From Bradyrhizobium sp. C9 (GTDB lineage: Bacteria; Pseudomonadota; Alphaproteobacteria; Rhizobiales; Xanthobacteraceae): DNA of 64,000 nucleotides. Position numbers and translations under genes: made by a program. The notes beneath the pieces are model-generated. The model searched no databases and had not been told where the DNA came from. It saw only the letters and a program-made list of their open reading frames with translations. Shown in pieces: positions 1-64,000 of this stretch. The DNA is taken from the NCBI RefSeq assembly GCF_002532045.1, contig NZ_NWTG01000004.1, positions 62,001 through 126,000 of the forward strand, written 5' to 3'. Numbering within the stretch: the stretch's first letter is position 1; each line of letters opens with the position of its first letter.

Positions 1-515
1 CGCAGTCCGGCTTCGCCCGCAACGTCCGCTTTATCGAGGACTACGATCCGTCGCTGCCGCCGGTGCTGGCCAATCAGGACCAGCTGATCCAGGTGTTCCT
101 CAACCTCGTGAAGAACGCGGCCGAAGCGGTCGCCGATCTCGGCACCGATGCGGAGATCCACCTTACCACCGCGTTCCGGCCGGGCGTGCGGCTGTCGGTG
201 CCCGGCAAGAAATCGCGGGTCTCGCTGCCGCTGGAGTTCTGCGTCAAGGACAACGGCTCAGGCGTGCCGGAAGACCTGCTGCCGAACCTGTTCGATCCCT
301 TCGTCACCACCAAGCAGACCGGCAGCGGGCTCGGCCTCGCGCTGGTCGCCAAGATCGTCGGCGATCACGGCGGCATCATCGAATGCGAGTCGCAGCCGCG
401 CAAGACCACCTTCCGCGTGCTGATGCCGATGTACAGCGCCGCCAAACACCACGACCAAAGCAACCGCGATGACGTTCCGGGTACGTCTTCGCCTGCCTCT
501 CAGGACGCACGATGA
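1..515 (+). CDS. ntrB: Nitrogen regulation sensor kinase NtrB (3' part)
   Basis: This is the C-terminal part of the PII-controlled histidine kinase that phosphorylates NtrC under nitrogen limitation. Its 5' end lies before the window; the frame is open from base 3. The visible part is the HATPase domain: an N-box ([10 protein letters not shown]), a G1 box ([11 protein letters not shown]), an F-box region (LFDPFVTTK) and a G2 box (GSGLGLALV). The stop is nine bases before the ntrC start, so the two genes form the usual ntrBC operon. The last 25 or so residues are hydrophilic and look like an unconserved tail. The identity rests on the domain plus the adjoining ntrC. Confidence 0.93.
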
Positions 516-524
516 GGAACACCA

Positions 525-1967
<1,443 letters not shown>

Positions 1968-2155
1968 GGCTGATGGGCGGGGCGCAAGCCTGGCTTGAAG
2001 CCCCGTCACCGTTTTTGAGTAGTCACAAATGGTTTTGAGGACACGGCGCCGCACCTCGGTTTGCGCCGCGGAAATGTCGCAATTCGGCAACATTGTGATA
2101 TGATTGCATCAGTTCGCAATTCCCGCGGGCGATCGCTCTCAGCTCAATTGCCGGT

Positions 2156-4624
2156 ATGACCAGCGCAGACACCACCGCTTCAACGTTACACGCGCCCCTG
2201 GCCGAGCCCACTGCAGAGGCGCGGGGCTTCCCGCTGCGGCGCTGGCTGGCGCCGTTCGCCGTGGCGATCGCGCTGCTGTCGGCCTTCCTGACCTTCGTGG
2301 TGCTGACCGGCCTGACCCCGATCGAGCCGACCTCGGAGGTCGTCCGCTCCTTCCTGATGATCAACGCCGCCACCATTCTGCTGCTGGTCGGCATCATCGT
2401 CCGGGAAGTCTGGCAGATGGTGCAGGCGAGGCGGCGGGGCCGGGCGGCGGCGCGGCTGCACGTCCAGATCGTCGGCCTGTTCTCGGTGATCGCGGTCCTG
2501 CCGGCCGTGCTGGTGTCGATCGTCGCCAACGTCACCATCGAGCGCGGCCTCGACCGGCTGTTCTCGGGCCCCACCAAACAGGTGATCCAGAACTCGCTGA
2601 CGATTGCCAGCGCCTACATGCAGGAGCACGCGCAGCTCATCAACGGCGATACGCTGGCGATGGCCAACGATCTCGCCCATGCGCGGCCGCTCTACGACCA
2701 GGATCGCATGACCTTCCTGCAGCTGATGACGGCCGGCGCCGAGTCCCGCAACCTGCCGGTCGCGGTGCTGATGGACAAGGACGGCAAGATCGTAGCCAGC
2801 GCCGAAACCGGCGTCCGCCTGAACTATGAGGCGCCGCCGCCTGATATCCTCAAGGACATCAACGAGACCGAGCCGAAGATTTCGGTCTTCCCCGAAAACT
2901 ACGTCGCCTCCGTGGTCCGGCTGCGGGCCTATGACGACATGTTCCTGTACGTGGCGCGGCTGCTCGATCCGGCTGTCGTCGCCCAGCTCAAGCAGACCCA
3001 GACCAGCGCCGCCGAATACGCCCAGCTTGAGACCCGCCGGCTCGGCATCCAGGTGGCGTTCGCGCTGATGTTCGCGGTGATCGCGCTGACCATCCTGATG
3101 GCCTCGGTGCTGATCGGCCTCAACTTCGCCAACGGGCTGGTATCGCCGATCCGCCAGCTGATGGGTGCGGCGAGCGAGGTCTCGACCGGCAACCTCAATG
3201 TCCAGGTGCCGGTCCACAAATCGGCAAGCGACCTCGCGCTGCTCGGCGAGATCTTCAACAAGATGACCCAGGAGCTGCGCACCCAGCGCAACGAGCTCGT
3301 CGATGCCAGCGAGACCATCGACAGCCGCCGCCGCTTCATCGAGGCGGTGCTGTCGTCGGCCAGCGCAGGGATCATCGGGGTCGATGCCTCCGGCAGCGTC
3401 GGCATTCTCAACCGCTCGGCGGAGAAGCTGATCGGGCATGCCGAGTCGGAGACGCTCGGCCATCCGCTCTCGGACGTGCTGCCCGAGCTCGACGAGATGA
3501 TGAAGACGGCGCGCGAGGGCACGCAGCGCCTGGTGCAGGGCCAGGTCACGATCCTGCGCGACGGCAATGAGCGCAATCTGTCGGTTCGGGTCTCCGCCGA
3601 GCAGACCAGCCAGTCGCGCGACAGCTACATCATCACCCTCGACGACATCACCGAATTGGTGTCGGCGCAGCGCACCTCGGCCTGGGGTGACGTCGCCCGC
3701 CGCATCGCCCACGAGATCAAGAACCCGCTGACCCCGATCCAGCTCTCGGCCGAGCGCATCCGCCGCAAGTTCGGCAAGACCATCACCGAGGAGAAGGACA
3801 AGTCGATCTTTGAGCAGTGCACCGACACCATCGTGCGCCAGGTCGACGACATCCGGCGGATGGTCGACGAGTTCTCACGCTTTGCGCGGATGCCGAAGCC
3901 CGTGATGGAAGGCGAGGACGTCGCCGACGTGGTGCGCCAGGCGGTGTTCCTGATGAAGGTCGCGCATCCCGATCTCGACATCGAGGCCGACATCAAGCAG
4001 TCGCCGCTGCCGGCGCAGTTCGACCGCAGGCTGATCTCGCAGGCGCTGACCAACATCATCAAGAACGCGACCGAGGCGATCGAGCAGGTTCCGCGCGAGG
4101 AGCTCGGCAAGGGCCGCATCGACGTCGTGGCGCAGCGCGAGGGCGACGACATCCTGATCGATGTCGTCGACAACGGCATCGGCCTGCCCAAGGTCGCCCG
4201 TGCGCGCCTGCTCGAGCCCTATGTCACGACGCGGGCCAAGGGCACCGGGCTCGGACTGGCGATCGTCGGCCGCGTTCTGGAGGACCATGGCGGCCGCATC
4301 GAGCTCAAGGACGCGTCCGATTTCCGCGAAGGCCAGCGCGGTGCCTGGATGCGGCTGCGCTTTTCCGTCACCGGTCAGGCGGCCAAGCCCGAGAACAAGC
4401 CGGAGAGCAAGGAACAAAAGCCGGACGTGAAATCATCCGACCCCGACAGTGAAAAAAATCCGCCGCAAGAGCCGACCAACGGCCCGGCACAGGCGACCAA
4501 CAATGAACCAAAAATCCAAGAACGAATCCAAGAACCCGATCAGCAAGAACCAAATAACCAAGAGCCAAATGCACAAGAGCCAACAAGCCAAGAGCCAAGA
4601 ATCAAAGCCGCGACGGGCGACTGA
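2156..4624 (+). CDS. ntrY: Nitrogen regulation sensor kinase NtrY
   Basis: A membrane histidine kinase of 822 residues that pairs with NtrX. It begins with hydrophobic membrane segments (about residues 25-115), then a periplasmic-type sensor stretch, another membrane segment near 295-325, a HAMP region, a PAS domain, HisKA (RRIAHEIKNPLTPIQ) and HATPase ([16 protein letters not shown]). The last 80 or so residues are an unstructured hydrophilic tail ending in five QEPxx pentapeptides, with DNA much poorer in G+C than the rest. It ends 17 bases before ntrX. The 822-residue length is slightly above family members because of this tail. Confidence 0.96.
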   Translation: MTSADTTASTLHAPLAEPTAEARGFPLRRWLAPFAVAIALLSAFLTFVVLTGLTPIEPTSEVVRSFLMINAATILLLVGIIVREVWQMVQARRRGRAAARLHVQIVGLFSVIAVLPAVLVSIVANVTIERGLDRLFSGPTKQVIQNSLTIASAYMQEHAQLINGDTLAMANDLAHARPLYDQDRMTFLQLMTAGAESRNLPVAVLMDKDGKIVASAETGVRLNYEAPPPDILKDINETEPKISVFPENYVASVVRLRAYDDMFLYVARLLDPAVVAQLKQTQTSAAEYAQLETRRLGIQVAFALMFAVIALTILMASVLIGLNFANGLVSPIRQLMGAASEVSTGNLNVQVPVHKSASDLALLGEIFNKMTQELRTQRNELVDASETIDSRRRFIEAVLSSASAGIIGVDASGSVGILNRSAEKLIGHAESETLGHPLSDVLPELDEMMKTAREGTQRLVQGQVTILRDGNERNLSVRVSAEQTSQSRDSYIITLDDITELVSAQRTSAWGDVARRIAHEIKNPLTPIQLSAERIRRKFGKTITEEKDKSIFEQCTDTIVRQVDDIRRMVDEFSRFARMPKPVMEGEDVADVVRQAVFLMKVAHPDLDIEADIKQSPLPAQFDRRLISQALTNIIKNATEAIEQVPREELGKGRIDVVAQREGDDILIDVVDNGIGLPKVARARLLEPYVTTRAKGTGLGLAIVGRVLEDHGGRIELKDASDFREGQRGAWMRLRFSVTGQAAKPENKPESKEQKPDVKSSDPDSEKNPPQEPTNGPAQATNNEPKIQERIQEPDQQEPNNQEPNAQEPTSQEPRIKAATGD
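4529..4603 (+). repeat. Five 15-base units encoding QEPxx at the NtrY C terminus
   Basis: Five in-frame 15-base units (caa ga(a/g) cc(a/c) n6) encode QEPDQ, QEPNN, QEPNA, QEPTS and QEPRI. The surrounding 120 bases are A-rich, unlike the high-G+C gene body. Another forward frame across the same bases is also open and would encode a lysine/serine/asparagine-rich peptide, which is typical of expanded simple sequence. Confidence 0.85.
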
Positions 4625-4641
4625 CAACGCAGGTGTAACCC

Positions 4642-6012
4642 ATGGCAAGTGACATTCTGATTGTCGACGACGAAGCTGACATTCGTGACCTCGTTGCGGG
4701 TATCCTGGACGATGAGGGGTTCTCCACGCGCACCGCGCGCGACAGCGATTCGGCGCTTGCCGAGATCGCCAACCGCCGCCCGAACCTGGTCTTCCTCGAC
4801 ATCTGGCTGCAGGGCTCCAAGCTCGACGGTCTGCAGCTGCTCGAGCAGATCAAGAAGGACAATGCCGATCTGCCGGTCGTGATGATCTCCGGCCACGGCA
4901 ACATCGAAACCGCCGTCGCCGCGATCAAGCGCGGCGCCTATGACTTCATCGAGAAGCCGTTCAAGTCGGACCGGCTGATCCTGGTGGCGACCCGGGCGCT
5001 GGAGACCTCGCGGCTGAAGCGCGAGGTCAAGGAGCTCAAGCAGCTGGCGCCGGCGGCGAGCGTCCTGACCGGCCGCTCGGCCTGCATGAACCAGCTGCGC
5101 CAGACCATCGACCGCGCCGCCAAGGCCAACAGCCGCATCCTGATCGTCGGCCCGTCCGGCGCCGGCAAGGAGCTCGCCGCGCGCACGCTGCATCATGCAT
5201 CCGGGCGCGCCGAGGGGCCGTTCGTGGTGATCAATGCGGCCGCGATCACGCCTGAGCGCATGGAGATCGAGCTGTTCGGCATCGAGGGATCGAACGGCGA
5301 GCAGCAGCGCAAGGCCGGCGCGCTCGAGGAAGCGCATGGCGGCACGCTGTTCATCGACGAGATCGCGGACATGCCGCGCGAGACCCAGAACAAGATCCTG
5401 CGCGTGCTGGTCGACCAGACTTTCCAGCGCCAGGGCGGCACCGGCAAGGTCCATGTCGACGTCCGCATCATTTCTTCGACCGCGCGCAACCTCGAGGAGG
5501 AGATCGCGGCGGGCCGTTTCCGCGAGGATCTCTATCATCGCCTCTCGGTGGTGCCGATCCGGGTGCCGCCGCTGTCAGAGCGCCGCGAGGACATCCCCGA
5601 GCTGATCGACTATTTCATGGACCAGATCTCGGCTGCCACCGGCTTGCCGAAACGGCAGATCGGACAGGACGCGATGGCCGTGCTGCAATCGCATGTCTGG
5701 CCGGGCAACGTCCGGCAGCTGCGCAACAACGTCGAGCGCGTGATGATCCTGGCCGGCGGCGGCCCGGAGGCGATCATCACTGCCGACATGCTACCGCAGG
5801 ACGTCGGCTCGATGGTGCCGGCAATGCCGACCTCCAACAATGGCGAGCACATCATGGGCCTGCCGCTGCGCGAGGCGCGCGAAGTGTTCGAGCGCGATTA
5901 TCTGATCGCCCAGATCAGCCGCTTCTCCGGCAACATCTCGCGCACCGCGGAGTTCGTCGGGATGGAGCGCTCGGCGCTGCATCGCAAGCTGAAGGCGCTC
6001 GGGGTCGGTTGA
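4642..6012 (+). CDS. ntrX: Response regulator NtrX
   Basis: An NtrC-family response regulator of 456 residues and partner of NtrY. It has a receiver domain (IVDDEADI, phosphoacceptor in VFLDIWLQG, KPF), an AAA+ domain with Walker A (GPSGAGKE) and Walker B (GGTLFIDEIADMP), and a Fis-type C-terminal helix-turn-helix (RTAEFVGMERSALHRKL). Where NtrC has GAFTGA, this protein reads EGSNGEQQRKAGALEEA, so the sigma-54 contact loop is missing. By family knowledge, such NtrX proteins act without remodelling sigma-54. It is the last gene of the ntr block before hfq. Confidence 0.96.
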   Translation: MASDILIVDDEADIRDLVAGILDDEGFSTRTARDSDSALAEIANRRPNLVFLDIWLQGSKLDGLQLLEQIKKDNADLPVVMISGHGNIETAVAAIKRGAYDFIEKPFKSDRLILVATRALETSRLKREVKELKQLAPAASVLTGRSACMNQLRQTIDRAAKANSRILIVGPSGAGKELAARTLHHASGRAEGPFVVINAAAITPERMEIELFGIEGSNGEQQRKAGALEEAHGGTLFIDEIADMPRETQNKILRVLVDQTFQRQGGTGKVHVDVRIISSTARNLEEEIAAGRFREDLYHRLSVVPIRVPPLSERREDIPELIDYFMDQISAATGLPKRQIGQDAMAVLQSHVWPGNVRQLRNNVERVMILAGGGPEAIITADMLPQDVGSMVPAMPTSNNGEHIMGLPLREAREVFERDYLIAQISRFSGNISRTAEFVGMERSALHRKLKALGVG

Positions 6013-6385
6013 CCCCGGTACACCTGGTCCGGCAACCGCCGGCCCCTTGGCGCGAAGCCCCGGCGGTCACCCGCCGGGGAAGCAGGGCTCGGCTCGGGTC
6101 CTGGCGGGCCGGCGTGCGAGGTGAGGGCAGGTCCGGCGCAACCGGGGGAATTATCCACTCTCCACGAGAATATTCGTCTCTTTCCCCGCGCTTTCTTAGA
6201 ATTGCCACCGTGTTCCTACCGACTGCTGCGCGAACCGGCTTGCCTAAAAACCGCGCGTAGCCTCTAATCCTACCGCTACGTCTGCCAGAGGGGGATCTCA
6301 GGGCAGGCGGGCAGCCGGAGGAGGCTCCGTCAGAGAGCCGCAACCGGTTCAATAAAAAGAAGCACAAGCTTGCGGGACAAAAACA
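6013..6385 (+). other. ntrX-hfq intergenic region, probable hfq promoter/leader
   Basis: This 373-base stretch has no convincing gene. Its first 80 bases hold G+C hairpins (see 6058-6079); a hairpin ggggtc/gacccc even spans the ntrX stop codon. The second half is less G+C-rich, and the last 30 bases before hfq are A-rich (aataaaaagaagcacaagc), fitting an unstructured hfq leader. No clear -35/-10 pair could be assigned with confidence. Confidence 0.5.
6058..6079 (+). terminator. Strong hairpin after ntrX
   Basis: A perfect 9-bp stem (ccccggcgg / ccgccgggg) with a four-base loop lies 45 bases after the ntrX stop. No T-run follows, so it may be a Rho-assisted terminator or mRNA 3'-end stabiliser rather than a classic intrinsic terminator. 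Confidence 0.4.
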
Positions 6386-6634
6386 ATGGCGGCAGACCGC
6401 GCACAAAATCTACAAGACACCTTCCTTAATCACGTTCGTAAAACAAAAACGCCACTGACGATATTTCTGGTCAACGGGGTAAAGCTGCAGGGCATTGTCA
6501 CATGGTTCGACAATTTCTGCTTGCTGCTGCGGCGCGACGGTCACTCGCAGCTTGTCTACAAGCACGCGATCTCGACCATCATGCCCGGCGCTCCGATTCA
6601 GCTGTTCGAAGGTGGTGAGGACGCACCGGCTTGA
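6386..6634 (+). CDS. hfq: RNA chaperone Hfq
   Basis: An 82-residue Sm-like RNA chaperone that pairs small RNAs with mRNAs. It carries the Sm1 motif ([19 protein letters not shown]) and the Sm2 motif with YKHAISTI. In alphaproteobacteria it controls nifA/fix expression and stress responses. The A-rich leader has only a weak Shine-Dalgarno sequence (gcgggac). The hflX start is 12 bases downstream, as in the classic hfq-hflX operon. Confidence 0.98.
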
Positions 6635-6645
6635 GAGTGAACTGA

Positions 6646-8040
6646 TTGGAACCCTTCAATCGTGAAGGGGACGCCGACCGGACCAAGTCTAGGCCCGGGT
6701 CGGCGGGGGACCAGAGCACCGGGCGGGTGATCGTCATCGGCCCGTACCTGCGCACGCGCCGTGGCGACGGCGATGCGCAAACGGATTCCTCTGTCCGCGA
6801 CTATGAAGCGCGGATCGAGGAAGCCGCTGGCCTCGCCGGTGCGATCGACCTCACCGTGGTGGAATCCATCGTCGCGCCGGTCAGCCAGATCCGGCCCGCG
6901 ACCTATCTCGGCAAGGGCAAGGTCGAGGAGATCAACGGGCTCGTCGCCGGCGACAAGGTCGAGCTCGTGGTGATGGATTGCGCGCTGTCGCCGATCCAGC
7001 AGCGCAATCTCGAGAAAGCCTGGAGCACGAAGGTGCTCGACCGCACCGGCCTGATCCTGGAAATCTTCGGCCGCCGCGCCAAGACCAAGGAAGGCGCGCT
7101 GCAGGTCGAGCTCGCCCATCTCAATTACCAGCGCAGCCGCCTGGTGCGGTCGTGGACCCATCTCGAGCGCCAGCGCGGCGGCTTCGGCTTCATGGGCGGT
7201 CCGGGCGAAACCCAGATCGAGGCCGACCGCCGCCTGATTGGCGACCGCATCACGCGGCTGGAGAACGAGCTGAAGAAGGTGCAGGCGACGCGGCGGTTGC
7301 ATCGTGCCGGCCGCCAGCGCGTGCCGTACCGTGTCGTGGCGCTGGTCGGCTACACCAATGCCGGCAAATCGACCCTGTTCAATCGCCTGACGCGCGCCGA
7401 CGTGCAGGCCGCCGACATGCTGTTTGCGACGCTCGACCCGACCTTGCGTGCGCTCAACCTGCCGCATGGCGGCAAGGCGATGCTGTCGGACACGGTCGGC
7501 TTCATCTCCAATCTGCCGACCCAGCTGGTGGCCGCGTTCCGCGCCACGCTGGAGGAGGTGCTGGAGGCCGACATCATCCTGCATGTCCGCGACATCTCCC
7601 ACGAGGATGCGGAGGCGCAGGAGCGCGACGTCGAGGCGGTGCTGCACCAGCTCGGCATCGATCCCGACGCCGACGGCGGCCAGCGCATCATCGAGGTCTG
7701 GAACAAGATCGATCGTTTCGATCCGGAGGAGCGGGACAATCTGCGCAACATCGCCGCACGCCGGCCGCCCGAGCGGCCGTGCTTCCTGGTCTCGGCCGTC
7801 ACAGGCGAGGGGATCAAGGAGCTCCTGACCGCGATCGAGGATCGCCTCGCGGCCAAGCGCATCACGCTCAATCTTTCGATCGACGCCTCCGATGGCGCCG
7901 GCATCAGCTGGCTGCATCGCAATGCCGAGGTCCTGAGCAAGGAGCTCAATGGCGAGCGCTTCGACATGACGGTGCGGGTCGACGAGACCAAGCGCGACAT
8001 CGTCATGTCACGATTCGATGCTCTGCCGCACGGGACCTAG
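6646..8040 (+). CDS. hflX: Ribosome-associated GTPase HflX
   Basis: A 464-residue translational GTPase that splits stalled ribosomes under stress. It has the N-terminal HflX domain, the glycine-rich linker (RGGFGFMGGPGETQIE), and a G domain with G1 (GYTNAGKST), G3 (DTVGF) and G4 (NKID). The start used is TTG, 12 bases after hfq; it keeps the family N-terminal length, but a shorter GTG start near residue 28 is possible. It forms an operon with hfq. Confidence 0.96.
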   Translation: MEPFNREGDADRTKSRPGSAGDQSTGRVIVIGPYLRTRRGDGDAQTDSSVRDYEARIEEAAGLAGAIDLTVVESIVAPVSQIRPATYLGKGKVEEINGLVAGDKVELVVMDCALSPIQQRNLEKAWSTKVLDRTGLILEIFGRRAKTKEGALQVELAHLNYQRSRLVRSWTHLERQRGGFGFMGGPGETQIEADRRLIGDRITRLENELKKVQATRRLHRAGRQRVPYRVVALVGYTNAGKSTLFNRLTRADVQAADMLFATLDPTLRALNLPHGGKAMLSDTVGFISNLPTQLVAAFRATLEEVLEADIILHVRDISHEDAEAQERDVEAVLHQLGIDPDADGGQRIIEVWNKIDRFDPEERDNLRNIAARRPPERPCFLVSAVTGEGIKELLTAIEDRLAAKRITLNLSIDASDGAGISWLHRNAEVLSKELNGERFDMTVRVDETKRDIVMSRFDALPHGT

Positions 8041-8083
8041 TGTCCCGGACATCCGTGGCGGCGAGGGGATCGAAGGGGGATCG

Positions 8084-9259
8084 ATGTTCAATCGTCGAGC
8101 ATTTCTCGGCGGCGGCCTGGCGAGCGCTGCGGTCGCAGGGATTTCAACGCGTGGGGTTGCCGACAACGCCGCTTTCGTCGACGCACCCGCGCTGCGGCCG
8201 GTGCTTGCGCGTTCGGACCGCATGTTTCGGGTCACGGTATGCCTGCGTCCGTTTCGCGCCGCCGGTCCGCGCATCGAGGCGGAATGGATCGACAGCAAAT
8301 ACGTCGTGCACAATTACGGGCACGGCGGCAGCGGCTGGTCGCTATCCTGGGGCGCCGCGCAGGAGGCCGTGCCGCTCGCTTTGCAATTGAGCGCGCGTAA
8401 CATTGCCGTCCTCGGCGCCGGTGCGATCGGTCTGACCACGGCGATCACCGCCCAGCGGATGGGCGCAACCGTCACGATCTACGCCAAGGAGCGCTTCCCG
8501 CAGGTGCGCTCGGCGCGTGCGACCGGGGACTGGTCGCCGGATTCGCGGATCGCGATGGAAGCGGACGTCACGCCGGACTTTGCCGATCGCTGGGAGCGGA
8601 TGGCGCGCACGACCTTTGCCACCCATCAGAGCTATCTCGGCCTTGCCGGCAATCCGATCGAATGGACCGATCGCTATCTGCTCTCCGACGACGCTCCCGA
8701 CGCCGACGGCCGTCCGCACCGGCGCCAGCATGCCGCGGGCGACGGCCAGAAGAAATTTCTCGAATTGCGCGACCGGATCAGGTCGCTCACGCCGCGATGG
8801 GACCTGCTGGCCGCCGGATCGAATCCGTTTCCCGCGCCATACGCCTGGAAGAGCGCCTCGCTCACCTACAACGTCACCGATCTCTACCGCCAGCTTGAAG
8901 CCGAGTTTCAGCGCACCGGCGGGCGTTTCGTGCCGATCGAGTTGCACGCGCCGTCCGATCTTTCGAAGATCCGCGAAGCCGTCATCGTCAACTGCACCGG
9001 CTACGGCGCCCGTGCGTTGTTTCGCGACGAGAGCATCGTTCCGGTGCGCGGCCAGATCGCCTGGCTCATTCCCCAGCCGGATGTCAATTACGGCGTCTTC
9101 TACCGCAACCTCAGCGTCCTCGGCCGACGCGACGGGATCGTCGTCCAGCCGGTCGGCGAGAACGACTATTTCGGCTTCAACGACGACAACGAAACGCCCG
9201 ATCTCGCCGCCGCGCGCCAGGCGGTGGACGACGCCGCGAAGCTGTTCACTCGGGCCTGA
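8084..9259 (+). CDS. Exported D-amino-acid-oxidase-like flavoprotein with circularly permuted domain order
   Basis: A 391-residue FAD-dependent oxidoreductase of the DAO family. The start is the ATG preceded by gaaggggga, followed by a Tat-like signal (NRRAFLGGG plus a hydrophobic segment, residues 4-20). The order of family blocks is unusual. The DAO C-terminal blocks come first: a RPFR substrate-Arg-like segment near 55-58, then HNYGHGGSGWSLSWG at 76-90. The N-terminal FAD-binding Rossmann motif (NIAVLGAGAIGLTTA, 106-120) follows, then the middle blocks (VNCTGYGA; VPVRGQI). A normal DAO starts with the Rossmann motif and ends with GHGG. The gene starts 44 bases after the hflX stop. The substrate is unknown; oxidative deamination of an amino acid in the periplasm is an inference. 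Confidence 0.85.
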   Translation: MFNRRAFLGGGLASAAVAGISTRGVADNAAFVDAPALRPVLARSDRMFRVTVCLRPFRAAGPRIEAEWIDSKYVVHNYGHGGSGWSLSWGAAQEAVPLALQLSARNIAVLGAGAIGLTTAITAQRMGATVTIYAKERFPQVRSARATGDWSPDSRIAMEADVTPDFADRWERMARTTFATHQSYLGLAGNPIEWTDRYLLSDDAPDADGRPHRRQHAAGDGQKKFLELRDRIRSLTPRWDLLAAGSNPFPAPYAWKSASLTYNVTDLYRQLEAEFQRTGGRFVPIELHAPSDLSKIREAVIVNCTGYGARALFRDESIVPVRGQIAWLIPQPDVNYGVFYRNLSVLGRRDGIVVQPVGENDYFGFNDDNETPDLAAARQAVDDAAKLFTRA

Positions 9260-9417
9260 GCGGCCCCACGGCACGACACCTCGCCGTCGCCCGAAATGTG
9301 ACGGTGCCGTGACGCGGCCTCACTCGATCGCGCCTGCGGCGTGCCGCCGCACTTTCTGTTTGAAATCTGCGCCGCCTTGGTTCATTGCGCTGCTGGACGC
9401 AATGCCGAGGCCGATCG

Positions 9418-10788
9418 ATGCAGGACACCAGCGAAACCATCACCCACGACACGCTCGCCGGCCAGAATGGGGACCTCGCCCATGTGCGGGCGCCCGAGAT
9501 CGTCGATGCCCTCAATGCCCGGGAGCCGGCGGATGCGGCGAAGCTGCTGCAGTCGCTGCCGGCCGAGAAGGCGATCGAGGTGCTCGACTTGCCCGGGCTC
9601 GACAACACCTGCGAGATCCTGGCCGAGCTGCCGAAGGACACCGCGGTGTCGCTGCTATCAGGCGTCTCCGACGACCGTGCCGCCGACATCTTCAAGGAAC
9701 TGGTCGAGCCGCTGCGTACCGCGCTGCTGAACGGCCTCAATCCGGATACCCGTAACGTCATCTCCGGGCTGCTGGCCTATCCCGAGCGCAGCGCCGGCAG
9801 CATCATGACGACCGAATTCGTCAGCGTGCCCTCGAACTGGACCATCGCCGAGGTCCTGCATCACATCCGGATGGTCGAGCGCACCCGCGAGACCGTCTAC
9901 TCGATCTTCGTGATCGACCCGGTCAAGAAGACGCTGATCCAGGCCGTGCCGCTGCGCCGTCTGATCTCGGCCGATCCGCATGCCAATGTGCTGACCGCGG
10001 CACCGGCGCGCAAGCCGCTGATGATCTCGCCCGAGGCCGACCGCATGGAGGCGGCGCGGCTGATCTCGCGCTACGATCTGCTCGCGGTCGCCGTCGTCGA
10101 CGGCCCCGGCCATATCCTCGGCATCGTCACGGTCGACGACGTCATCGACGCCATCGTCGAGGAATCGACCGAGGACGCCCAGAAGTTCGGCGGCATGGAA
10201 GCGATCGACGAGCCTTATCTGCGGATCGGCTTCCTCGAAATGATCAAGAAGCGCGGCGGCTGGCTGTGCGCATTGTTCCTGTCGGAAATGCTGACCGCCA
10301 CCGCGATGCAGTCGTACCAGAGCGAACTCGAGAAGGCGATCGTCCTGACGCTGTTCATCCCGCTGATCATGAGCTCCGGCGGCAATTCCGGCTCGCAGGC
10401 CACCTCGCTCCTGATCCGCTCGCTGGCGCTGCACGAGGTCCGTCTGCGCGACTGGTGGCGCGTCGCCATGCGCGAACTGCCGACCGGTGTCGTGCTCGGC
10501 TCGATCCTGGGCTTGATCGGCATCGTCAGGATCACGCTCTGGCAGACGATGGGCCTGTTCGACTACGGCCCGCATTGGATGCTGGTGGCGATCACTGTCG
10601 GTGCTGCGCTGGTCGGCATCGTCACCTTCGGCTCGCTGTCCGGATCGATGCTGCCGTTCATCCTCAAGCGCATCGGCTTCGATCCGGCCAGCGCGTCCGC
10701 GCCGTTCGTCGCGACGCTGGTCGACGTCACCGGCCTCGTGATCTATTTCGGCGTTGCGGCGGTCATCCTGCACGGCACGCTGCTGTGA
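9418..10788 (+). CDS. mgtE: Magnesium transporter MgtE
   Basis: A 456-residue Mg2+ channel/transporter. It has the N-terminal MgtE helical domain with repeated LQSLP/LAELP helices, a tandem CBS pair (SAGSIMTTEFVSVP ... PLMISPEADRMEAA ... GIVTVDDVIDAI), the connecting helix (GMEAIDEPYL) and a C-terminal pore domain with about five membrane helices, including the conserved SSGGNSGSQATSL segment. The start chosen is the ATG with gagg seven bases upstream; the frame is open a little further up. It converges with the LysR gene, with only six bases between the stops. Confidence 0.95.
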   Translation: MQDTSETITHDTLAGQNGDLAHVRAPEIVDALNAREPADAAKLLQSLPAEKAIEVLDLPGLDNTCEILAELPKDTAVSLLSGVSDDRAADIFKELVEPLRTALLNGLNPDTRNVISGLLAYPERSAGSIMTTEFVSVPSNWTIAEVLHHIRMVERTRETVYSIFVIDPVKKTLIQAVPLRRLISADPHANVLTAAPARKPLMISPEADRMEAARLISRYDLLAVAVVDGPGHILGIVTVDDVIDAIVEESTEDAQKFGGMEAIDEPYLRIGFLEMIKKRGGWLCALFLSEMLTATAMQSYQSELEKAIVLTLFIPLIMSSGGNSGSQATSLLIRSLALHEVRLRDWWRVAMRELPTGVVLGSILGLIGIVRITLWQTMGLFDYGPHWMLVAITVGAALVGIVTFGSLSGSMLPFILKRIGFDPASASAPFVATLVDVTGLVIYFGVAAVILHGTLL

Positions 10789-10794
10789 GCCGCG

Positions 10795-11682
10795 TCATGC
10801 CGCAAACAGATGGCTTGCGGCAAAATCGATGAAGGCGCGCAATCGCGTCGAGCCGTATCTGCCGGAGGGCCACAGCATCCAGAACGCGGCTTCGATCGTC
10901 TCTTGCGGCAGCACGATCTGCAACTGACCGGTTTCGAGCGCGTCGCGCATCAGGAAATCGGGCGCCCAGGCCAGTCCCAGGCCTGCAACCGCTGCCGCAC
11001 GGACCGCCTCGATGTTCGAGCAGATCACGTGGGGTGTTGCTTCCTCGATCGCGGCCTGCGCGCCGCTAGCCAGTTGCCACGCCTGCAGCACGTCGGTGTC
11101 GGGATGGCGGAAGCGGATCAGGCGATGCCCTGACAGCGCCGCGTGATCGGCGGGTTCGCCGCATTCGGCGAGGTAAGACGGCGCGGCGTAGACCGAGAGA
11201 CGGAATGGCGGCAGCCTGCGCGACATCAGGCCGGAATCGGGCAGGGCGCCGCTGCGGATCGCAAGATCAAAGCCCTCCGTCACCAGATCCCGGATGCGGT
11301 CGTCGAAATCCAGATCGAGCCGGATCTTCGGATGCGTTTGCGCGAAGGCCGCCAGATGCGGCGCGAGGAAGCGATAGCCGGCGGCGGGCAGGCTGATGCG
11401 CAGCAGGCCTTGCGGTTCGCTCGCCGACGCCGACAGCAGCGCGGTGGTCTCGCGCCAATCGTCCTGCAGCCGTCGTGCGCGGCCGAGCAGCAATTCGCCT
11501 TCGGGCGTCAGGCTGACCCGCCGCGTCGTTCGCGTGAACAGGCGCACGCCGAGCTGCGCTTCCAGCGTGGCGATCGCCTTTCCGGTGGCTGACGGCGACA
11601 GGCCGAGCCTTCTCGCTGCAGCCGCAAAGCTCAGCGTTTCGGCGACGGTGACGAAGGTGACGAGTGACGGCGGGTCTTCCAT
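10795..11682 (-). CDS. LysR-family transcriptional regulator
   Basis: A 295-residue LysR-type regulator. The N-terminal winged helix-turn-helix is clear (LSFAAAARRLGLSPSATGKAIATLEAQLGVRLFTR; residues about 15-50), followed by a LysR substrate-binding domain. It resembles the group that regulates adjacent, divergently transcribed oxidoreductase or metabolic genes. Here the divergent neighbour is the beta-propeller gene at 11792, 109 bases away, which is the likely target. The effector is unknown. Confidence 0.93.
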   Translation of the reverse strand: MEDPPSLVTFVTVAETLSFAAAARRLGLSPSATGKAIATLEAQLGVRLFTRTTRRVSLTPEGELLLGRARRLQDDWRETTALLSASASEPQGLLRISLPAAGYRFLAPHLAAFAQTHPKIRLDLDFDDRIRDLVTEGFDLAIRSGALPDSGLMSRRLPPFRLSVYAAPSYLAECGEPADHAALSGHRLIRFRHPDTDVLQAWQLASGAQAAIEEATPHVICSNIEAVRAAAVAGLGLAWAPDFLMRDALETGQLQIVLPQETIEAAFWMLWPSGRYGSTRLRAFIDFAASHLFAA

Positions 11683-11705
11683 GGCGGCAGATTAGCGAAT
11701 TCCGG

Positions 11706-11720
11706 TCGCGGATGTCGCGA
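11706..11720. promoter_or_regulatory. Possible LysR operator (tcgcg-N5-cgcga)
   Basis: A short inverted repeat, tcgcg gatgt cgcga, lies in the 109-base gap between the divergent LysR gene and the propeller gene. LysR proteins usually bind T-N11-A palindromes in such gaps. This one has a T-N13-A spacing and five-base arms, so support is weak. Confidence 0.25.
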
Positions 11721-11791
11721 GTTTCCGCCCGATGATCGGCGGCCCGCGACTTTCTATCCTCGGTTCAGTCGAACTCACCGAGGCGCGAACG

Positions 11792-12781
11792 ATGGCACGA
11801 GACATCCACACGGATCATGCAAGCTACCAATTGAGCGGATTTGTCGACGGCGTCTGGCATCCGGAGGACCTGGTCGAACTGCCGGGAACGTCGTGGGTCA
11901 TCGTCAGTTGCATGCGATCGGCAGACCATGCCGGCGGCCTGTTCAAGGTCGATACGGCGCAGCCGTCACACGCGACGGAGCTGCGCTGGGCGCCTGCCGC
12001 GCAGCAGGCGCGGCTCGGACCTCAAATCTTCGACCCGCACGGAATTGCCGCGCGGCGTCTCGCCGATGAGACGTTCGAACTGCTGGTGGTCGATCATGGC
12101 GGCGGCGAAGCCATCGACCGCCTGGTGATCGAGCTCGGCGAGGAGGGGCCCTTCGTTGCAACGGGCGAGCGCCTTGTGCAGCCGCCGCGGACGTCGGCGA
12201 ACGCGGTGGCGTATCTGCCGGATGGCGGCTTCGTCATGACCAGCATGTTCGATCCGACGGACCGCGAGTTCGTGTCGCGGTTTGCGCGCGCCGAGCCGAC
12301 CGGGCAGGTATGGCGTTGGTCACCGGCGAAGGGCTGGAGCCGGTTCGGCGATCGGCCGATGTCCGGCGCCAACGGCATCGCGGTGTCGCGCGATGGTTTC
12401 GTCATCGCCTGCGAATGGGCCGCGCGCCGCGTCTGGCGGCTCGACCGCGACGGCCGAGCGGTCGCAAGCGTCGAGACGGATTTCCTGCCCGACAATTTGC
12501 GCTGGACTGCAGACGGGCGGCTGCTGCTCGCGGGACAATCCACGCGGCCGGAGGTTCTGTTCGGTTGCGAAGCGCGCGGCGATCGCTGCCCGCTGGCCTT
12601 CAAGGTCGTGCGGCTCGATCCGACGAGCCTCGCGATCGAATCCCTGATCGCGATCGACGAGGCTGGCGCGAAGGCCGAGGGCTTCGGCGGCGCGACGGGG
12701 GCGATGCAGGTTGGCGAGCAGATCTGGGTCGGCAGCTTCACCGGTCAGCGGATCGGAATATTCAGCCCCTCGTCAGCGTAA
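11792..12781 (+). CDS. SMP-30/gluconolactonase-like beta-propeller protein
   Basis: A 329-residue protein without an obvious signal peptide. Repeated strand motifs (LPDGGFVMTS, SRDGFVIACE, VWRLDRDG, TADGRLLLAG) and the DNLRW segment point to a six-bladed SMP-30/strictosidine-synthase-like propeller, a fold used by lactonases and related metal-dependent hydrolases. The start chosen is the ATG of MARDIHTD; an upstream in-frame ATG at 11732 lies within the LysR promoter gap. Its end overlaps the 3' end of mazG by nine bases on the other strand. The substrate is unknown. Confidence 0.75.
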   Translation: MARDIHTDHASYQLSGFVDGVWHPEDLVELPGTSWVIVSCMRSADHAGGLFKVDTAQPSHATELRWAPAAQQARLGPQIFDPHGIAARRLADETFELLVVDHGGGEAIDRLVIELGEEGPFVATGERLVQPPRTSANAVAYLPDGGFVMTSMFDPTDREFVSRFARAEPTGQVWRWSPAKGWSRFGDRPMSGANGIAVSRDGFVIACEWAARRVWRLDRDGRAVASVETDFLPDNLRWTADGRLLLAGQSTRPEVLFGCEARGDRCPLAFKVVRLDPTSLAIESLIAIDEAGAKAEGFGGATGAMQVGEQIWVGSFTGQRIGIFSPSSA

Positions 12782-13612
12782 GGGCGCGCCGACCGGCGTC
12801 GCCGCAGATTTGGCCTCGTTCCACAGCGCGTCCATCTCATCGAGCGTTGCGCCGTCGAGCGAGCGGCCCTTCGCGGCCAGCGCCTGCTCGATATAGGCAA
12901 ACCGCCGCTCGAACTTGGTGTTGGTCGCGCGCAGCGCGGTTTCCGGATCGGCGTCGACATGGCGGGCGAGGTTGACCAGTGCGAACATCAGGTCGCCGGT
13001 CTCTTCCGCAATCTCCGCTTTGTCGTTGCGGTCGAGCGCGGCCTCGATCTCGTCGGCCTCCTCGCGGATCTTGGCGAGCACGGCGCGCGGGTCGTTCCAG
13101 TCGAAGCCGACCGTGGATGCCTTGCGCTGCAACTCCATCGCCCGGGTCAGGGCAGGGAGGCCGGCCTTCACGCTGGCCAGCAGGGATTTGTGTGCGGTCT
13201 CCTCCGGCGGGCGCCGCGCGGCGCGCTCGGCCTTCTCCTCGGCCTTGATCCGCTCCCAGGCGCTCTTGACGCCCGCGGGCTGGATGTTGCCGTCCTTGTC
13301 GGCAAAGACATGCGGATGACGGCGGATCATCTTCTTCGTGATCGCCTCGACCACGTCGCCGAACGCAAAGGCGTTCTGCTCCTCGGCCATCCTTGCGTGA
13401 TAGACCACCTGCAGCAGGAGGTCGCCGAGCTCCTCGCGCAAATCCTCGAAATCGCCGCGGGCGATCGCATCCGCGACCTCATAGGCCTCTTCGATCGTGT
13501 AAGGCACGATGGTCTCGAAATTCTGCACGAGGTCCCACGGGCAGCCGGTCACCGGCGTGCGCAGCGCGGCCATGATCTCGATCAGGCGGGAAATGTCGCG
13601 GGAAGGGGTCAT
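12773..13612 (-). CDS. mazG: Nucleoside triphosphate pyrophosphohydrolase MazG
   Basis: A 279-residue all-alpha NTP pyrophosphatase that cleans the nucleotide pool. It shows two MazG domains: the N-terminal one with [26 protein letters not shown] and [19 protein letters not shown], the C-terminal one with [10 protein letters not shown] and [16 protein letters not shown]. Both have the ExxE/ExxD metal-binding pattern. In many alphaproteobacteria mazG lies directly after hflX; here four genes separate them. It is divergent from queC. Confidence 0.95.
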
Positions 13613-13627
13613 GGAACACCGGCATCA

Positions 13628-13662
13628 GGGAGGTCCTGGCTTTATGCCAAAACACCCCTCCC
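13628..13662 (+). promoter_or_regulatory. Nested hairpin in the queC upstream region
   Basis: An outer stem gggagg/cctccc encloses an inner stem tggc-tttat-gcca, about 80 bases before the queC start, followed by an A-rich stretch (cagcaaaacacg). It could be a leader structure. I cannot match it to a known preQ1 riboswitch class by eye. Confidence 0.25.
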
Positions 13663-13740
13663 GATCCCAGCAAAACACGCCGGAAACACGGCACTGTCCA
13701 CGGATTGGCCGCGGCGCCGTCAGGTGCTAAATCGCCTCAC

Positions 13741-14460
13741 ATGACCGATCAGAACAATTCCGACACCGCGCTGGTGCTGTTTTCCGGCGGCCAGGATTCC
13801 ACCACCTGTCTGGCCTGGGCGTTGGACCGCTTCGCGCGCGTCGAGATGCTCGGCTTCACCTACGGCCAGCGTCATGCGATCGAGCTCGATTGCCGCGACC
13901 GCCTGCTGGACGGCATCCGGGCGCTGCGGCCGGATTGGGCAGCAAAGCTAGGCGACAGCCACACGCTCGCGATCCCGACGCTGTCGGAGATATCCGATAC
14001 CGCGCTGACCCGCGACGTCGCCATCGAAATGGGCGCGGACGGATTGCCGAACACCTTCGTGCCCGGCCGCAACCTCGTGTTCCTCACCTTCGCCGGCGCA
14101 CTGGCCTATCGGCGCGGCATCCGCCACATCATCGGCGGCATGTGCGAGACCGACTATTCCGGCTATCCGGATTGCCGCGACGAGACCATCAAGGCGTTGC
14201 AATCCGCGCTCAGCCTCGGCATGGCGAGGGACTTCGAGCTGCACACGCCGCTGATGTGGCTCGACAAGGCCGCCACCTGGCGGCTCGCGCACCAGCTCGG
14301 CGGGGCAGGGCTGGTCGATCTGATCCGCGAGCACTCGCACACCTGCTATCTCGGCGAACGCGGCGCGCAGCACGATTGGGGCTATGGCTGCGGCGAATGC
14401 CCGGCCTGCAGCCTGCGGGCCAAGGGCTGGCGGGAGTATGTCGCGCAGGATGGCCCGTAA
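13741..14460 (+). CDS. queC: 7-cyano-7-deazaguanine synthase QueC
   Basis: A 239-residue ATP-dependent enzyme that converts 7-carboxy-7-deazaguanine to preQ0 in queuosine biosynthesis. It has the PP-loop ATP motif ([10 protein letters not shown], near residues 13-22) and a C-terminal zinc-binding cysteine cluster (CYLGERG ... [12 protein letters not shown]). The start chosen is MTDQNNSD, immediately before the conserved LVLFSGG strand. No other queuosine gene is in the window. Confidence 0.96.
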
Positions 14461-14800
14461 CCGTGGGCGGATCGCCGCCCGCCGCTGCCAAAATATCGAA
14501 AACAACCCCATGCACAGTAGCCGGCGGCTGCCGGCGTTCGACACGGCAACTTGACACGTCGGGCAACTCAGCGGTAATCTTCTATTATTCCGAAATTGTG
14601 CGGGTGCGGCTTGATCGCAAACCCGTCGTCATCGTCGTCCCGGCGAAGGCCGGGACCCATAACCACGAATGGTTATTGTTGAGCGATGGTGGAACGACGA
14701 GTCGTGTTCACAAAATATCCGCCGCGGAGTATGGGTCCCGGCCTTCGCCGGGACGACAGCTGTGAATGCGGCGCTATCTGGTGCTACGGCGGAAGTGCCG
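14461..14800. other. queC / nitrile hydratase intergenic region holding a palindromic repeat
   Basis: This 340-base region between the convergent queC and nitrile hydratase accessory genes has no coding signal. Its right half is occupied by the composite palindromic repeat at 14633-14760. The left half is unremarkable apart from an AT-rich patch (ggtaatcttctattattccg). Confidence 0.6.
14633..14760. repeat. Composite palindromic dispersed repeat
   Basis: Two copies of a self-complementary hairpin (gtcccggc-gaag-gccgggac at 14637-14656 and gtcccggc-cttc-gccgggac at 14735-14754) sit in inverted orientation, each next to accca/tgggt, so the whole 120-base unit can also fold on itself. It lies between convergent genes. 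I recall this type of sequence as highly repeated in Bradyrhizobium and Rhodopseudomonas intergenic DNA. It contains no gene. Confidence 0.85.
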
Positions 14801-15178
14801 CTACCCGAAATCCTTAGCCGTCAGCACGATCGGCTGGCCGTGCGGGGTGCGGTCGGCGGCGTGGTCCCAGGCGTCGCGGTAGCGGTGCAGCGTCTCGGGT
14901 GTCGTGACGCCCTTGGCGGCGACGAGGTGCTCGAGCGTCGCGAGCCAATGCTGGTAATAGGTCTCGCCGGTGTCGGGATCGCCGGCCGCCTGCGCGCGCT
15001 TGATCTGGTCGGCGAGGGCGGCGGCCCATTCGGGCCAGGTGAACACGCCGCGGTCATGCAGCGTCAACGCCATGGCGAAGGCCTGCGCCTCCCACGGCGC
15101 GCGGAACACCGGGCCGTCCTGATCGCGGGGAATGCTGGACACGGCGCTGGTAGCGCGCGCGGCGGCGACGGCATCCAT
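14801..15178 (-). CDS. Nitrile hydratase accessory protein
   Basis: A 125-residue protein of the nitrile hydratase activator/accessory family, which resembles the N-terminal half of the beta subunit (PRDQDGPVFRAPWEAQAFAMALTLHDRGVFTWPEWA; then ETYYQHWLATLEHL). In cobalt enzymes such proteins mediate cobalt insertion by subunit exchange. Its ATG overlaps the beta-subunit stop by one base (TGATG), so it is translationally coupled as the third gene of the operon. The much longer open frame upstream is the beta gene read in another frame. Confidence 0.88.
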   Translation of the reverse strand: MDAVAAARATSAVSSIPRDQDGPVFRAPWEAQAFAMALTLHDRGVFTWPEWAAALADQIKRAQAAGDPDTGETYYQHWLATLEHLVAAKGVTTPETLHRYRDAWDHAADRTPHGQPIVLTAKDFG

Positions 15179-15837
15179 CAGACGGCCTCCAGATACGGCT
15201 CGAACGCGTCGATCGAGACCTTGATGGTCGGATCGGAATCCGGTCCCCACAGCTCGCGTCCATCGAACACGACGGTGTACAGCCATTGCGGATGCTCGCC
15301 GGCATCGTTGGCGACCGTATCGGGAAACACGTGACAGCCGTGATCGCGCTCGACCACCCCGACGTGCCCGCGCACGTAGCGCGGCAGCCGCGTATGCGTG
15401 ACGGGATGGATGTTCTTCGCCCGCACCCGATCGCCGGCCTTGAATTTCGCCGGCGCCGGGGCGGGGCGGCCGAACTTGCCGCGCACCATGATGCGCTCGA
15501 CGTCGGGAATCGAGAACTTGCCGTGCTTGAGCGATTTCGCCGGCGCGACGGCATGACCGGCCGCGACGTCGTCCTTGGAGATATAGCCCTTGTCGAGCAG
15601 CAGGGCTTCCAGCCCGAGCAGCCATTTCCTGTAATAGGAGCTCGACAGATAGACCTGCGGGGGCAGGGTCTCGCGATAGAAGCGCGATGCGTCGATGTTG
15701 AAGGCGCCGGCCGCACCCATCGCGCGGACCATCGCGAGCACCCGCGATTCCCATTCCTGGTGGAACATCGGCTCGTTCGGCTCGGGCTCGACCTTGCCGA
15801 ACCCGTCCATGCCGCCCATGTCGTGGACGCCGTTCAC
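15178..15837 (-). CDS. nthB: Nitrile hydratase subunit beta
   Basis: A 219-residue beta subunit. It starts with GTG ([14 protein letters not shown]), overlapping the alpha-subunit stop as GTGA. The typical N-terminal motif VHDMGGM, the middle block [19 protein letters not shown] and the C-terminal SH3-like domain ([26 protein letters not shown] ... [12 protein letters not shown]) are present. With alpha it forms the enzyme that hydrates nitriles to amides. No amidase gene lies next to the operon in this window. Confidence 0.95.
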
Positions 15838-16463
15838 GACGGTGCTCCCGGAGTTTTGGGGAAGCCGGTGCCGATCATGGAATCGCGCGTCACGAGTTCG
15901 GCGAGCTGCTCTTCGCTCCAGCCCTCGGTGCCTGCGGGCCGCATCGGCAGCACCAGGAAGCGTGTTTCGGCCGTCGAGTCCCAGACCCGGATTTCCGTCT
16001 CCTTCGGCAGGCTGACGCCGAAATCGGCCAGCACGCCGCGCGGATCCTTGACCGCGCGCGAGCGATACGGCGAGGCCTTGTACCAGACCGGCGGCAGGCC
16101 GAGCATCTCCCAAGGGTAACAGGAGCACAAAGTGCAGACGACCATGTTGTGTCGGCCGGGCGTATTCTCGATCGCGACCAGATGGTCGCCGACCCGGCTG
16201 ACATGGCCGAGGGTGCCGACCGCCTTGCTGGCGTCCTCGAGCAGCGCCTTCTTGAAGGCGGGATCGGTCCAGGCCTTGGCGACGACCCGCGCGCCGTTAT
16301 GCGGGCCGATCTTCGTCTCATAGGCCTGCACGATGGCGTCGAGCGCCGCAGCCTCGACGTAGCCTTTTTCGGTCAGGATCGATTCCAGCGCGCGCACGCG
16401 CAGCTCGGTCTCCGACAGTTCGGAATGGTCGTGATCGTGGTGGTGATGATCATGTTCGCTCAT
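15834..16463 (-). CDS. nthA: Nitrile hydratase subunit alpha, cobalt type
   Basis: A 209-residue catalytic subunit. The metal-binding claw is C110-T111-L112-C113-S114-C115; Thr at the second position is characteristic of cobalt rather than iron enzymes, and two of the cysteines become oxidised in the mature site. The N terminus is a histidine/aspartate-rich stretch ([10 protein letters not shown], residues 4-13), which may bind metal. The rest ([37 protein letters not shown]) matches the family. It is the first gene of an alpha-beta-accessory operon and is divergent from a crotonase gene. Confidence 0.96.
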
Positions 16464-16537
16464 GCCTACAGAATAGGCGAAATCGCCGTGCTATGTCGAG
16501 GCAAGCAGTACACAACAATGCGAGCTGGGAGGTATGC

Positions 16538-17344
16538 GTGGTTGACGATGTGACGATCGAGAAGGGCCTCGGACCTGAGGGCCGCATCGCGGTGGTGCGG
16601 TTCGACCGCGGCGACGGTATCAACGCGCTGTCGCCGGCGGCGCTGCGGCAATTGACCGATGCGGCGCGCAGTTTCGAGGACGATAGCGAGACCTCGGTGG
16701 TGGTGCTGACCGGCGGCGCCAAATCGTTCAGCGCCGGCTTTGACCTCAAGGATGCCGAGGGCCGTTCGCGCCAGACCATGGATATGGGCACGCTGCGCCG
16801 CCACCTGAAGCTCGGGCCGCGGCTGACGCGCGCCTGGCAGGAGATGGAACAGGTCACGATCGGCGCGATCGAGGGGTTCTGCGTCGGCGGCGGCGTGGCG
16901 CTCGCGGTCGCGCTGGACTTTCGGGTCATGGCGCGCGATGCGCATCTGCGCGTGCCGGAGATCGCGCTCGGCATGAACATGAGCTGGCAGAGCGTGCCAC
17001 GCATGCTGCATCTGATGGGACCGGCGCGCACCAAGCAGGCCGTGATCCTGGCCGACGACCGGATCTCGGCCGACGAGGCTTACGAATGGGGCCTGGTGGA
17101 GCAGGTGACCGATCCGGGCAAATCCTATGACGCTGCGATGGCGCTCGCGGCCAAGGTCGCCGCCCAGCCGCCGATTTCGGTGGCGATGACCAAGCTGACC
17201 GTCAACCGGCTGGCGCATGCGCTCGACGATCTCGCCAGCCACATGGATCTCGACCAGTTCGCGCTGGCGAGTCTGACCGAGGATCACAAGGAGGGCGTCG
17301 CGGCCTTCCTCGGACGGCGCAAGCCGCGCTTCAGGGGACGCTGA
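16538..17344 (+). CDS. Enoyl-CoA hydratase/isomerase family protein
   Basis: A crotonase-fold protein of 268 residues. I chose the GTG start because gggagg lies five bases upstream; an ATG at 16493 would add 15 residues. Family signals are the oxyanion-hole segments (SFSAGFDLKDAE; GFCVGGGVALAVALDFRVMA) and the VPEIALG block. One of the two glutamates used by classical enoyl-CoA hydratase is not evident (GGGVA where GGGCE is typical), so the reaction may be isomerisation or another crotonase chemistry. It faces away from the nitrile hydratase operon and converges with the DUF763 gene. Confidence 0.85.
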   Translation: MVDDVTIEKGLGPEGRIAVVRFDRGDGINALSPAALRQLTDAARSFEDDSETSVVVLTGGAKSFSAGFDLKDAEGRSRQTMDMGTLRRHLKLGPRLTRAWQEMEQVTIGAIEGFCVGGGVALAVALDFRVMARDAHLRVPEIALGMNMSWQSVPRMLHLMGPARTKQAVILADDRISADEAYEWGLVEQVTDPGKSYDAAMALAAKVAAQPPISVAMTKLTVNRLAHALDDLASHMDLDQFALASLTEDHKEGVAAFLGRRKPRFRGR

Positions 17345-17353
17345 CCGGTACGC

Positions 17354-18601
17354 CTAGCGTTTGGTGATGCGGTCGCGCGTGGCGAGGTCGGCCTCCCAAC
17401 CGAACACCGAGCGGCCGTCAAGCGCCGGCGAACGCGCGCGCTCATTGGCGACGAAGGCATCGAACGACGGGCCGGTTGCGGTCAGCTCCAGCCTGCGGGC
17501 CTGGTCATCCAGCCGCTTCAGTGCCTGCAACTCCTCATCGCGGCCGAGCTTGGCCTGCCGCACCGCCGATTTCAGCACGCCGATGGTCTCGTCATAGACC
17601 TTGATCGGCACCGGGAACGGATGACGGTCCTTGCCGCCATGCGCGAGCGAGAAGCGCGCCGGATCGCGGAAACGGTACGGCGTGCCGTGGACGACCTCGG
17701 CGACCATGGCGAGCGACTCCACGGTGCGGGCACCGACGCCGGGCGTAAGGAGCAGTTCGGGGAAATCCAGCGGCCCGCGTTCCGCGGCGGCGGCGAGGGT
17801 GCCGTGCAGGCGGCGGATGAAGACATCGCTCGAGCGCACGTCGTGATGAGCGGGCATGATCAGGTGCAGGAGATCGCCCTGCGCCTCCACATTCTCGGTC
17901 AGCTCGGCATATTTATGCGCGATGCCATCGGGACCGAGCGCGGCAAGCAGATCGAGCTGCGCCTGGCGCGAGGCGTCGGCACGGTGATCGGTGAGATTGA
18001 CGATCTCGCCCTGCGACGGACCGTCGATCGCGCTGTGCGGTTCGTCGACGAAGCTGCGCAGCCCTTCGGAATGCCAGTGGTAGCGTCGCGCCTGCCGCTT
18101 GTGATCGTTCATGCCTTGCTGGACCACGGTCCATTTGCCGTCCGCGGTGACGAAGAAGCCATGCAGGTAGAGCTCGAAGCCGTCCTGCACCGCGGCGCTG
18201 TCGACCTTGGCGACCAGACGGCTGGCGCGGGTGAGGGCGACGCCGTCGAAGCCGGTTCGCTCGCCCAGCGCCGTCAACTCGTCCGGCGTGCGCCGCGAAT
18301 GCTTGCCGCGGCCGCCGCAGACATAGATGCCGAGCTCGTCCTGCAGCGGCGCAAGCCCGCGCTTGAGCGCCCCGATGACGCTCGTGGTGATACCCGACGA
18401 ATGCCAGTCCATGCCCATCACGGCGCCGAACGACTGGAACCAGAACGGATGCGAGAGCCGCTGCAGGAACGCGTCGCGGCCGTAATGATGGACCACGGCC
18501 TGCGTGATGATCGCGCCCAGCGTCGCCATGCGCGCCGCCAGCCACGGCGGCACGCGCCCACCATGGAGCGGGAGATCAGCGCTGCCGGTACGTCGGGCCA
18601 T
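17354..18601 (-). CDS. DUF763 domain protein
   Basis: A 415-residue protein of the DUF763 family, also found in archaea, with no established function that I know of. It begins MARRTGSADLPLHGGRVPPWLA and has conserved blocks [24 protein letters not shown] and HGFFVTADGKWTVVQQGM. Residues about 272-300 (LLLTPGVGARTVESLAMVAEVVHG) resemble a helix-hairpin-helix DNA-binding motif. The longer upstream frame lacks family similarity, so the start is placed at MARRTG. It converges with the crotonase gene, with a nine-base gap. Confidence 0.8.
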   Translation of the reverse strand: MARRTGSADLPLHGGRVPPWLAARMATLGAIITQAVVHHYGRDAFLQRLSHPFWFQSFGAVMGMDWHSSGITTSVIGALKRGLAPLQDELGIYVCGGRGKHSRRTPDELTALGERTGFDGVALTRASRLVAKVDSAAVQDGFELYLHGFFVTADGKWTVVQQGMNDHKRQARRYHWHSEGLRSFVDEPHSAIDGPSQGEIVNLTDHRADASRQAQLDLLAALGPDGIAHKYAELTENVEAQGDLLHLIMPAHHDVRSSDVFIRRLHGTLAAAAERGPLDFPELLLTPGVGARTVESLAMVAEVVHGTPYRFRDPARFSLAHGGKDRHPFPVPIKVYDETIGVLKSAVRQAKLGRDEELQALKRLDDQARRLELTATGPSFDAFVANERARSPALDGRSVFGWEADLATRDRITKR

Positions 18602-18836
18602 CGGTCTCCAAGCCTCGAACTGGTGTCGTTGAGTCGGGCGCAGACTATCAGGCAAAGCCTTCGGGGGCTGTTGAATCTCCGCATAAGACCGCCCCACAGA
18701 ACGGATTTCCTTAGCGTTTTCTTGAAAGTTTCCCTTCATAAAAAAGCGCGAAATCCTCCATAAGAGTGTCGTAACGGGGTGGTTCCCCGCCATCGGATTG
18801 TCGCGCCTTCTGGAAAATCTCGGAAAACCCGAAATC

Positions 18837-19538
18837 ATGATCGTGGACCATGGAATTGCCGACGCGATGGGCAAGGGCGCTCTGTCTGGGCCTCGGTCGC
18901 CGCGTCTCAACCGCCGGGCGTTTCTGTTCGGCTCCGCTGCCGCTCTTGCCGCATTCGGCCTGACCGGCTGTGCATCGGACTACATGAGCCTGGCCGAGGC
19001 TGAGAAAGTCTACGGGCCCGTGCCTGACGAGAAATTCCCGATCCCTGGGGTCGATGTCAGCAAGGTCAAACCGCAATATTTTCGCAAGACAGTACGCTAC
19101 GACAGCGACGAGGCGCCCGGAACGATCATCATAGATCCCGGCAAGTACTATGTTTACCGCATCGAAGGCGAGGGCAACGCGACCCGCTATGGCGCCAATG
19201 TCGGCCGCGACGGCTTCCGGTGGAGCGGGGAGGCTTATGTCGGGCGCAAAGCCGAATGGCCAACCTGGACGCCACCCAAGGAGATGATCGCGCGCCAGCC
19301 GGAGGCGGGCAAATATGCTCGCGGCATGCCGGGAGGTCTCGACAATCCACTCGGTGCCCGCGTGCTCTATCTCTATCAAAACGGCGCGTACACGCTTTAC
19401 ACGATCTATAGCACCAGCGACCCCGAAACGATCGGGAACGGCATTACGAGCGGCTGTACCGGCCTCCTCAGTCAGGACATGATCGACCTCTATTCGCGAA
19501 CGCCGCTCAAAACCAAGGTGATCGTGCTGCCGGCATAG
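18837..19538 (+). CDS. L,D-transpeptidase (ErfK/YbiS-type) lipoprotein with altered catalytic motif
   Basis: A 233-residue exported protein. The N terminus has RLNRRAF, a hydrophobic stretch and a lipobox (LTGC, Cys45), so it is a probable lipoprotein. The C-terminal domain reads as an L,D-transpeptidase: VGRDGFRWSG, P(M)GARVLYLY, and the catalytic Cys207 in GITSGCTGL. The usual His of the IHGT block is Tyr (TIYSTSDP), and the Arg normally following the GC is replaced (GCTGL instead of GCIRL). The start could also be TTG 18798 or ATG 18867. The role is peptidoglycan cross-link formation or a related acyl transfer, if active. Confidence 0.82.
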   Translation: MIVDHGIADAMGKGALSGPRSPRLNRRAFLFGSAAALAAFGLTGCASDYMSLAEAEKVYGPVPDEKFPIPGVDVSKVKPQYFRKTVRYDSDEAPGTIIIDPGKYYVYRIEGEGNATRYGANVGRDGFRWSGEAYVGRKAEWPTWTPPKEMIARQPEAGKYARGMPGGLDNPLGARVLYLYQNGAYTLYTIYSTSDPETIGNGITSGCTGLLSQDMIDLYSRTPLKTKVIVLPA

Positions 19539-19559
19539 GCCAACGCCGTCGGCGGCCCA

Positions 19560-19578
19560 GCGCTGGCTTGGCCAGCGC
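19560..19578. terminator. Hairpin between convergent genes
   Basis: A perfect 8-bp stem (gcgctggc / gccagcgc) with a three-base loop lies 20 bases after the L,D-transpeptidase stop, in the gap to the convergent DUF892 gene. No T-run is present on either strand, so its role as a terminator is tentative. Confidence 0.4.
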
Positions 19579-19625
19579 ACAGTCGGGGGCAGCTGCCAGA
19601 ATGGTTCGCTTCGTTGCGAATCTCC

Positions 19626-20114
19626 TCAGGCCGCTTCGGCGTTGATGGCGCTGACGGCGAGCTTGGTGAGCGCTTCATCCGTCTTCTTTTCTTCGGCCAA
19701 CGTCTGGTCGATGAGCTTGACGGCATCCTTCATGCTGAGTTTGGTGGCCCATGCCTTCAGTGTGCCGTAACGTGCGATCTCGTAATGCTCGACCGCCTGC
19801 GCCGCGGAGACCAGGCCCGGATCGAGCGCCGGAGTGTCGGCGTACTCCTCCATGATCTCCTTGCCTTCGTCGAGGATACCCTCGATGGCGTCGCACTTCT
19901 TGCCACGCGCCGGCTTGCCCATCAGATCGAAGATCTGCTCCAGCCGATCGATCTGTCCTTCGGTCTCGTCATGATGCTTCTCGAAGGCGGCACGCAGCTG
20001 GTCCGACCCGGCTGCTTTGGCCATGCGTGGCAGCGCCTTGAGGATCTGCTTTTCGGCGTAGTAGATGTCCTTGAGGGTATCGAGGAAGAGGGCGCTGAGG
20101 TCTTTCTCCGACAT
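19626..20114 (-). CDS. DUF892 (YciE-type) ferritin-like stress protein
   Basis: A 162-residue four-helix protein of the YciF/YciE (DUF892) family: DLSALFLDTLKDIYYAEKQILKALPRMAKAA, HHDETEGQIDRLEQIF, AQAVEHYEIARYG and LIDQTLAEEKKTDEAL carry the Glu/His residues of a ferritin-like di-metal site. Members are induced by general stress. The start is MSEKDLSA, not the upstream in-frame start. A GGAAC-N16-CGTT promoter for sigma-EcfG lies 35 bases upstream. It is divergent from the csbD-like gene. Confidence 0.93.
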   Translation of the reverse strand: MSEKDLSALFLDTLKDIYYAEKQILKALPRMAKAAGSDQLRAAFEKHHDETEGQIDRLEQIFDLMGKPARGKKCDAIEGILDEGKEIMEEYADTPALDPGLVSAAQAVEHYEIARYGTLKAWATKLSMKDAVKLIDQTLAEEKKTDEALTKLAVSAINAEAA

Positions 20115-20148
20115 TGGTAGCTCCGTGAGTTTGGTGATCCGTACCCAC

Positions 20149-20173
20149 AACGGGCACTCTGCAACCTCGTTCC
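20149..20173 (-). promoter_or_regulatory. Sigma-EcfG promoter of the DUF892 gene
   Basis: Read on the minus strand, GGAAC (20173-20169), 16 bases, CGTT (20152-20149) match the alphaproteobacterial general-stress sigma factor consensus exactly. The -10 element is 35 bases from the start codon. Confidence 0.85.
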
Positions 20174-20231
20174 TATCTGCGACGGTTCACCCGCGGATCG
20201 CGATTGCGTAGCTTTGCCGCAAGCCTTTCGA

Positions 20232-20256
20232 GGAACGAAGCGTCGGCGCGTCCGTT
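20232..20256 (+). promoter_or_regulatory. Sigma-EcfG promoter of the csbD-like gene
   Basis: GGAAC (20232-20236), 16 bases, CGTT (20253-20256): an exact match to the EcfG consensus. The -10 element lies 31 bases before the ATG of the CsbD gene. Confidence 0.85.
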
Positions 20257-20287
20257 GGACGGTCTCATCTTTCAACGGAGAACCGCG

Positions 20288-20491
20288 ATGGATTGGAATC
20301 GTGTCGAAGGCAACTGGAAGCAGGTTAAGGGCAAGGTCAAGGAGCAGTGGGGCAAGCTGACCGATGACGACCTCGATGTCATTGCCGGCAAGCAGGATCA
20401 ACTCGAAGGCCGCCTGCAGCAGCGCTACGGCTATGCCAAGGATCAAGCCACGAAGGAAGTGAATGACTGGTACGGCCGCCAGAAATGGTGA
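20288..20491 (+). CDS. CsbD-family stress protein
   Basis: A 67-residue CsbD-like protein (MDWNRVEGNWKQVKGKVKEQ, LTDDDLDVIAGKQDQLEGRLQ, YGYAKDQATKEVNDW), among the most strongly induced small proteins of the general stress response in many bacteria; its biochemical role is unknown. The start is the ATG with cggaga just upstream. It has its own EcfG promoter and is followed by an intrinsic terminator. Confidence 0.95.
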   Translation: MDWNRVEGNWKQVKGKVKEQWGKLTDDDLDVIAGKQDQLEGRLQQRYGYAKDQATKEVNDWYGRQKW

Positions 20492-20506
20492 GCGCTACGG
20501 CATTCG

Positions 20507-20535
20507 GGGCCCCGCTTGAGCGGGGCCCTTTGCTT
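20507..20535 (+). terminator. Intrinsic terminator after the CsbD gene
   Basis: A 9-bp G+C stem (gggccccgc / gcggggccc) with loop ttga is followed by tttgcttt. It lies 15 bases after the CsbD stop and ends just before the next EcfG promoter. Confidence 0.8.
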
Positions 20536-20545
20536 TGCGCCGTTT

Positions 20546-20570
20546 GGAACAGGTGCGAATACGAAACGTT
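20546..20570 (+). promoter_or_regulatory. Sigma-EcfG promoter of the PAP2 gene
   Basis: GGAAC (20546-20550), 16 bases, CGTT (20567-20570): the third exact EcfG-type promoter within 420 bases. The -10 element lies 36 bases before the PAP2 ATG and just after the CsbD terminator. Confidence 0.82.
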
Positions 20571-20606
20571 TGAAAGATGCCGTCGTCGCCTTAAGCAAGG
20601 GCATCC

Positions 20607-21167
20607 ATGCCGATCACGGTCCGACCGACCCAGCCGGATATCGCCATTGCGCGCGCTATCTCGCGCAACACAACCCCGCCAACTGAACGCGCCGCCTCAA
20701 TCCTGACTTGGGCGGCGGACGAGCATGTCGTCTGCGCCCTGGCACTTGGATGGTGGTTGTGGTGTCGAAGCAAGCCAGAGCCGCGACGCTTGGCGAGTGA
20801 CCATCTTCTGGTCACGGCGTTGACCGCATCCCTAGTTCCGCACCTGCTCAAATTGGTCTTCAACCAGAAGCGGCCGGACCGGCTCACCGTCGTTGGTCAT
20901 CTGCACGGCATTCCAATCTCCGGCAGGGCCGAGGACTCGTTTCCGTCAGGACATGCAATTCAGGTCGGCGCCATCAGTTCGGCGGCGAGCGAGCTTCCCG
21001 AGGGCGAGCGTGGGATCGTCCGGGCGCTCGGCGCTTGTCTGATTTCGACGCGCGTGCTGTTGCTGGCGCATTGGGCCAGTGACGTCGTCGTGGGATCGGC
21101 GATCGGGGTTCTGCTCGAGCGGTTGATCCGATGCGTCACGGGGTACGGGCGGCGGGAGCAGGTCTGA
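20607..21167 (+). CDS. PAP2-family membrane phosphatase
   Basis: A 186-residue integral membrane phosphatase. The three PAP2 catalytic motifs are present: K-x6-RP (KLVFNQKRP), PSGH (SFPSGHAIQ) and SR-x5-H-x3-D-like (STRVLLLAHWASD), giving the two active-site histidines. Members dephosphorylate phosphatidate, undecaprenyl pyrophosphate or lipid A. It has its own EcfG promoter, which suggests membrane-lipid or envelope adjustment during stress. The exact substrate cannot be told. Confidence 0.88.
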   Translation: MPITVRPTQPDIAIARAISRNTTPPTERAASILTWAADEHVVCALALGWWLWCRSKPEPRRLASDHLLVTALTASLVPHLLKLVFNQKRPDRLTVVGHLHGIPISGRAEDSFPSGHAIQVGAISSAASELPEGERGIVRALGACLISTRVLLLAHWASDVVVGSAIGVLLERLIRCVTGYGRREQV

Positions 21168-21570
21168 CACGATCGATTAGCTCAGGTCCGAGTCACAAAA
21201 TCCAACAGGCCGAGCCCGAGCGAAGCAATGGGATAGCCGCCGGGCGATCGTGGCCACTCCCATATCCGTAATTCGCATAAGGTATATTATGGAATATTTA
21301 TATCTGCAATTGGATCAGATATTTAGTGGGAAATCTTCGCACCGGCCCGCAGCTTGGCGCTGTCCGCCGTTGTCCCGACCATGAGGCCGGCTCGTCCAGA
21401 CACCACAGCGATCCACGCGCACGCGTCTCGTCAGAAAGCCGATATTGCCGCGGCGTACGGACGCTGCAATAAGCGCCAGCTGTGCAGAGATCGCTGGTGA
21501 CCCCGCGGCATCAGGTCCGTATAGGATGGCATCTCAGAACAACAACAAGCCTCTCGAGGGAGCAACACCA
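21168..21570. other. Intergenic region upstream of the TRAP operon
   Basis: This 403-base stretch has no coding signal. Its centre (about 21270-21330) is strikingly AT-rich for this genome and includes an inverted repeat (21300-21322). The rest is ordinary G+C-rich DNA. It probably holds the promoter of the TRAP transporter and acyl-CoA ligase genes. Confidence 0.55.
21300..21322. promoter_or_regulatory. AT-rich inverted repeat, possible operator
   Basis: The arms atatctg and cagatat are perfect complements separated by nine bases. They lie in an AT-rich patch about 250 bases before the DctP start. The binding protein is unknown; it does not match the MarR-type palindrome at 27415. Confidence 0.35.
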
Positions 21571-22590
21571 ATGAGCTTTTCACGACGCACGCTGCTGAAG
21601 GTTTCCGCCGCTTCCGCCGTCCTGGGCGGAATTGGCGCGCCGTATGTCGCGCGCGCCCAGTCGGCCGAGTTCTCGTACAAGTTCGCCAACAACCTGCCGG
21701 AGTCGCATCCGTTCGTGGCGCGCGCCCGGGAGATGGCCGCGGCGATCAAGACCGAGACCAACGGCCGGTTTGACCTGCAGGTGTTTCCGAACAGCCAGCT
21801 CGGCTCCGATACGGACATGCTGAGCCAGGTGCGCTCCGGCGGCGTCGAGTTCTTCACGCTGTCCGGCCTGATCCTGGCGACCCTGGTGCCGGCCGCCTCG
21901 ATCAACGGCATTGGTTTCGCATTCCCGGATTATCCCACGGTCTGGAAGGCCATGGATGGCGAGCTCGGCGCCTATGTGCGCGGCGAGATCAACAAGGCCG
22001 GCCTCGAGGTCATGGACAAGATCTGGGACAACGGCTTCCGCCAGACCACGTCGTCGACCAAGCCGATCACGGGTCCGGACGATCTCAAGGGCTTCAAGAT
22101 CCGCGTGCCGGTGTCGCCGCTGTGGACCTCGATGTTCAAGGCGTTCGATGCATCGCCCGCCTCGATCAATTTCAGCGAGGTCTATTCGGCGCTGCAGACC
22201 AAGATCGTCGAGGGCCAGGAAAACCCGCTGGCGCTGATCTCGGCGGCGAAGCTGTACGAGGTGCAGAAGTACTGCTCGCTGACCAACCACATGTGGGACG
22301 GCTTCTGGTTCCTGATGAACCGCCGGGCCTGGGCGGCGCTGCCGGACGATATCAAGACCATCGTCGCCAAGAACGTCAACGCGGCGGCCGTCAAGGAGCG
22401 CGAGGACACCGAGAAGCTCAACGCCACCGTGAAGCAGGAGCTCACCGGCAAGGGCCTCGTGTTCAACCAGCCCGAGGTCGGACCGTTCCGCGACAAGCTC
22501 CGCGCCGCCGGCTTCTACGCCGAGTGGAAGGGCAAGTACGGCGAGAAGGCCTGGGATCTGCTCGAGAAGTCGGTCGGCAAACTGTCCTGA
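21571..22590 (+). CDS. TRAP transporter solute-binding protein (DctP type)
   Basis: A 339-residue periplasmic binding protein. The start is the ATG of MSFSRRTLLKVSA, with gagggag upstream; the signal is twin-arginine-like and probably cleaved after YVARAQS. The body matches the DctP family (FKFANNLPESHPFVARAREMAA, QVFPNSQLGSDTDMLSQVRSGGVEF, GFKIRVPVSPLWTSMFKAF, EGQENPLALI); the conserved Arg of KIRVP normally binds the solute carboxylate. It feeds the fused permease that follows 34 bases later. Confidence 0.93.
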   Translation: MSFSRRTLLKVSAASAVLGGIGAPYVARAQSAEFSYKFANNLPESHPFVARAREMAAAIKTETNGRFDLQVFPNSQLGSDTDMLSQVRSGGVEFFTLSGLILATLVPAASINGIGFAFPDYPTVWKAMDGELGAYVRGEINKAGLEVMDKIWDNGFRQTTSSTKPITGPDDLKGFKIRVPVSPLWTSMFKAFDASPASINFSEVYSALQTKIVEGQENPLALISAAKLYEVQKYCSLTNHMWDGFWFLMNRRAWAALPDDIKTIVAKNVNAAAVKEREDTEKLNATVKQELTGKGLVFNQPEVGPFRDKLRAAGFYAEWKGKYGEKAWDLLEKSVGKLS

Positions 22591-22624
22591 TCGATCACGC
22601 GGGAGGCTTGCCAGGAGGATTGCC

Positions 22625-24511
22625 ATGGCTCATGTCGAGATGACGCCGGCCGTGGCCGGCGAGGCGGCGTCACAGCCCCCTCGCCGCCGCTCCGTTCTCG
22701 GTTCCATCGAGGCTGCACTCGGATGGCTGGTCGAAATCCCGGCGGCGATCCTCGTCGTTGCCGAGGTCGTCATCCTGTTCGCCGGCGTGGTGTCGCGCTA
22801 CGTGCTGCATGCGCCGCTGATCTGGTCGGACGAGCTGGCGTCGATCCTGTTCCTGTGGCTCGCCATGCTGGGATCGGCGGTCGCGTTCCGCCGCGGCGAG
22901 CACATGCGGATGACGGCGCTGGTCGCAAGCGCCGGGCCGAAGTTGTGGGCCTACCTCGACGTTGTCGCGACCTGTGCCGCGCTGGCGTTCCTGATCCTGA
23001 TCGTGCGGCCGGCCTATGAATACGCCTACGAAGAGAGCTTCATCACGACGCCGGCGCTGCAGATCTCCAACACCTGGCGCGCCGCGGCGCTGCCGGTTGG
23101 CACCTGTTTGATGGGGCTGTTTGCGCTGCTGCGGCTGGCGCGGGTCGGCGATTTCAAGACCTTCCTGCTGGCGGTGCTGACTGTTGTCGCGCTGATCGGC
23201 GTATTCTGGCTGGCGCAGCCGATGCTGCGGCCGCTCGGCAACCTCAACCTGATCATCTTCTTCGTCGGCGTGGTCGGTTTCTGCGTGTTCGCCGGCGTGC
23301 CGATCGGCTTTGCCTTCGGCATGGCGATTTTCGGCTATCTGGCGCTGACCACGCGGACGCCGCTGATGGTGCTGGTCGGCCGGATGGACGAGGGCATGAG
23401 CCACCTGATCCTGCTGTCGGTGCCGCTGTTCGTCTTCCTCGGCCTGCTGATCGAGATGACCGGCATGGCGCGCGCGATGGTGGCGTTCCTGGCGAGCCTG
23501 CTCGGGCATGTCCGCGGCGGCCTGCATTACGTGCTGGTTGGCGCCATGTACCTGGTCTCCGGCATCTCCGGATCGAAGGCCGCCGACATGGCGGCGGTCG
23601 CTCCCGTGCTGTTCCCGGAAATGAAGGAGCGTGGCGCGAGGCCAGGCGATCTGGTCGCCCTGCTCGCCGCCACCGGCGCGCAGACCGAAACCATTCCGCC
23701 GAGCCTCGTCCTGATCACGATCGGCTCGGTCACCGGCGTCTCGATCTCGGCGCTGTTCACCGGCGGCCTGCTGCCGGGCGTGGTGCTGGCGATCACGCTG
23801 TCGGCGCTGGTGTGGTGGCGTTACCGCGGCGAGGACCTCAGCCACGTCCAGCGCGCCACCGGCGGCGAGATCGGCAAGGCGCTGGTGTTCGCCCTGCCCG
23901 CATTGGCCCTGCCCTTCGTGATCCGCTACGCCGTGGTCGAGGGCATCGCGACTGCGACCGAAGTCTCGACCATCGGCATCGTCTATGCCTTCGTCATCGG
24001 CCTGTTGATCTACCGCAAGTTCAACTGGCGGCGGCTGGTGCCGATGCTGATCGACACGGCGTGCCTGTCGGGCGCGATCCTGTTCATCATCGGCACCGCG
24101 ACCGGCATGGCCTGGGGCCTGACCCAGTCCGGCTTCTCGCGCGCGCTGGCCGCGTCGATGGCCGGGCTGCCCGGCGGTTCGGCGACCTTCATTGCGGTCT
24201 CGATCCTGGCTTTCGTGATCCTGGGCAGCGTGCTCGAGGGCATTCCGGCGATCGTGCTGTTCGGGCCGCTGCTGTTTCCGATCGCGCGCCAGGTCGGCGT
24301 CCACGAGGTCCACTACGCCATGATCATCATCCTGGCGATGGGCATCGGACTGTTCGCGCCGCCGTTCGGCGTCGGCTATTATGCCGCCTGCGCCATCGGG
24401 CGCGTCGATCCGGCCGAGGGTATCCGGCCGATCTGGGGTTACATGCTGGCGCTGTTGATCGGCCTGATCATCGTCGCCATCTTCCCGTGGATATCGATCG
24501 GTTTCCTTTGA
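22625..24511 (+). CDS. TRAP transporter fused permease (DctQ-DctM)
   Basis: A 628-residue membrane protein joining the small (DctQ) and large (DctM) TRAP subunits. Residues about 25-190 are the four-helix DctQ part (LFAGVVSRYVLHAPLIWSDELASILFLWLAMLGSAVAFRRGEHM). From about 200 on it is DctM, with FAGVPIGFAFG, GISGSKAADMAAVAPVLFPEM and the ATGAQTETIPPS block. Together with DctP it imports an organic acid using the sodium gradient. The adjacent acyl-CoA ligase suggests the solute is activated to a CoA thioester. Confidence 0.94.
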   Translation: MAHVEMTPAVAGEAASQPPRRRSVLGSIEAALGWLVEIPAAILVVAEVVILFAGVVSRYVLHAPLIWSDELASILFLWLAMLGSAVAFRRGEHMRMTALVASAGPKLWAYLDVVATCAALAFLILIVRPAYEYAYEESFITTPALQISNTWRAAALPVGTCLMGLFALLRLARVGDFKTFLLAVLTVVALIGVFWLAQPMLRPLGNLNLIIFFVGVVGFCVFAGVPIGFAFGMAIFGYLALTTRTPLMVLVGRMDEGMSHLILLSVPLFVFLGLLIEMTGMARAMVAFLASLLGHVRGGLHYVLVGAMYLVSGISGSKAADMAAVAPVLFPEMKERGARPGDLVALLAATGAQTETIPPSLVLITIGSVTGVSISALFTGGLLPGVVLAITLSALVWWRYRGEDLSHVQRATGGEIGKALVFALPALALPFVIRYAVVEGIATATEVSTIGIVYAFVIGLLIYRKFNWRRLVPMLIDTACLSGAILFIIGTATGMAWGLTQSGFSRALAASMAGLPGGSATFIAVSILAFVILGSVLEGIPAIVLFGPLLFPIARQVGVHEVHYAMIIILAMGIGLFAPPFGVGYYAACAIGRVDPAEGIRPIWGYMLALLIGLIIVAIFPWISIGFL

Positions 24512-24535
24512 GAACCTAGCGGATTGGATAGAGCC

Positions 24536-26185
24536 ATGAGTGCAGCTCAAAACCAGTACTCGATCGGGCTCGACAAGACGCCCGCCAACTACGTGCCGCT
24601 GACGCCGCTGAGCTTCCTGGCGCGCTCGGCCGCGGTCTATCCCGGCCACGTCAGCGCGGTCTATGAGGGCCGCAGCTTCACCTGGAAACAGACCTTTGAG
24701 CGCTGCAAGCGCTTTGCGTCCTATCTTGCAGGCCGTGGCATCGGCCATGGCGACACGGTCGCGGCGATGCTGCCGAACATCCCGGCGATGAACGAGCTGC
24801 ACTTCGCGGTGCCGATGACCGGCGCGGTGCTGAACGCGCTCAACATCCGCCTCGATGCGGAATCGATTGCGTTCCAGCTCGATCATGGCGGGGCGAAGAT
24901 CATCCTCGTCGACCCCGAATTCTCCGGCGTGATCGCGGAGGCCCTGACTCTGATGAAGGGCGCAAAGCCGTTCGTGATCGACGTCGATGATGTTGCCTTC
25001 AGTGGCGGCAAGCGGATCGGCGAGATCGAGTATGAGGCGGCGGTCGCCTCCGGCGATCCGGCATTCGAGGAGCGGCCGCCGGCCGACGAATGGGATGCGA
25101 TCGCGCTGAGCTATACGTCGGGCACGACGGGCAATCCGAAGGGCGTCGTCACCCATCACCGCGGTGCCTATCTCAACGCCGTCAGCAACATCCTCGCCGG
25201 CAATCTCGGCCAGCATCCGGTCTATCTCTGGACACTGCCGATGTTTCACTGCAACGGCTGGTGCTTCCCCTGGACCATCGCGGCGACCGCCGGCGTCAAT
25301 GTCTGCCTGCGCAAGGTCGATCCGGCAAAAATCTTCGAGCTGATCCCAAAGCACGGCGTCACCCACATGTGCGGCGCGCCGATCGTCTACAACACGCTGA
25401 TCAACGCGCCCGATGCGCCGATGGGCGGCAAGGCGAAGCCCGTCGTCGGCCTGATCGCGGGCGCGGCGCCGCCGGTCGCCGTGCTCGAAGGCGCCGAGCG
25501 CATCGGCATCAAGCTGACCCATGTCTACGGGCTGACCGAAGTCTACGGCCCCGCCTCGGTTTGCGCCGAGCAGCCGGGCTGGGACGAACTGTCGGCCGAC
25601 GCGCGTGCGCAGTTGAAGCGGCGCCAGGGCGTGGCCTACCCGCTGCAGGAAGACGTCACGGTGCTCGATCCCGAGACCATGCGCGAGGTGCCGCGCGACG
25701 GCGAGACCATCGGCGAGGTCATGTTCCGCGGCAACATCGTGATGAAGGGCTACCTGAAGAACGAGATGGCGACGCAGGAAGCGTTCGCCGGCGGCTGGTT
25801 TCACACCGGCGATCTCGGCGTGCTCGACGAGCACGGCTACGTCATCATCAAGGACCGCTCCAAGGACATCATCATCTCCGGCGGCGAGAACGTGTCGTCC
25901 GTCGAGGTCGAAGACATTCTCTACAAGCATCCGGCCGTGCTGTTCGCCGCCGTGGTGGCAAAGCCCGACCCGAAATGGGGCGAAGTGCCCTGCGCCTTCA
26001 TCGAACTGAAGCACGGCGCCAAGGCAACCGAGGCCGAGATCATCGCCTATTGCCGCGAGCACATGCCGGGGTTCAAGACGCCGAAGTCGGTGGTGTTCGG
26101 GGTGATCCCGAAGACATCCACCGGCAAGATCCAGAAATTCCTGCTCCGCAACCAGGTCGGATCGGCCAAGGCGATCTCGGCCTGA
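24536..26185 (+). CDS. AMP-forming acyl-CoA ligase
   Basis: A 549-residue adenylate-forming enzyme. The P-loop-like motif (LSYTSGTTGNPKGVV), the HVYGLTEVYGP A5 block, the WFHTGDLG and RSKDIIISGGENVSSVEVE A7/A8 blocks and the catalytic lysine motif (KTSTGKIQKF) are all intact. It resembles medium/long-chain fatty acyl-CoA synthetases (FadD-like). It is 24 bases after the TRAP permease, so imported acid is probably converted to its CoA ester. The substrate is not determined. Confidence 0.93.
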   Translation: MSAAQNQYSIGLDKTPANYVPLTPLSFLARSAAVYPGHVSAVYEGRSFTWKQTFERCKRFASYLAGRGIGHGDTVAAMLPNIPAMNELHFAVPMTGAVLNALNIRLDAESIAFQLDHGGAKIILVDPEFSGVIAEALTLMKGAKPFVIDVDDVAFSGGKRIGEIEYEAAVASGDPAFEERPPADEWDAIALSYTSGTTGNPKGVVTHHRGAYLNAVSNILAGNLGQHPVYLWTLPMFHCNGWCFPWTIAATAGVNVCLRKVDPAKIFELIPKHGVTHMCGAPIVYNTLINAPDAPMGGKAKPVVGLIAGAAPPVAVLEGAERIGIKLTHVYGLTEVYGPASVCAEQPGWDELSADARAQLKRRQGVAYPLQEDVTVLDPETMREVPRDGETIGEVMFRGNIVMKGYLKNEMATQEAFAGGWFHTGDLGVLDEHGYVIIKDRSKDIIISGGENVSSVEVEDILYKHPAVLFAAVVAKPDPKWGEVPCAFIELKHGAKATEAEIIAYCREHMPGFKTPKSVVFGVIPKTSTGKIQKFLLRNQVGSAKAISA

Positions 26186-26194
26186 GCGGCGGGC

Positions 26195-26662
26195 TCAGCC
26201 CTCCGCAAGGCGACCGAGCAATTCGTACAGCAGTCGCCTCTGGTCGGCCTTGAGCGGCGCGAGCGTCGTCGCGGTGCATTCGATCTCGATCGGGATCAGC
26301 TGCTCGACCAGCGCCACGCCGGCTGTGGTCAGGTCGATCAGGATCAGCCGCTTGTCGGTCGGATCGCGCCGGGTCGCAAGCAGCCGCCGCTTCTTCAGCC
26401 GCAGCACGACGTCGCGGATATTGGCCGGCTCCATCGCAACCAGCCGCCCGAGCAGGTTCTGCGACAGCGCCCCGCGCTCATAGAGCCGGGCCAAGGTCGC
26501 ATATTGCGGGGCCGTCAAATCGTAGGATCCGATCCGCTCGACCAGGTTGGACGAGGCGCGCTGGTAGGCCCGGCGCAGCAGGAAGCCGACCTGGTCCTCC
26601 AGCCGGTAGTCCGACGCAACGCGCCGGACCGGCGCCGCCGCTTTAGTCGACGTTCTCGGCAT
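26195..26662 (-). CDS. MarR-family transcriptional regulator
   Basis: A 155-residue winged-helix regulator (LTAPQYATLARLYERGALSQNLLGRLVAMEPANIRDVVLRLKKRRLLATRRDPTDKRL). The DNA-binding helix and the wing DPTDKR are typical. Its start overlaps the end of the nitroreductase gene by 20 bases, so the two are co-transcribed. A palindrome in front of that operon (27415-27436) is the obvious autoregulatory site. It converges with the acyl-CoA ligase gene and may control both. Confidence 0.92.
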   Translation of the reverse strand: MPRTSTKAAAPVRRVASDYRLEDQVGFLLRRAYQRASSNLVERIGSYDLTAPQYATLARLYERGALSQNLLGRLVAMEPANIRDVVLRLKKRRLLATRRDPTDKRLILIDLTTAGVALVEQLIPIEIECTATTLAPLKADQRRLLYELLGRLAEG

Positions 26663-27401
26663 CGCGGTACATCACCTTGTGGCGCGTGGTCGAAACCCAT
26701 TCGTCGATCTGGGCTTCGGTCATGAAGTGCTGATCATCGAACCTGTTCCAGTTACTGATGTCAGCCAGGCTCTTCTTCCAGCGCTTGTACGGCGGCTTGG
26801 CCGGCGGACCGAAGCACATGATGTCGAGCACGGACAATTCGTCGGGGATGCCGAGCAGCGGCTTCATCGCCTGCTGCGCCTTCTCCTGCCCGATCGCAGT
26901 CACCCACCAGACGTTATAGCCGAGCGCGGCCGCCGCCAGATGCGCCGACATCGTCGCCGCCGCCACGCTCTGCAACAGGATGCGCTCGGCATTCTCCTTG
27001 TACATCTTGTCGAGCTCGGAGCCGTCGTTGAGGACGGGAAACGCCTTGACCCAGCGGAAGTCGCTGGCGACGACGATGAAGCCTGGGGCCGACGCGAGGC
27101 CGCGATAATCGGGCGTTGGAAACTTCATCTTGAGCCGGGCGCGCGCGACCTGCTCCTCGCGGAAATATTCCGTGATCCTGTTCTTCAAATCCTGATCGGT
27201 GACGGCAATGAAGTGCCAGGGTTGCGCATTGGCGCCGGACGGCGCGTGCCGCGCGGCCTCCAGGATCATGTCGTAATGCTCCGGCGGCATCGCGTAGCTG
27301 GAATCGAACGCCCGGGTCGTCAGGCGGTTCTTCACGACATCCATCAGTGCGTCATATCGCGTGCGATCGGTGTAATCGCGCGCCGCCACAGCTTTCGCCA
27401 T
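26643..27401 (-). CDS. Nitroreductase-family flavoprotein
   Basis: A 252-residue FMN-dependent oxidoreductase. Family signals are the N-terminal phosphate-binding stretch (VVKNRLTTRAFDSSYAMPPEHYDMILEAARHAPSGANAQPWHFIAVTD) and the middle block AAATMSAHLAAAALGYNVWWVTAIG. The first gene of a nitroreductase-marR operon, with a palindrome immediately upstream. The substrate is unknown; members reduce nitro groups, quinones, enones or aromatic CoA-type intermediates. Confidence 0.9.
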   Translation of the reverse strand: MAKAVAARDYTDRTRYDALMDVVKNRLTTRAFDSSYAMPPEHYDMILEAARHAPSGANAQPWHFIAVTDQDLKNRITEYFREEQVARARLKMKFPTPDYRGLASAPGFIVVASDFRWVKAFPVLNDGSELDKMYKENAERILLQSVAAATMSAHLAAAALGYNVWWVTAIGQEKAQQAMKPLLGIPDELSVLDIMCFGPPAKPPYKRWKKSLADISNWNRFDDQHFMTEAQIDEWVSTTRHKVMYRDAENVD

Positions 27402-27414
27402 CGAGGCCTCTCGA

Positions 27415-27436
27415 TATTGTTATGATCATAACGATA
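27415..27436. promoter_or_regulatory. Palindromic operator in front of nitroreductase-marR
   Basis: The 14-base core gttatgatcataac (27419-27432) is a perfect palindrome; extending to 22 bases gives only one mismatch. It lies 14 bases before the nitroreductase ATG, where a bound repressor would block transcription. It is AT-rich within G+C-rich DNA, as MarR operators often are. The neighbouring MarR is the likely ligand. Confidence 0.7.
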
Positions 27437-27553
27437 CCGAAAGCGCGCCAAAGGTCAATGCCCGATGGCAGCGCCGGGCGATCATCTTGACGCGCGGAAC
27501 CGTGCGTCCGCGACGGGCGCCCAAGTCCGGCTAGCTCTGCGATGCCTGAGGTT

Positions 27554-28360
27554 TCAGCCTGCCCGATCGAGCGTCAGGCGCATGCCGTCATAGGCCGGGA
27601 TCACGCCGGCCGGCAGGCTCTGCCGCAGCACCTCGTAGTCGAGGTCGGAATGCATGTTGGTGATGACCGCGCGCTTCGGCTTGAAGCGCTCGATCCACGA
27701 CAGCGCGTCTGCAACGCTGAAATGGCTGGGATGCGGCGCATAGCGCAGGCCATCGACGATCCAGAGCTCGAGACCTTCCAGCGCCGGCCAGCTCTCCTCG
27801 GGGATGTCGTGCAGGTCGGGCGTGTAGGCGGCATCGCCGATGCGGTAGCCGAGCGCGGGAATTTGACCGTGCTTCACGAGGAAGGCCTCGAGCTTCAGCG
27901 GACCGCCCTTCCCTTGCACCGTGTGGCTCTCGCCCGCCTCGATCGAATGCCGGGTCAGGATCGGCGGATAGTCGCTGCCTTCCGGCGAGATGAAGCAGTA
28001 GGAGAACCGCGCCATGATGTCCTTTGCGGTCGACTGGTTGAAGTAGACCGGGATGCGGCGGCGCTGATGCAGCACCACCGAGCGCAGATCGTCGATGCCG
28101 TGGGTCTGGTCGGCATGCTCATGGGTCAGGAACACCGCATCGATGTGCTCGACATCGCCGTCGATCAGCTGTTCGCGCAGGTCGGGCGAGGTATCGATCA
28201 CGACACGCGTGGTGCCGTGCTCCATGGTGCGCTCGGCCATGATCGAGCAACGGCGGCGGCGGTTTTTGGGATTGTTGGGATCGCAGGCGCCCCAGCCGAG
28301 CGCCGGACGCGGCACGCCGGCGGATGAGCCGCAGCCCAGGATGGTCAGTGTCAGCGTCAT
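27554..28360 (-). CDS. MBL-fold metallohydrolase (PhnP-like)
   Basis: A 268-residue metallo-beta-lactamase-fold protein. It has the metal motif HEHADQTHGIDD (HxHxDH-type), N-terminal TILGCGSSAGVPRP and a distal histidine in NMHSDLDY. It resembles the PhnP/phosphodiesterase group, in which a cyclic phosphate ester is hydrolysed. Its ATG overlaps the tatD stop (ATGA), placing it as the last gene of the metG-tatD series. The gene order is widely conserved in alphaproteobacteria. Confidence 0.9.
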   Translation of the reverse strand: MTLTLTILGCGSSAGVPRPALGWGACDPNNPKNRRRRCSIMAERTMEHGTTRVVIDTSPDLREQLIDGDVEHIDAVFLTHEHADQTHGIDDLRSVVLHQRRRIPVYFNQSTAKDIMARFSYCFISPEGSDYPPILTRHSIEAGESHTVQGKGGPLKLEAFLVKHGQIPALGYRIGDAAYTPDLHDIPEESWPALEGLELWIVDGLRYAPHPSHFSVADALSWIERFKPKRAVITNMHSDLDYEVLRQSLPAGVIPAYDGMRLTLDRAG

Positions 28361-29148
28361 GCAGCAACCTTCGGCGCCGGCACCTTGGAGAACAGCCGGA
28401 AGAAGTTTTCGGTGGTCTGCCGCGAGATCTCCTCCAGCGAGACGCCCCGGGTTTCGGCGAGCACCTTGGCGACCTCGACGACGTAGGACGGCTCGTTGCG
28501 CTTGCCGCGGAATTTGCCGGGCGCAAGGTACGGCGCATCGGTCTCGACCATGATGCGGTCGGCCGGCAGCTCGGCTGCGAGCGCGCGCAGGGCCTCGGAC
28601 TTCTTGAAGGTCAGAATGCCTGTGAACGAGATCGACAGCCCAAGCCCAATCGCCTTCATCGCCAGCTCGCGGCCGCCGGTGTAGCAGTGCAGCACGGCCT
28701 TGAACGGGCCCTTCGCGACTTCGTCCTCCAGGATGCGGCCGCAATCCTCATCCGCTTCCCGGGTATGGATGACGAGCGGCAGGCCGGTTTCGCGGGCCGC
28801 GGCGATGTGCGCACGAAAGCCGCGCTCCTGGGCCTCGCGCGAACCGTGCTCGTAGAAATAGTCGAGCCCCGCCTCGCCGAGCGCCACGACTTTCGGATGC
28901 TTGGTGAGCTCGATCAGTTCGCTGGCCGGGATGCCGTCCTCTTCGTCGGCGTGATGCGGATGGGTGCCGACCGAGCAGTAAACGTCGGGAAACCGCTCCG
29001 TGATTGCAAGCAGGCCGCCGAGCCGCTTCACCCGGGTCGAGATCGTGACGATGCGGCGGATCCCGGCCGCTTCGGCGCGCCCGACGATCCCGTCGAGATC
29101 GTCGGCGAAATCAGGGAAATCGAGATGGCAGTGACTGTCGACCAGCAT
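28357..29148 (-). CDS. tatD: TatD-family deoxyribonuclease
   Basis: A 263-residue metal-dependent hydrolase. It shows the TatD signatures: MLVDSHCHLDFPDF (two metal histidines), VGTHPHHADE, ALGEAGLDYFYE, LPLVIHTREADED, LHCYTGG and MVETDAPYLAP. Members are 3'-5' exonucleases/DNases used in DNA repair and debris clearance. It starts 14 bases after metG, and its stop overlaps the MBL gene. Confidence 0.95.
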   Translation of the reverse strand: MLVDSHCHLDFPDFADDLDGIVGRAEAAGIRRIVTISTRVKRLGGLLAITERFPDVYCSVGTHPHHADEEDGIPASELIELTKHPKVVALGEAGLDYFYEHGSREAQERGFRAHIAAARETGLPLVIHTREADEDCGRILEDEVAKGPFKAVLHCYTGGRELAMKAIGLGLSISFTGILTFKKSEALRALAAELPADRIMVETDAPYLAPGKFRGKRNEPSYVVEVAKVLAETRGVSLEEISRQTTENFFRLFSKVPAPKVAA

Positions 29149-29162
29149 GACTTTCGAACCGC

Positions 29163-31166
29163 TCACTCGGTCTTCGGTTCCACGTAGCGCGGAAACACGC
29201 CGACCGGCGCCGGCAGGACGGTACCCGGCTTGATCCGCTCCGCGATCGCCGTGAAGCTGCGCGCATCCGCAGGGATTCCGAGGCTGTCGAGCATCTTGCC
29301 GCAGGACTCCGGCATCACGGCCTGCGCCATGATCGCGATCTGGCGCACCACTTCGGCGGTGACATACAGCACCGTCTTCTGGCGCGCCGGATCGGTCTTT
29401 GCCAGGGCCCACGGCGCCTCGCCGGCAAAGTAGCGGTTGGCCTCTGCGACCACGGCCCAGACCGTGTTGAGCCATTGATGGATCTGTTGCGTCGCCATCG
29501 CGGTCCGCGACGTCTCCAGCATGGCGTCGGCCTGCGCCAGGATCGCCTTGTCGTTGTCGCTGAACTCGCCGGGCTCCGGCAGCACGCCGCCGAGCTGCTT
29601 GGCGATCATCGACAGCGAACGCTGGGCGAGATTGCCGAAATCATTGGCGAGGTCGGCATTGATGCGTGCGACGATGGCCTCGTGGTTGTAGTTGCCGTCC
29701 TGGCCGAACGGCACCTCGCGCAGGAAGAAGTAGCGCACCTGGTCGACGCCGTACTGATTGGCAAGATTGAAGGGATCGACCACGTTGCCGACCGACTTCG
29801 ACATCTTCTCGCCCCTGTTGAACAGGAAGCCGTGCGCATAGACGCGCTTCTGCAAGGGGATGCCTGCCGACATCAGGAAAGCCGGCCAGTACACCGCGTG
29901 GAAGCGGATGATGTCCTTGCCGATGATGTGGACGTCGGCCGGCCAGTAGCGCCAGCGCTTGTCGCTCTCGTCGGGATAGCCGACGCCGGTGATGTAGTTG
30001 GTCAGCGCGTCGACCCAGACATACATCACGTGCTCGGGATCATCAGGGACCTTGACGCCCCAGTCGAAGGTCGTGCGCGAGATCGAGAGGTCCTTCAGCC
30101 CACCCCGCACGAAGCTCATGACTTCGTTGCGGCGAGAATCCGGGCCGATGAAATCGGGCTGGCTCTCGTACAGATGCAAGAGCTTGTCCTGGTAGGCCGA
30201 GAGCTTGAAGAAATAGCTCTTCTCCTCGACCCATTCGACCGGCGTACCCTGCGGGCCGCGGCGGACATTGTCTTCACCGACCGCAGTCTCATCCTCGGCG
30301 TAGTAGGCCTCGTCGCGCACCGAATACCAGCCGGCGTAGGCGTCAATATAGATGTCGCCATTGTCCTGCATGCGGCGCCAGATTTCCTGCACCGACTTGT
30401 GGTGCGCGGGCTCCGAGGTGCGGATGAAACGGTCGAACGAGACGTTGAGCCGTTCGTCCATCTCCTTGAAGCGCGCGGCGTTGCGGGTGGCGAGATCGTA
30501 CGGCGTCATCCCCTCGCCGGCCGCGGTCTGGATCATCTTCTGTCCATGCTCGTCGGTGCCGGTCAGGAAGAACACGTCCTTGCCGTCGAGCCGCTGGAAG
30601 CGCGCCAGCGCATCGGTCGCGATCGCCTCATAGGCGTGGCCGATATGCGGTTGGCCGTTCGGATACGCGATCGCGGTGGTGATGTAGTAGGCGTTGCCGC
30701 GGTCCGCGGCAGGTGCCGGGACGGACGCGCGCGCAGCGCCGGTCGCGGCGGGTTTGGGTTGCCTGGGCGCGCGGACAACTGCCGCCTTCGGTGCCTTCTC
30801 GGCAGCCGGAGCTTTCGGCGCAGCCGGCTTGCTTGCGGCCGGAGCAACGGCCGCCGCGGCGGCCTTCTTCGGCGCAGCTTTGGTGGGCTTCGTGACAACC
30901 TTCTTGGCCGTCTTCTTCGCAACCTGCTTGACGGCCTTTTTGGCGACCTTCTTCGCTGCCGACTTCTTGGCGCCTGTCTTGGCCTTGGCGCCCTTGGCGC
31001 CTGTCTTGGCCTTGGCGGCTTTCTTCGTCTTCTTGGTGACGCGCGCACCCTTCCGGGTCTTGGCCGCGCGCGATTTCGCAATGGCCTTCCTGGTCGCGCG
31101 AGCGGGCGATGCCTTCTTCGTCTTCTTGGCCTTTTTCGACGATTTCTTGTTAGCGGTCGCCACCAC
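29163..31166 (-). CDS. metG: Methionyl-tRNA synthetase with a histone-H1-like N-terminal tail
   Basis: A 667-residue protein. From about residue 158 it is an ordinary class I MetRS of alphaproteobacterial type: [18 protein letters not shown] (HIGH signature), the connective domain without zinc cysteines, WVDALTNYI and [10 protein letters not shown] (KMSKS). Residues 1-157 are an added tail, very rich in Lys and Ala with KKAxK repeats, with no Asp or Glu before residue 123, turning Ala/Pro-rich towards the core. The start is GTG (two GTGs in a row) with aaagga upstream, and there is no Met near the core start, so the tail should be translated. It is co-directional with holB upstream and tatD downstream. 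Confidence 0.95.
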
Positions 31167-31265
31167 GGAATCCTTTGCAGATCGAAACGAGATTGTCGGG
31201 AGTGTTGTCGGACAGGTGTTTTCGGACGGATGTGTTGTAAGACGAATTGTTTTCAGATTTGGCGT

Positions 31266-32306
31266 CTATCGGGTCGCGTCCGCGAGCATCGAAAACACCG
31301 AGAAAACCAGCGGCTTGCGCTCCAGATTGTAGGCTTCGGTATCGCGCGCGGCGCGGACGATCTTTTCCCATACCTCCGCCAGCCGTGCAAGGCGCGGCAG
31401 ATTGGCATTGGCATCGCCGGTTCGCATGCGCTCGCTCATCCAGCGATCGATGCCGTCAATGAAGGCCGCAAGCGCAACGCGGTCGCTGGTGCCGAGCGCA
31501 TCGCCAAGCGCGTGCAGCTCACGCGGATCGACGTTCGGAAGCGTTGCCAGCAGCGCTGCGGTACGCTGCTGCAGCTTGAGCGCGTCGCCGCCGAGCAGCG
31601 ACAGCGCCCGCCCGACGCTGCCCTCGGACACTGCCGCAGCTTCCGCCAGCGCAGGATCGTCGGGTGCAATGTCGGTTGCGGTCGCGGCCGCGCGCACCAC
31701 ATCGTCCGTCTCCAGTGGCCGCAGCAGCAGTTTGCGGCAGCGGGACAGAATGGTCGGCAGCACCCGTGATGGCGCGTGGCTGACCAGCAGGAACAGCGAC
31801 TGCTGCGGCGGCTCCTCGAGGATCTTCAGCAGTGCATTCGCGGCATTGGGATTGAGTTCATCGACGGTGTCGACGATGCAGACGCGCCAGCCGTCGACCG
31901 CTGCGGTCGAGCCGAAGAACGAGATCGTCTCGCGCGTCTCGTCGACCGTGATCACGGTGCGCATCACGCCGCGATCGTTGAGGCCGCGCTCCAGCACCAA
32001 CAGGCCGCCATGCGCGCCTGCCGTGATCTGCCGCGCCACCGGATCGGACGGATCAACCCGCAGCGTCGGCGCCGCCTGAACCTGGGACGACTTCGGATTG
32101 CGGAACGCCAGCACGAACCGCGCCATGCGATAGGCCAGCGTTGCCTTGCCTATGCCCTGCGCGCCGCCGATCAGCCAGGCATGCGGAATTCGACCGCTGC
32201 GATAGGCATCGAGCAGTGCGGTCTCCGCCTCGCGATGCCCGAACAGATCGGGGGTTTCGCGCGGGTGGCGAGCGGGGCTCTCCTGTTCGACCTTGCGAGC
32301 GCTCAT
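31266..32306 (-). CDS. holB: DNA polymerase III subunit delta'
   Basis: A 346-residue clamp-loader subunit. It has an AAA+ fold with a Walker-A-like motif (GGAQGIGKATLA), the VDTVDELNPNAANALLKILEEPP block and the sensor motif LSRCRKL. The start MSARKVEQ overlaps the tmk stop (ATGA), so translation is coupled. The tmk-holB pairing is standard across bacteria. The frame is open further upstream but without similarity. Confidence 0.95.
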   Translation of the reverse strand: MSARKVEQESPARHPRETPDLFGHREAETALLDAYRSGRIPHAWLIGGAQGIGKATLAYRMARFVLAFRNPKSSQVQAAPTLRVDPSDPVARQITAGAHGGLLVLERGLNDRGVMRTVITVDETRETISFFGSTAAVDGWRVCIVDTVDELNPNAANALLKILEEPPQQSLFLLVSHAPSRVLPTILSRCRKLLLRPLETDDVVRAAATATDIAPDDPALAEAAAVSEGSVGRALSLLGGDALKLQQRTAALLATLPNVDPRELHALGDALGTSDRVALAAFIDGIDRWMSERMRTGDANANLPRLARLAEVWEKIVRAARDTEAYNLERKPLVFSVFSMLADATR

Positions 32307-32989
32307 GCGGGAGTGTCTGCGGTGAGCGTTGCGCGCAAATGCTCGCGCAGCGCGGCCCATATCCGCGCCGCGACCGTGTCCGGATCGGCGGTCGCGTCGA
32401 TCAGCACGCAGCGCTGCGGATCGTCAGCCGCGATCCGGCGGTAGGCGTCGCGCAAATCCTGATGGAACTTGAGGCCCTCGGCCTCGAAACGATCCGCCGT
32501 GGCGTTGCCGCGGCGCAGAGCGGCGCGTTGCAGTCCGACCTCGACCGGCACATCGAGGATGAAAGTCAGGTCAGGCTTCAGATCGCCGATGGTGACGCGC
32601 TGCATGGCGTTGACGAGGCCGGGCGACACCTGCCCGAGCTGGCCCTGATAGGCGCGCGTGGAATCGAAGAAGCGATCGCACAGCACCCAGATGCCCTGGT
32701 TGAGTGCCGGCAGGATCACGGTGCGGACATGGTCGTCACGCGCGGCGGCAAACAGCAGCGTCTCGGCTTCCGGCCCGAGCAGCTTGCCCATCCCCGACAG
32801 CACGAGGTGACGGATGATCTCGGCCCCGGGCGAGCCGCCGGGCTCGCGGGTGACGATCGCGCGCAGCTTGGCGGCATCGAGCCGTTCGGCGAGCTTGCGG
32901 ATCTGGGTCGATTTCCCGGATCCCTCGCCGCCTTCAAAGGTGATGAAGCGACCGCGCAAGCTCGGCCGTTGGACTGCTGCTTCCGCCAT
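32303..32989 (-). CDS. tmk: Thymidylate kinase
   Basis: A 228-residue dTMP kinase. It has the P-loop (FEGGEGSGKSTQI), the REPGGSPGAE substrate loop (DRX partner) and CDRFFDSTRAYQG. The enzyme makes dTDP for DNA synthesis. Only one base separates it from the carboxypeptidase gene upstream, and it overlaps holB downstream. Confidence 0.97.
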   Translation of the reverse strand: MAEAAVQRPSLRGRFITFEGGEGSGKSTQIRKLAERLDAAKLRAIVTREPGGSPGAEIIRHLVLSGMGKLLGPEAETLLFAAARDDHVRTVILPALNQGIWVLCDRFFDSTRAYQGQLGQVSPGLVNAMQRVTIGDLKPDLTFILDVPVEVGLQRAALRRGNATADRFEAEGLKFHQDLRDAYRRIAADDPQRCVLIDATADPDTVAARIWAALREHLRATLTADTPA

Positions 32990-32990
32990 G

Positions 32991-34250
32991 TCAGAGCTTC
33001 TCGACCCCTGCGCGGAACATTCCGATCACAAGCTCCTGGGCGCCGTCGAGGGCGCGGCGCATCGTCGATCCCGTACCGACGGCATCCGCCGCGAACACCG
33101 GCGTCTCCATCGCGACATTGCCGCCGCGCCAGACCCGGACGACGCCGATCTGCTGGCCGGCGGTGATCGGCGCCTTGACTGGTCCGCTATAGATGACGCG
33201 CGCGAGCAGCTTGTCGTTGCCGTTCTTCGACACCATCACCTTGATCGGATCGGGGCTGACCAGCTTGACCGAACGGCTCTCGCCGCCGAATACCCGGGCG
33301 TAGCCGACCGGCTGATTGGCCGCGATCAGGACCCGGGTCTCAAAGCTGCGGAACCCCCATTCAAGCATCTTCTTGGCTTCGGTGGCGCGGTCTTCGGAAT
33401 CCTCGAGGCCGTTGACCACGACGATCAGCCGCGTGTCGTTCTGCACGGCCGAGCCGACCATGCCGTAGCCGCCTTCCTTGGTGTAGCCGGTCTTCAACCC
33501 GTCGGCGCCGGGTAAAGCGTTCAGCAGCGGATTGCGGTTCTGCTGGCGGATCTTGTTCCAGGTGAATTCCTTCTCGCCGAACAGCTTGTACCTGTCGGGA
33601 TAGGCCTGGATGATGTGGCGCGCCAGGATCGCGAGTTCCCGTACCGTCATCTTGTTGGTCGGGTCGGGCAGCCCGTTGGAATTGCCGAAGGTCGACTTCG
33701 TCATGCCGAGCTCGCGGGCGCGCTTGGTCATGAAGTCGGTTGCAAACGTATGCTCGTTACCGGCAATGCCTTCGGCGAGCGCGATGCAGGCGTCGTTGCC
33801 GCTCGGGATGATGGCGCCGTGCAGGAGGTCGTCGACCGAGACCTTGCTGTTGATCGCCGCGAACATCGTGGAGGTTCCGGACGGCGCCCCGCCCCGCCGC
33901 CAGGCGTTCTCGCTGATGCGGTACTCGTCGGTCAGCTTGATATCGCCCTTCTTGATGGCGTCGAACACCACCTCGGCCGTCATCAGCTTCATCATGCTGG
34001 AGGGCGCGCGCAGCTCATCGGCGTTCTTCTCGAACAGCACGCTGCCCGAGGAGGCCTCGACCAGGATCGCGGTCGGCGCATCGCCGTCGAATCCGCCCTC
34101 TTCCTTCTTCGCGCCCTGGACGCTGTTGTTGGCGGCATAGACCACCCCGCCGCAGCCGATCGCCAGCGCGACGGCGGCCGCGACCACGCCACGCCAGCCA
34201 CGCCCGGCGCGAGCGAACAACGTGCGGGGAATTGCGGTCTGGGCTGCCAT
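32991..34250 (-). CDS. D-alanyl-D-alanine carboxypeptidase (PBP5/DacF type)
   Basis: A 419-residue penicillin-binding protein. A signal-anchor-like segment (residues 20-40) leads into the peptidase S11 domain with SxxK (S85-M-M-K88), SGN (IIPSGNDAC) and KTG (DGLKTGYT), followed by the C-terminal PBP5 domain and an amphipathic end suitable for membrane attachment. It trims peptidoglycan pentapeptides. The start is MAAQTAIP; the frame is open 17 codons upstream. First gene of a dac-tmk-holB-metG-tatD-MBL series. Confidence 0.94.
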   Translation of the reverse strand: MAAQTAIPRTLFARAGRGWRGVVAAAVALAIGCGGVVYAANNSVQGAKKEEGGFDGDAPTAILVEASSGSVLFEKNADELRAPSSMMKLMTAEVVFDAIKKGDIKLTDEYRISENAWRRGGAPSGTSTMFAAINSKVSVDDLLHGAIIPSGNDACIALAEGIAGNEHTFATDFMTKRARELGMTKSTFGNSNGLPDPTNKMTVRELAILARHIIQAYPDRYKLFGEKEFTWNKIRQQNRNPLLNALPGADGLKTGYTKEGGYGMVGSAVQNDTRLIVVVNGLEDSEDRATEAKKMLEWGFRSFETRVLIAANQPVGYARVFGGESRSVKLVSPDPIKVMVSKNGNDKLLARVIYSGPVKAPITAGQQIGVVRVWRGGNVAMETPVFAADAVGTGSTMRRALDGAQELVIGMFRAGVEKL

Positions 34251-34412
34251 CGGCGATGTCCTGAAAGACTGCGTTCTAACAGCTGGAAGTATCGCAAACA
34301 ACTGAGGTTTCGCCGCTTGTGCACGGTCGGCCGGATTGCCCGCTGCGCTGAACGCCCGTATCTTTGGAACCAGCTAACGACAGCAGAACCGGCAAACAAG
34401 GCGGAAACGCGA

Positions 34413-35348
34413 ATGTCATCCTCCCGCACCATTTCCGCCAACGGCATCGACATGTTCGTGCGCGAGGCCGGGCAAGGCCCACTGGTCGTGCTCTGCCATG
34501 GCTGGCCGGAACTGTCCTACTCATGGCGGCACCAGATCGCAGCACTCGCCGCGGCAGGCTTTCGGGTCGCAGCCCCCGACATGCGCGGCTTCGGCCGGAC
34601 CACCGCACCGGCGGATGTCGGCGCCTACACGATCTTCGATACCGTCGGCGACATGGTCGCACTGGTCGCCGCGCTCGGCGAACAGAAGGCAATGGTTGTC
34701 GGTCACGATTGGGGCGCGCCGGTTGCCTGGCACGCGGCCCTGTTCCGCCCTGACATCTTCACCAAGGTCGCGGGGCTCAGCGTGCCGCCGCCGTTCCGCG
34801 GCCGCGGCCGTCCGCTGCAAACCCTGCGCGAGAGCGGTATCACCAATTTCTATTGGCAATACTTCCAGCCATCAGGCGTGGCGGAGGCCGAGTTCGAGCA
34901 CGATATCGCCCATACCATGCGGCTGGTGCTCGGGCGCGGCGTCTCCGATCCGAGCTCGATGTTCGTCGACGAAGCCAAGGGCTTCCTCGGCAAGCTGCCG
35001 ACCGGAATGCCGCTGCCGGCCTGGCTCACCGAGGCCGACATCGCCGAATTCGCCGAAGGTTATCGGCAGTCCGGCTTCCGCGGCGGCCTGAACTGGTACC
35101 GCAACCTCGATCGCAACTGGGAGCTGACCGCGCCCTGGCAGGATGCGCAGATCCATCAGCCGTCGCTGTTCATCGCCGGCTCGAACGATTCGGTGATTAC
35201 CGGGCTGATCGGCGCGAAGCGCGTCGCGGACATGGAGCGCGTGCTGCCGAACCTGCGGCAGAAGCTGATCATCGAGGGCGCCGGCCACTGGATCCAGCAG
35301 GAGCGCCCGGACGAGGTCAACGCGGCGCTGATCGCATTTCTGAAATGA
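34413..35348 (+). CDS. Epoxide-hydrolase-like alpha/beta hydrolase
   Basis: A 311-residue alpha/beta hydrolase. It has the oxyanion motif HGWPE, the nucleophile Asp99 in VVGHDWGAPVAW, a late acidic residue in SNDSV and the catalytic His in GAGHWIQQE, as in epoxide hydrolases. No signal peptide is seen. It is transcribed away from the carboxypeptidase gene and stands alone on the plus strand within an otherwise leftward block. The substrate is unknown. Confidence 0.9.
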   Translation: MSSSRTISANGIDMFVREAGQGPLVVLCHGWPELSYSWRHQIAALAAAGFRVAAPDMRGFGRTTAPADVGAYTIFDTVGDMVALVAALGEQKAMVVGHDWGAPVAWHAALFRPDIFTKVAGLSVPPPFRGRGRPLQTLRESGITNFYWQYFQPSGVAEAEFEHDIAHTMRLVLGRGVSDPSSMFVDEAKGFLGKLPTGMPLPAWLTEADIAEFAEGYRQSGFRGGLNWYRNLDRNWELTAPWQDAQIHQPSLFIAGSNDSVITGLIGAKRVADMERVLPNLRQKLIIEGAGHWIQQERPDEVNAALIAFLK

Positions 35349-35399
35349 TCAGGCCAAAAGCTTGATTCGCCACCGCTTGATTTCAGTAAGTGGCTTGAC

Positions 35400-36332
35400 T
35401 CAGTAGAGCCCGCGCCCGCTCAGCACCTCGGCCGGTCCACGGGCGTCGATCGGCACATAGGCCGTGGCCGGGCTCGGGGCCGCGGCGTAGCGCGCGTCAC
35501 CCTCGTAGGAGACTTCGCGCGGATTGTTCGGTACGCGGCGGTGCGACCGGCTCGAGGCCGACATTTCCGAGGTGGCGTTGGCCGAGGCATAGTCGGCCTG
35601 GGTGTTGCCGAGGCTGTAGGGCCGCCCCTCCGGCAACGGAACGTCGCCGCGGACGCGGCCCGACGAGGACGACATCTCCGGCACGAAAGGCCGCGCGGAG
35701 GCGACCCGGACCATCGACGGGGACGGCGCCGGCGTTCCGGTGCGCAGGGTCGCCATCAGCTGGCGGTCGTCGGAGCCTTCGAGCGGCGCCCGCCCGACAT
35801 ATTCGACGCGGACGCGCGCGACGCCATTTCCTTTGAAATCAAGCAGTTCGGCGGCTTTGTTCGAGACGTCTATGAGGCGATTGCCGTGGTACGGTCCGCG
35901 ATCATTGACGCGCACCACCAGCGACTTCCCGTTGCTCAGATTGGTGACGCGCGCGTAGCTCGGCATCGGCAGGGTCGGATGGGCGGCCGTCAGCGAGCCC
36001 ATGTCGAACACCTCGCCATTGGCGGTTAGGCGGCCGTGGAAATCATCGCCGTACCAGGATGCCATGCCCTCGGCGCGATAGTTCTCGTTCTCCTCCGGCA
36101 CATAGGTGCGGCCGGCGACGACATAGGGCTTGCCGATGCGGTAGGTGCCGCCGCCCTTCGGCACGGGGTCACCGAGCGCCACGACGCGTGGGCTGGAGGA
36201 GACGCCATATTTGGGATCGATCCGGCTGGTGAGCTGGTTCGAGGAGGCGCAATTGGCAAGCACAAGGCACGAGGCCACCGCAACGGCGCCGCGAGCCGTC
36301 CGGATCATCGAATCTGGCCGTCTAATCCCCAT
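35400..36332 (-). CDS. rlpA: RlpA-type septal-ring lytic transglycosylase lipoprotein
   Basis: A 310-residue exported protein with a lipobox-like signal (SCLVLANCASS). The central double-psi beta-barrel has the RlpA signatures GMASWYGDDFHGRLTANGE, TLPMPSYARVTN, VVRVNDRGPYHGNRLIDVS and AAELL. The C-terminal third is low-complexity Ser/Pro/Arg rather than a SPOR domain. It probably cleaves or binds septal peptidoglycan. The start is either 36332 (MGIRRPDS) or 36308 (MIRTARG). It lies upstream of the carboxypeptidase on the same strand. Confidence 0.92.
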   Translation of the reverse strand: MGIRRPDSMIRTARGAVAVASCLVLANCASSNQLTSRIDPKYGVSSSPRVVALGDPVPKGGGTYRIGKPYVVAGRTYVPEENENYRAEGMASWYGDDFHGRLTANGEVFDMGSLTAAHPTLPMPSYARVTNLSNGKSLVVRVNDRGPYHGNRLIDVSNKAAELLDFKGNGVARVRVEYVGRAPLEGSDDRQLMATLRTGTPAPSPSMVRVASARPFVPEMSSSSGRVRGDVPLPEGRPYSLGNTQADYASANATSEMSASSRSHRRVPNNPREVSYEGDARYAAAPSPATAYVPIDARGPAEVLSGRGLY

Positions 36333-36682
36333 CTGCCCCAAGTACCACTCTGCCCGGACCCGCGCCTACTGCGAGGCGTCGGGATCGATTCTGTCACTGT
36401 GCGGCCCACCTCCGCACCGGATGGTGAAGATATCGCAACCGGAACACGGCGGAAATGGGGTGAGCCGTCCGGCGGTGGCACCTTGGTGAATGGTCTGTTG
36501 CGCTTCCTCCGTCCTTCTACGGACCTCCATGCGCGCAGAACGCCCTCGCCTGTCCCGCTATCAGACACACTGTTGCAGCAAATCATCAGTCGGGGGCTTC
36601 TTCAATTCCAACAATTGAATCTTTTTGACTGTGCAAGGCTGCAATCGTTTTCTCTCGGACGTGGGGCGCAAAGGAAGTTGCG
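36333..36682. other. Intergenic region between rlpA and the 29-residue ORF
   Basis: This 350-base divergent gap has no convincing gene. It carries an AT-rich inverted repeat at 36601-36619, followed by tcttttt, in front of the small plus-strand ORF. The rest has no recognisable signal. Confidence 0.5.
36601..36619. promoter_or_regulatory. Perfect AT-rich inverted repeat ttcaatt-N5-aattgaa
   Basis: Seven-base arms separated by ccaac, about 65 bases before the 29-residue ORF. The following tcttttt would fit a weak terminator on the plus strand, but no plus-strand gene precedes it, so an operator is more likely. Confidence 0.35.
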
Positions 36683-36772
36683 ATGATCGAGACGGTTACA
36701 GCGGTGATGGGCCTGGTGAGTGCGGCGATCTTCTTGGCGCATGCCGTGGAAGGCTATCGGTACCGGGCCTGA
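36683..36772 (+). CDS. 29-residue hydrophobic small protein
   Basis: A short ORF, MIETVTAVMGLVSAAIFLAH followed by AVEGYRYRA. It has a strong Shine-Dalgarno (aaggaag) five bases before the ATG, and a single membrane helix (residues about 4-21) followed by a short positively charged end. I recall similar tiny proteins in Bradyrhizobium. The function is unknown; it may be a membrane regulator or toxin-like peptide. Confidence 0.6.
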   Translation: MIETVTAVMGLVSAAIFLAHAVEGYRYRA

Positions 36773-36872
36773 CAGTCCGTTGAAGGCGGAAAGACGCGTC
36801 ACCTCTTTCCAGGAGAGAAGTTCGGAAAGCTTTAATCAATTCGGATGAGCATCGGTTGAAGGCAGGTGTATC

Positions 36873-36971
36873 ATGCGTAGTCACGATTTGGTCTCCGACG
36901 GATTTCTAACCCTGACCGCAGCAAGCCTCGTGCTGCTGTGCTCCAGCCTGCTGGCTTTCGCTTTCGGTTGA
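36873..36971 (+). CDS. 32-residue hydrophobic small protein
   Basis: A second tiny ORF 100 bases after the first: a hydrophilic start (MRSHDLVSDGF) and one membrane helix (LTLTAASLVLLCSSLLAFAF). An aggcagg-like Shine-Dalgarno lies upstream. Pairing of two short single-span proteins in one intergenic region is the main support. The function is unknown. Confidence 0.45.
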   Translation: MRSHDLVSDGFLTLTAASLVLLCSSLLAFAFG

Positions 36972-37183
36972 ACACATGACGTCCTGGGCGCCGTCAGCGC
37001 CCTTGCGAAAGACCTTGGCTAACCTGCCTCCCCTCGCCGCTCGAACCCCGGCTTCAGTGTTTGGGTGCTGGCGATACCGACCAGGCAGGTGCTCGGCCGA
37101 TAGGATCTGCAAGGCAGATCCGCCGTCTTCTCCCAACCCCAGTCCTGACGCACCCTCCACCGTCCCAGCGAGAGGATTCGCGA

Positions 37184-37618
37184 ATGACAGGCTCGGTCAG
37201 AGAGGGAACGTCTGCACTGCTGGTGAGCACGGATGGCCGGCTGCTGATGCAATTGCGCGACGACCTTCCCCACGTTTCCGATCCCGGCAAGATCAGCCTG
37301 TTTGGCGGACGGCGGGAGGGCAGCGAAACCTTCCTGGAATGCGTGGTGCGCGAGATCCACGAGGAGATTGGCTATTACCTGCCGCCCGAGCGTTTTGAGC
37401 TGATCGGTCGTTATTTCGGGCCGGACCATTCGACGCGAGGCGGCACCCTTCACGGCGAGGTGTTCCTCGCGCGGGAGGTGCCGATCGACCGGTTGAAGGT
37501 CACCGAAGGCCGCCTCGAGATCGTCGCCGTCGATGACCTCGAACGGATCAGCGGCCGGCTCGCACGCCCGGCGGAATACGCGCTGGCGATCTTCCTGAAG
37601 CGCGAACCGACTACCTGA
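37184..37618 (+). CDS. NUDIX hydrolase
   Basis: A 144-residue pyrophosphohydrolase with an intact NUDIX box (GGRREGSETFLECVVREIHEEIGY: G-x5-E-x7-REIxEEIG). The start is the ATG of MTGSVREG with gagagga upstream. The family removes oxidised nucleotides, nucleotide sugars or dinucleoside polyphosphates; the substrate here cannot be told. Its 3' end overlaps the convergent phosphatase gene by eight bases. Confidence 0.92.
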   Translation: MTGSVREGTSALLVSTDGRLLMQLRDDLPHVSDPGKISLFGGRREGSETFLECVVREIHEEIGYYLPPERFELIGRYFGPDHSTRGGTLHGEVFLAREVPIDRLKVTEGRLEIVAVDDLERISGRLARPAEYALAIFLKREPTT

Positions 37619-38042
37619 GCGATGAAACCAGTTCGCGGACGAGATCGTCGATCATCGGCAGCGCAACGGCGGGATGGGCAACGTCGATATCGTGCACATG
37701 CCAGTAGGTCACCCTGCCGGCGACCTCGGGGAACCGCCGTTCGATGAGCGGACGATGCTCGGCCTCCTTGAGCGCGATCACCAGGTCCACGCCGTCGAAG
37801 TCAGCCAATGAACATGGCTGCGGATAGCGCGCTGCGCCCTCCGGAACGATGCCGTTGGCGCGAAGGCGGTCATCGGCAAACACCGACATGGCGCCGACAT
37901 TGTCGGGCGATCCCCGTTCGGCGGCGCCTCGCGATGAGGCGCGCCACGACAGGTTTTCGCCGCGCGCAAGATGATTGAACAGCTCCTCTGCGTAGCGACT
38001 GCGGTAGTAGTTGCCGGTGCAAAGGAAGAGGACGCGCTTCAT
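37611..38042 (-). CDS. Low-molecular-weight protein-tyrosine-phosphatase-like protein
   Basis: A 143-residue protein with the LMW-PTP P-loop near the N terminus (VLFLCTGNYYRSRYAEEL: C-x5-R). The usual general-acid Asp region appears only as HVHDIDVAHPAV, so it may be a divergent phosphatase or arsenate-reductase-like relative. Start choice: MKRVLFL at 38042; three further in-frame ATGs lie just upstream, within an 18-base palindrome. It overlaps the 3' end of the NUDIX gene. Confidence 0.8.
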   Translation of the reverse strand: MKRVLFLCTGNYYRSRYAEELFNHLARGENLSWRASSRGAAERGSPDNVGAMSVFADDRLRANGIVPEGAARYPQPCSLADFDGVDLVIALKEAEHRPLIERRFPEVAGRVTYWHVHDIDVAHPAVALPMIDDLVRELVSSLR

Positions 38043-38059
38043 GGCCATCATGATGGCCA
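38042..38059. repeat. 18-base perfect palindrome at the phosphatase start
   Basis: tggccatcatgatggcca is a perfect palindrome that contains the alternative ATG codons of the LMW phosphatase. It could be an operator or a translation-control hairpin, or simply the result of clustered ATG codons. Confidence 0.5.
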
Positions 38060-38285
38060 ACGGCAGTGGTCGCGGTCAACGGTGGTGCCTGCGACGATGA
38101 CCCGCAGCCAATTGCTCTGGTCTCGGCTCCATAGCATCGGCTGAAGGCCAACTTGTCCTCGCGCTCAAATTCAGTCGGTTCGCTGCCGGTGCAGCGAGCA
38201 AGCGGCCTGCGTGGCACCGACGTTCTCGCCAAGTTCGCGTTGCGTTCGGCGTCGCCCTACGCTAAGGGCCTGATCCGAATGATCC

Positions 38286-38375
38286 GGAAGGGTGGCCGAG
38301 TGGTTTAAGGCACCGGTCTTGAAAACCGGCGTGCCCGCAAGGGTACCGTGGGTTCGAATCCCACCCCTTCCGCCA
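38286..38375 (+). tRNA. tRNA-Ser (anticodon UGA)
   Basis: A class II tRNA of 90 bases. The acceptor stem GGAAGGG pairs with CCCTTCC, followed by discriminator G and encoded CCA. The D-arm is gccgagtggtttaaggc, the anticodon stem ccggt/accgg with loop cttgaaa gives anticodon TGA, the long variable arm is cgtgcccgcaagggtac, and the T-arm is gtgggttcgaatcccac. It reads UCA-type serine codons. Confidence 0.97.
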
Positions 38376-38536
38376 ATTCACACCCGACGGGCACGATCGC
38401 CCAAGCCAGACCTTGCCGTTCAGCAAGGACCGGAAGGCTCCGTAGAGTCCCGGGTTGCCCTGCGCTGTCGGGTGCGGGAGTTTTCCCGCTCCTCCTGAAG
38501 GCGGGGCAAGATGGACACTGCAGCCATCGGCGATCG

Positions 38537-39517
38537 ATGAGCACGGAACGCAAAGATCAGTCCGACCGTTCCGAACCGCTTGACGCGCTCAGGGGGCTGG
38601 CGATTTCGCTGGTCATCGCCCGGCACTATTTCGGCTTCAAATACGGCATGCTGGGCGTTGACCTGTTCTTCGTCCTCAGCGGCTTTCTGATCGGCGGCAT
38701 CCTGCTGGATAGCCGCGAACAGCCCGGCTATTTCTCGTCCTTCTATGGGCGGAGAGCGTTTCGGATCCTGCCGCTCTATTGGTTGCTGCTGGCGCTGTTG
38801 CCGCCGGATCACTGGGGCTACTACCTGTTCTTCATCCAGGCCATCCCGTGGCTGGAGTTCGGCTATCCGCAGTCCGACCTGACCTTCGTCACCTGGACGC
38901 TGGCCATCGAAGAGCAGTTCTACCTCATCCTGCCGATCCTGATTTACTGGCTGCCACGCCGATGGCTGATCCGCACCATTTGGGCAGGCGTGCTGCTGGC
39001 GCCGGTCTGGCGCTGGCTGTTTCACGCCTATCTGCCGGATCATTCCTGGCAGTTTCTGCTGCCCGGCCGCCTCGATGAACTGTTCGGCGGCGTCCTGCTC
39101 GCCTGCTTCATGCGCGGCTACTGCCGCTCCCGCATCGTGTGGTTGATGCTGGCCTGCGTGCCGGCGCTTTGCGACGTGGCGTATGCTGTCATGGTTGAAC
39201 CCTTCGGCTTTCTCTCCATCGCGGCGTCGGCATGTTGCGCGATCGTCTGGCTGGGCGCCAACATGGAACGCACAGAACTGCTGCGTCCGTTCGTATGGCC
39301 GGGACGCCGATGCTATTCGCTCTACCTCTTCCATATGCTCGTCTACGATGTGTTCTTTGACTTCGGCCGTCCGCTTGCCGGTTGCCTTGCACTTCCGGTC
39401 GTCTGCCTCTTGGCGGAGATCACGTGGCGCACGATCGAGTCTCCGCTGATCGGCTACGCGAGGAGACGATTTGCGCGAGCCGAGCCAGCGACGATCAGGG
39501 TCGTTGGTGTCGTCTAG
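38537..39517 (+). CDS. Acyltransferase family 3 membrane protein
   Basis: A 326-residue integral membrane acyltransferase (OafA/NodX-like). It has EPLDALRGLAISLVIARHYF at the N terminus, GVDLFFVLSGFLIGG, RRAFRILPLYW and WTLAIEEQFYLILP, the family's diagnostic blocks, plus around nine to ten membrane helices. Such enzymes transfer acetyl or other acyl groups to polysaccharides or lipids at the cell surface. The start MSTERKD follows the tRNA gene by 160 bases. Confidence 0.92.
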   Translation: MSTERKDQSDRSEPLDALRGLAISLVIARHYFGFKYGMLGVDLFFVLSGFLIGGILLDSREQPGYFSSFYGRRAFRILPLYWLLLALLPPDHWGYYLFFIQAIPWLEFGYPQSDLTFVTWTLAIEEQFYLILPILIYWLPRRWLIRTIWAGVLLAPVWRWLFHAYLPDHSWQFLLPGRLDELFGGVLLACFMRGYCRSRIVWLMLACVPALCDVAYAVMVEPFGFLSIAASACCAIVWLGANMERTELLRPFVWPGRRCYSLYLFHMLVYDVFFDFGRPLAGCLALPVVCLLAEITWRTIESPLIGYARRRFARAEPATIRVVGVV

Positions 39518-39673
39518 AGCAAATGCAAGGGGTGACCGGAGCCGCGGCCATGCCAAATGGCCGAGCGCTCATGTGGGTGCCGCGGTTGAATCTCCTGCCG
39601 GAACCGACAATTAACGAATCAGCCCAATGATTAGGAGCATTGCCGGGCTGGCGCCCGGCACCAAGAGGCTGAA

Positions 39674-39961
39674 ATGAATTGGGTCAAGGCACTGCTGCTG
39701 TTCTCCGTGCTGCTCCTTGGATGCGCGGACCTCGCGACCACCAACAGGATTTTGGAGCTCGGGTTCAACGAGGCAAACCCGTTCATGGAGATGGCCCAGA
39801 CCTGGTTCGGTGCCTGGTGGCTGATCCCGAAATTGGGTTTGACGTACCTCGTCATCGCGTTGCTTTGGCGCAGCCAAAGCCTCTCCAGGATTGCCCTCGT
39901 CGTGGCGTTCTGCTCAACGCCTGTCATCAACAACCTCGTCATTATCGCTGGCGCGAGCTGA
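39674..39961 (+). CDS. DUF5658-like small membrane protein
   Basis: A 95-residue protein with about three membrane helices. The pattern CADLATTNRILELGFNEANPFME, with a conserved Asp, Thr-Thr and the E(A)NP motif, fits the DUF5658 family of unknown function. It is preceded by an attaggagc-type ribosome-binding region and a small hairpin. Confidence 0.65.
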   Translation: MNWVKALLLFSVLLLGCADLATTNRILELGFNEANPFMEMAQTWFGAWWLIPKLGLTYLVIALLWRSQSLSRIALVVAFCSTPVINNLVIIAGAS

Positions 39962-40064
39962 ACGAGCCGCACGCCGATCGCAGTTTGGCGATGTGATCGT
40001 CGTGCTCGTTTGTTGCGAGCAGCGCTGTTGTTGCCCTGCCCCTCGCATGCGATCGGGCACGCGG

Positions 40065-40985
40065 TCAGGTCTGCCGGATGAACTCCGCGATCAGGCTGCC
40101 GATTTCCTCCGGGGCATCCTCAAAGCAATAGTGCCCGACGCCGGCAAGACGCCTGACCGGCGCGGCCGGGAAGATCGCGGAAAACAGCGGTAGCAAATGC
40201 TCTGCGTGCAGCGTGCGGTCTGCTTCGCCCCAGATGGCGAGTGCAGGCTTGCTGCGGATCGCGCGGTCGGCGGCGTGATCCGGCGCGTCGAACCTGTGCG
40301 CGCCGGTCGCAAAGCCCCTAGCCCATCCGATCGCACCGCGGCAGTCGGCCGGACGTGCGAAGGGGGCGCCGTAGGCGGCGAGCCAGGCGTCGGTGATGAC
40401 GGCGTTGTTCTCGAAGCCGTTGAGCTTGAGCGTGCTCAGGATGTTGAAGCCGAGCTGGCCGAGTACCGGCTCGAGCTCACCGTTGGCTTCGGCCTTTGCG
40501 ATCCATTGAAACCACGGCGAAGCCAGCGCATTGGCGGTGACGCGCTCGAACAGATCGCTCTGCCCGAACGGCGTCGGCCCGTTGGCCGAGATGATGCGGC
40601 GGATGCGATCCGGATGCCTCGCCGCAAACCCCATGCCGACGGGACCGCCGAAGTCATGCATCACCAGCGTGATGTCGGCGAGGTCGAGCGCGCGAACCAG
40701 CGCTTCGAGATTGTCGACATGGTCCTGCAGCCAATAGCTGCGCTCGGCCGGCGTCGCACTCTTGCCGAACCCCATGTGATCCGGAACGACCACGCGGTGC
40801 GTCGCGCGCAGGACCGGCACCAGATGGCGAAACAGATAGCCCCAGGTCGGTTCACCATGGAGGCAGAGCACCACCTCGCCGTCCCGCGGACCTTCGTCGA
40901 GATAGTGCATCCGGAAACCCGGCGCCGTGCTGAAATGCGGTGTGAACGGAAAGGTGCCGTCGAAGGTGGCGTCGGGTTGGATCAT
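40065..40985 (-). CDS. Haloalkane-dehalogenase-like alpha/beta hydrolase
   Basis: A 306-residue hydrolase resembling the haloalkane dehalogenase/epoxide hydrolase group: HGEPTWGYLFR (oxyanion), VVPDHMGFGKS, nucleophile Asp111 in LVMHDFGGPVG, and catalytic His in GVGHYCFED. The residue after the nucleophile is Phe112, where dehalogenases have the halide-stabilising Trp, so true dehalogenation is uncertain. It is divergent from an hxlR-type regulator, with two matching operator-like sites between. Confidence 0.85.
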   Translation of the reverse strand: MIQPDATFDGTFPFTPHFSTAPGFRMHYLDEGPRDGEVVLCLHGEPTWGYLFRHLVPVLRATHRVVVPDHMGFGKSATPAERSYWLQDHVDNLEALVRALDLADITLVMHDFGGPVGMGFAARHPDRIRRIISANGPTPFGQSDLFERVTANALASPWFQWIAKAEANGELEPVLGQLGFNILSTLKLNGFENNAVITDAWLAAYGAPFARPADCRGAIGWARGFATGAHRFDAPDHAADRAIRSKPALAIWGEADRTLHAEHLLPLFSAIFPAAPVRRLAGVGHYCFEDAPEEIGSLIAEFIRQT

Positions 40986-40998
40986 GGCGGCCTCGAAT

Positions 40999-41015
40999 GG
41001 TTTTAATTTGAAACC
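40999..41015. promoter_or_regulatory. Operator-like site 1 (HxlR-type)
   Basis: GGTTTTAATTTGAAACC: an inverted repeat (ggttt/aaacc) 14 bases before the hydrolase ATG. Thirteen or more of its 17 bases recur in site 2. Confidence 0.65.
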
Positions 41016-41031
41016 ATCCTGTAACCCTTGA

Positions 41032-41048
41032 GGTTTTACTTTGCAACC
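41032..41048. promoter_or_regulatory. Operator-like site 2 (HxlR-type)
   Basis: GGTTTTACTTTGCAACC: the second copy, 33 bases (about three helical turns) from the first, in the same orientation. It lies 72 bases before the hxlR-type start codon. Confidence 0.62.
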
Positions 41049-41120
41049 GATATATCGAGGTCCGACTTGAGCGGCCTTTCGGGGCCGCGCCACCGATTCA
41101 GGACGCAGAACGAGGAGCGG

Positions 41121-41591
41121 ATGGCGAAGCGAGTGAGCCACAGGGACTCGATGTGCGGCGTGGCCCGGCCGCTGGATGCGATCGGCGACTGGTGGTCGCT
41201 GTTGATCGTCCGCGATGCATTCGATGGGCTGCGCCGGTTCGGCGAATTTCAGAAGAGCCTCGGGCTTGCCAAGAACATCCTCTCCGCCCGGCTCCGCAAT
41301 CTGCTGGCGCACGGAATCATGGAGACCGTGCCTGCGGCGGACGGCAGCGCGTATCAGGAATATGTGCTGACCGAAAAGGGACGCGGGCTGTTCCCGCTCC
41401 TTGTCGCGCTCCGGCAGTGGGGTGAGGATTTCTTCTTCGAGCCCGACGAGGCGCACGTGCTGCTGGTCGATCGAAAGAACGGACTGCCGGTGCGCCGGCT
41501 CGAGCTGAGAGCGCAGGACGGACGCGTCGTCGGCGCAGAAGACACGATGGTGCGACTGCCGCAGGCTTCGCATGAGAACGGCAGCGCGTGA
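41121..41591 (+). CDS. HxlR-family transcriptional regulator
   Basis: A 156-residue winged-helix regulator with the HxlR signature CGVARPLDAIGDWWSLLIVRDAFDGLRRFGEFQKSLGLAKNILSARLRNLLAHGI. The start MAKRVSHRD has gaggagcgg upstream. The N-terminal Cys (MCGVARP) is a common redox/electrophile-sensing position in this family. It probably regulates itself and the divergent hydrolase through the two sites at 40999-41048. Confidence 0.92.
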   Translation: MAKRVSHRDSMCGVARPLDAIGDWWSLLIVRDAFDGLRRFGEFQKSLGLAKNILSARLRNLLAHGIMETVPAADGSAYQEYVLTEKGRGLFPLLVALRQWGEDFFFEPDEAHVLLVDRKNGLPVRRLELRAQDGRVVGAEDTMVRLPQASHENGSA

Positions 41592-41676
41592 GACGCGCGT
41601 GCGCCACGCAGGACCGCCGTCAGCAACCGGATCTTAACCCTCCTTGCCGCAGCATCCGCGCGTGGAGGTTCGATCA

Positions 41677-41844
41677 ATGCAGACATTCCGGATTTCGCTG
41701 AGCGATGGGGAGCGGAAATTCCACACGGCGATTCAAGCGCCGGATCCCGCGTCCGCGCGTATCAAGGCCGCCTATTTCTTTGACATATCGAAGTGGCGGA
41801 TCTTGAGCGTGTCGCTGAGCGGAGCCAGCGCCGCGGCGGCATAG
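41677..41844 (+). CDS. 55-residue hypothetical protein
   Basis: A small protein (MQTFRISLSDGERKFHTAIQ... ending Ala-rich) with a good ggagg ribosome-binding site nine bases upstream. It looks like a compact beta-alpha-beta fold (TFRISLSD; ARIKAAYFF; WRILSVSLS). I do not recognise the family. Confidence 0.6.
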   Translation: MQTFRISLSDGERKFHTAIQAPDPASARIKAAYFFDISKWRILSVSLSGASAAAA

Positions 41845-41856
41845 TCGCTGCGCGCC

Positions 41857-42675
41857 CTACGCCATCCGGTCGAGCTCAGCTGCGGCAAGGTTTGCGATCT
41901 GCAGGTCGATTTCGGCGAGCGGATCGTGATCGCCGAGGAACCATGCTGCCGACAAGCCGGTCCAGGCGACGATCCATGACAGCAAGCGCCGGCGATCCAG
42001 CTTGGCTGCTTCCACGACGATGTCGAGACGCCGCGTAAAACGTCCGGGTTCGGTCGCGACCGGCCGTGCCGGATCGGCAAGATCCGGATTGGTGAAAATG
42101 TTGGCGAAGTCGAAGCCACGCTCGCCGACGAGGTGCTTGGGATCGATCGCGAGCCAGCCGCGCGCGCCGAAGTCGAGTACATTGTCATGGTGCAGATCGC
42201 CATGTAGCACCACGATCTCGCTGACGTCGCCGAGCAGCGCTTCGGCGATGTCCGCCGATCGCTTCAGGATGCCGCCATGCGCCCTCGCCGCCGGCCACAG
42301 CTCGCGAAACCAGTCCTTCAGTGGCGTCAGGTCCGGCCGCGGTTTCGCCCGCCGGGCGTGAAGCCGATCGGCTGTTGCACAGAGAATTCTGCAGGCCTCA
42401 TCGTCCCGGCCGGTTCGCGCCATGTCGCTGAGCGAAGCCGAACCCATCGCCCGTTCGAGCAGCAGCGCCTCGCCGTCACGCGCAAGGACGCGCGCCGCAC
42501 CGTCGCCATCCCACCATTCCATGACGATGGCGCCGAGGCGTTCGTCCGGCTCGTGCGAGAGCTTGAGCATCGCCGGTTCGCCGAGCTGTCGCACCGGCAG
42601 CAACCGTGCGGCGTGCGTCACGATTGGCGCGCCGTCGGGGACGAGGCTCCAGGCCGAGAGATAGGGTTCGAACAT
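41857..42675 (-). CDS. Aminoglycoside/hydroxyurea phosphotransferase-family kinase
   Basis: A 272-residue protein of the APH(6)/StrB-like family. It has MLKLSHEPDERLGAIVMEWWDGDGAARVL near the N terminus, the catalytic loop VLHGDLHHDNVL and the metal-binding AIDPKHLVGERGFDFANIF. Family members phosphorylate streptomycin or related compounds. A chromosomal copy in soil bacteria may have another natural substrate. The start MFEPYLSAW is chosen over longer frames. Confidence 0.88.
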   Translation of the reverse strand: MFEPYLSAWSLVPDGAPIVTHAARLLPVRQLGEPAMLKLSHEPDERLGAIVMEWWDGDGAARVLARDGEALLLERAMGSASLSDMARTGRDDEACRILCATADRLHARRAKPRPDLTPLKDWFRELWPAARAHGGILKRSADIAEALLGDVSEIVVLHGDLHHDNVLDFGARGWLAIDPKHLVGERGFDFANIFTNPDLADPARPVATEPGRFTRRLDIVVEAAKLDRRRLLSWIVAWTGLSAAWFLGDHDPLAEIDLQIANLAAAELDRMA

Positions 42676-42875
42676 CGGGCGGGCTGATCGGGTAATGAGA
42701 GGATGTAACCATCGTTGTAAGCATTGCCCGCGCACCCTGCCACGCTGGTTCCCTGCGGCGCATCGTGGCAGGGCCGCGGCAGCCGGTTCCTGGCCGCCCT
42801 GGCCATGTTGGCTGATGACAGCCCCCACCCATCTCGCGCTACAATGTCGCAGCCGGTGCGATGGAGGGTGTGGTG

Positions 42876-43133
42876 ATGCCGCGAAAGGGAATTACCGGAC
42901 ACGACGAATGGGTGGTCACGGAAGCTCTGGCCACCGCGCTGGTCGCGCTCGAGCAGTTGCCCTCGAAGCACCAGCCGCGCGCGCATATGGAGGACGTCCG
43001 GAAGATCCTGACCGCGAGATGTGAGGCCGGCGCCGTCACGCTGCATCTTGCCCAAGCCAAGTGCCGGTTGTTTCCCGATACCGATCCCCTGACCATCTAC
43101 GAGGAATACGGCCTCAAGGACGGGCTGGGCTAG
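42876..43133 (+). CDS. 85-residue conserved hypothetical protein
   Basis: An ORF starting MPRKGITGHDEWVVTEALAT, with ggaggg seven bases upstream; an in-frame ATG at 42861 overlaps that ribosome-binding site and is less likely. It is mostly helical, with HMEDVRKILTARCEAGAVTLHLAQAKCRLFPD. I recall similar proteins in Bradyrhizobium but no function. It converges with the sugar dehydrogenase gene. Confidence 0.7.
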   Translation: MPRKGITGHDEWVVTEALATALVALEQLPSKHQPRAHMEDVRKILTARCEAGAVTLHLAQAKCRLFPDTDPLTIYEEYGLKDGLG

Positions 43134-43151
43134 CAGCCGCCAACTGAACGG

Positions 43152-44495
43152 CTAGTCGTGGCTGACGCGCCAGATCGTGCCGTTGCCGTCCTCGGAGACC
43201 AGCAGCGCGCCGTCCCGCGCCACGGTCACACCCACCGGACGGCCCCAGACCTCGTTGTCGGCGATGACGAAGCCGGTGACGAAATCCTCGTACTCGCCGG
43301 TCGGCACGCCGTCCTTCAACCTGATGCGAATGACCTTGTAGCCGGTGCGCTTCGCGCGATTCCACGAGCCGTGTTCGGCAGCGAACGCATCGCCGCGATA
43401 TTCGGCCGGAAAACTGCTGCCGGTGTAGAAGGTCAGGCCGAGCGAGGCCGAGTGCGCCTGCAACAGCACGTCGGGAGTAGTCACCTTGTCCTTGAGATCG
43501 GGTCGCGCGCCGGCATGCGCGGGGTCTTCGTTGGCGCCGATATAGTACCAGGGCCAGCCGTAGAACGCGCCCTCGCGGATACGCGTCACATAGTCGGGCA
43601 CGAGATTGTCGCCGCGGCCGTCGCGCTCGTTGGTCGAGCACCAGGGCGTGCCGCTTCCGGGCTGGATCGCAAGTCCGACGCAGTTGCGGATACCGGTGGC
43701 GAACAGTTTCTGGTTCTTGCCGTCGGGATCGAAGGCCAGCACGGCCGCTCGGTCGGTTTCCGATCCCCAGGCCGCGCCAAGCGCGTGGTCGCGGCTCCAG
43801 CTCTCGATACCTTCCGGCGGCCGGCCAAGGCCCTCGCCTGCGTTGCCGGCGGAGCCGACCGACACCAGCATCCGTTTGCCGTCCGGCGTGAACACGATGT
43901 CGCGCGTCGAGTGGCCGTAGCCGTGCGGAAGGTTTGCGACGATGCTCTCAGGCTTTCCCGACGCCTTGAGATCGCCGTTGCGGTAGGCAAAGCGCACGAC
44001 GCTGTCGGTGTTGGCGACGTAGAGCCATTGCGGATTGTCGCCGTTTGGAAAGAACGCGATGCCGAACGGCCGGTTCAGTCCGGATGCGTAGACCTCATTG
44101 GTCGCCGGCCTGGTGCCGCCGTCGGCGCTGCGCAGGACACGGATACGGCCGGAGCCGGTTTCCACGACGAAGACGTCGCCGTTGGGCGCGGTCCGGATAA
44201 TGCGCGGACCGCTCAGCCCGCTCGCAAACAACTCGACCCTGAAGCCCGCCGGCACCTGCGGCACCGCCGATGCGGGGCGCGATACGACGCGGGACGAATT
44301 GCTGCTGGAGGCCGTTGCGCCCGGCTTGGGCAGGTCCTGCGGCGTGATCAGGCGCACCGTGCCGGGTCTGTCGCGCTGCCAGTCGCCGAATGCCTCCGCG
44401 CCTTTCAGCACAGGTTCAGCGCCCGACCGCGCGATGCCGGTCGCTGCGAAGATGACGACGGAAATGCAGGCGCCGGCAAGATTTGTCTTACGCAT
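43152..44495 (-). CDS. PQQ-type sugar (sorbosone) dehydrogenase family protein
   Basis: A 447-residue exported beta-propeller. A signal peptide (residues 1-27) precedes the soluble glucose/sorbosone dehydrogenase domain: VPAGFRVELFASGLSGPRII, RPFGIAFFPNGDNP, RDIVFTPDGKRMLVSVGSAGN, CVGLAIQPGSGTPWCSTNERDGRGDNLVPDYV and FYTGSSFPAEYRGDAFAAEHGSWN. The family oxidises sugars in the periplasm with PQQ, but many members are uncharacterised. It has no PQQ biosynthesis neighbours. Confidence 0.88.
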   Translation of the reverse strand: MRKTNLAGACISVVIFAATGIARSGAEPVLKGAEAFGDWQRDRPGTVRLITPQDLPKPGATASSSNSSRVVSRPASAVPQVPAGFRVELFASGLSGPRIIRTAPNGDVFVVETGSGRIRVLRSADGGTRPATNEVYASGLNRPFGIAFFPNGDNPQWLYVANTDSVVRFAYRNGDLKASGKPESIVANLPHGYGHSTRDIVFTPDGKRMLVSVGSAGNAGEGLGRPPEGIESWSRDHALGAAWGSETDRAAVLAFDPDGKNQKLFATGIRNCVGLAIQPGSGTPWCSTNERDGRGDNLVPDYVTRIREGAFYGWPWYYIGANEDPAHAGARPDLKDKVTTPDVLLQAHSASLGLTFYTGSSFPAEYRGDAFAAEHGSWNRAKRTGYKVIRIRLKDGVPTGEYEDFVTGFVIADNEVWGRPVGVTVARDGALLVSEDGNGTIWRVSHD

Positions 44496-44634
44496 TTGCT
44501 CCTCGCGCGAGGTCCCGGTCAGACGCGCAGCTCATAGCGCAGTTCGCGCGCAGGCTGCGTTCACAATGTCGTCTGCATCAATGTCCATCGGGAGGCGCTG
44601 TCACATCAGCAGGTGAGCTGCTCCGCAGGATGCA

Positions 44635-46131
44635 CTACACGGCCCTGGAACGGACCATGGGCTTGCGCTCGGCCGTCGTCGGGTCGCGGAACGCCGGCGT
44701 ATCTCCAACAAGCGGCTTGAGAGGAACCGTGAGCCGGCAGATCAGGCCCTCGGTACGCCAATCGAAGTCGGCCCGTCCGCCGAGTTGAGTCTCGATGCTG
44801 GCGATGACACTTCGTGTGCCGAAGCCTTTCTGCTTGGGCTTGGTCACCGGAGGCCCGCCGGATTCCACCCAGGCCAGGATCAGTGTGTCGTCCGCCACTT
44901 CCCAGGTGATCGCGAGCCGGCCCGGCAACACCGACAGGCTGCCATATTTGGCCGAGTTGGTGACGAGCTCGTGCAGCGCCAGTGCCAGCGTCTGCGCGGT
45001 CGCGGGCTGCAGCTGCACCTCTCCGCCGGCGATCTGAATCTGCCCGGCCTCGGAATAAGGCGCAATCTCCTCGGTCACCAGCCGCCGGATCTCGGCGCCC
45101 TGCCAGCTCGACAGCGACAGCACGGTGTGAACCCGCGCCAGCGCCGTGATGCGGCCCTCGACCGCCCGCACATAGGCGGTCACGTTGTGCGCGCGCGTCA
45201 GGCGCACGATCGACTGCGCCAGCGCGAGCGCGTTCTTGGCGCGATGGTCGACCTCGCGGGTCAGGAGGCTCTGCCGTTCCTCGGCCTTCTTGCGATCGGT
45301 GATGTCGACGGTGACGCCGCTGACCCGCACTACCCTGCCGCTCCGGTCGCTGGTCGCCGCAGCCGTGCCGACGCACCAGCGGATCTCGCCGTCCGGCCGC
45401 ACGACGCGGAATTCGGCCTCATAGGAGGTGTGGCCGTTGCCGAAGCCGGTCCAGCCCTGCCGGAGTTGTTCGACATCGTCGGGATGAAACAGCGCCCGGA
45501 TATTGTCGGAGGTCAGTGCGAAGGATTTCGGATCGACGCCGAAGATCTTGTATTGCCCTTCGTCCCACATCCAGTCCCCGTTGACCCAATCCCAATCCCA
45601 CGAGCCCATCTTGCCTGCGGCAATCGCCATGCTGCGACGTGCTTCGCTCTCGACCAGCCGGGTGGTCGACTGCTCGAGCTCGGCGGTGCGCGCGCGCACC
45701 CGGTCTTCCAGTTCGGCATTGAGGCGTTCGAGTTGCCGCGTCTTGCGGTACAGCTCGGCGAACACGCGGATCTTTGCGCGCAACACTTCCGGCACGACCG
45801 GCACCGGCACGTAATCGACCGCACCCATCTCATAGCCGCGCAGCCGGTCGATATCGCTGACCTGGATTGCCGAGATGAAGATCATCGCGGTCTTTTGAAA
45901 ACGCGGATGTTCGCGGATCATTGCTGCGAGTTCGAAGCCGTCGAGCTCGGGCATGCAGACGTCGACCAGGATGACCGCGACTTCGTTCTTGAGCAGGAAC
46001 TCGAGTGCCTCGCGGCCCGACGAAGCGGCAACCAACGTCTCGCCGAGCTCTTTCAGGATGACCTCATAAGCCAGCAGCTTGGCCGGCTGGTCATCGACCA
46101 GAAGGATGTTTACCTTTTCATGGTCCATCAT
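44635..46131 (-). CDS. REC-PAS-HWE histidine kinase
   Basis: A 498-residue soluble signalling protein. It has an N-terminal receiver domain (LLVDDQPAK, phosphoacceptor Asp57 in VILVDVCMPELDG), a coiled coil (about 125-160), a PAS domain with PAC (GEIRWCVGTAAAT ... GVTVDITDRKKAEE), and an HWE-type kinase core: His296 in EVDHRAKN, the ALHELVTNSAKYG N-box and GFGTRSVI. HWE kinases often act in light or general-stress signalling. It starts 13 bases after the giant kinase and probably receives phosphate from it. Confidence 0.94.
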   Translation of the reverse strand: MMDHEKVNILLVDDQPAKLLAYEVILKELGETLVAASSGREALEFLLKNEVAVILVDVCMPELDGFELAAMIREHPRFQKTAMIFISAIQVSDIDRLRGYEMGAVDYVPVPVVPEVLRAKIRVFAELYRKTRQLERLNAELEDRVRARTAELEQSTTRLVESEARRSMAIAAGKMGSWDWDWVNGDWMWDEGQYKIFGVDPKSFALTSDNIRALFHPDDVEQLRQGWTGFGNGHTSYEAEFRVVRPDGEIRWCVGTAAATSDRSGRVVRVSGVTVDITDRKKAEERQSLLTREVDHRAKNALALAQSIVRLTRAHNVTAYVRAVEGRITALARVHTVLSLSSWQGAEIRRLVTEEIAPYSEAGQIQIAGGEVQLQPATAQTLALALHELVTNSAKYGSLSVLPGRLAITWEVADDTLILAWVESGGPPVTKPKQKGFGTRSVIASIETQLGGRADFDWRTEGLICRLTVPLKPLVGDTPAFRDPTTAERKPMVRSRAV

Positions 46132-46144
46132 ATTCGATCGCCGA

Positions 46145-52429
<6,285 letters not shown>

Positions 52430-52757
52430 GGAATTTCCCCTACGCGCTGGCCACGAATCCTGGGACTCGGAGAAGCCAGTCTGACCATAAGAATGACTGC
52501 CCTTGATTGATTCAAGCGGGAAAACGCCAAAACCGCAATTTGTGACGCAAACCGAGTAGCTTAATCGCCGATGGAACCAAAAGTTCCGACCGGCATGGCA
52601 ACTCTTTGCTTGGTCCGGATAGGCTGCTCGGATCGGGAGGGCATAACGATCAAATGCAACCGATCGGCGTGTCCGGCATGCGGGCCGCCGAACAGGGACA
52701 AGGCTGCCGGGCGCATCAGGAACTACATGCCTGACGACGTCCAAACATTTCGAAGGA
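52430..52757. other. Upstream region of the giant kinase gene
   Basis: This 328-base gap is less G+C-rich near 52480-52600 and has no clear gene. It contains an inverted repeat ggaac-N5-gttcc (52573-52587) and the sequence ttgattgattcaa near 52503. Either could belong to the kinase promoter; neither is a firm match to a known regulator. Confidence 0.5.
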
Positions 52758-52940
52758 TCAGCGGTCCGCGGGCCAGGTTCGCCGCACCAATTGCACCCGT
52801 TCGATCCGGCTGCATTGTTCGCAGCGGTATTGAAGGATGTCCTTACCCTCGCTGCCCGGAGAGCTGCTCTCAAGCCGCATCGTCCTGATGCAGCTGATGC
52901 AGGAGATCAGCGTCAGCAGCGGACTGCGATCGTCATTCAT
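52758..52940 (-). CDS. Small zinc-ribbon protein
   Basis: A 60-residue protein with two CxxC pairs ([14 protein letters not shown] ... [15 protein letters not shown]), spaced as in a zinc ribbon, ending in a basic tail (RRTWPADR). Only the Cys pattern supports it as a real gene; the start (ATG 52940) is uncertain, with in-frame alternatives at 52976 and 53012, and no strong Shine-Dalgarno. Function unknown. Confidence 0.55.
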
Positions 52941-53067
52941 CGATGCCCGCGGTGGCGCGGTCGGATCGGCGATCATGGCGCTGGGCGATGCTATGGTGTT
53001 GGCTCTCACCACAAGAAAATGCCCACCCTTGGCTAGGGTTCCCGCTTCGAAACCAGATTCGGACCGA

Positions 53068-53388
53068 TCAAGTCCGCGCGTTGCTCTGGCCCGGCTTGGC
53101 CTTGCCCTTGTCCGATTTGACGGCGGCCGGCTTGGCGGTTGCGACCGGCCGATCCGCGAAGCTTCGGCTCAGCCGCTCCCGAACCGTGGGGAGGCGCTCG
53201 CCGCCGCCGGCGGCCTTCCAGTGGCCGACGAGCTCGGCCACTTCGGCGCGCATTGCCATCAGCCGGTAGGACGCTTCGCTGCAATCCAGATCGCGGTTAA
53301 CCTGGTCCCGGATCGACGCCTCGACCAGCGTCATCTCAGCTCGCAAAGTGCTGATCCTGCGACGAATTTCATTGATCTTGTTGTCCAT
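53068..53388 (-). CDS. 106-residue hypothetical protein, probable SOS gene
   Basis: A hydrophilic, helical protein (MDNKINEIRRRISTLRAEMT, RDLDCSEASYRLMAMRAEVAELVGHWK) with a basic, disordered C terminus (AKPAAVKSDKGKAKPGQ). No known domain is recognised. Its start codon is ten bases from a GAAC-N7-GAAC LexA-type box, so induction by DNA damage is likely. It is divergent from the DUF3072-like gene. Confidence 0.72.
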   Translation of the reverse strand: MDNKINEIRRRISTLRAEMTLVEASIRDQVNRDLDCSEASYRLMAMRAEVAELVGHWKAAGGGERLPTVRERLSRSFADRPVATAKPAAVKSDKGKAKPGQSNART

Positions 53389-53397
53389 GGTTTGTTA

Positions 53398-53412
53398 GAA
53401 CAAAAATAGAAC
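53398..53412. promoter_or_regulatory. LexA (SOS) box GAAC-N7-GAAC
   Basis: gaac-aaaaata-gaac is an exact direct repeat of the alphaproteobacterial LexA site (GTTC-N7-GTTC on the other strand), within an AT-rich gap between two divergent small genes. It lies ten bases before the start codon of the minus-strand gene and 38 bases before that of the plus-strand gene. Confidence 0.75.
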
Positions 53413-53449
53413 ATATTGTCAAGTCACGATCCGGCAAGTGAGGTGAGCG

Positions 53450-53650
53450 ATGAGCATGGCAGCGGTGAGATTTGGCGGGGTTGCGGAGCGGCTTGGCGGA
53501 CTGATGTCGCGGGCCCAGGCACTGCGGTTGCGGACCCTGGCCGAGGAAGCCTATCAGCCGAACCAGTACGCGCGCGACCTGACGTCGGAGGAAGCCGAGC
53601 GGCGCATCGATGCCCTCCGGGCGGAGATCGCGCTGGCGGATTCGTTCTGA
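53450..53650 (+). CDS. DUF3072-like small protein
   Basis: A 66-residue protein (LMSRAQALRLRTLAEEAYQP, DLTSEEAERRIDALRAEIAL). The pattern of a helix, an acidic EEAxxP turn and an LTSEEAxRRIxxLxA helix fits the DUF3072 family of unknown function. A gaggtgagcg ribosome-binding site precedes the ATG. It shares the gap with a LexA box. Confidence 0.7.
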   Translation: MSMAAVRFGGVAERLGGLMSRAQALRLRTLAEEAYQPNQYARDLTSEEAERRIDALRAEIALADSF

Positions 53651-53756
53651 ACCGCCCACCCCGACCGAGCCAGACACTCCCTTAAGGCTTTGATATAGCG
53701 GCGCAGCCAGGTCTGTTCTGTTATTGCTGTTTGCCTTTTGGGGGGGGGAGCCTTTC

Positions 53757-54011
53757 GTGCTGGAGCTGGAGAAGCGGTCGCCGCTTGCGTTCCCGATCAC
53801 GCTGAAGGACGGGCGAACACTCGCAACCGTCGGCGACGCGGCGGACTACCTGTCAGCACTGAGCGCCGATCAGCGCGAGCGCGGCTACTGGAAGACGGCG
53901 ATCATGATGTTCAACAACGCGATGCGCGAGCCCAGCTATCTGAGGATCGCAACGATGAACATGCGCTCTGCCCTTGTGTATGACCGCCTCGTCGACGATG
54001 TCGGCCGCTGA
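53757..54011 (+). CDS. DUF982-family protein
   Basis: An 84-residue protein that starts at GTG six bases after a run of nine or so G (gggggggag), which acts as its ribosome-binding site. The pattern FPITLKDGRTLATVGDAADYLSAL ... AIMMFNNAMREPSYLRIATMNMRSAL fits DUF982, a family of unknown function that is numerous in Rhizobiales. A related protein lies 160 bases away, facing it. Confidence 0.72.
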   Translation: MLELEKRSPLAFPITLKDGRTLATVGDAADYLSALSADQRERGYWKTAIMMFNNAMREPSYLRIATMNMRSALVYDRLVDDVGR

Positions 54012-54172
54012 TTGTGATGTTGCCGCTACAGCCGAATCGGCGCGCCTTTCGTAAGGCCCGATCGTTATGGCCGCAAACAAGGTAACGGCGGTACACGCGA
54101 CGGCTGGGAGCGCAATGCGCTTCGGCCGCACACTCGGGCCGCCTTCGGAGGGCCAAGGCGGCCCATTTCTTT

Positions 54173-54430
54173 TCAAAGCAATTTGGCGCGGACGAACAGC
54201 ATCCGCAGCGCGGAGGTTGCTTGCACCGTCAGCATGGCGTTACCGGCCGCGCGCTCCAGCGCGACCAGCGCGTCGTCATGCAGTGAGCGGAACTCCATCC
54301 ATTCGACGGCGCTGAGATTGTTGATGAAGCGGTAAGCCTGGCCGACGGTCGCGAGCGTCACCGTCTCGCCGTTCAGTCGCACCTTGAATGTCGCCTTCAG
54401 CGGCGTGTCGGATTTGGAAACGTCAGCCAT
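54173..54430 (-). CDS. DUF982-like protein
   Basis: An 85-residue protein (FKVRLNGETVTLATVGQAYRFINNLSAVEW ... ALVALERAAGNAMLTVQATSALRMLF) with the same layout as the protein at 53757: a beta hairpin, the TLATVG turn and two helices. Divergent paralogues facing each other. The function is unknown. Confidence 0.7.
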   Translation of the reverse strand: MADVSKSDTPLKATFKVRLNGETVTLATVGQAYRFINNLSAVEWMEFRSLHDDALVALERAAGNAMLTVQATSALRMLFVRAKLL

Positions 54431-54542
54431 GGCGCGGTTGTGCTCCGCGGCGCGCTAATGTCAATCTAATTTCTCTGCTCCCACGCCGGTGCGCCGGCTC
54501 CACGGAATCGCAATGTCTGTTAGCGTTTCGTGGGGGTGATTC

Positions 54543-56612
54543 GTGCCTGAGCTTGCCAACACAGCCTATCTCGATGCGCTCAATTCCGAGCAGCGCCGCG
54601 CCGTCGAGCACGGGGTCGGCAGGGATGGCATCGTCGGCCCCCCGTTGCTGGTGATCGCGGGCGCAGGCTCCGGCAAGACCAATACGCTCGCCCATCGCGT
54701 CGCGCATCTGATCGTCGCGGGCGCCGATCCGCGCCGCATCCTGTTGATGACCTTTTCGCGACGCGCCGCCGCCGAGATGACGGGCCGCGTCGAGCGCATC
54801 GCGCGGCGCGTGCTCGGCGATCGCGCCTCGATCATGACCGATGCGCTGAATTGGGCCGGTACCTTCCACGGCATCGGTGCGCGGCTGCTCCGCGAATTCG
54901 CCGAGCGCATCGCGCTCGACCCGGCCTTCACGATCCATGACCGTGAGGACTCCGCCGACTTGATGAACCTGGTCCGCCACGATCTCGGGTTCTCCCGCAC
55001 CGAAAGCCGGTTTCCCACCAAAGGCACCTGCCTTGCGATCTATTCGCGCTGCGTCAACGCGGAGATGCCGATCGAGGCCGTGCTGGGCCAGTTCTTCCCG
55101 TGGTGCGCCGGCTGGGCCAACGAGTTGAAGCAATTGTTCGCGGCCTATGTCGAAGCCAAGCAGCGGCAGAACGTGCTCGATTACGACGACCTCCTGCTCT
55201 ACTGGGCGCAGATGGTGACGGATACGGCGCTCGCGGAGGAGATCGGCGGCCGCTTCGACCATGTGATGGTCGACGAGTATCAGGACACCAACCGCCTGCA
55301 ATCCTCCATCCTGCTCGCGCTCAAGCCGGCGGGACGCGGGCTCACGGTCGTCGGCGACGACGCGCAGTCGATCTACTCGTTCCGCGCCGCCACCGTGCGC
55401 AACATCCTCGACTTCCCGGCGCAGTTCAGCCCGGCCGCCGAGATCGTCACGCTCGACCGCAACTATCGCTCGACGCAGCCGATCCTGGCGGCCGCCAATG
55501 GCGTGATCTCGCTCGCCAAGGAACGCTTCACCAAGAACCTCTGGACCGACCGGACCTCGACCCGCAGGCCGCTGCTCGTCACGATCCGCGACGAAGCCGA
55601 TCAAGCCCGCTACATCGTCGAGCAGGTGCTGGCCAACCGTGAGGAAGGCGCGCTGTTGAAGCATCAGGCGGTGCTGTTCCGCACCTCCTCGCACAGCGGC
55701 CCGCTGGAGGTCGAGCTGACCCGCCGCAACATTCCGTTCGTGAAATTCGGCGGCCTCAAATTCCTCGACGCCGCGCACGTCAAGGACATGCTGGCGCTGC
55801 TGCGTTTCACCGCCAATCCGCGCGACCGGGTCACCGGCTTTCGCATCCTGCATCTGTTGCCCGGCGTCGGCCCGGCCTCGGCGCAGCGCGTGCTCGACCG
55901 CATGGCAGAAGCCGCCGATCCGATCGCAGCGCTGGTCGCACTGCCCGCCCCGCCCCGCGCCGGCGCCGACTGGCGGCTGTTCGTCGAGGCGATCGAGAAC
56001 CTCCGCTACTCGGAATGGCCGGTCGACATCGAACGCGCGCGCCTCTGGTACGAGCCGCATCTCGATCGCATCCACGAGGACAGCGAGGTCCGCCGCGCCG
56101 ACCTCATTCAGCTCGAGCAGATCGCCGCCGGCTATCCGTCGCGCGAACGCTTCCTTACCGAACTCACGCTCGATCCACCCGACGCGACCAGCGACCAGGC
56201 CGGCGTGCCGCTGCTCGATGAGGATTATCTGATCCTGTCGACCATCCACTCCGCCAAGGGGCAGGAATGGAAATCCGTCTACGTGCTCAACGTCGTCGAC
56301 GGCTGCATGCCCTCCGATCTCGGCGCCGGCACCTCGGCCGAGCTCGAGGAGGAGCGCCGCCTGCTCTATGTCGCGATGACCCGCGCCAAGGACGATCTGC
56401 ATCTGATGGTGCCGCAGCGCTTTTTCGTCCACGGCCAGGCCGCCAAGGGCGACCGGCACATGTACGCCTCGCGCACCCGGTTCATCCCGGAACGGCTGCT
56501 GCCGATGTTCGAGCGAACCGGCTGGCCGCGCGCCGCGACCGCGCAGGCCTCCTCCGCCAGCCGCGCGCCGCCGATCGATATCGGCGCCCGGATGCGCGGT
56601 ATGTGGCGCTGA
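54543..56612 (+). CDS. UvrD/Rep-family ATP-dependent helicase
   Basis: A 689-residue superfamily 1A helicase. The motifs are in order: Q-motif LNSEQRRAVEH, Walker A (IAGAGSGKTNTL), motif Ia (TFSRRAAAEM), motif II (DHVMVDEYQDTN), motif III (VVGDDAQSIYSFRAA), motif IV (RNYRSTQPIL), motif V (STIHSAKGQEW) and motif VI (LLYVAMTRAKDDL). It starts with GTG. It is more compact than UvrD (about 720 residues) and probably acts in repair or replication restart. A full-length UvrD may exist elsewhere. Confidence 0.95.
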   Translation: MPELANTAYLDALNSEQRRAVEHGVGRDGIVGPPLLVIAGAGSGKTNTLAHRVAHLIVAGADPRRILLMTFSRRAAAEMTGRVERIARRVLGDRASIMTDALNWAGTFHGIGARLLREFAERIALDPAFTIHDREDSADLMNLVRHDLGFSRTESRFPTKGTCLAIYSRCVNAEMPIEAVLGQFFPWCAGWANELKQLFAAYVEAKQRQNVLDYDDLLLYWAQMVTDTALAEEIGGRFDHVMVDEYQDTNRLQSSILLALKPAGRGLTVVGDDAQSIYSFRAATVRNILDFPAQFSPAAEIVTLDRNYRSTQPILAAANGVISLAKERFTKNLWTDRTSTRRPLLVTIRDEADQARYIVEQVLANREEGALLKHQAVLFRTSSHSGPLEVELTRRNIPFVKFGGLKFLDAAHVKDMLALLRFTANPRDRVTGFRILHLLPGVGPASAQRVLDRMAEAADPIAALVALPAPPRAGADWRLFVEAIENLRYSEWPVDIERARLWYEPHLDRIHEDSEVRRADLIQLEQIAAGYPSRERFLTELTLDPPDATSDQAGVPLLDEDYLILSTIHSAKGQEWKSVYVLNVVDGCMPSDLGAGTSAELEEERRLLYVAMTRAKDDLHLMVPQRFFVHGQAAKGDRHMYASRTRFIPERLLPMFERTGWPRAATAQASSASRAPPIDIGARMRGMWR

Positions 56613-56641
56613 AACCGGCCCGAAAAAATCTGCTGACGACA

Positions 56642-56666
56642 GGAACGAAGTTGCCAGCCTCGCGTT
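56642..56666 (+). promoter_or_regulatory. EcfG-type promoter sequence in the helicase-cyclase gap
   Basis: GGAAC (56642-56646), 16 bases, CGTT (56663-56666): an exact match to the stress-sigma consensus, in an intergenic gap, pointing at a terminator 35 bases further on. A single such match is expected by chance about once per 130 kb of double-stranded sequence for this spacing, so context is needed. Confidence 0.5.
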
Positions 56667-56672
56667 GAAGCG

Positions 56673-56741
56673 CCGTTCGTAATCGGCAAACGACCATCCC
56701 GACGGCTTCGGCGCGGTGTTCCGTGCTGGAGCCGTCTTTTT
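56673..56741 (+). ncRNA. Candidate small RNA, stress-controlled
   Basis: From the predicted start (about seven bases after the CGTT) to the T-run is a 70-base unit with no ORF. It ends in a strong composite hairpin followed by five T. It fits a sigma-EcfG-driven sRNA in an organism with hfq. The alternative is that the hairpin only terminates the helicase mRNA. Confidence 0.35.
56701..56741 (+). terminator. Intrinsic terminator in the helicase-cyclase gap
   Basis: The outer stem gacggct/agccgtc (7 bp) and inner stem gcgcgg/ccgtgc (one G-U) with loop tgtt form a two-part hairpin directly followed by ttttt. It serves the helicase gene and/or the candidate small RNA. Confidence 0.7.
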
Positions 56742-56754
56742 GCGTCGCGTCAAT

Positions 56755-57486
56755 TCACGCCGGAAATAGCGTGACGGGCCGGTCGAAGCCCTTCAGCGTG
56801 TAGTCCGACCCGGCGGCCGTGATCATGTCGCCCGTTCGATCCCGGACCGCCGTCGTGACCAGGATCTCGCCGGACTTCGCCGCCGCCTGCGCGCGTGCCG
56901 CGCGATTGACCACCGTGCCGACCGCCGTCAGGTCGCGATGGGTCTGGCCGAACTCTCCGAAATTGGTGTCACCGCTGTCCATTCCAATCCCGATGCCGAG
57001 CTCGATGTCGCCGGCGCCGATCGCCTGCGCCAGGGCGTCGCGCCTTTCCTGGAAACGGCGCTGGATCTCGCGCGCCGCCTGCAAGGCCTGCACCGCATGA
57101 TCGTCCCGCCGCACCGGAAAATTGAAGATCGCGAACACGGCATCGCCGATCGTCTTGTTGAGAATGCCGTCATAGCGCCAGATCGCGGCGGCGCAGTCGT
57201 CGTAGAATGCATCGAGCAGCGAGGTCAGCCCGGCCGGCGCGATGGTCTGCGTCAGCGTGGTGTAGCCGCGCAGATCGGCGAACAGGAGGGTGGCGTCGAT
57301 GGTCACGGCGCGCGCCTTCATGATCTTCGAGAACGCCATCTCGCAGATCGTGCAGGTGTTCGGGTTCATGCGGCTCGGCCGGACACCGAACAGGCGGAAC
57401 GGCGCCGACAACGGACCGCGCAGCGGGATCGGCATATGCAGGTTTTGCCAGCAGCCGAGGCAGATCGTTGCGGGTTCCGGAGTCAT
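56755..57486 (-). CDS. Adenylate/guanylate cyclase with N-terminal cysteine motif
   Basis: A 243-residue class III cyclase. The catalytic domain has the two metal Asp residues (LLFADLRGYT and GDAVFAIFNFP) and ends in GEILVTTAVRDRTG. The N terminus carries two CxxC pairs (ICLGCWQN; NPNTCTICEMAF), suggesting bound zinc or an iron-sulfur cluster. No membrane segment is present. It makes cAMP or cGMP; it may be redox- or metal-controlled. A PilZ gene follows upstream on the same strand. Confidence 0.9.
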   Translation of the reverse strand: MTPEPATICLGCWQNLHMPIPLRGPLSAPFRLFGVRPSRMNPNTCTICEMAFSKIMKARAVTIDATLLFADLRGYTTLTQTIAPAGLTSLLDAFYDDCAAAIWRYDGILNKTIGDAVFAIFNFPVRRDDHAVQALQAAREIQRRFQERRDALAQAIGAGDIELGIGIGMDSGDTNFGEFGQTHRDLTAVGTVVNRAARAQAAAKSGEILVTTAVRDRTGDMITAAGSDYTLKGFDRPVTLFPA

Positions 57487-57569
57487 CGGCGTATCACCTG
57501 CTGTTCCAGCAGCCAGACCCGCCCCAGCTCAGCACGGTCGGTCATGGCACCCCCACGAGGTTGCCGCGC

Positions 57570-57821
57570 TCAGGCGGCAGTCACGAAACTCACTCCAATC
57601 CGCGTCTTTTTGCTCCAGATCACCTGGCAGTCATAGACGACCGAGGCGTCACGGGCCATCACCAGGCGGAATCTATGCGGAACGAAGGCCGGATTCTCGA
57701 CCTCGATGGCGGCCCCTTCCGGCGATATGTTCACGATCGTGCAATGCATGACCGAGCCGCCCGACGAGACATAGCCGGGTTCATTGACCTCGGTTCGCGG
57801 ATGCTTGCGCTTTTCGTCCAC
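57570..57821 (-). CDS. PilZ-domain protein
   Basis: An 83-residue PilZ protein with the c-di-GMP binding motifs RxxxR-like (EKRKHPRTEV) and N/DxSxxG (IVNISPEGAAIEV). The start is GTG with gggggagg just upstream; the longer open frame begins at 57878. It probably binds cyclic di-GMP and modulates motility or polysaccharide output. It lies 83 bases upstream of the cyclase gene on the same strand. Confidence 0.88.
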   Translation of the reverse strand: MDEKRKHPRTEVNEPGYVSSGGSVMHCTIVNISPEGAAIEVENPAFVPHRFRLVMARDASVVYDCQVIWSKKTRIGVSFVTAA

Positions 57822-58086
57822 CCGGCCTCCCCCTGCTTCCTTCACGCAAACGTGGGCGATCGGCATTGCCGGAGTCAACGGCTCCCGCGCCTTGCATCAG
57901 GCTTTCGCACCACGATTTGTGCGCAGCGGTAAGCCGGATTGCGTACCGCGCCCTTGCAGATGAGCCCCGCGTCGGTGCGGGCTTGCCGTCCGCGACGGCG
58001 CGAGGATAGCCTCACCCTATGGGCGATGCGCCGGCGCAGCGCACGCTCCCAACAACAACGAACAGGCGCCAATGGGGAGACGCGCC

Positions 58087-59493
58087 ATGTTCGAGATTCT
58101 CGATCGCCGGACGACTCTGACCGGCAACCAGATCAAGATCCTTGCGGCGGCCATCATCGGCGATGCGCTGGAATTCTTCGACTACTTCCTGATCGGCTTT
58201 GTGCTCGCGTTCCTGATCGGGCCGTGGAAACTGACTTTTGGCCAGTCCGCCACCGTGCTGATGAGTTCCGGCATCGGCGCCATCCTCGGCGCCTATCTGT
58301 GGGGCTGGCTGGCCGACCGGGTCGGACGCCGCGTCGTCTTCATCGGCACCGTCCTGAACTTCTCGATCGCAACCGGCCTGCTCTATTTCACGCCCGACAA
58401 TGGCTGGGTTTACCTCGCGATCCTGCGCTTCTTCGTCGGCACCGGCGTCGGCGGCCTCTATTGTGTCGACCTGCCGCTGGTGCAGGAGTTCATGCCCTCG
58501 CATAAGCGCGGCTGGGTCGGCGGGCTCGTCACCTGCGTGATTCCGCTCGGCGTCGGCCTCGGCGCGGTGCTGGGCGCGATCATGGGCACCGATCAGTGGC
58601 GGCTGCTGTTTGCGATCGGCGTGCTGCCATCGGTGATGGTGCTGCTGATCCGGCTCTGGGTTCCGGAGTCGCCGCGCTGGTTGTGCCGGCAGGGACGCTA
58701 TGACGAAGCCCGCAAGTCGCTGGCTTGGGCGCTGCAGGTGCCGCCGTCGGAGCTGCCCTTGCCGAGCGCGGCCGACGCCGGCCCGATCGTCAAGACAAGC
58801 TGGTTCGACCTGTTCAAATATCCGCGCAGCCTGATCGTCTCCTGGCTCGGCAATGCCGGCGCACAGACCGGCGTCTACGGCATCACGCTGTGGGCGCCCG
58901 CGCTGTTCGTGCTGCTCTTGAAGGTCACGCCGCAGGAGGCCGCCAAGATGATGATCCTGCTCAGCGTCACCGGCTTCCTCGGCCGCATCTCGTTCTCGTA
59001 TTTCTCGGAACTGCTGGGACGGCGCATCGCCGGCGGCCTGCTCGGCTTCGGCGCCGGCGCGCTGACCATCATCGCCGGCTATCACTACGATGCGACGCTG
59101 TTCGGCATGTCGGCATTCTGGCTGTTGCTCGGCGCCACCTTCTTCTTCGCCGACGGCGGTTTTGCGATCGTCGGCCCCTATGCCGCGGAGGTCTGGCCGT
59201 CGCATCTGCGCACCACGGGCATGGGATCGGCCTATGGCTTCGGCGGCATCGGCAAGATCATCGGACCGGTCGGGCTTGCCCTGATCGTCGGCTCGAACAA
59301 CTACCTCAAGCCGGATGTGCCGCTCACCCAGATCCCGACCGCCTTCGTCTATCTCGGATGCTGGTTCCTGATGGCGGGTGCCGTCTATCTGTTCTTCGGG
59401 CTCGAGACCCGGGGCAAGTCGATCGAGCAGATCGACAAGGAACTCAACGCGGCGGCTGACGTCGCAGCGTCCGCAACGATCCGGCGCGCCTGA
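58087..59493 (+). CDS. MFS transporter
   Basis: A 468-residue major facilitator of the sugar/aromatic acid/metabolite:H+ symporter type. About twelve helices, with the loop motif GWLADRVGRR after helix 2 and the helix 6-7 loop PESPRWLCRQGRYDEARKSL. The start MFEILDRR has ggggag upstream. It lies 11 bases before a flavoprotein gene, with which it probably forms a catabolic operon. The substrate is unknown. Confidence 0.92.
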   Translation: MFEILDRRTTLTGNQIKILAAAIIGDALEFFDYFLIGFVLAFLIGPWKLTFGQSATVLMSSGIGAILGAYLWGWLADRVGRRVVFIGTVLNFSIATGLLYFTPDNGWVYLAILRFFVGTGVGGLYCVDLPLVQEFMPSHKRGWVGGLVTCVIPLGVGLGAVLGAIMGTDQWRLLFAIGVLPSVMVLLIRLWVPESPRWLCRQGRYDEARKSLAWALQVPPSELPLPSAADAGPIVKTSWFDLFKYPRSLIVSWLGNAGAQTGVYGITLWAPALFVLLLKVTPQEAAKMMILLSVTGFLGRISFSYFSELLGRRIAGGLLGFGAGALTIIAGYHYDATLFGMSAFWLLLGATFFFADGGFAIVGPYAAEVWPSHLRTTGMGSAYGFGGIGKIIGPVGLALIVGSNNYLKPDVPLTQIPTAFVYLGCWFLMAGAVYLFFGLETRGKSIEQIDKELNAAADVAASATIRRA

Positions 59494-59504
59494 GGGAGGC
59501 CAGC

Positions 59505-60692
59505 ATGAGCGTGACTTCAGCCGATCTTGCCGGTGATCGCGAGGTGATCGCCCGCGCCGAGGCGGTCAGGGACGCTGTTGCGGCGGCCTCCGACGCGATC
59601 GAGACGACGCGCCGCCTGCCACCCGATCTACTCGACCGGCTGCACGAGGCGCGGCTGTTTCGCCTCTTGCTGCCGCGCGCGACCAAGGGGATCGAAACCG
59701 ATCCCGTCACCTTCTTCCATGTCATCGAGACCATCGCCAAGGCCGATGCCTCGACCGCGTGGTGCCTGAGCCAGGCCGGCGGCTGCGCGATGTCGGCGGC
59801 CTATCTCGACCTGCCGGTCGCGCAGGAGATGTTCGGCGACCCGCGCGCCGTGCTGGCCTGGGGACCCGGCCCGAAGGTCAAGGCGGTCGAGTGCGCTGGC
59901 GGCTACCGCGTCACCGGGGTCTGGTCGTTTGCATCAGGCGGGCGGCACGCCACCTGGCTCGGCGCCCACTGCCCGGTCTATGCCGCGGACGGCTCGCCCC
60001 GCCGCGACGCCAATGGCGAGCAGGTCGAGCGCACCATGCTGGTGCGGACCGAAGACGTCGAATGGACCGACATCTGGAACACGGTCGGGCTACGCGGCAC
60101 CGCCAGCGACCAGTTCGCGCTCGACGATGTCTTCGTCCGTGCGGACCATTCGATCACCCGCGAATTCGATCGCGAATGCCGCGAGAATGGTCCGCTGTAC
60201 CGGATGAGCAACCACACTTGCTACCAGGTCGGCTTCGCCGCGGTTGCCTGCGGCATCGCGCGCAGCGCGCTGGACAATTTCGTCGACGTCGCCCGTAACA
60301 AGGTGCCGCGCGGCATGAAGAAGACGTTGCGCGACAATGCCGTGGTGCAATCCGGCCTCGCCCAGGCCGAGGTCAATCTGCGCGCCGCCCGTGCCTTCCT
60401 GCTGCAGTCGATGGCGGATATCTGGCAGGATCTGGTTGCCGGGCACAGCATCACGGTCGCGCAGCGCATGACGATCCGGATGGCGGCAACGCACGCCATC
60501 CACAAGGCCCGGGAAGCCGTCGACTTCGCCTACAACACGGCCGGCGCGACCGCGATCTTCGACGGCCATCCGCTGGAGCGACGCTTCCGCGACATCCACA
60601 CCGTGACCCAGCAATTGCAGGGCCGCTTCAGTCATTTCGAGACCGTCGGCGCCTGGATGCTCGGTGTCGATGCCGACCTCAGCTTCGTTTAA
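59505..60692 (+). CDS. Acyl-CoA-dehydrogenase-like flavin monooxygenase
   Basis: A 395-residue protein of the acyl-CoA dehydrogenase fold, closest in pattern to the two-component flavin monooxygenase group (HsaA/HpaB-like): RLPPDLLDRLHEARLFRLLLP, DASTAWCLSQAGG, GYRVTGVWSFASGGRHATW, VGLRGTASDQFALDDVFV and TAGATAIFDGHPLERRFRDIHT. It may oxidise an aromatic or acyl compound. It is flanked by the MFS transporter and a VOC protein in one operon. No flavin reductase gene is nearby. Confidence 0.85.
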   Translation: MSVTSADLAGDREVIARAEAVRDAVAAASDAIETTRRLPPDLLDRLHEARLFRLLLPRATKGIETDPVTFFHVIETIAKADASTAWCLSQAGGCAMSAAYLDLPVAQEMFGDPRAVLAWGPGPKVKAVECAGGYRVTGVWSFASGGRHATWLGAHCPVYAADGSPRRDANGEQVERTMLVRTEDVEWTDIWNTVGLRGTASDQFALDDVFVRADHSITREFDRECRENGPLYRMSNHTCYQVGFAAVACGIARSALDNFVDVARNKVPRGMKKTLRDNAVVQSGLAQAEVNLRAARAFLLQSMADIWQDLVAGHSITVAQRMTIRMAATHAIHKAREAVDFAYNTAGATAIFDGHPLERRFRDIHTVTQQLQGRFSHFETVGAWMLGVDADLSFV

Positions 60693-60716
60693 CTCGATTT
60701 CTCAGGGAGGAGAACC

Positions 60717-61118
60717 ATGCCGTTGGGTGGACTACAGCATTTCACGATCGAGCCACAGGACCTGGAGAAGACAAAGGCGTTCTATTGCGATGTGCTCGGG
60801 CTCGAGAACGGTGAACGCCCGCCGCTCGATTTCCCCGGCTACTGGCTCTATTCCGGCGGCCAGGCCACTGTCCATTTAATGGGCACCCGCAAGCCGCGCG
60901 ACGGAATCGTGGTGCGCGGCACCGAGAAGAAATATGAAGACACCGGCCGGCTCGATCATATTGCCTTCGCCGCCACCGACGTCGACGCCGTGCGCAAGCG
61001 CCTGCAGGCCAAGAACGTCAGCTTCCGCGAGCAGATCGTGCCGCGCACCGGCGACACCCAGATATTCCTCTACGATCCCGACGGCGTCGGGGTGGAGCTG
61101 AACTTCCCGAAGGGCTGA
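60717..61118 (+). CDS. VOC-family (glyoxalase/dioxygenase fold) protein
   Basis: A 133-residue single VOC module with metal-ligand candidates His8 (LQHFTIE), His (TVHLMG), His (RLDHIAF) and Glu (VELNF), as in glyoxalase I-type enzymes, fosfomycin-resistance proteins and extradiol dioxygenases. It is the last gene of the MFS-monooxygenase-VOC operon, suggesting a dioxygenase or isomerase role downstream of the monooxygenase. It is preceded by an agggaggag ribosome-binding site. Confidence 0.85.
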   Translation: MPLGGLQHFTIEPQDLEKTKAFYCDVLGLENGERPPLDFPGYWLYSGGQATVHLMGTRKPRDGIVVRGTEKKYEDTGRLDHIAFAATDVDAVRKRLQAKNVSFREQIVPRTGDTQIFLYDPDGVGVELNFPKG

Positions 61119-61154
61119 ACCTGTCTTCGCCGGATTATCCCGCTGCTCAACAAT

Positions 61155-61182
61155 TGGCCGGCGCAGGTGCCGGCCAGTTTTT
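61155..61182 (+). terminator. Intrinsic terminator after the VOC gene
   Basis: An 8-bp stem (tggccggc / gccggcca) with a six-base loop, followed by gttttt. It lies 37 bases after the VOC stop and ends the MFS-monooxygenase-VOC operon. Confidence 0.75.
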
Positions 61183-61378
61183 CATGTCAGCGAAACGGTT
61201 CCCGACAAGGCCCCGACTCGGCCATCACTCGGGCGTGATCTGGTCCGTTTTTCTTCAACATTGAATGACGAATTAACCGGGCCGCGCCGCTGCGGCAGAA
61301 TAGCCGGGTGCTGCGCCTTTAACCTACCCCAGGGCCTGGTGGCCCGGCTATTCGTCCCCACTTCGCCGTCGATGGGGC

Positions 61379-62128
61379 TCAATCGAGCCCGCGTTCGTGG
61401 CTGAGGCGGACCATTTCGTTGATGAAGATTTGTTTCTGCTTGTCGTCGAGGCTCGCATAGAGCGGCTCGGCGGCGTCGGCGACGCCGCGCTGATCGACTG
61501 CGCGGTCATTGAGGAACTGGGCCTCGTTGCGCATCTGCTCGATGATATCGTCAGGCGGATCGCGCTGCGCGCGTGCGATGCGCAGGTTGAGGCGGTCGGC
61601 GCCATTGTGGCCGAGATAGTGCATCGCGCTGTTGAAGCCGGCCCAATTCTTCTCCTGCTCAGGCGTCAGGTTGAGCTCCTTCTTGATCCGATCGATGTTG
61701 GCGTCGCTGTTGGCGACGATCTGTTCGGCCGTGAGCTGCGGCGCGCCTGCCTGGGTCAGCACGGTCGGCGCCTTCGCACCCTTGTCCTTGGCGGCGGCCT
61801 TGGCCGACTTGGCGGCCTTGGCGCCCTGCTTGTCGCCGGACGCGGGCGCCTGCGCATTCTTGCCGTTACCGGCATTGGGGTTGGCGTTGTTGTTGCCGGT
61901 CAAGACCCCGGTCACGCCGGTCACGACCCCGACGACGCCGCCGATTGCTCCGCCCAGAACACCGCCAACCGGTCCGGCGGCCTTGTTGCCTTCACGCGCG
62001 CCGTTTTCGACTCCCTGCACGATCTGCGCATCGACCATATGAGGCACTGCAAGCAGCGTGACGGTGGCGGCCCCAACCGCGGCGCACAATCTCCATTGTG
62101 CTCGCAGCTTCGCTACCGGAATGAGCAT
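61379..62128 (-). CDS. Periplasmic LTxxQ (Spy/CpxP-like) protein
   Basis: A 249-residue exported protein. A signal peptide (residues about 1-34) is followed by a Gly-rich stretch (VGGVLGGAIGGVVGVVTGVTGV), a Lys/Ala-rich linker (AKAAKSAKAAAKDKGAK) and a C-terminal helical domain with two LTxxQ-like motifs (LNLTPEQEKNWAGF; LYASLDDKQKQIF). Spy/CpxP proteins sense envelope stress and act as chaperones. The gly-rich and basic linker are unlike E. coli Spy. It converges with the VOC operon. Confidence 0.78.
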   Translation of the reverse strand: MLIPVAKLRAQWRLCAAVGAATVTLLAVPHMVDAQIVQGVENGAREGNKAAGPVGGVLGGAIGGVVGVVTGVTGVLTGNNNANPNAGNGKNAQAPASGDKQGAKAAKSAKAAAKDKGAKAPTVLTQAGAPQLTAEQIVANSDANIDRIKKELNLTPEQEKNWAGFNSAMHYLGHNGADRLNLRIARAQRDPPDDIIEQMRNEAQFLNDRAVDQRGVADAAEPLYASLDDKQKQIFINEMVRLSHERGLD

Positions 62129-62583
62129 GATCGGGTCTCCGTGATCGATGGTGGACTGCAGGACTGACGCGGCGGGCAGGTTCGACGAATCCGGACTTTA
62201 TCGTTTCCGGCTTCGGCAAGTCTATCGGTCGCGCTCGCCATCAACATGACGGAACATGGCTCGATCCGGCATGGCGGAGAACCTGCGGCTCAATCGCGCA
62301 CCGTCTGCGCGCATCGCTGCGCCAACCTCCGCGTGCGTCGCAGCATGATCATCGGAAGCGCGGCAAACCACGGGCATCTGCAGTGATGCCGGTGACCCTG
62401 CCTGCGATTTGACCACAACGTTAGTACTACTTGGCACAGGCATCTCGTTTCTCGACAGCAGCCGGCAATTCTGTTCTGATCAGTGTGAACGAAATCCCGC
62501 GACGTCGCGCGAACGCGACGCACAAAAACAACAACGGGATTCAAAAAAGCCTTTTGTCCGTCGGCTACCAGGGAGGGAATGCC
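62129..62583. other. Divergent region between the LTxxQ gene and the ABC binding protein gene
   Basis: This 455-base gap has no convincing gene. It contains a 12-base palindrome cgcgacgtcgcg (62498-62509), about 75 bases before the binding protein start, which may be a regulator site. The stretch just before the gene is A-rich (cacaaaaacaacaacggg). I see nothing else. Confidence 0.5.
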
Positions 62584-63924
62584 ATGTCACGGAAGAAGCT
62601 TTCGCGCCGAGAATTCGTTGCAGCGACAGCGCTGTCATCGGCGGCGCTCATTACAGCCCCCTACGTGCGTGGCGCCTATGCAGCCGGCAAGCTCTCGATG
62701 GGCTTCTGGGATCACTGGGTGCCGGGTGCGAACAGTGCCTCCACCGAGCTCGTCAATGAATGGGCCGCCAAGGAAAAGGTCGAGGTCCAGCTCGACTACA
62801 TCACCAGCCAGGGCAACAAGAACATCGTCACCATCGCCGCCGAGGCGCAGGCGAAATCCGGTCACGATATCTTCCAGATGCCGACCTGGTGGCCGCAATC
62901 CAATGCCGAACTGCTGGAACCGGTCAACGACATCATGGACCCGCTCATCAAGCTGAACGGCGACGTCAACGGCACGGTGAAATATCTCGGCCAGGCCGAC
63001 GGCAAGTGGCTCGGCGTTCCCGCCAGCGTCGGCAGCCAGATCAAGGGCCCCTGCTCGCGCATCGACCTGATGAAGAAATACGCCAATATCGACGTCCAGG
63101 AGATGTATCCGGCCGGAAGCCCGCCGAAGGCGGACAACTGGACCCTCGATACGTTCCTCAAGGCGGCCGAAGCCTGCCACAAGGCCGGCTTCCCGTTCGG
63201 CATCGGTCTCGGCGAGACCAGCGACAATGTCGACACCGCCGGCGCGATCTTCCAGTCGTTCGGCGCGCACCTGGTCGACGCCAAGGGCAATCTCACCGTC
63301 AAGACCGACGCGGTGCGCCAGTCGCTCGAATTCTACAAGAAGCTGCTGGCGTTCCTGCCGCCCGACGTTGCCGCATGGGATGATGCTTCCAACAACAAGT
63401 GGTTGGTCGCGGGCAAGGGCGCGATGATCATGAACCCACCGAGCGCGTGGGCGGTCGCCAAGCGCGATGCGCCGCAAGTCGCGGAGCAATGCTGGACCCA
63501 CGGGTTCCCGGCCGGGCCGAAGGGACGCTTCGCGCCCTATCTGCCGTTCTTCTGGTCGATCTGGTCGTTCTCGAAGAACAAGGAGGCGGCCAAGAGCCTG
63601 CTGTCCTTCCTGTCGCAGCCTGCATCGATCGAGAAGATGGTGGTGGCGAGCGGCGGCTACGATCTGCCGGCCTATGAGAAGCTCACGACCTTGAAGGTCT
63701 GGGAAGAGCAAGGGCCGCCGAAGGGCACGCTCTATCATTACCCGAACCCCTACAAGCACCAGACACTGTCGATCGCGGCTTCGCCTGCGCCGCCAAAAGT
63801 CGCGCAGCAGATCTACTTCCAGGCCACCCTGACCAAGATGTGCCTGCGCTATTACCAGGGTGAAACCATGGAAAAGACGCTCGCCTGGGCCGAGGGCGAG
63901 TGCGAAGGCTTCATGCGAAGCTGA
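62584..63924 (+). CDS. ABC transporter sugar-type solute-binding protein
   Basis: A 446-residue periplasmic binding protein of the family-1 (maltose/glycerol-3-phosphate-like) type. The twin-arginine-like signal (KKLSRREFVAATALSSAALI) ends near YAAG. The body has GFWDHWVPGANSAS, VTIAAEAQAKSGHDIFQM, the KWLVAGKGAMIMNPPSAW block and the C-terminal FSKNKEAAKSLLSFL segment. The ribosome-binding site is agggaggg. The permease and ATPase genes should follow beyond the window. The solute is unknown. Confidence 0.9.
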   Translation: MSRKKLSRREFVAATALSSAALITAPYVRGAYAAGKLSMGFWDHWVPGANSASTELVNEWAAKEKVEVQLDYITSQGNKNIVTIAAEAQAKSGHDIFQMPTWWPQSNAELLEPVNDIMDPLIKLNGDVNGTVKYLGQADGKWLGVPASVGSQIKGPCSRIDLMKKYANIDVQEMYPAGSPPKADNWTLDTFLKAAEACHKAGFPFGIGLGETSDNVDTAGAIFQSFGAHLVDAKGNLTVKTDAVRQSLEFYKKLLAFLPPDVAAWDDASNNKWLVAGKGAMIMNPPSAWAVAKRDAPQVAEQCWTHGFPAGPKGRFAPYLPFFWSIWSFSKNKEAAKSLLSFLSQPASIEKMVVASGGYDLPAYEKLTTLKVWEEQGPPKGTLYHYPNPYKHQTLSIAASPAPPKVAQQIYFQATLTKMCLRYYQGETMEKTLAWAEGECEGFMRS

Positions 63925-64000
63925 CGAACGGACGAGTTCGTGCGCGGCCGCCGATCGTGCTGGCCGCGCGAGGTCTCGTCTTTGTAGCCCAACCGCCGAA

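Follow-up and report, generated by a model that had tools for sequence, protein, structure and literature searches.

The D-amino acid oxidase (DAO) family is a textbook group of flavoenzymes with medical and industrial uses. In human DAAO, the FAD motif comes first in the chain and is followed by the middle blocks, a GFRP motif and, last, HNYGHGG. In DAAO, Arg283 binds the substrate carboxylate, and Tyr228 lies at that same carboxylate. The L-amino acid deaminase of Proteus (5hxw, 5fjm) is located outside the cytoplasm and, in the case of 5hxw, membrane-anchored at its N terminus. In the available portions of the open-licence literature we found no description of a natural circular permutant in the DAO family, in agreement with the first-pass annotation of this locus, which knew of none, and a term search for 'permut' returned nothing in the available text of a search for new DAAOs (PMC9844085) or of a distribution review (PMC4699246).

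The window, the 64,000-nucleotide stretch of Bradyrhizobium sp. C9 DNA analysed here, encodes a protein that carries the motifs of this family in a rotated order. Because Pfam still gives a DAO match for such proteins, their permutation is masked by the generic annotation 'FAD-dependent oxidoreductase'.

Block order and evidence for permutation

The gene is an uninterrupted 391-aa open reading frame at 8084-9259 of the + strand, with an ATG at 8084 and a stop codon that ends at 9259. An alternative upstream start at 8018 would give a protein of 413 aa; the start at 8084 was preferred because GAAGGGGG sits just 5' of it and a Tat-like N terminus lies downstream. From its N terminus, the protein carries MFNRRAFLGGGLASAAVAG (a twin-arginine-type signal), CLRPFR (53-58), HNYGHGGSGWSLSWG (76-90), VLGAGAIG (109-116), VNCTGYGA (302-309) and VPVRGQI (319-325), which places the GHGG block ahead of the FAD motif rather than in the canonical order of N-terminal FAD motif and C-terminal GHGG. 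The first-pass annotation had described these blocks, their order and their coordinates in one frame, and the open reading frame and motif positions agree with it. Comparison with a 97% identical relative in genome G004 revealed 62 synonymous and 12 non-synonymous differences (dN/dS 0.056), which indicates that the window gene is under purifying selection. The features of the protein are collected in Table 1.

Table 1. Features of the window gene and its predicted protein (window positions; human residues refer to DAAO).
Feature	Position	Strand	Basis
CDS, circularly permuted DAO-fold protein, 391 aa	8084..9259	+	reading frame; dN/dS 0.056 relative to the G004 copy
Predicted Tat signal peptide MFNRRAFLGGGLASAAVAGISTRGVAD, residues 1-27, cleavage end estimated	8084..8164	+	sequence; family N-terminal consensus MxxRRxxLxxxG...LxxC; PF10518 E 0.0039, under cut-off
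Permuted block, residues 47-102 = human 275-333 (canonical C terminus)	8222..8389	+	phmmer, profile matches, alignment
Arg55, equivalent of DAAO Arg283, kept in 111/111	8246..8248	+	alignment
VVHNYGHGGSGWSLSWGAA, DAO signature block, residues 74-92	8303..8359	+	sequence, signature pattern
Junction, residues 103-106, former C-terminal helix into former N-terminal strand	8390..8401	+	model; GHGG to GxGxxG spacing exactly 35 aa in 98/111 members
VLGAGAIG, FAD Rossmann motif, residues 109-116 = human 5-12	8408..8431	+	sequence, alignment
VNCTGYGA, middle DAO block, residues 302-309	8987..9010	+	sequence
VPVRGQI, middle DAO block, residues 319-325	9038..9058	+	sequence
New C-terminal helix, residues 374-390, end near human residue 269	9203..9253	+	model, structure comparison, alignment

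The Pfam DAO profile (PF01266) matched the window protein in two stretches with 76.6 bits (cut-off 27.9), the better of which aligned residues 107-388 to profile positions 2-297, a match well above what chance would give. The same profile matched all 80 proteins of a set (A3) made up of the window protein and 79 permuted relatives (E 0.001). The window protein matches the DAO signature pattern, and so do 43 of the 111 members of the family described below. The best NCBIfam match was to the glycine oxidase ThiO (TIGR02352, residues 107-326), but with 27 bits against a cut-off of 250.8 the window protein is not a member of that family.

When the window protein was compared with solved structures by phmmer, the D-amino acid oxidase 7ct4 was found at 9.4e-18 in three stretches that follow one another in permuted order (query 95-158, 297-332 and 48-99, corresponding to chain 14-77, 209-246 and 321-372), and human DASPO and DAAO were found in permuted order as well. 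A profile built from A3 was run against all solved chains and gave the same picture. In human DASPO (6rkf), profile positions 80-340 aligned to chain 8-267 and positions 28-81 to chain 280-336, while in 7ct4 positions 80-343 aligned to chain 19-304 and positions 27-82 to chain 320-375, such that the two swapped stretches tile the DAAO and DASPO chains with almost no overlap. None of the 31 distinct chains among the matches listed aligned to the full profile in a single stretch, and the search thus yielded no permuted member with a solved structure.

We also scanned rotations of the window protein against a profile of eight canonical DAOs. The scan gave a broad peak for cuts at 100-107; the cut at residue 103 scored 134.1 bits over profile positions 6-333, versus 74.3 bits over positions 6-198 only for the unrotated protein, and this one rotation makes the window protein collinear with canonical DAOs. 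Rotation raised the score in 102 of the 111 family members (median 115 to 182 bits, median gain 65 bits); in the other nine the score was not higher, with a largest drop of 1.1 bits. As a control, the eight canonical proteins were scored one at a time against a profile built without the protein in question. Every one of them had its best score at its native ends or no more than about 20 residues from them, and cutting at the permuted-type site, immediately ahead of the GLRP-type motif, cost each of them 59-93 bits. Rotated single-sequence phmmer searches of the PDB gave collinear stretches at near-constant scores (67.5 to 63.6 bits for 7ct4; 53.0 to 55.8 bits for 6rkf). In the alignment, window residues 47, 102, 107 and 385 are equivalent to human residues 275, 333, 3 and 264, respectively. 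These equivalences imply that the old ends were fused with the removal of little beyond the C-terminal tail, and that the new ends lie within one connecting stretch that leads from a helix to a strand.

An AlphaFold2 model of the window protein, made with A3, had a mean pLDDT of 86.8 and a pTM of 0.85. Residues 41-140 reached 88-98 per ten-residue block, with means of 91-98 across 81-120, and values below 50 were found at residues 1-19 and 24-32. The first-pass annotation had proposed that joining the two DAO ends is structurally sensible, and in the model the old C-terminal helix (84-102) indeed runs directly into the old N-terminal strand (106-110). A model of the Dokdonella relative L091, whose pocket is intact, was made from 48 sequences and was more confident (pLDDT 94.8, pTM 0.92). 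Foldseek ranked human DAAO (8hy5, E 6.1e-12) first for the window model. VIA-align superposed window residues 105-390, about 250 of them at 2.5-2.6 A, on the DAAO range 1-269 with Z about 20, and L091 residues 85-349 fell on the same range (Z about 24, 1.7-2.0 A). Glycine and sarcosine oxidases ranked below DAAO (Z about 15-16 and 17-18). As both programs preserve chain order, these Z values cover the core without the moved block 47-102. For that block, the profile matches and the whole-model confidence (pTM 0.85 and 0.92) agree with a predicted position in the place of DAAO 275-333. From the A3 tiling, the rotation scan with its canonical controls, the two confident models and the family-wide lack of a second GHGG block, we consider the circular permutation suggested by the first-pass annotation to be nearly certain. 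The first-pass annotation's condition that the early GHGG segment should form the FAD site was addressed indirectly.

Distribution, phylogeny and genomic context

Of 60 genomes, including that of the window, 18 had matches to the window protein at E 0.001, most of them confined to the common Rossmann part. Six of the 60 encode a permuted DAO: the window's own (G000; the window gene and a second copy), G004 (both), G039, G050, G052 and G007. The second copy of the window's genome (L002; G000:C22, about 104.0-105.0 kb) is a 362-aa, cytosolic-looking permuted form that has no signal peptide and retains Tyr228 and Gly239-Gly240. With a permuted profile at 1e-20, the family was found in 12 of 240 genomes when the class was searched and in 20 of 398 for the phylum, the window's own included in both. 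In named genomes sampled one per species, at least 592 stretches contain the GHGG pattern and at least 584 encode a relative. We took the best 80 of these at least 584 relatives; since they were chosen by a permuted query, the finding that all are permuted is partly due to selection, and canonical forms may be among the remainder. The record labels of these 80 and of other members span nine phyla (Pseudomonadota, Acidobacteriota, Gemmatimonadota, Verrucomicrobiota, Bacteroidota, Chloroflexota, Candidatus Zixiibacteriota, Vulcanimicrobiota, titled Eremiobacterota, and Dadabacteria), and as most of the genomes are metagenome-assembled, individual phylum placements may be wrong.

Of 138 loci gathered up to this point, 124 have a long open reading frame with GHGG, and all 124, many of which overlap, are permuted; 14 have no such frame. 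Removal of L072 (contig end), L132 and L136 (internal stop) and two duplicates from 116 candidate rows left 111 non-redundant members, which include the window protein and its 97% twin and are all permuted. The window protein is thus one of a large, widespread permuted family and not a single odd protein.

Since the members were gathered with permuted queries, they carry no information on the frequency of canonical forms. A human DAAO query (identical in sequence to 2du8) found nothing in 299 Pseudomonadota genomes, but this is a weak query and the set has no positive control. A Nocardia DAO query matched 6 of 249 Pseudomonadota genomes and a canonical profile, A4, matched 13 of 299; with the best few candidates per genome scored, every match listed lies in a permuted locus. 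Canonical DAOs are present on Burkholderia and Vibrio plasmids, so the A4 result is a hint on relative frequency and not a measure of it.

A careful tree was built from rotated sequences of 58 hand-chosen rows, 51 of the 111 permuted and 7 of the 8 canonical, without L038 and L145. Canonical and permuted forms were split with support of 100/99, and the window subfamily, represented by 10 of its 17 rows, was recovered at 100/100. The first-branching permuted forms all belong to the window's genus: L002 and L121, which have no signal, and their Tat-bearing sisters L008 and L120. A quick tree of all 119 rows showed the same split at a support of 77, with L038 on a very long branch. With the root placed by assumption, the trees fit a single origin of the permutation. 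L038 itself (G193:C93), from a genome of 1.9 Mb in the same class, is a permuted DAO whose sequence has diverged strongly and whose signal is Sec-like; it may mark a further deep branch.

A gap of 43 bases separates hflX from the window gene, and the local gene order is ntrX-hfq-hflX-gene-mgtE (names from translations). In G003 (locus L193), the nearest relative without the gene (HflX 94%), sequence aligned to window position 8021 is separated from that aligned to 9291 by 26 bases, which makes this an empty site. Window 8022-9290 is thus an accessory gene insertion. In seven members of the genus besides G003 and G004, sequence matching window 12.8-14 kb begins within about 0.06-1.4 kb of the end of hflX; window 8040-12788 looks variable and holds, with names from translations, the permuted DAO, an mgtE-like gene, a LysR-like regulator (- strand) and an SMP-30-like gene.

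The neighbourhoods of 101 loci were surveyed, with crude gene calling that missed the target in 23 of them, and 116 translations from 15 loci with window-subfamily members were read by eye. Close relatives have common neighbours (L154/L155, L163/L164), and L146, L154, L155, L061 and L078 share a nearby cluster of large hydrolase-like proteins. No other recurring neighbour was seen at the 101 loci or, by eye, at the 15 subfamily loci, so no substrate was inferred from context. On a plasmid of Kozakia baliensis, a small cytochrome c gene (L146:4107-4541) lies directly 3' of the permuted DAO, which also adjoins several hydrolases and a TonB receptor and is annotated only as 'FAD-dependent oxidoreductase'. 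With the target forced in all 101 loci, frames containing CXXCH were found within 1.5 kb at nine; these mostly encode other proteins by reading, and the only typical small cytochrome c is that of Kozakia. A cytochrome c partner is not claimed.

Predicted export and the active site

The window protein begins with a twin-arginine motif (NRRAFL) followed by a hydrophobic stretch (GGGLASAAVAG), and an RR pair with a hydrophobic stretch was found at the N terminus of 107 of the 111 members. A near-identical Tat rule likewise returned 107/111, versus a mean of 27.8 and a maximum of 39 after shuffling, and a stricter rule returned 103/111 (shuffled mean 6.2, maximum 13). The four members outside the Tat rule are L002 and L121, which have no signal, L034, which lies at a contig start, and L038, whose signal is Sec-like by reading. 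Of the 107 Tat-positive members, 74 also carry a lipobox-like cysteine; the same test found no lipobox in the window protein. At E 0.01, the short Tat profiles PF10518 and TIGR01409 matched 20/111 and 16/111 members, respectively, and the window protein scored 17.5 bits with PF10518 (cut-off 22.7). The eight canonical comparators have 6-30 residues before GxGxxG, and one of them (L145) has an RR pair, within 12 residues. The Tat signal proposed in the first-pass annotation stands for the family, and for the window protein the profile favours it only weakly. Judged from sequence, the family is very probably exported by a Tat-type route.

To compare active sites, the 111 permuted members were aligned with the 8 canonical proteins. 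Arg283, Pro284, His307, Gly312 and Gly313 (human DAAO numbering) are kept in all 111 permuted members, and the Arg283 equivalent, Arg55 in the window protein, is also present in 8/8 canonical rows. We defined a window subfamily of 17 rows by G[SAG]GWSL and refer to the other 94 as ordinary permuted members. At the Tyr228 position, the ordinary members mostly have Tyr (67) or His (17) and the canonical rows Tyr (5) or Phe (3), whereas the residue is absent from all 17 subfamily members (Ser in 7, including the window protein, Leu in 4, Gly in 2, Asn in 2, and others). Gly239, kept in 94/94 others, is replaced by Gln in 17/17, and the position of DAAO Tyr55 is mostly Asp (15/17). Leu316 is replaced by Trp in 17/17, which follows from the definition of the group. 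All 17 subfamily members retain the GHGG block, the Rossmann glycines and the equivalent of Arg283.

Most of the permuted family therefore looks competent for amino acid oxidation, and it is likely that the family oxidises an amino-acid-like substrate. The window branch looks re-tooled, with the carboxylate-binding arginine still present. Since its pocket is remodelled, the substrate of the subfamily is probably something other than a plain D-amino acid. D-amino acid oxidation by the window protein is plausible, and an amino-acid-like substrate is less likely for it than for the family at large. As the Tyr228 equivalent is lost in the window protein, the name 'D-amino acid oxidase' is sound as a fold assignment and does not extend to a demonstrated activity.

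Interpretation and comparison with known systems

We put the probability at about 0.85 that the window protein is a true circular permutant of the DAO fold, of single origin, that is exported, binds a carboxylate and carries out an amino-acid-like oxidation. Sequence and prediction show the old C-terminal helix fused straight to the old first Rossmann strand and place the opening of the chain between a helix and the GLRP strand, near human DAAO residues 265-275; the same block order appears in the sequence of every collected member. A single tandem duplication, in-frame fusion and loss of the outer parts may have produced this arrangement. The N terminus so created would lie away from the FAD motif and bear the Tat signal that takes a folded, FAD-loaded enzyme to the periplasm, and in about two thirds of members possibly a lipid-anchor-like cysteine as well. 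Arg55 would hold the substrate carboxylate over the flavin, an amino-acid-like substrate would be oxidised by hydride transfer to FAD, and the FAD would be re-oxidised by oxygen, with release of H2O2, or by a respiratory acceptor.

Duplication and fusion are the usual route to circular permutation, so intermediates could exist, and the locus might instead reflect a partial duplication, in which a stray DAO C-terminal block stands ahead of an ordinary DAO that keeps, or has recently lost, its own. The first-pass annotation had named a second, C-terminal GHGG block in relatives as the sign of such an event. No second block was found in any of the 111 members, whose chains end 285-348 residues (median 300) past the start of the first GHGG block, and a supported branch parts permuted from canonical forms. 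Duplication in place of permutation is ruled out for these members, and we regard a partial duplication as very improbable. Still less probable, to the point of being negligible, is a sequencing or assembly artefact or a decaying gene. Two relatives, L132 and L136, do have a stop codon within the matched stretch, but no such signs were seen for the window gene, and the identical block order across many genomes and the dN/dS of 0.056, which counts against a pseudogene or assembly artefact, rule this explanation out.

The alternatives to permuted amino-acid-like oxidation that carry more weight concern the reaction. The exported protein could be a membrane-side dehydrogenase that passes its electrons to cytochrome c or quinone and not to oxygen. 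The cytochrome c gene downstream of the Kozakia relative keeps such a role possible and the lipobox-like cysteines are in its favour, but with CXXCH frames near only nine loci, and one typical small cytochrome c among them, we think it a real possibility that falls well short of being favoured. It is unlikely, though not fanciful, that the window subfamily abandoned amine oxidation altogether and uses FAD in another redox reaction or a structural role: the loss of Tyr228 and the change of Gly239 to Gln set apart a clean clade, whereas the conserved arginine, GHGG block and Rossmann glycines, and the strong purifying selection on the window gene, speak against it. More tentatively, and with slightly more doubt than confidence, we propose that one ancient permutation founded a widespread, mostly Tat-exported and often lipid-anchored flavoenzyme branch across some nine phyla, maybe commoner than canonical forms in Pseudomonadota, within which the window subfamily rebuilt its active site, losing Tyr228 and replacing Gly239 with Gln and Leu316 with Trp, and gained an activity new for the fold.

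With hundreds of relatives, the permuted branch is a natural experiment on how FAD enzymes tolerate relocated termini. It offers enzymes whose termini are remote from the FAD motif and usable for tethering or fusions, and it points to seemingly unstudied exported bacterial amino-acid oxidases or dehydrogenases. One attractive idea is that, by detaching the N terminus from the first Rossmann strand, the permutation let a signal or lipid anchor be added. The members without a signal, L002 and L121, imply that permutation does not require export, and the anchoring of 5hxw despite its canonical order counts against permutation being necessary.

Among known systems, DAAO and DASPO (2du8, 6rkf, 7ct4; PF01266) are homologous to the window protein over nearly the whole mature chain, share the fold of residues 105-390 and have Arg283, GHGG and GxGxxG in common with it; the window protein differs in its rotated blocks, its termini near human 265-275, its predicted export signal and the change of Tyr228 to Ser. 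The Proteus deaminase (5hxw, 5fjm) and the 'conserved exported protein' 3dme, placed outside the cytoplasm by its entry title, have the same core fold (Z about 16) but, unlike the window protein, canonical block order in the alignment ranges, and by analogy suggest that a DAO/GR2 fold can be exported without permutation.
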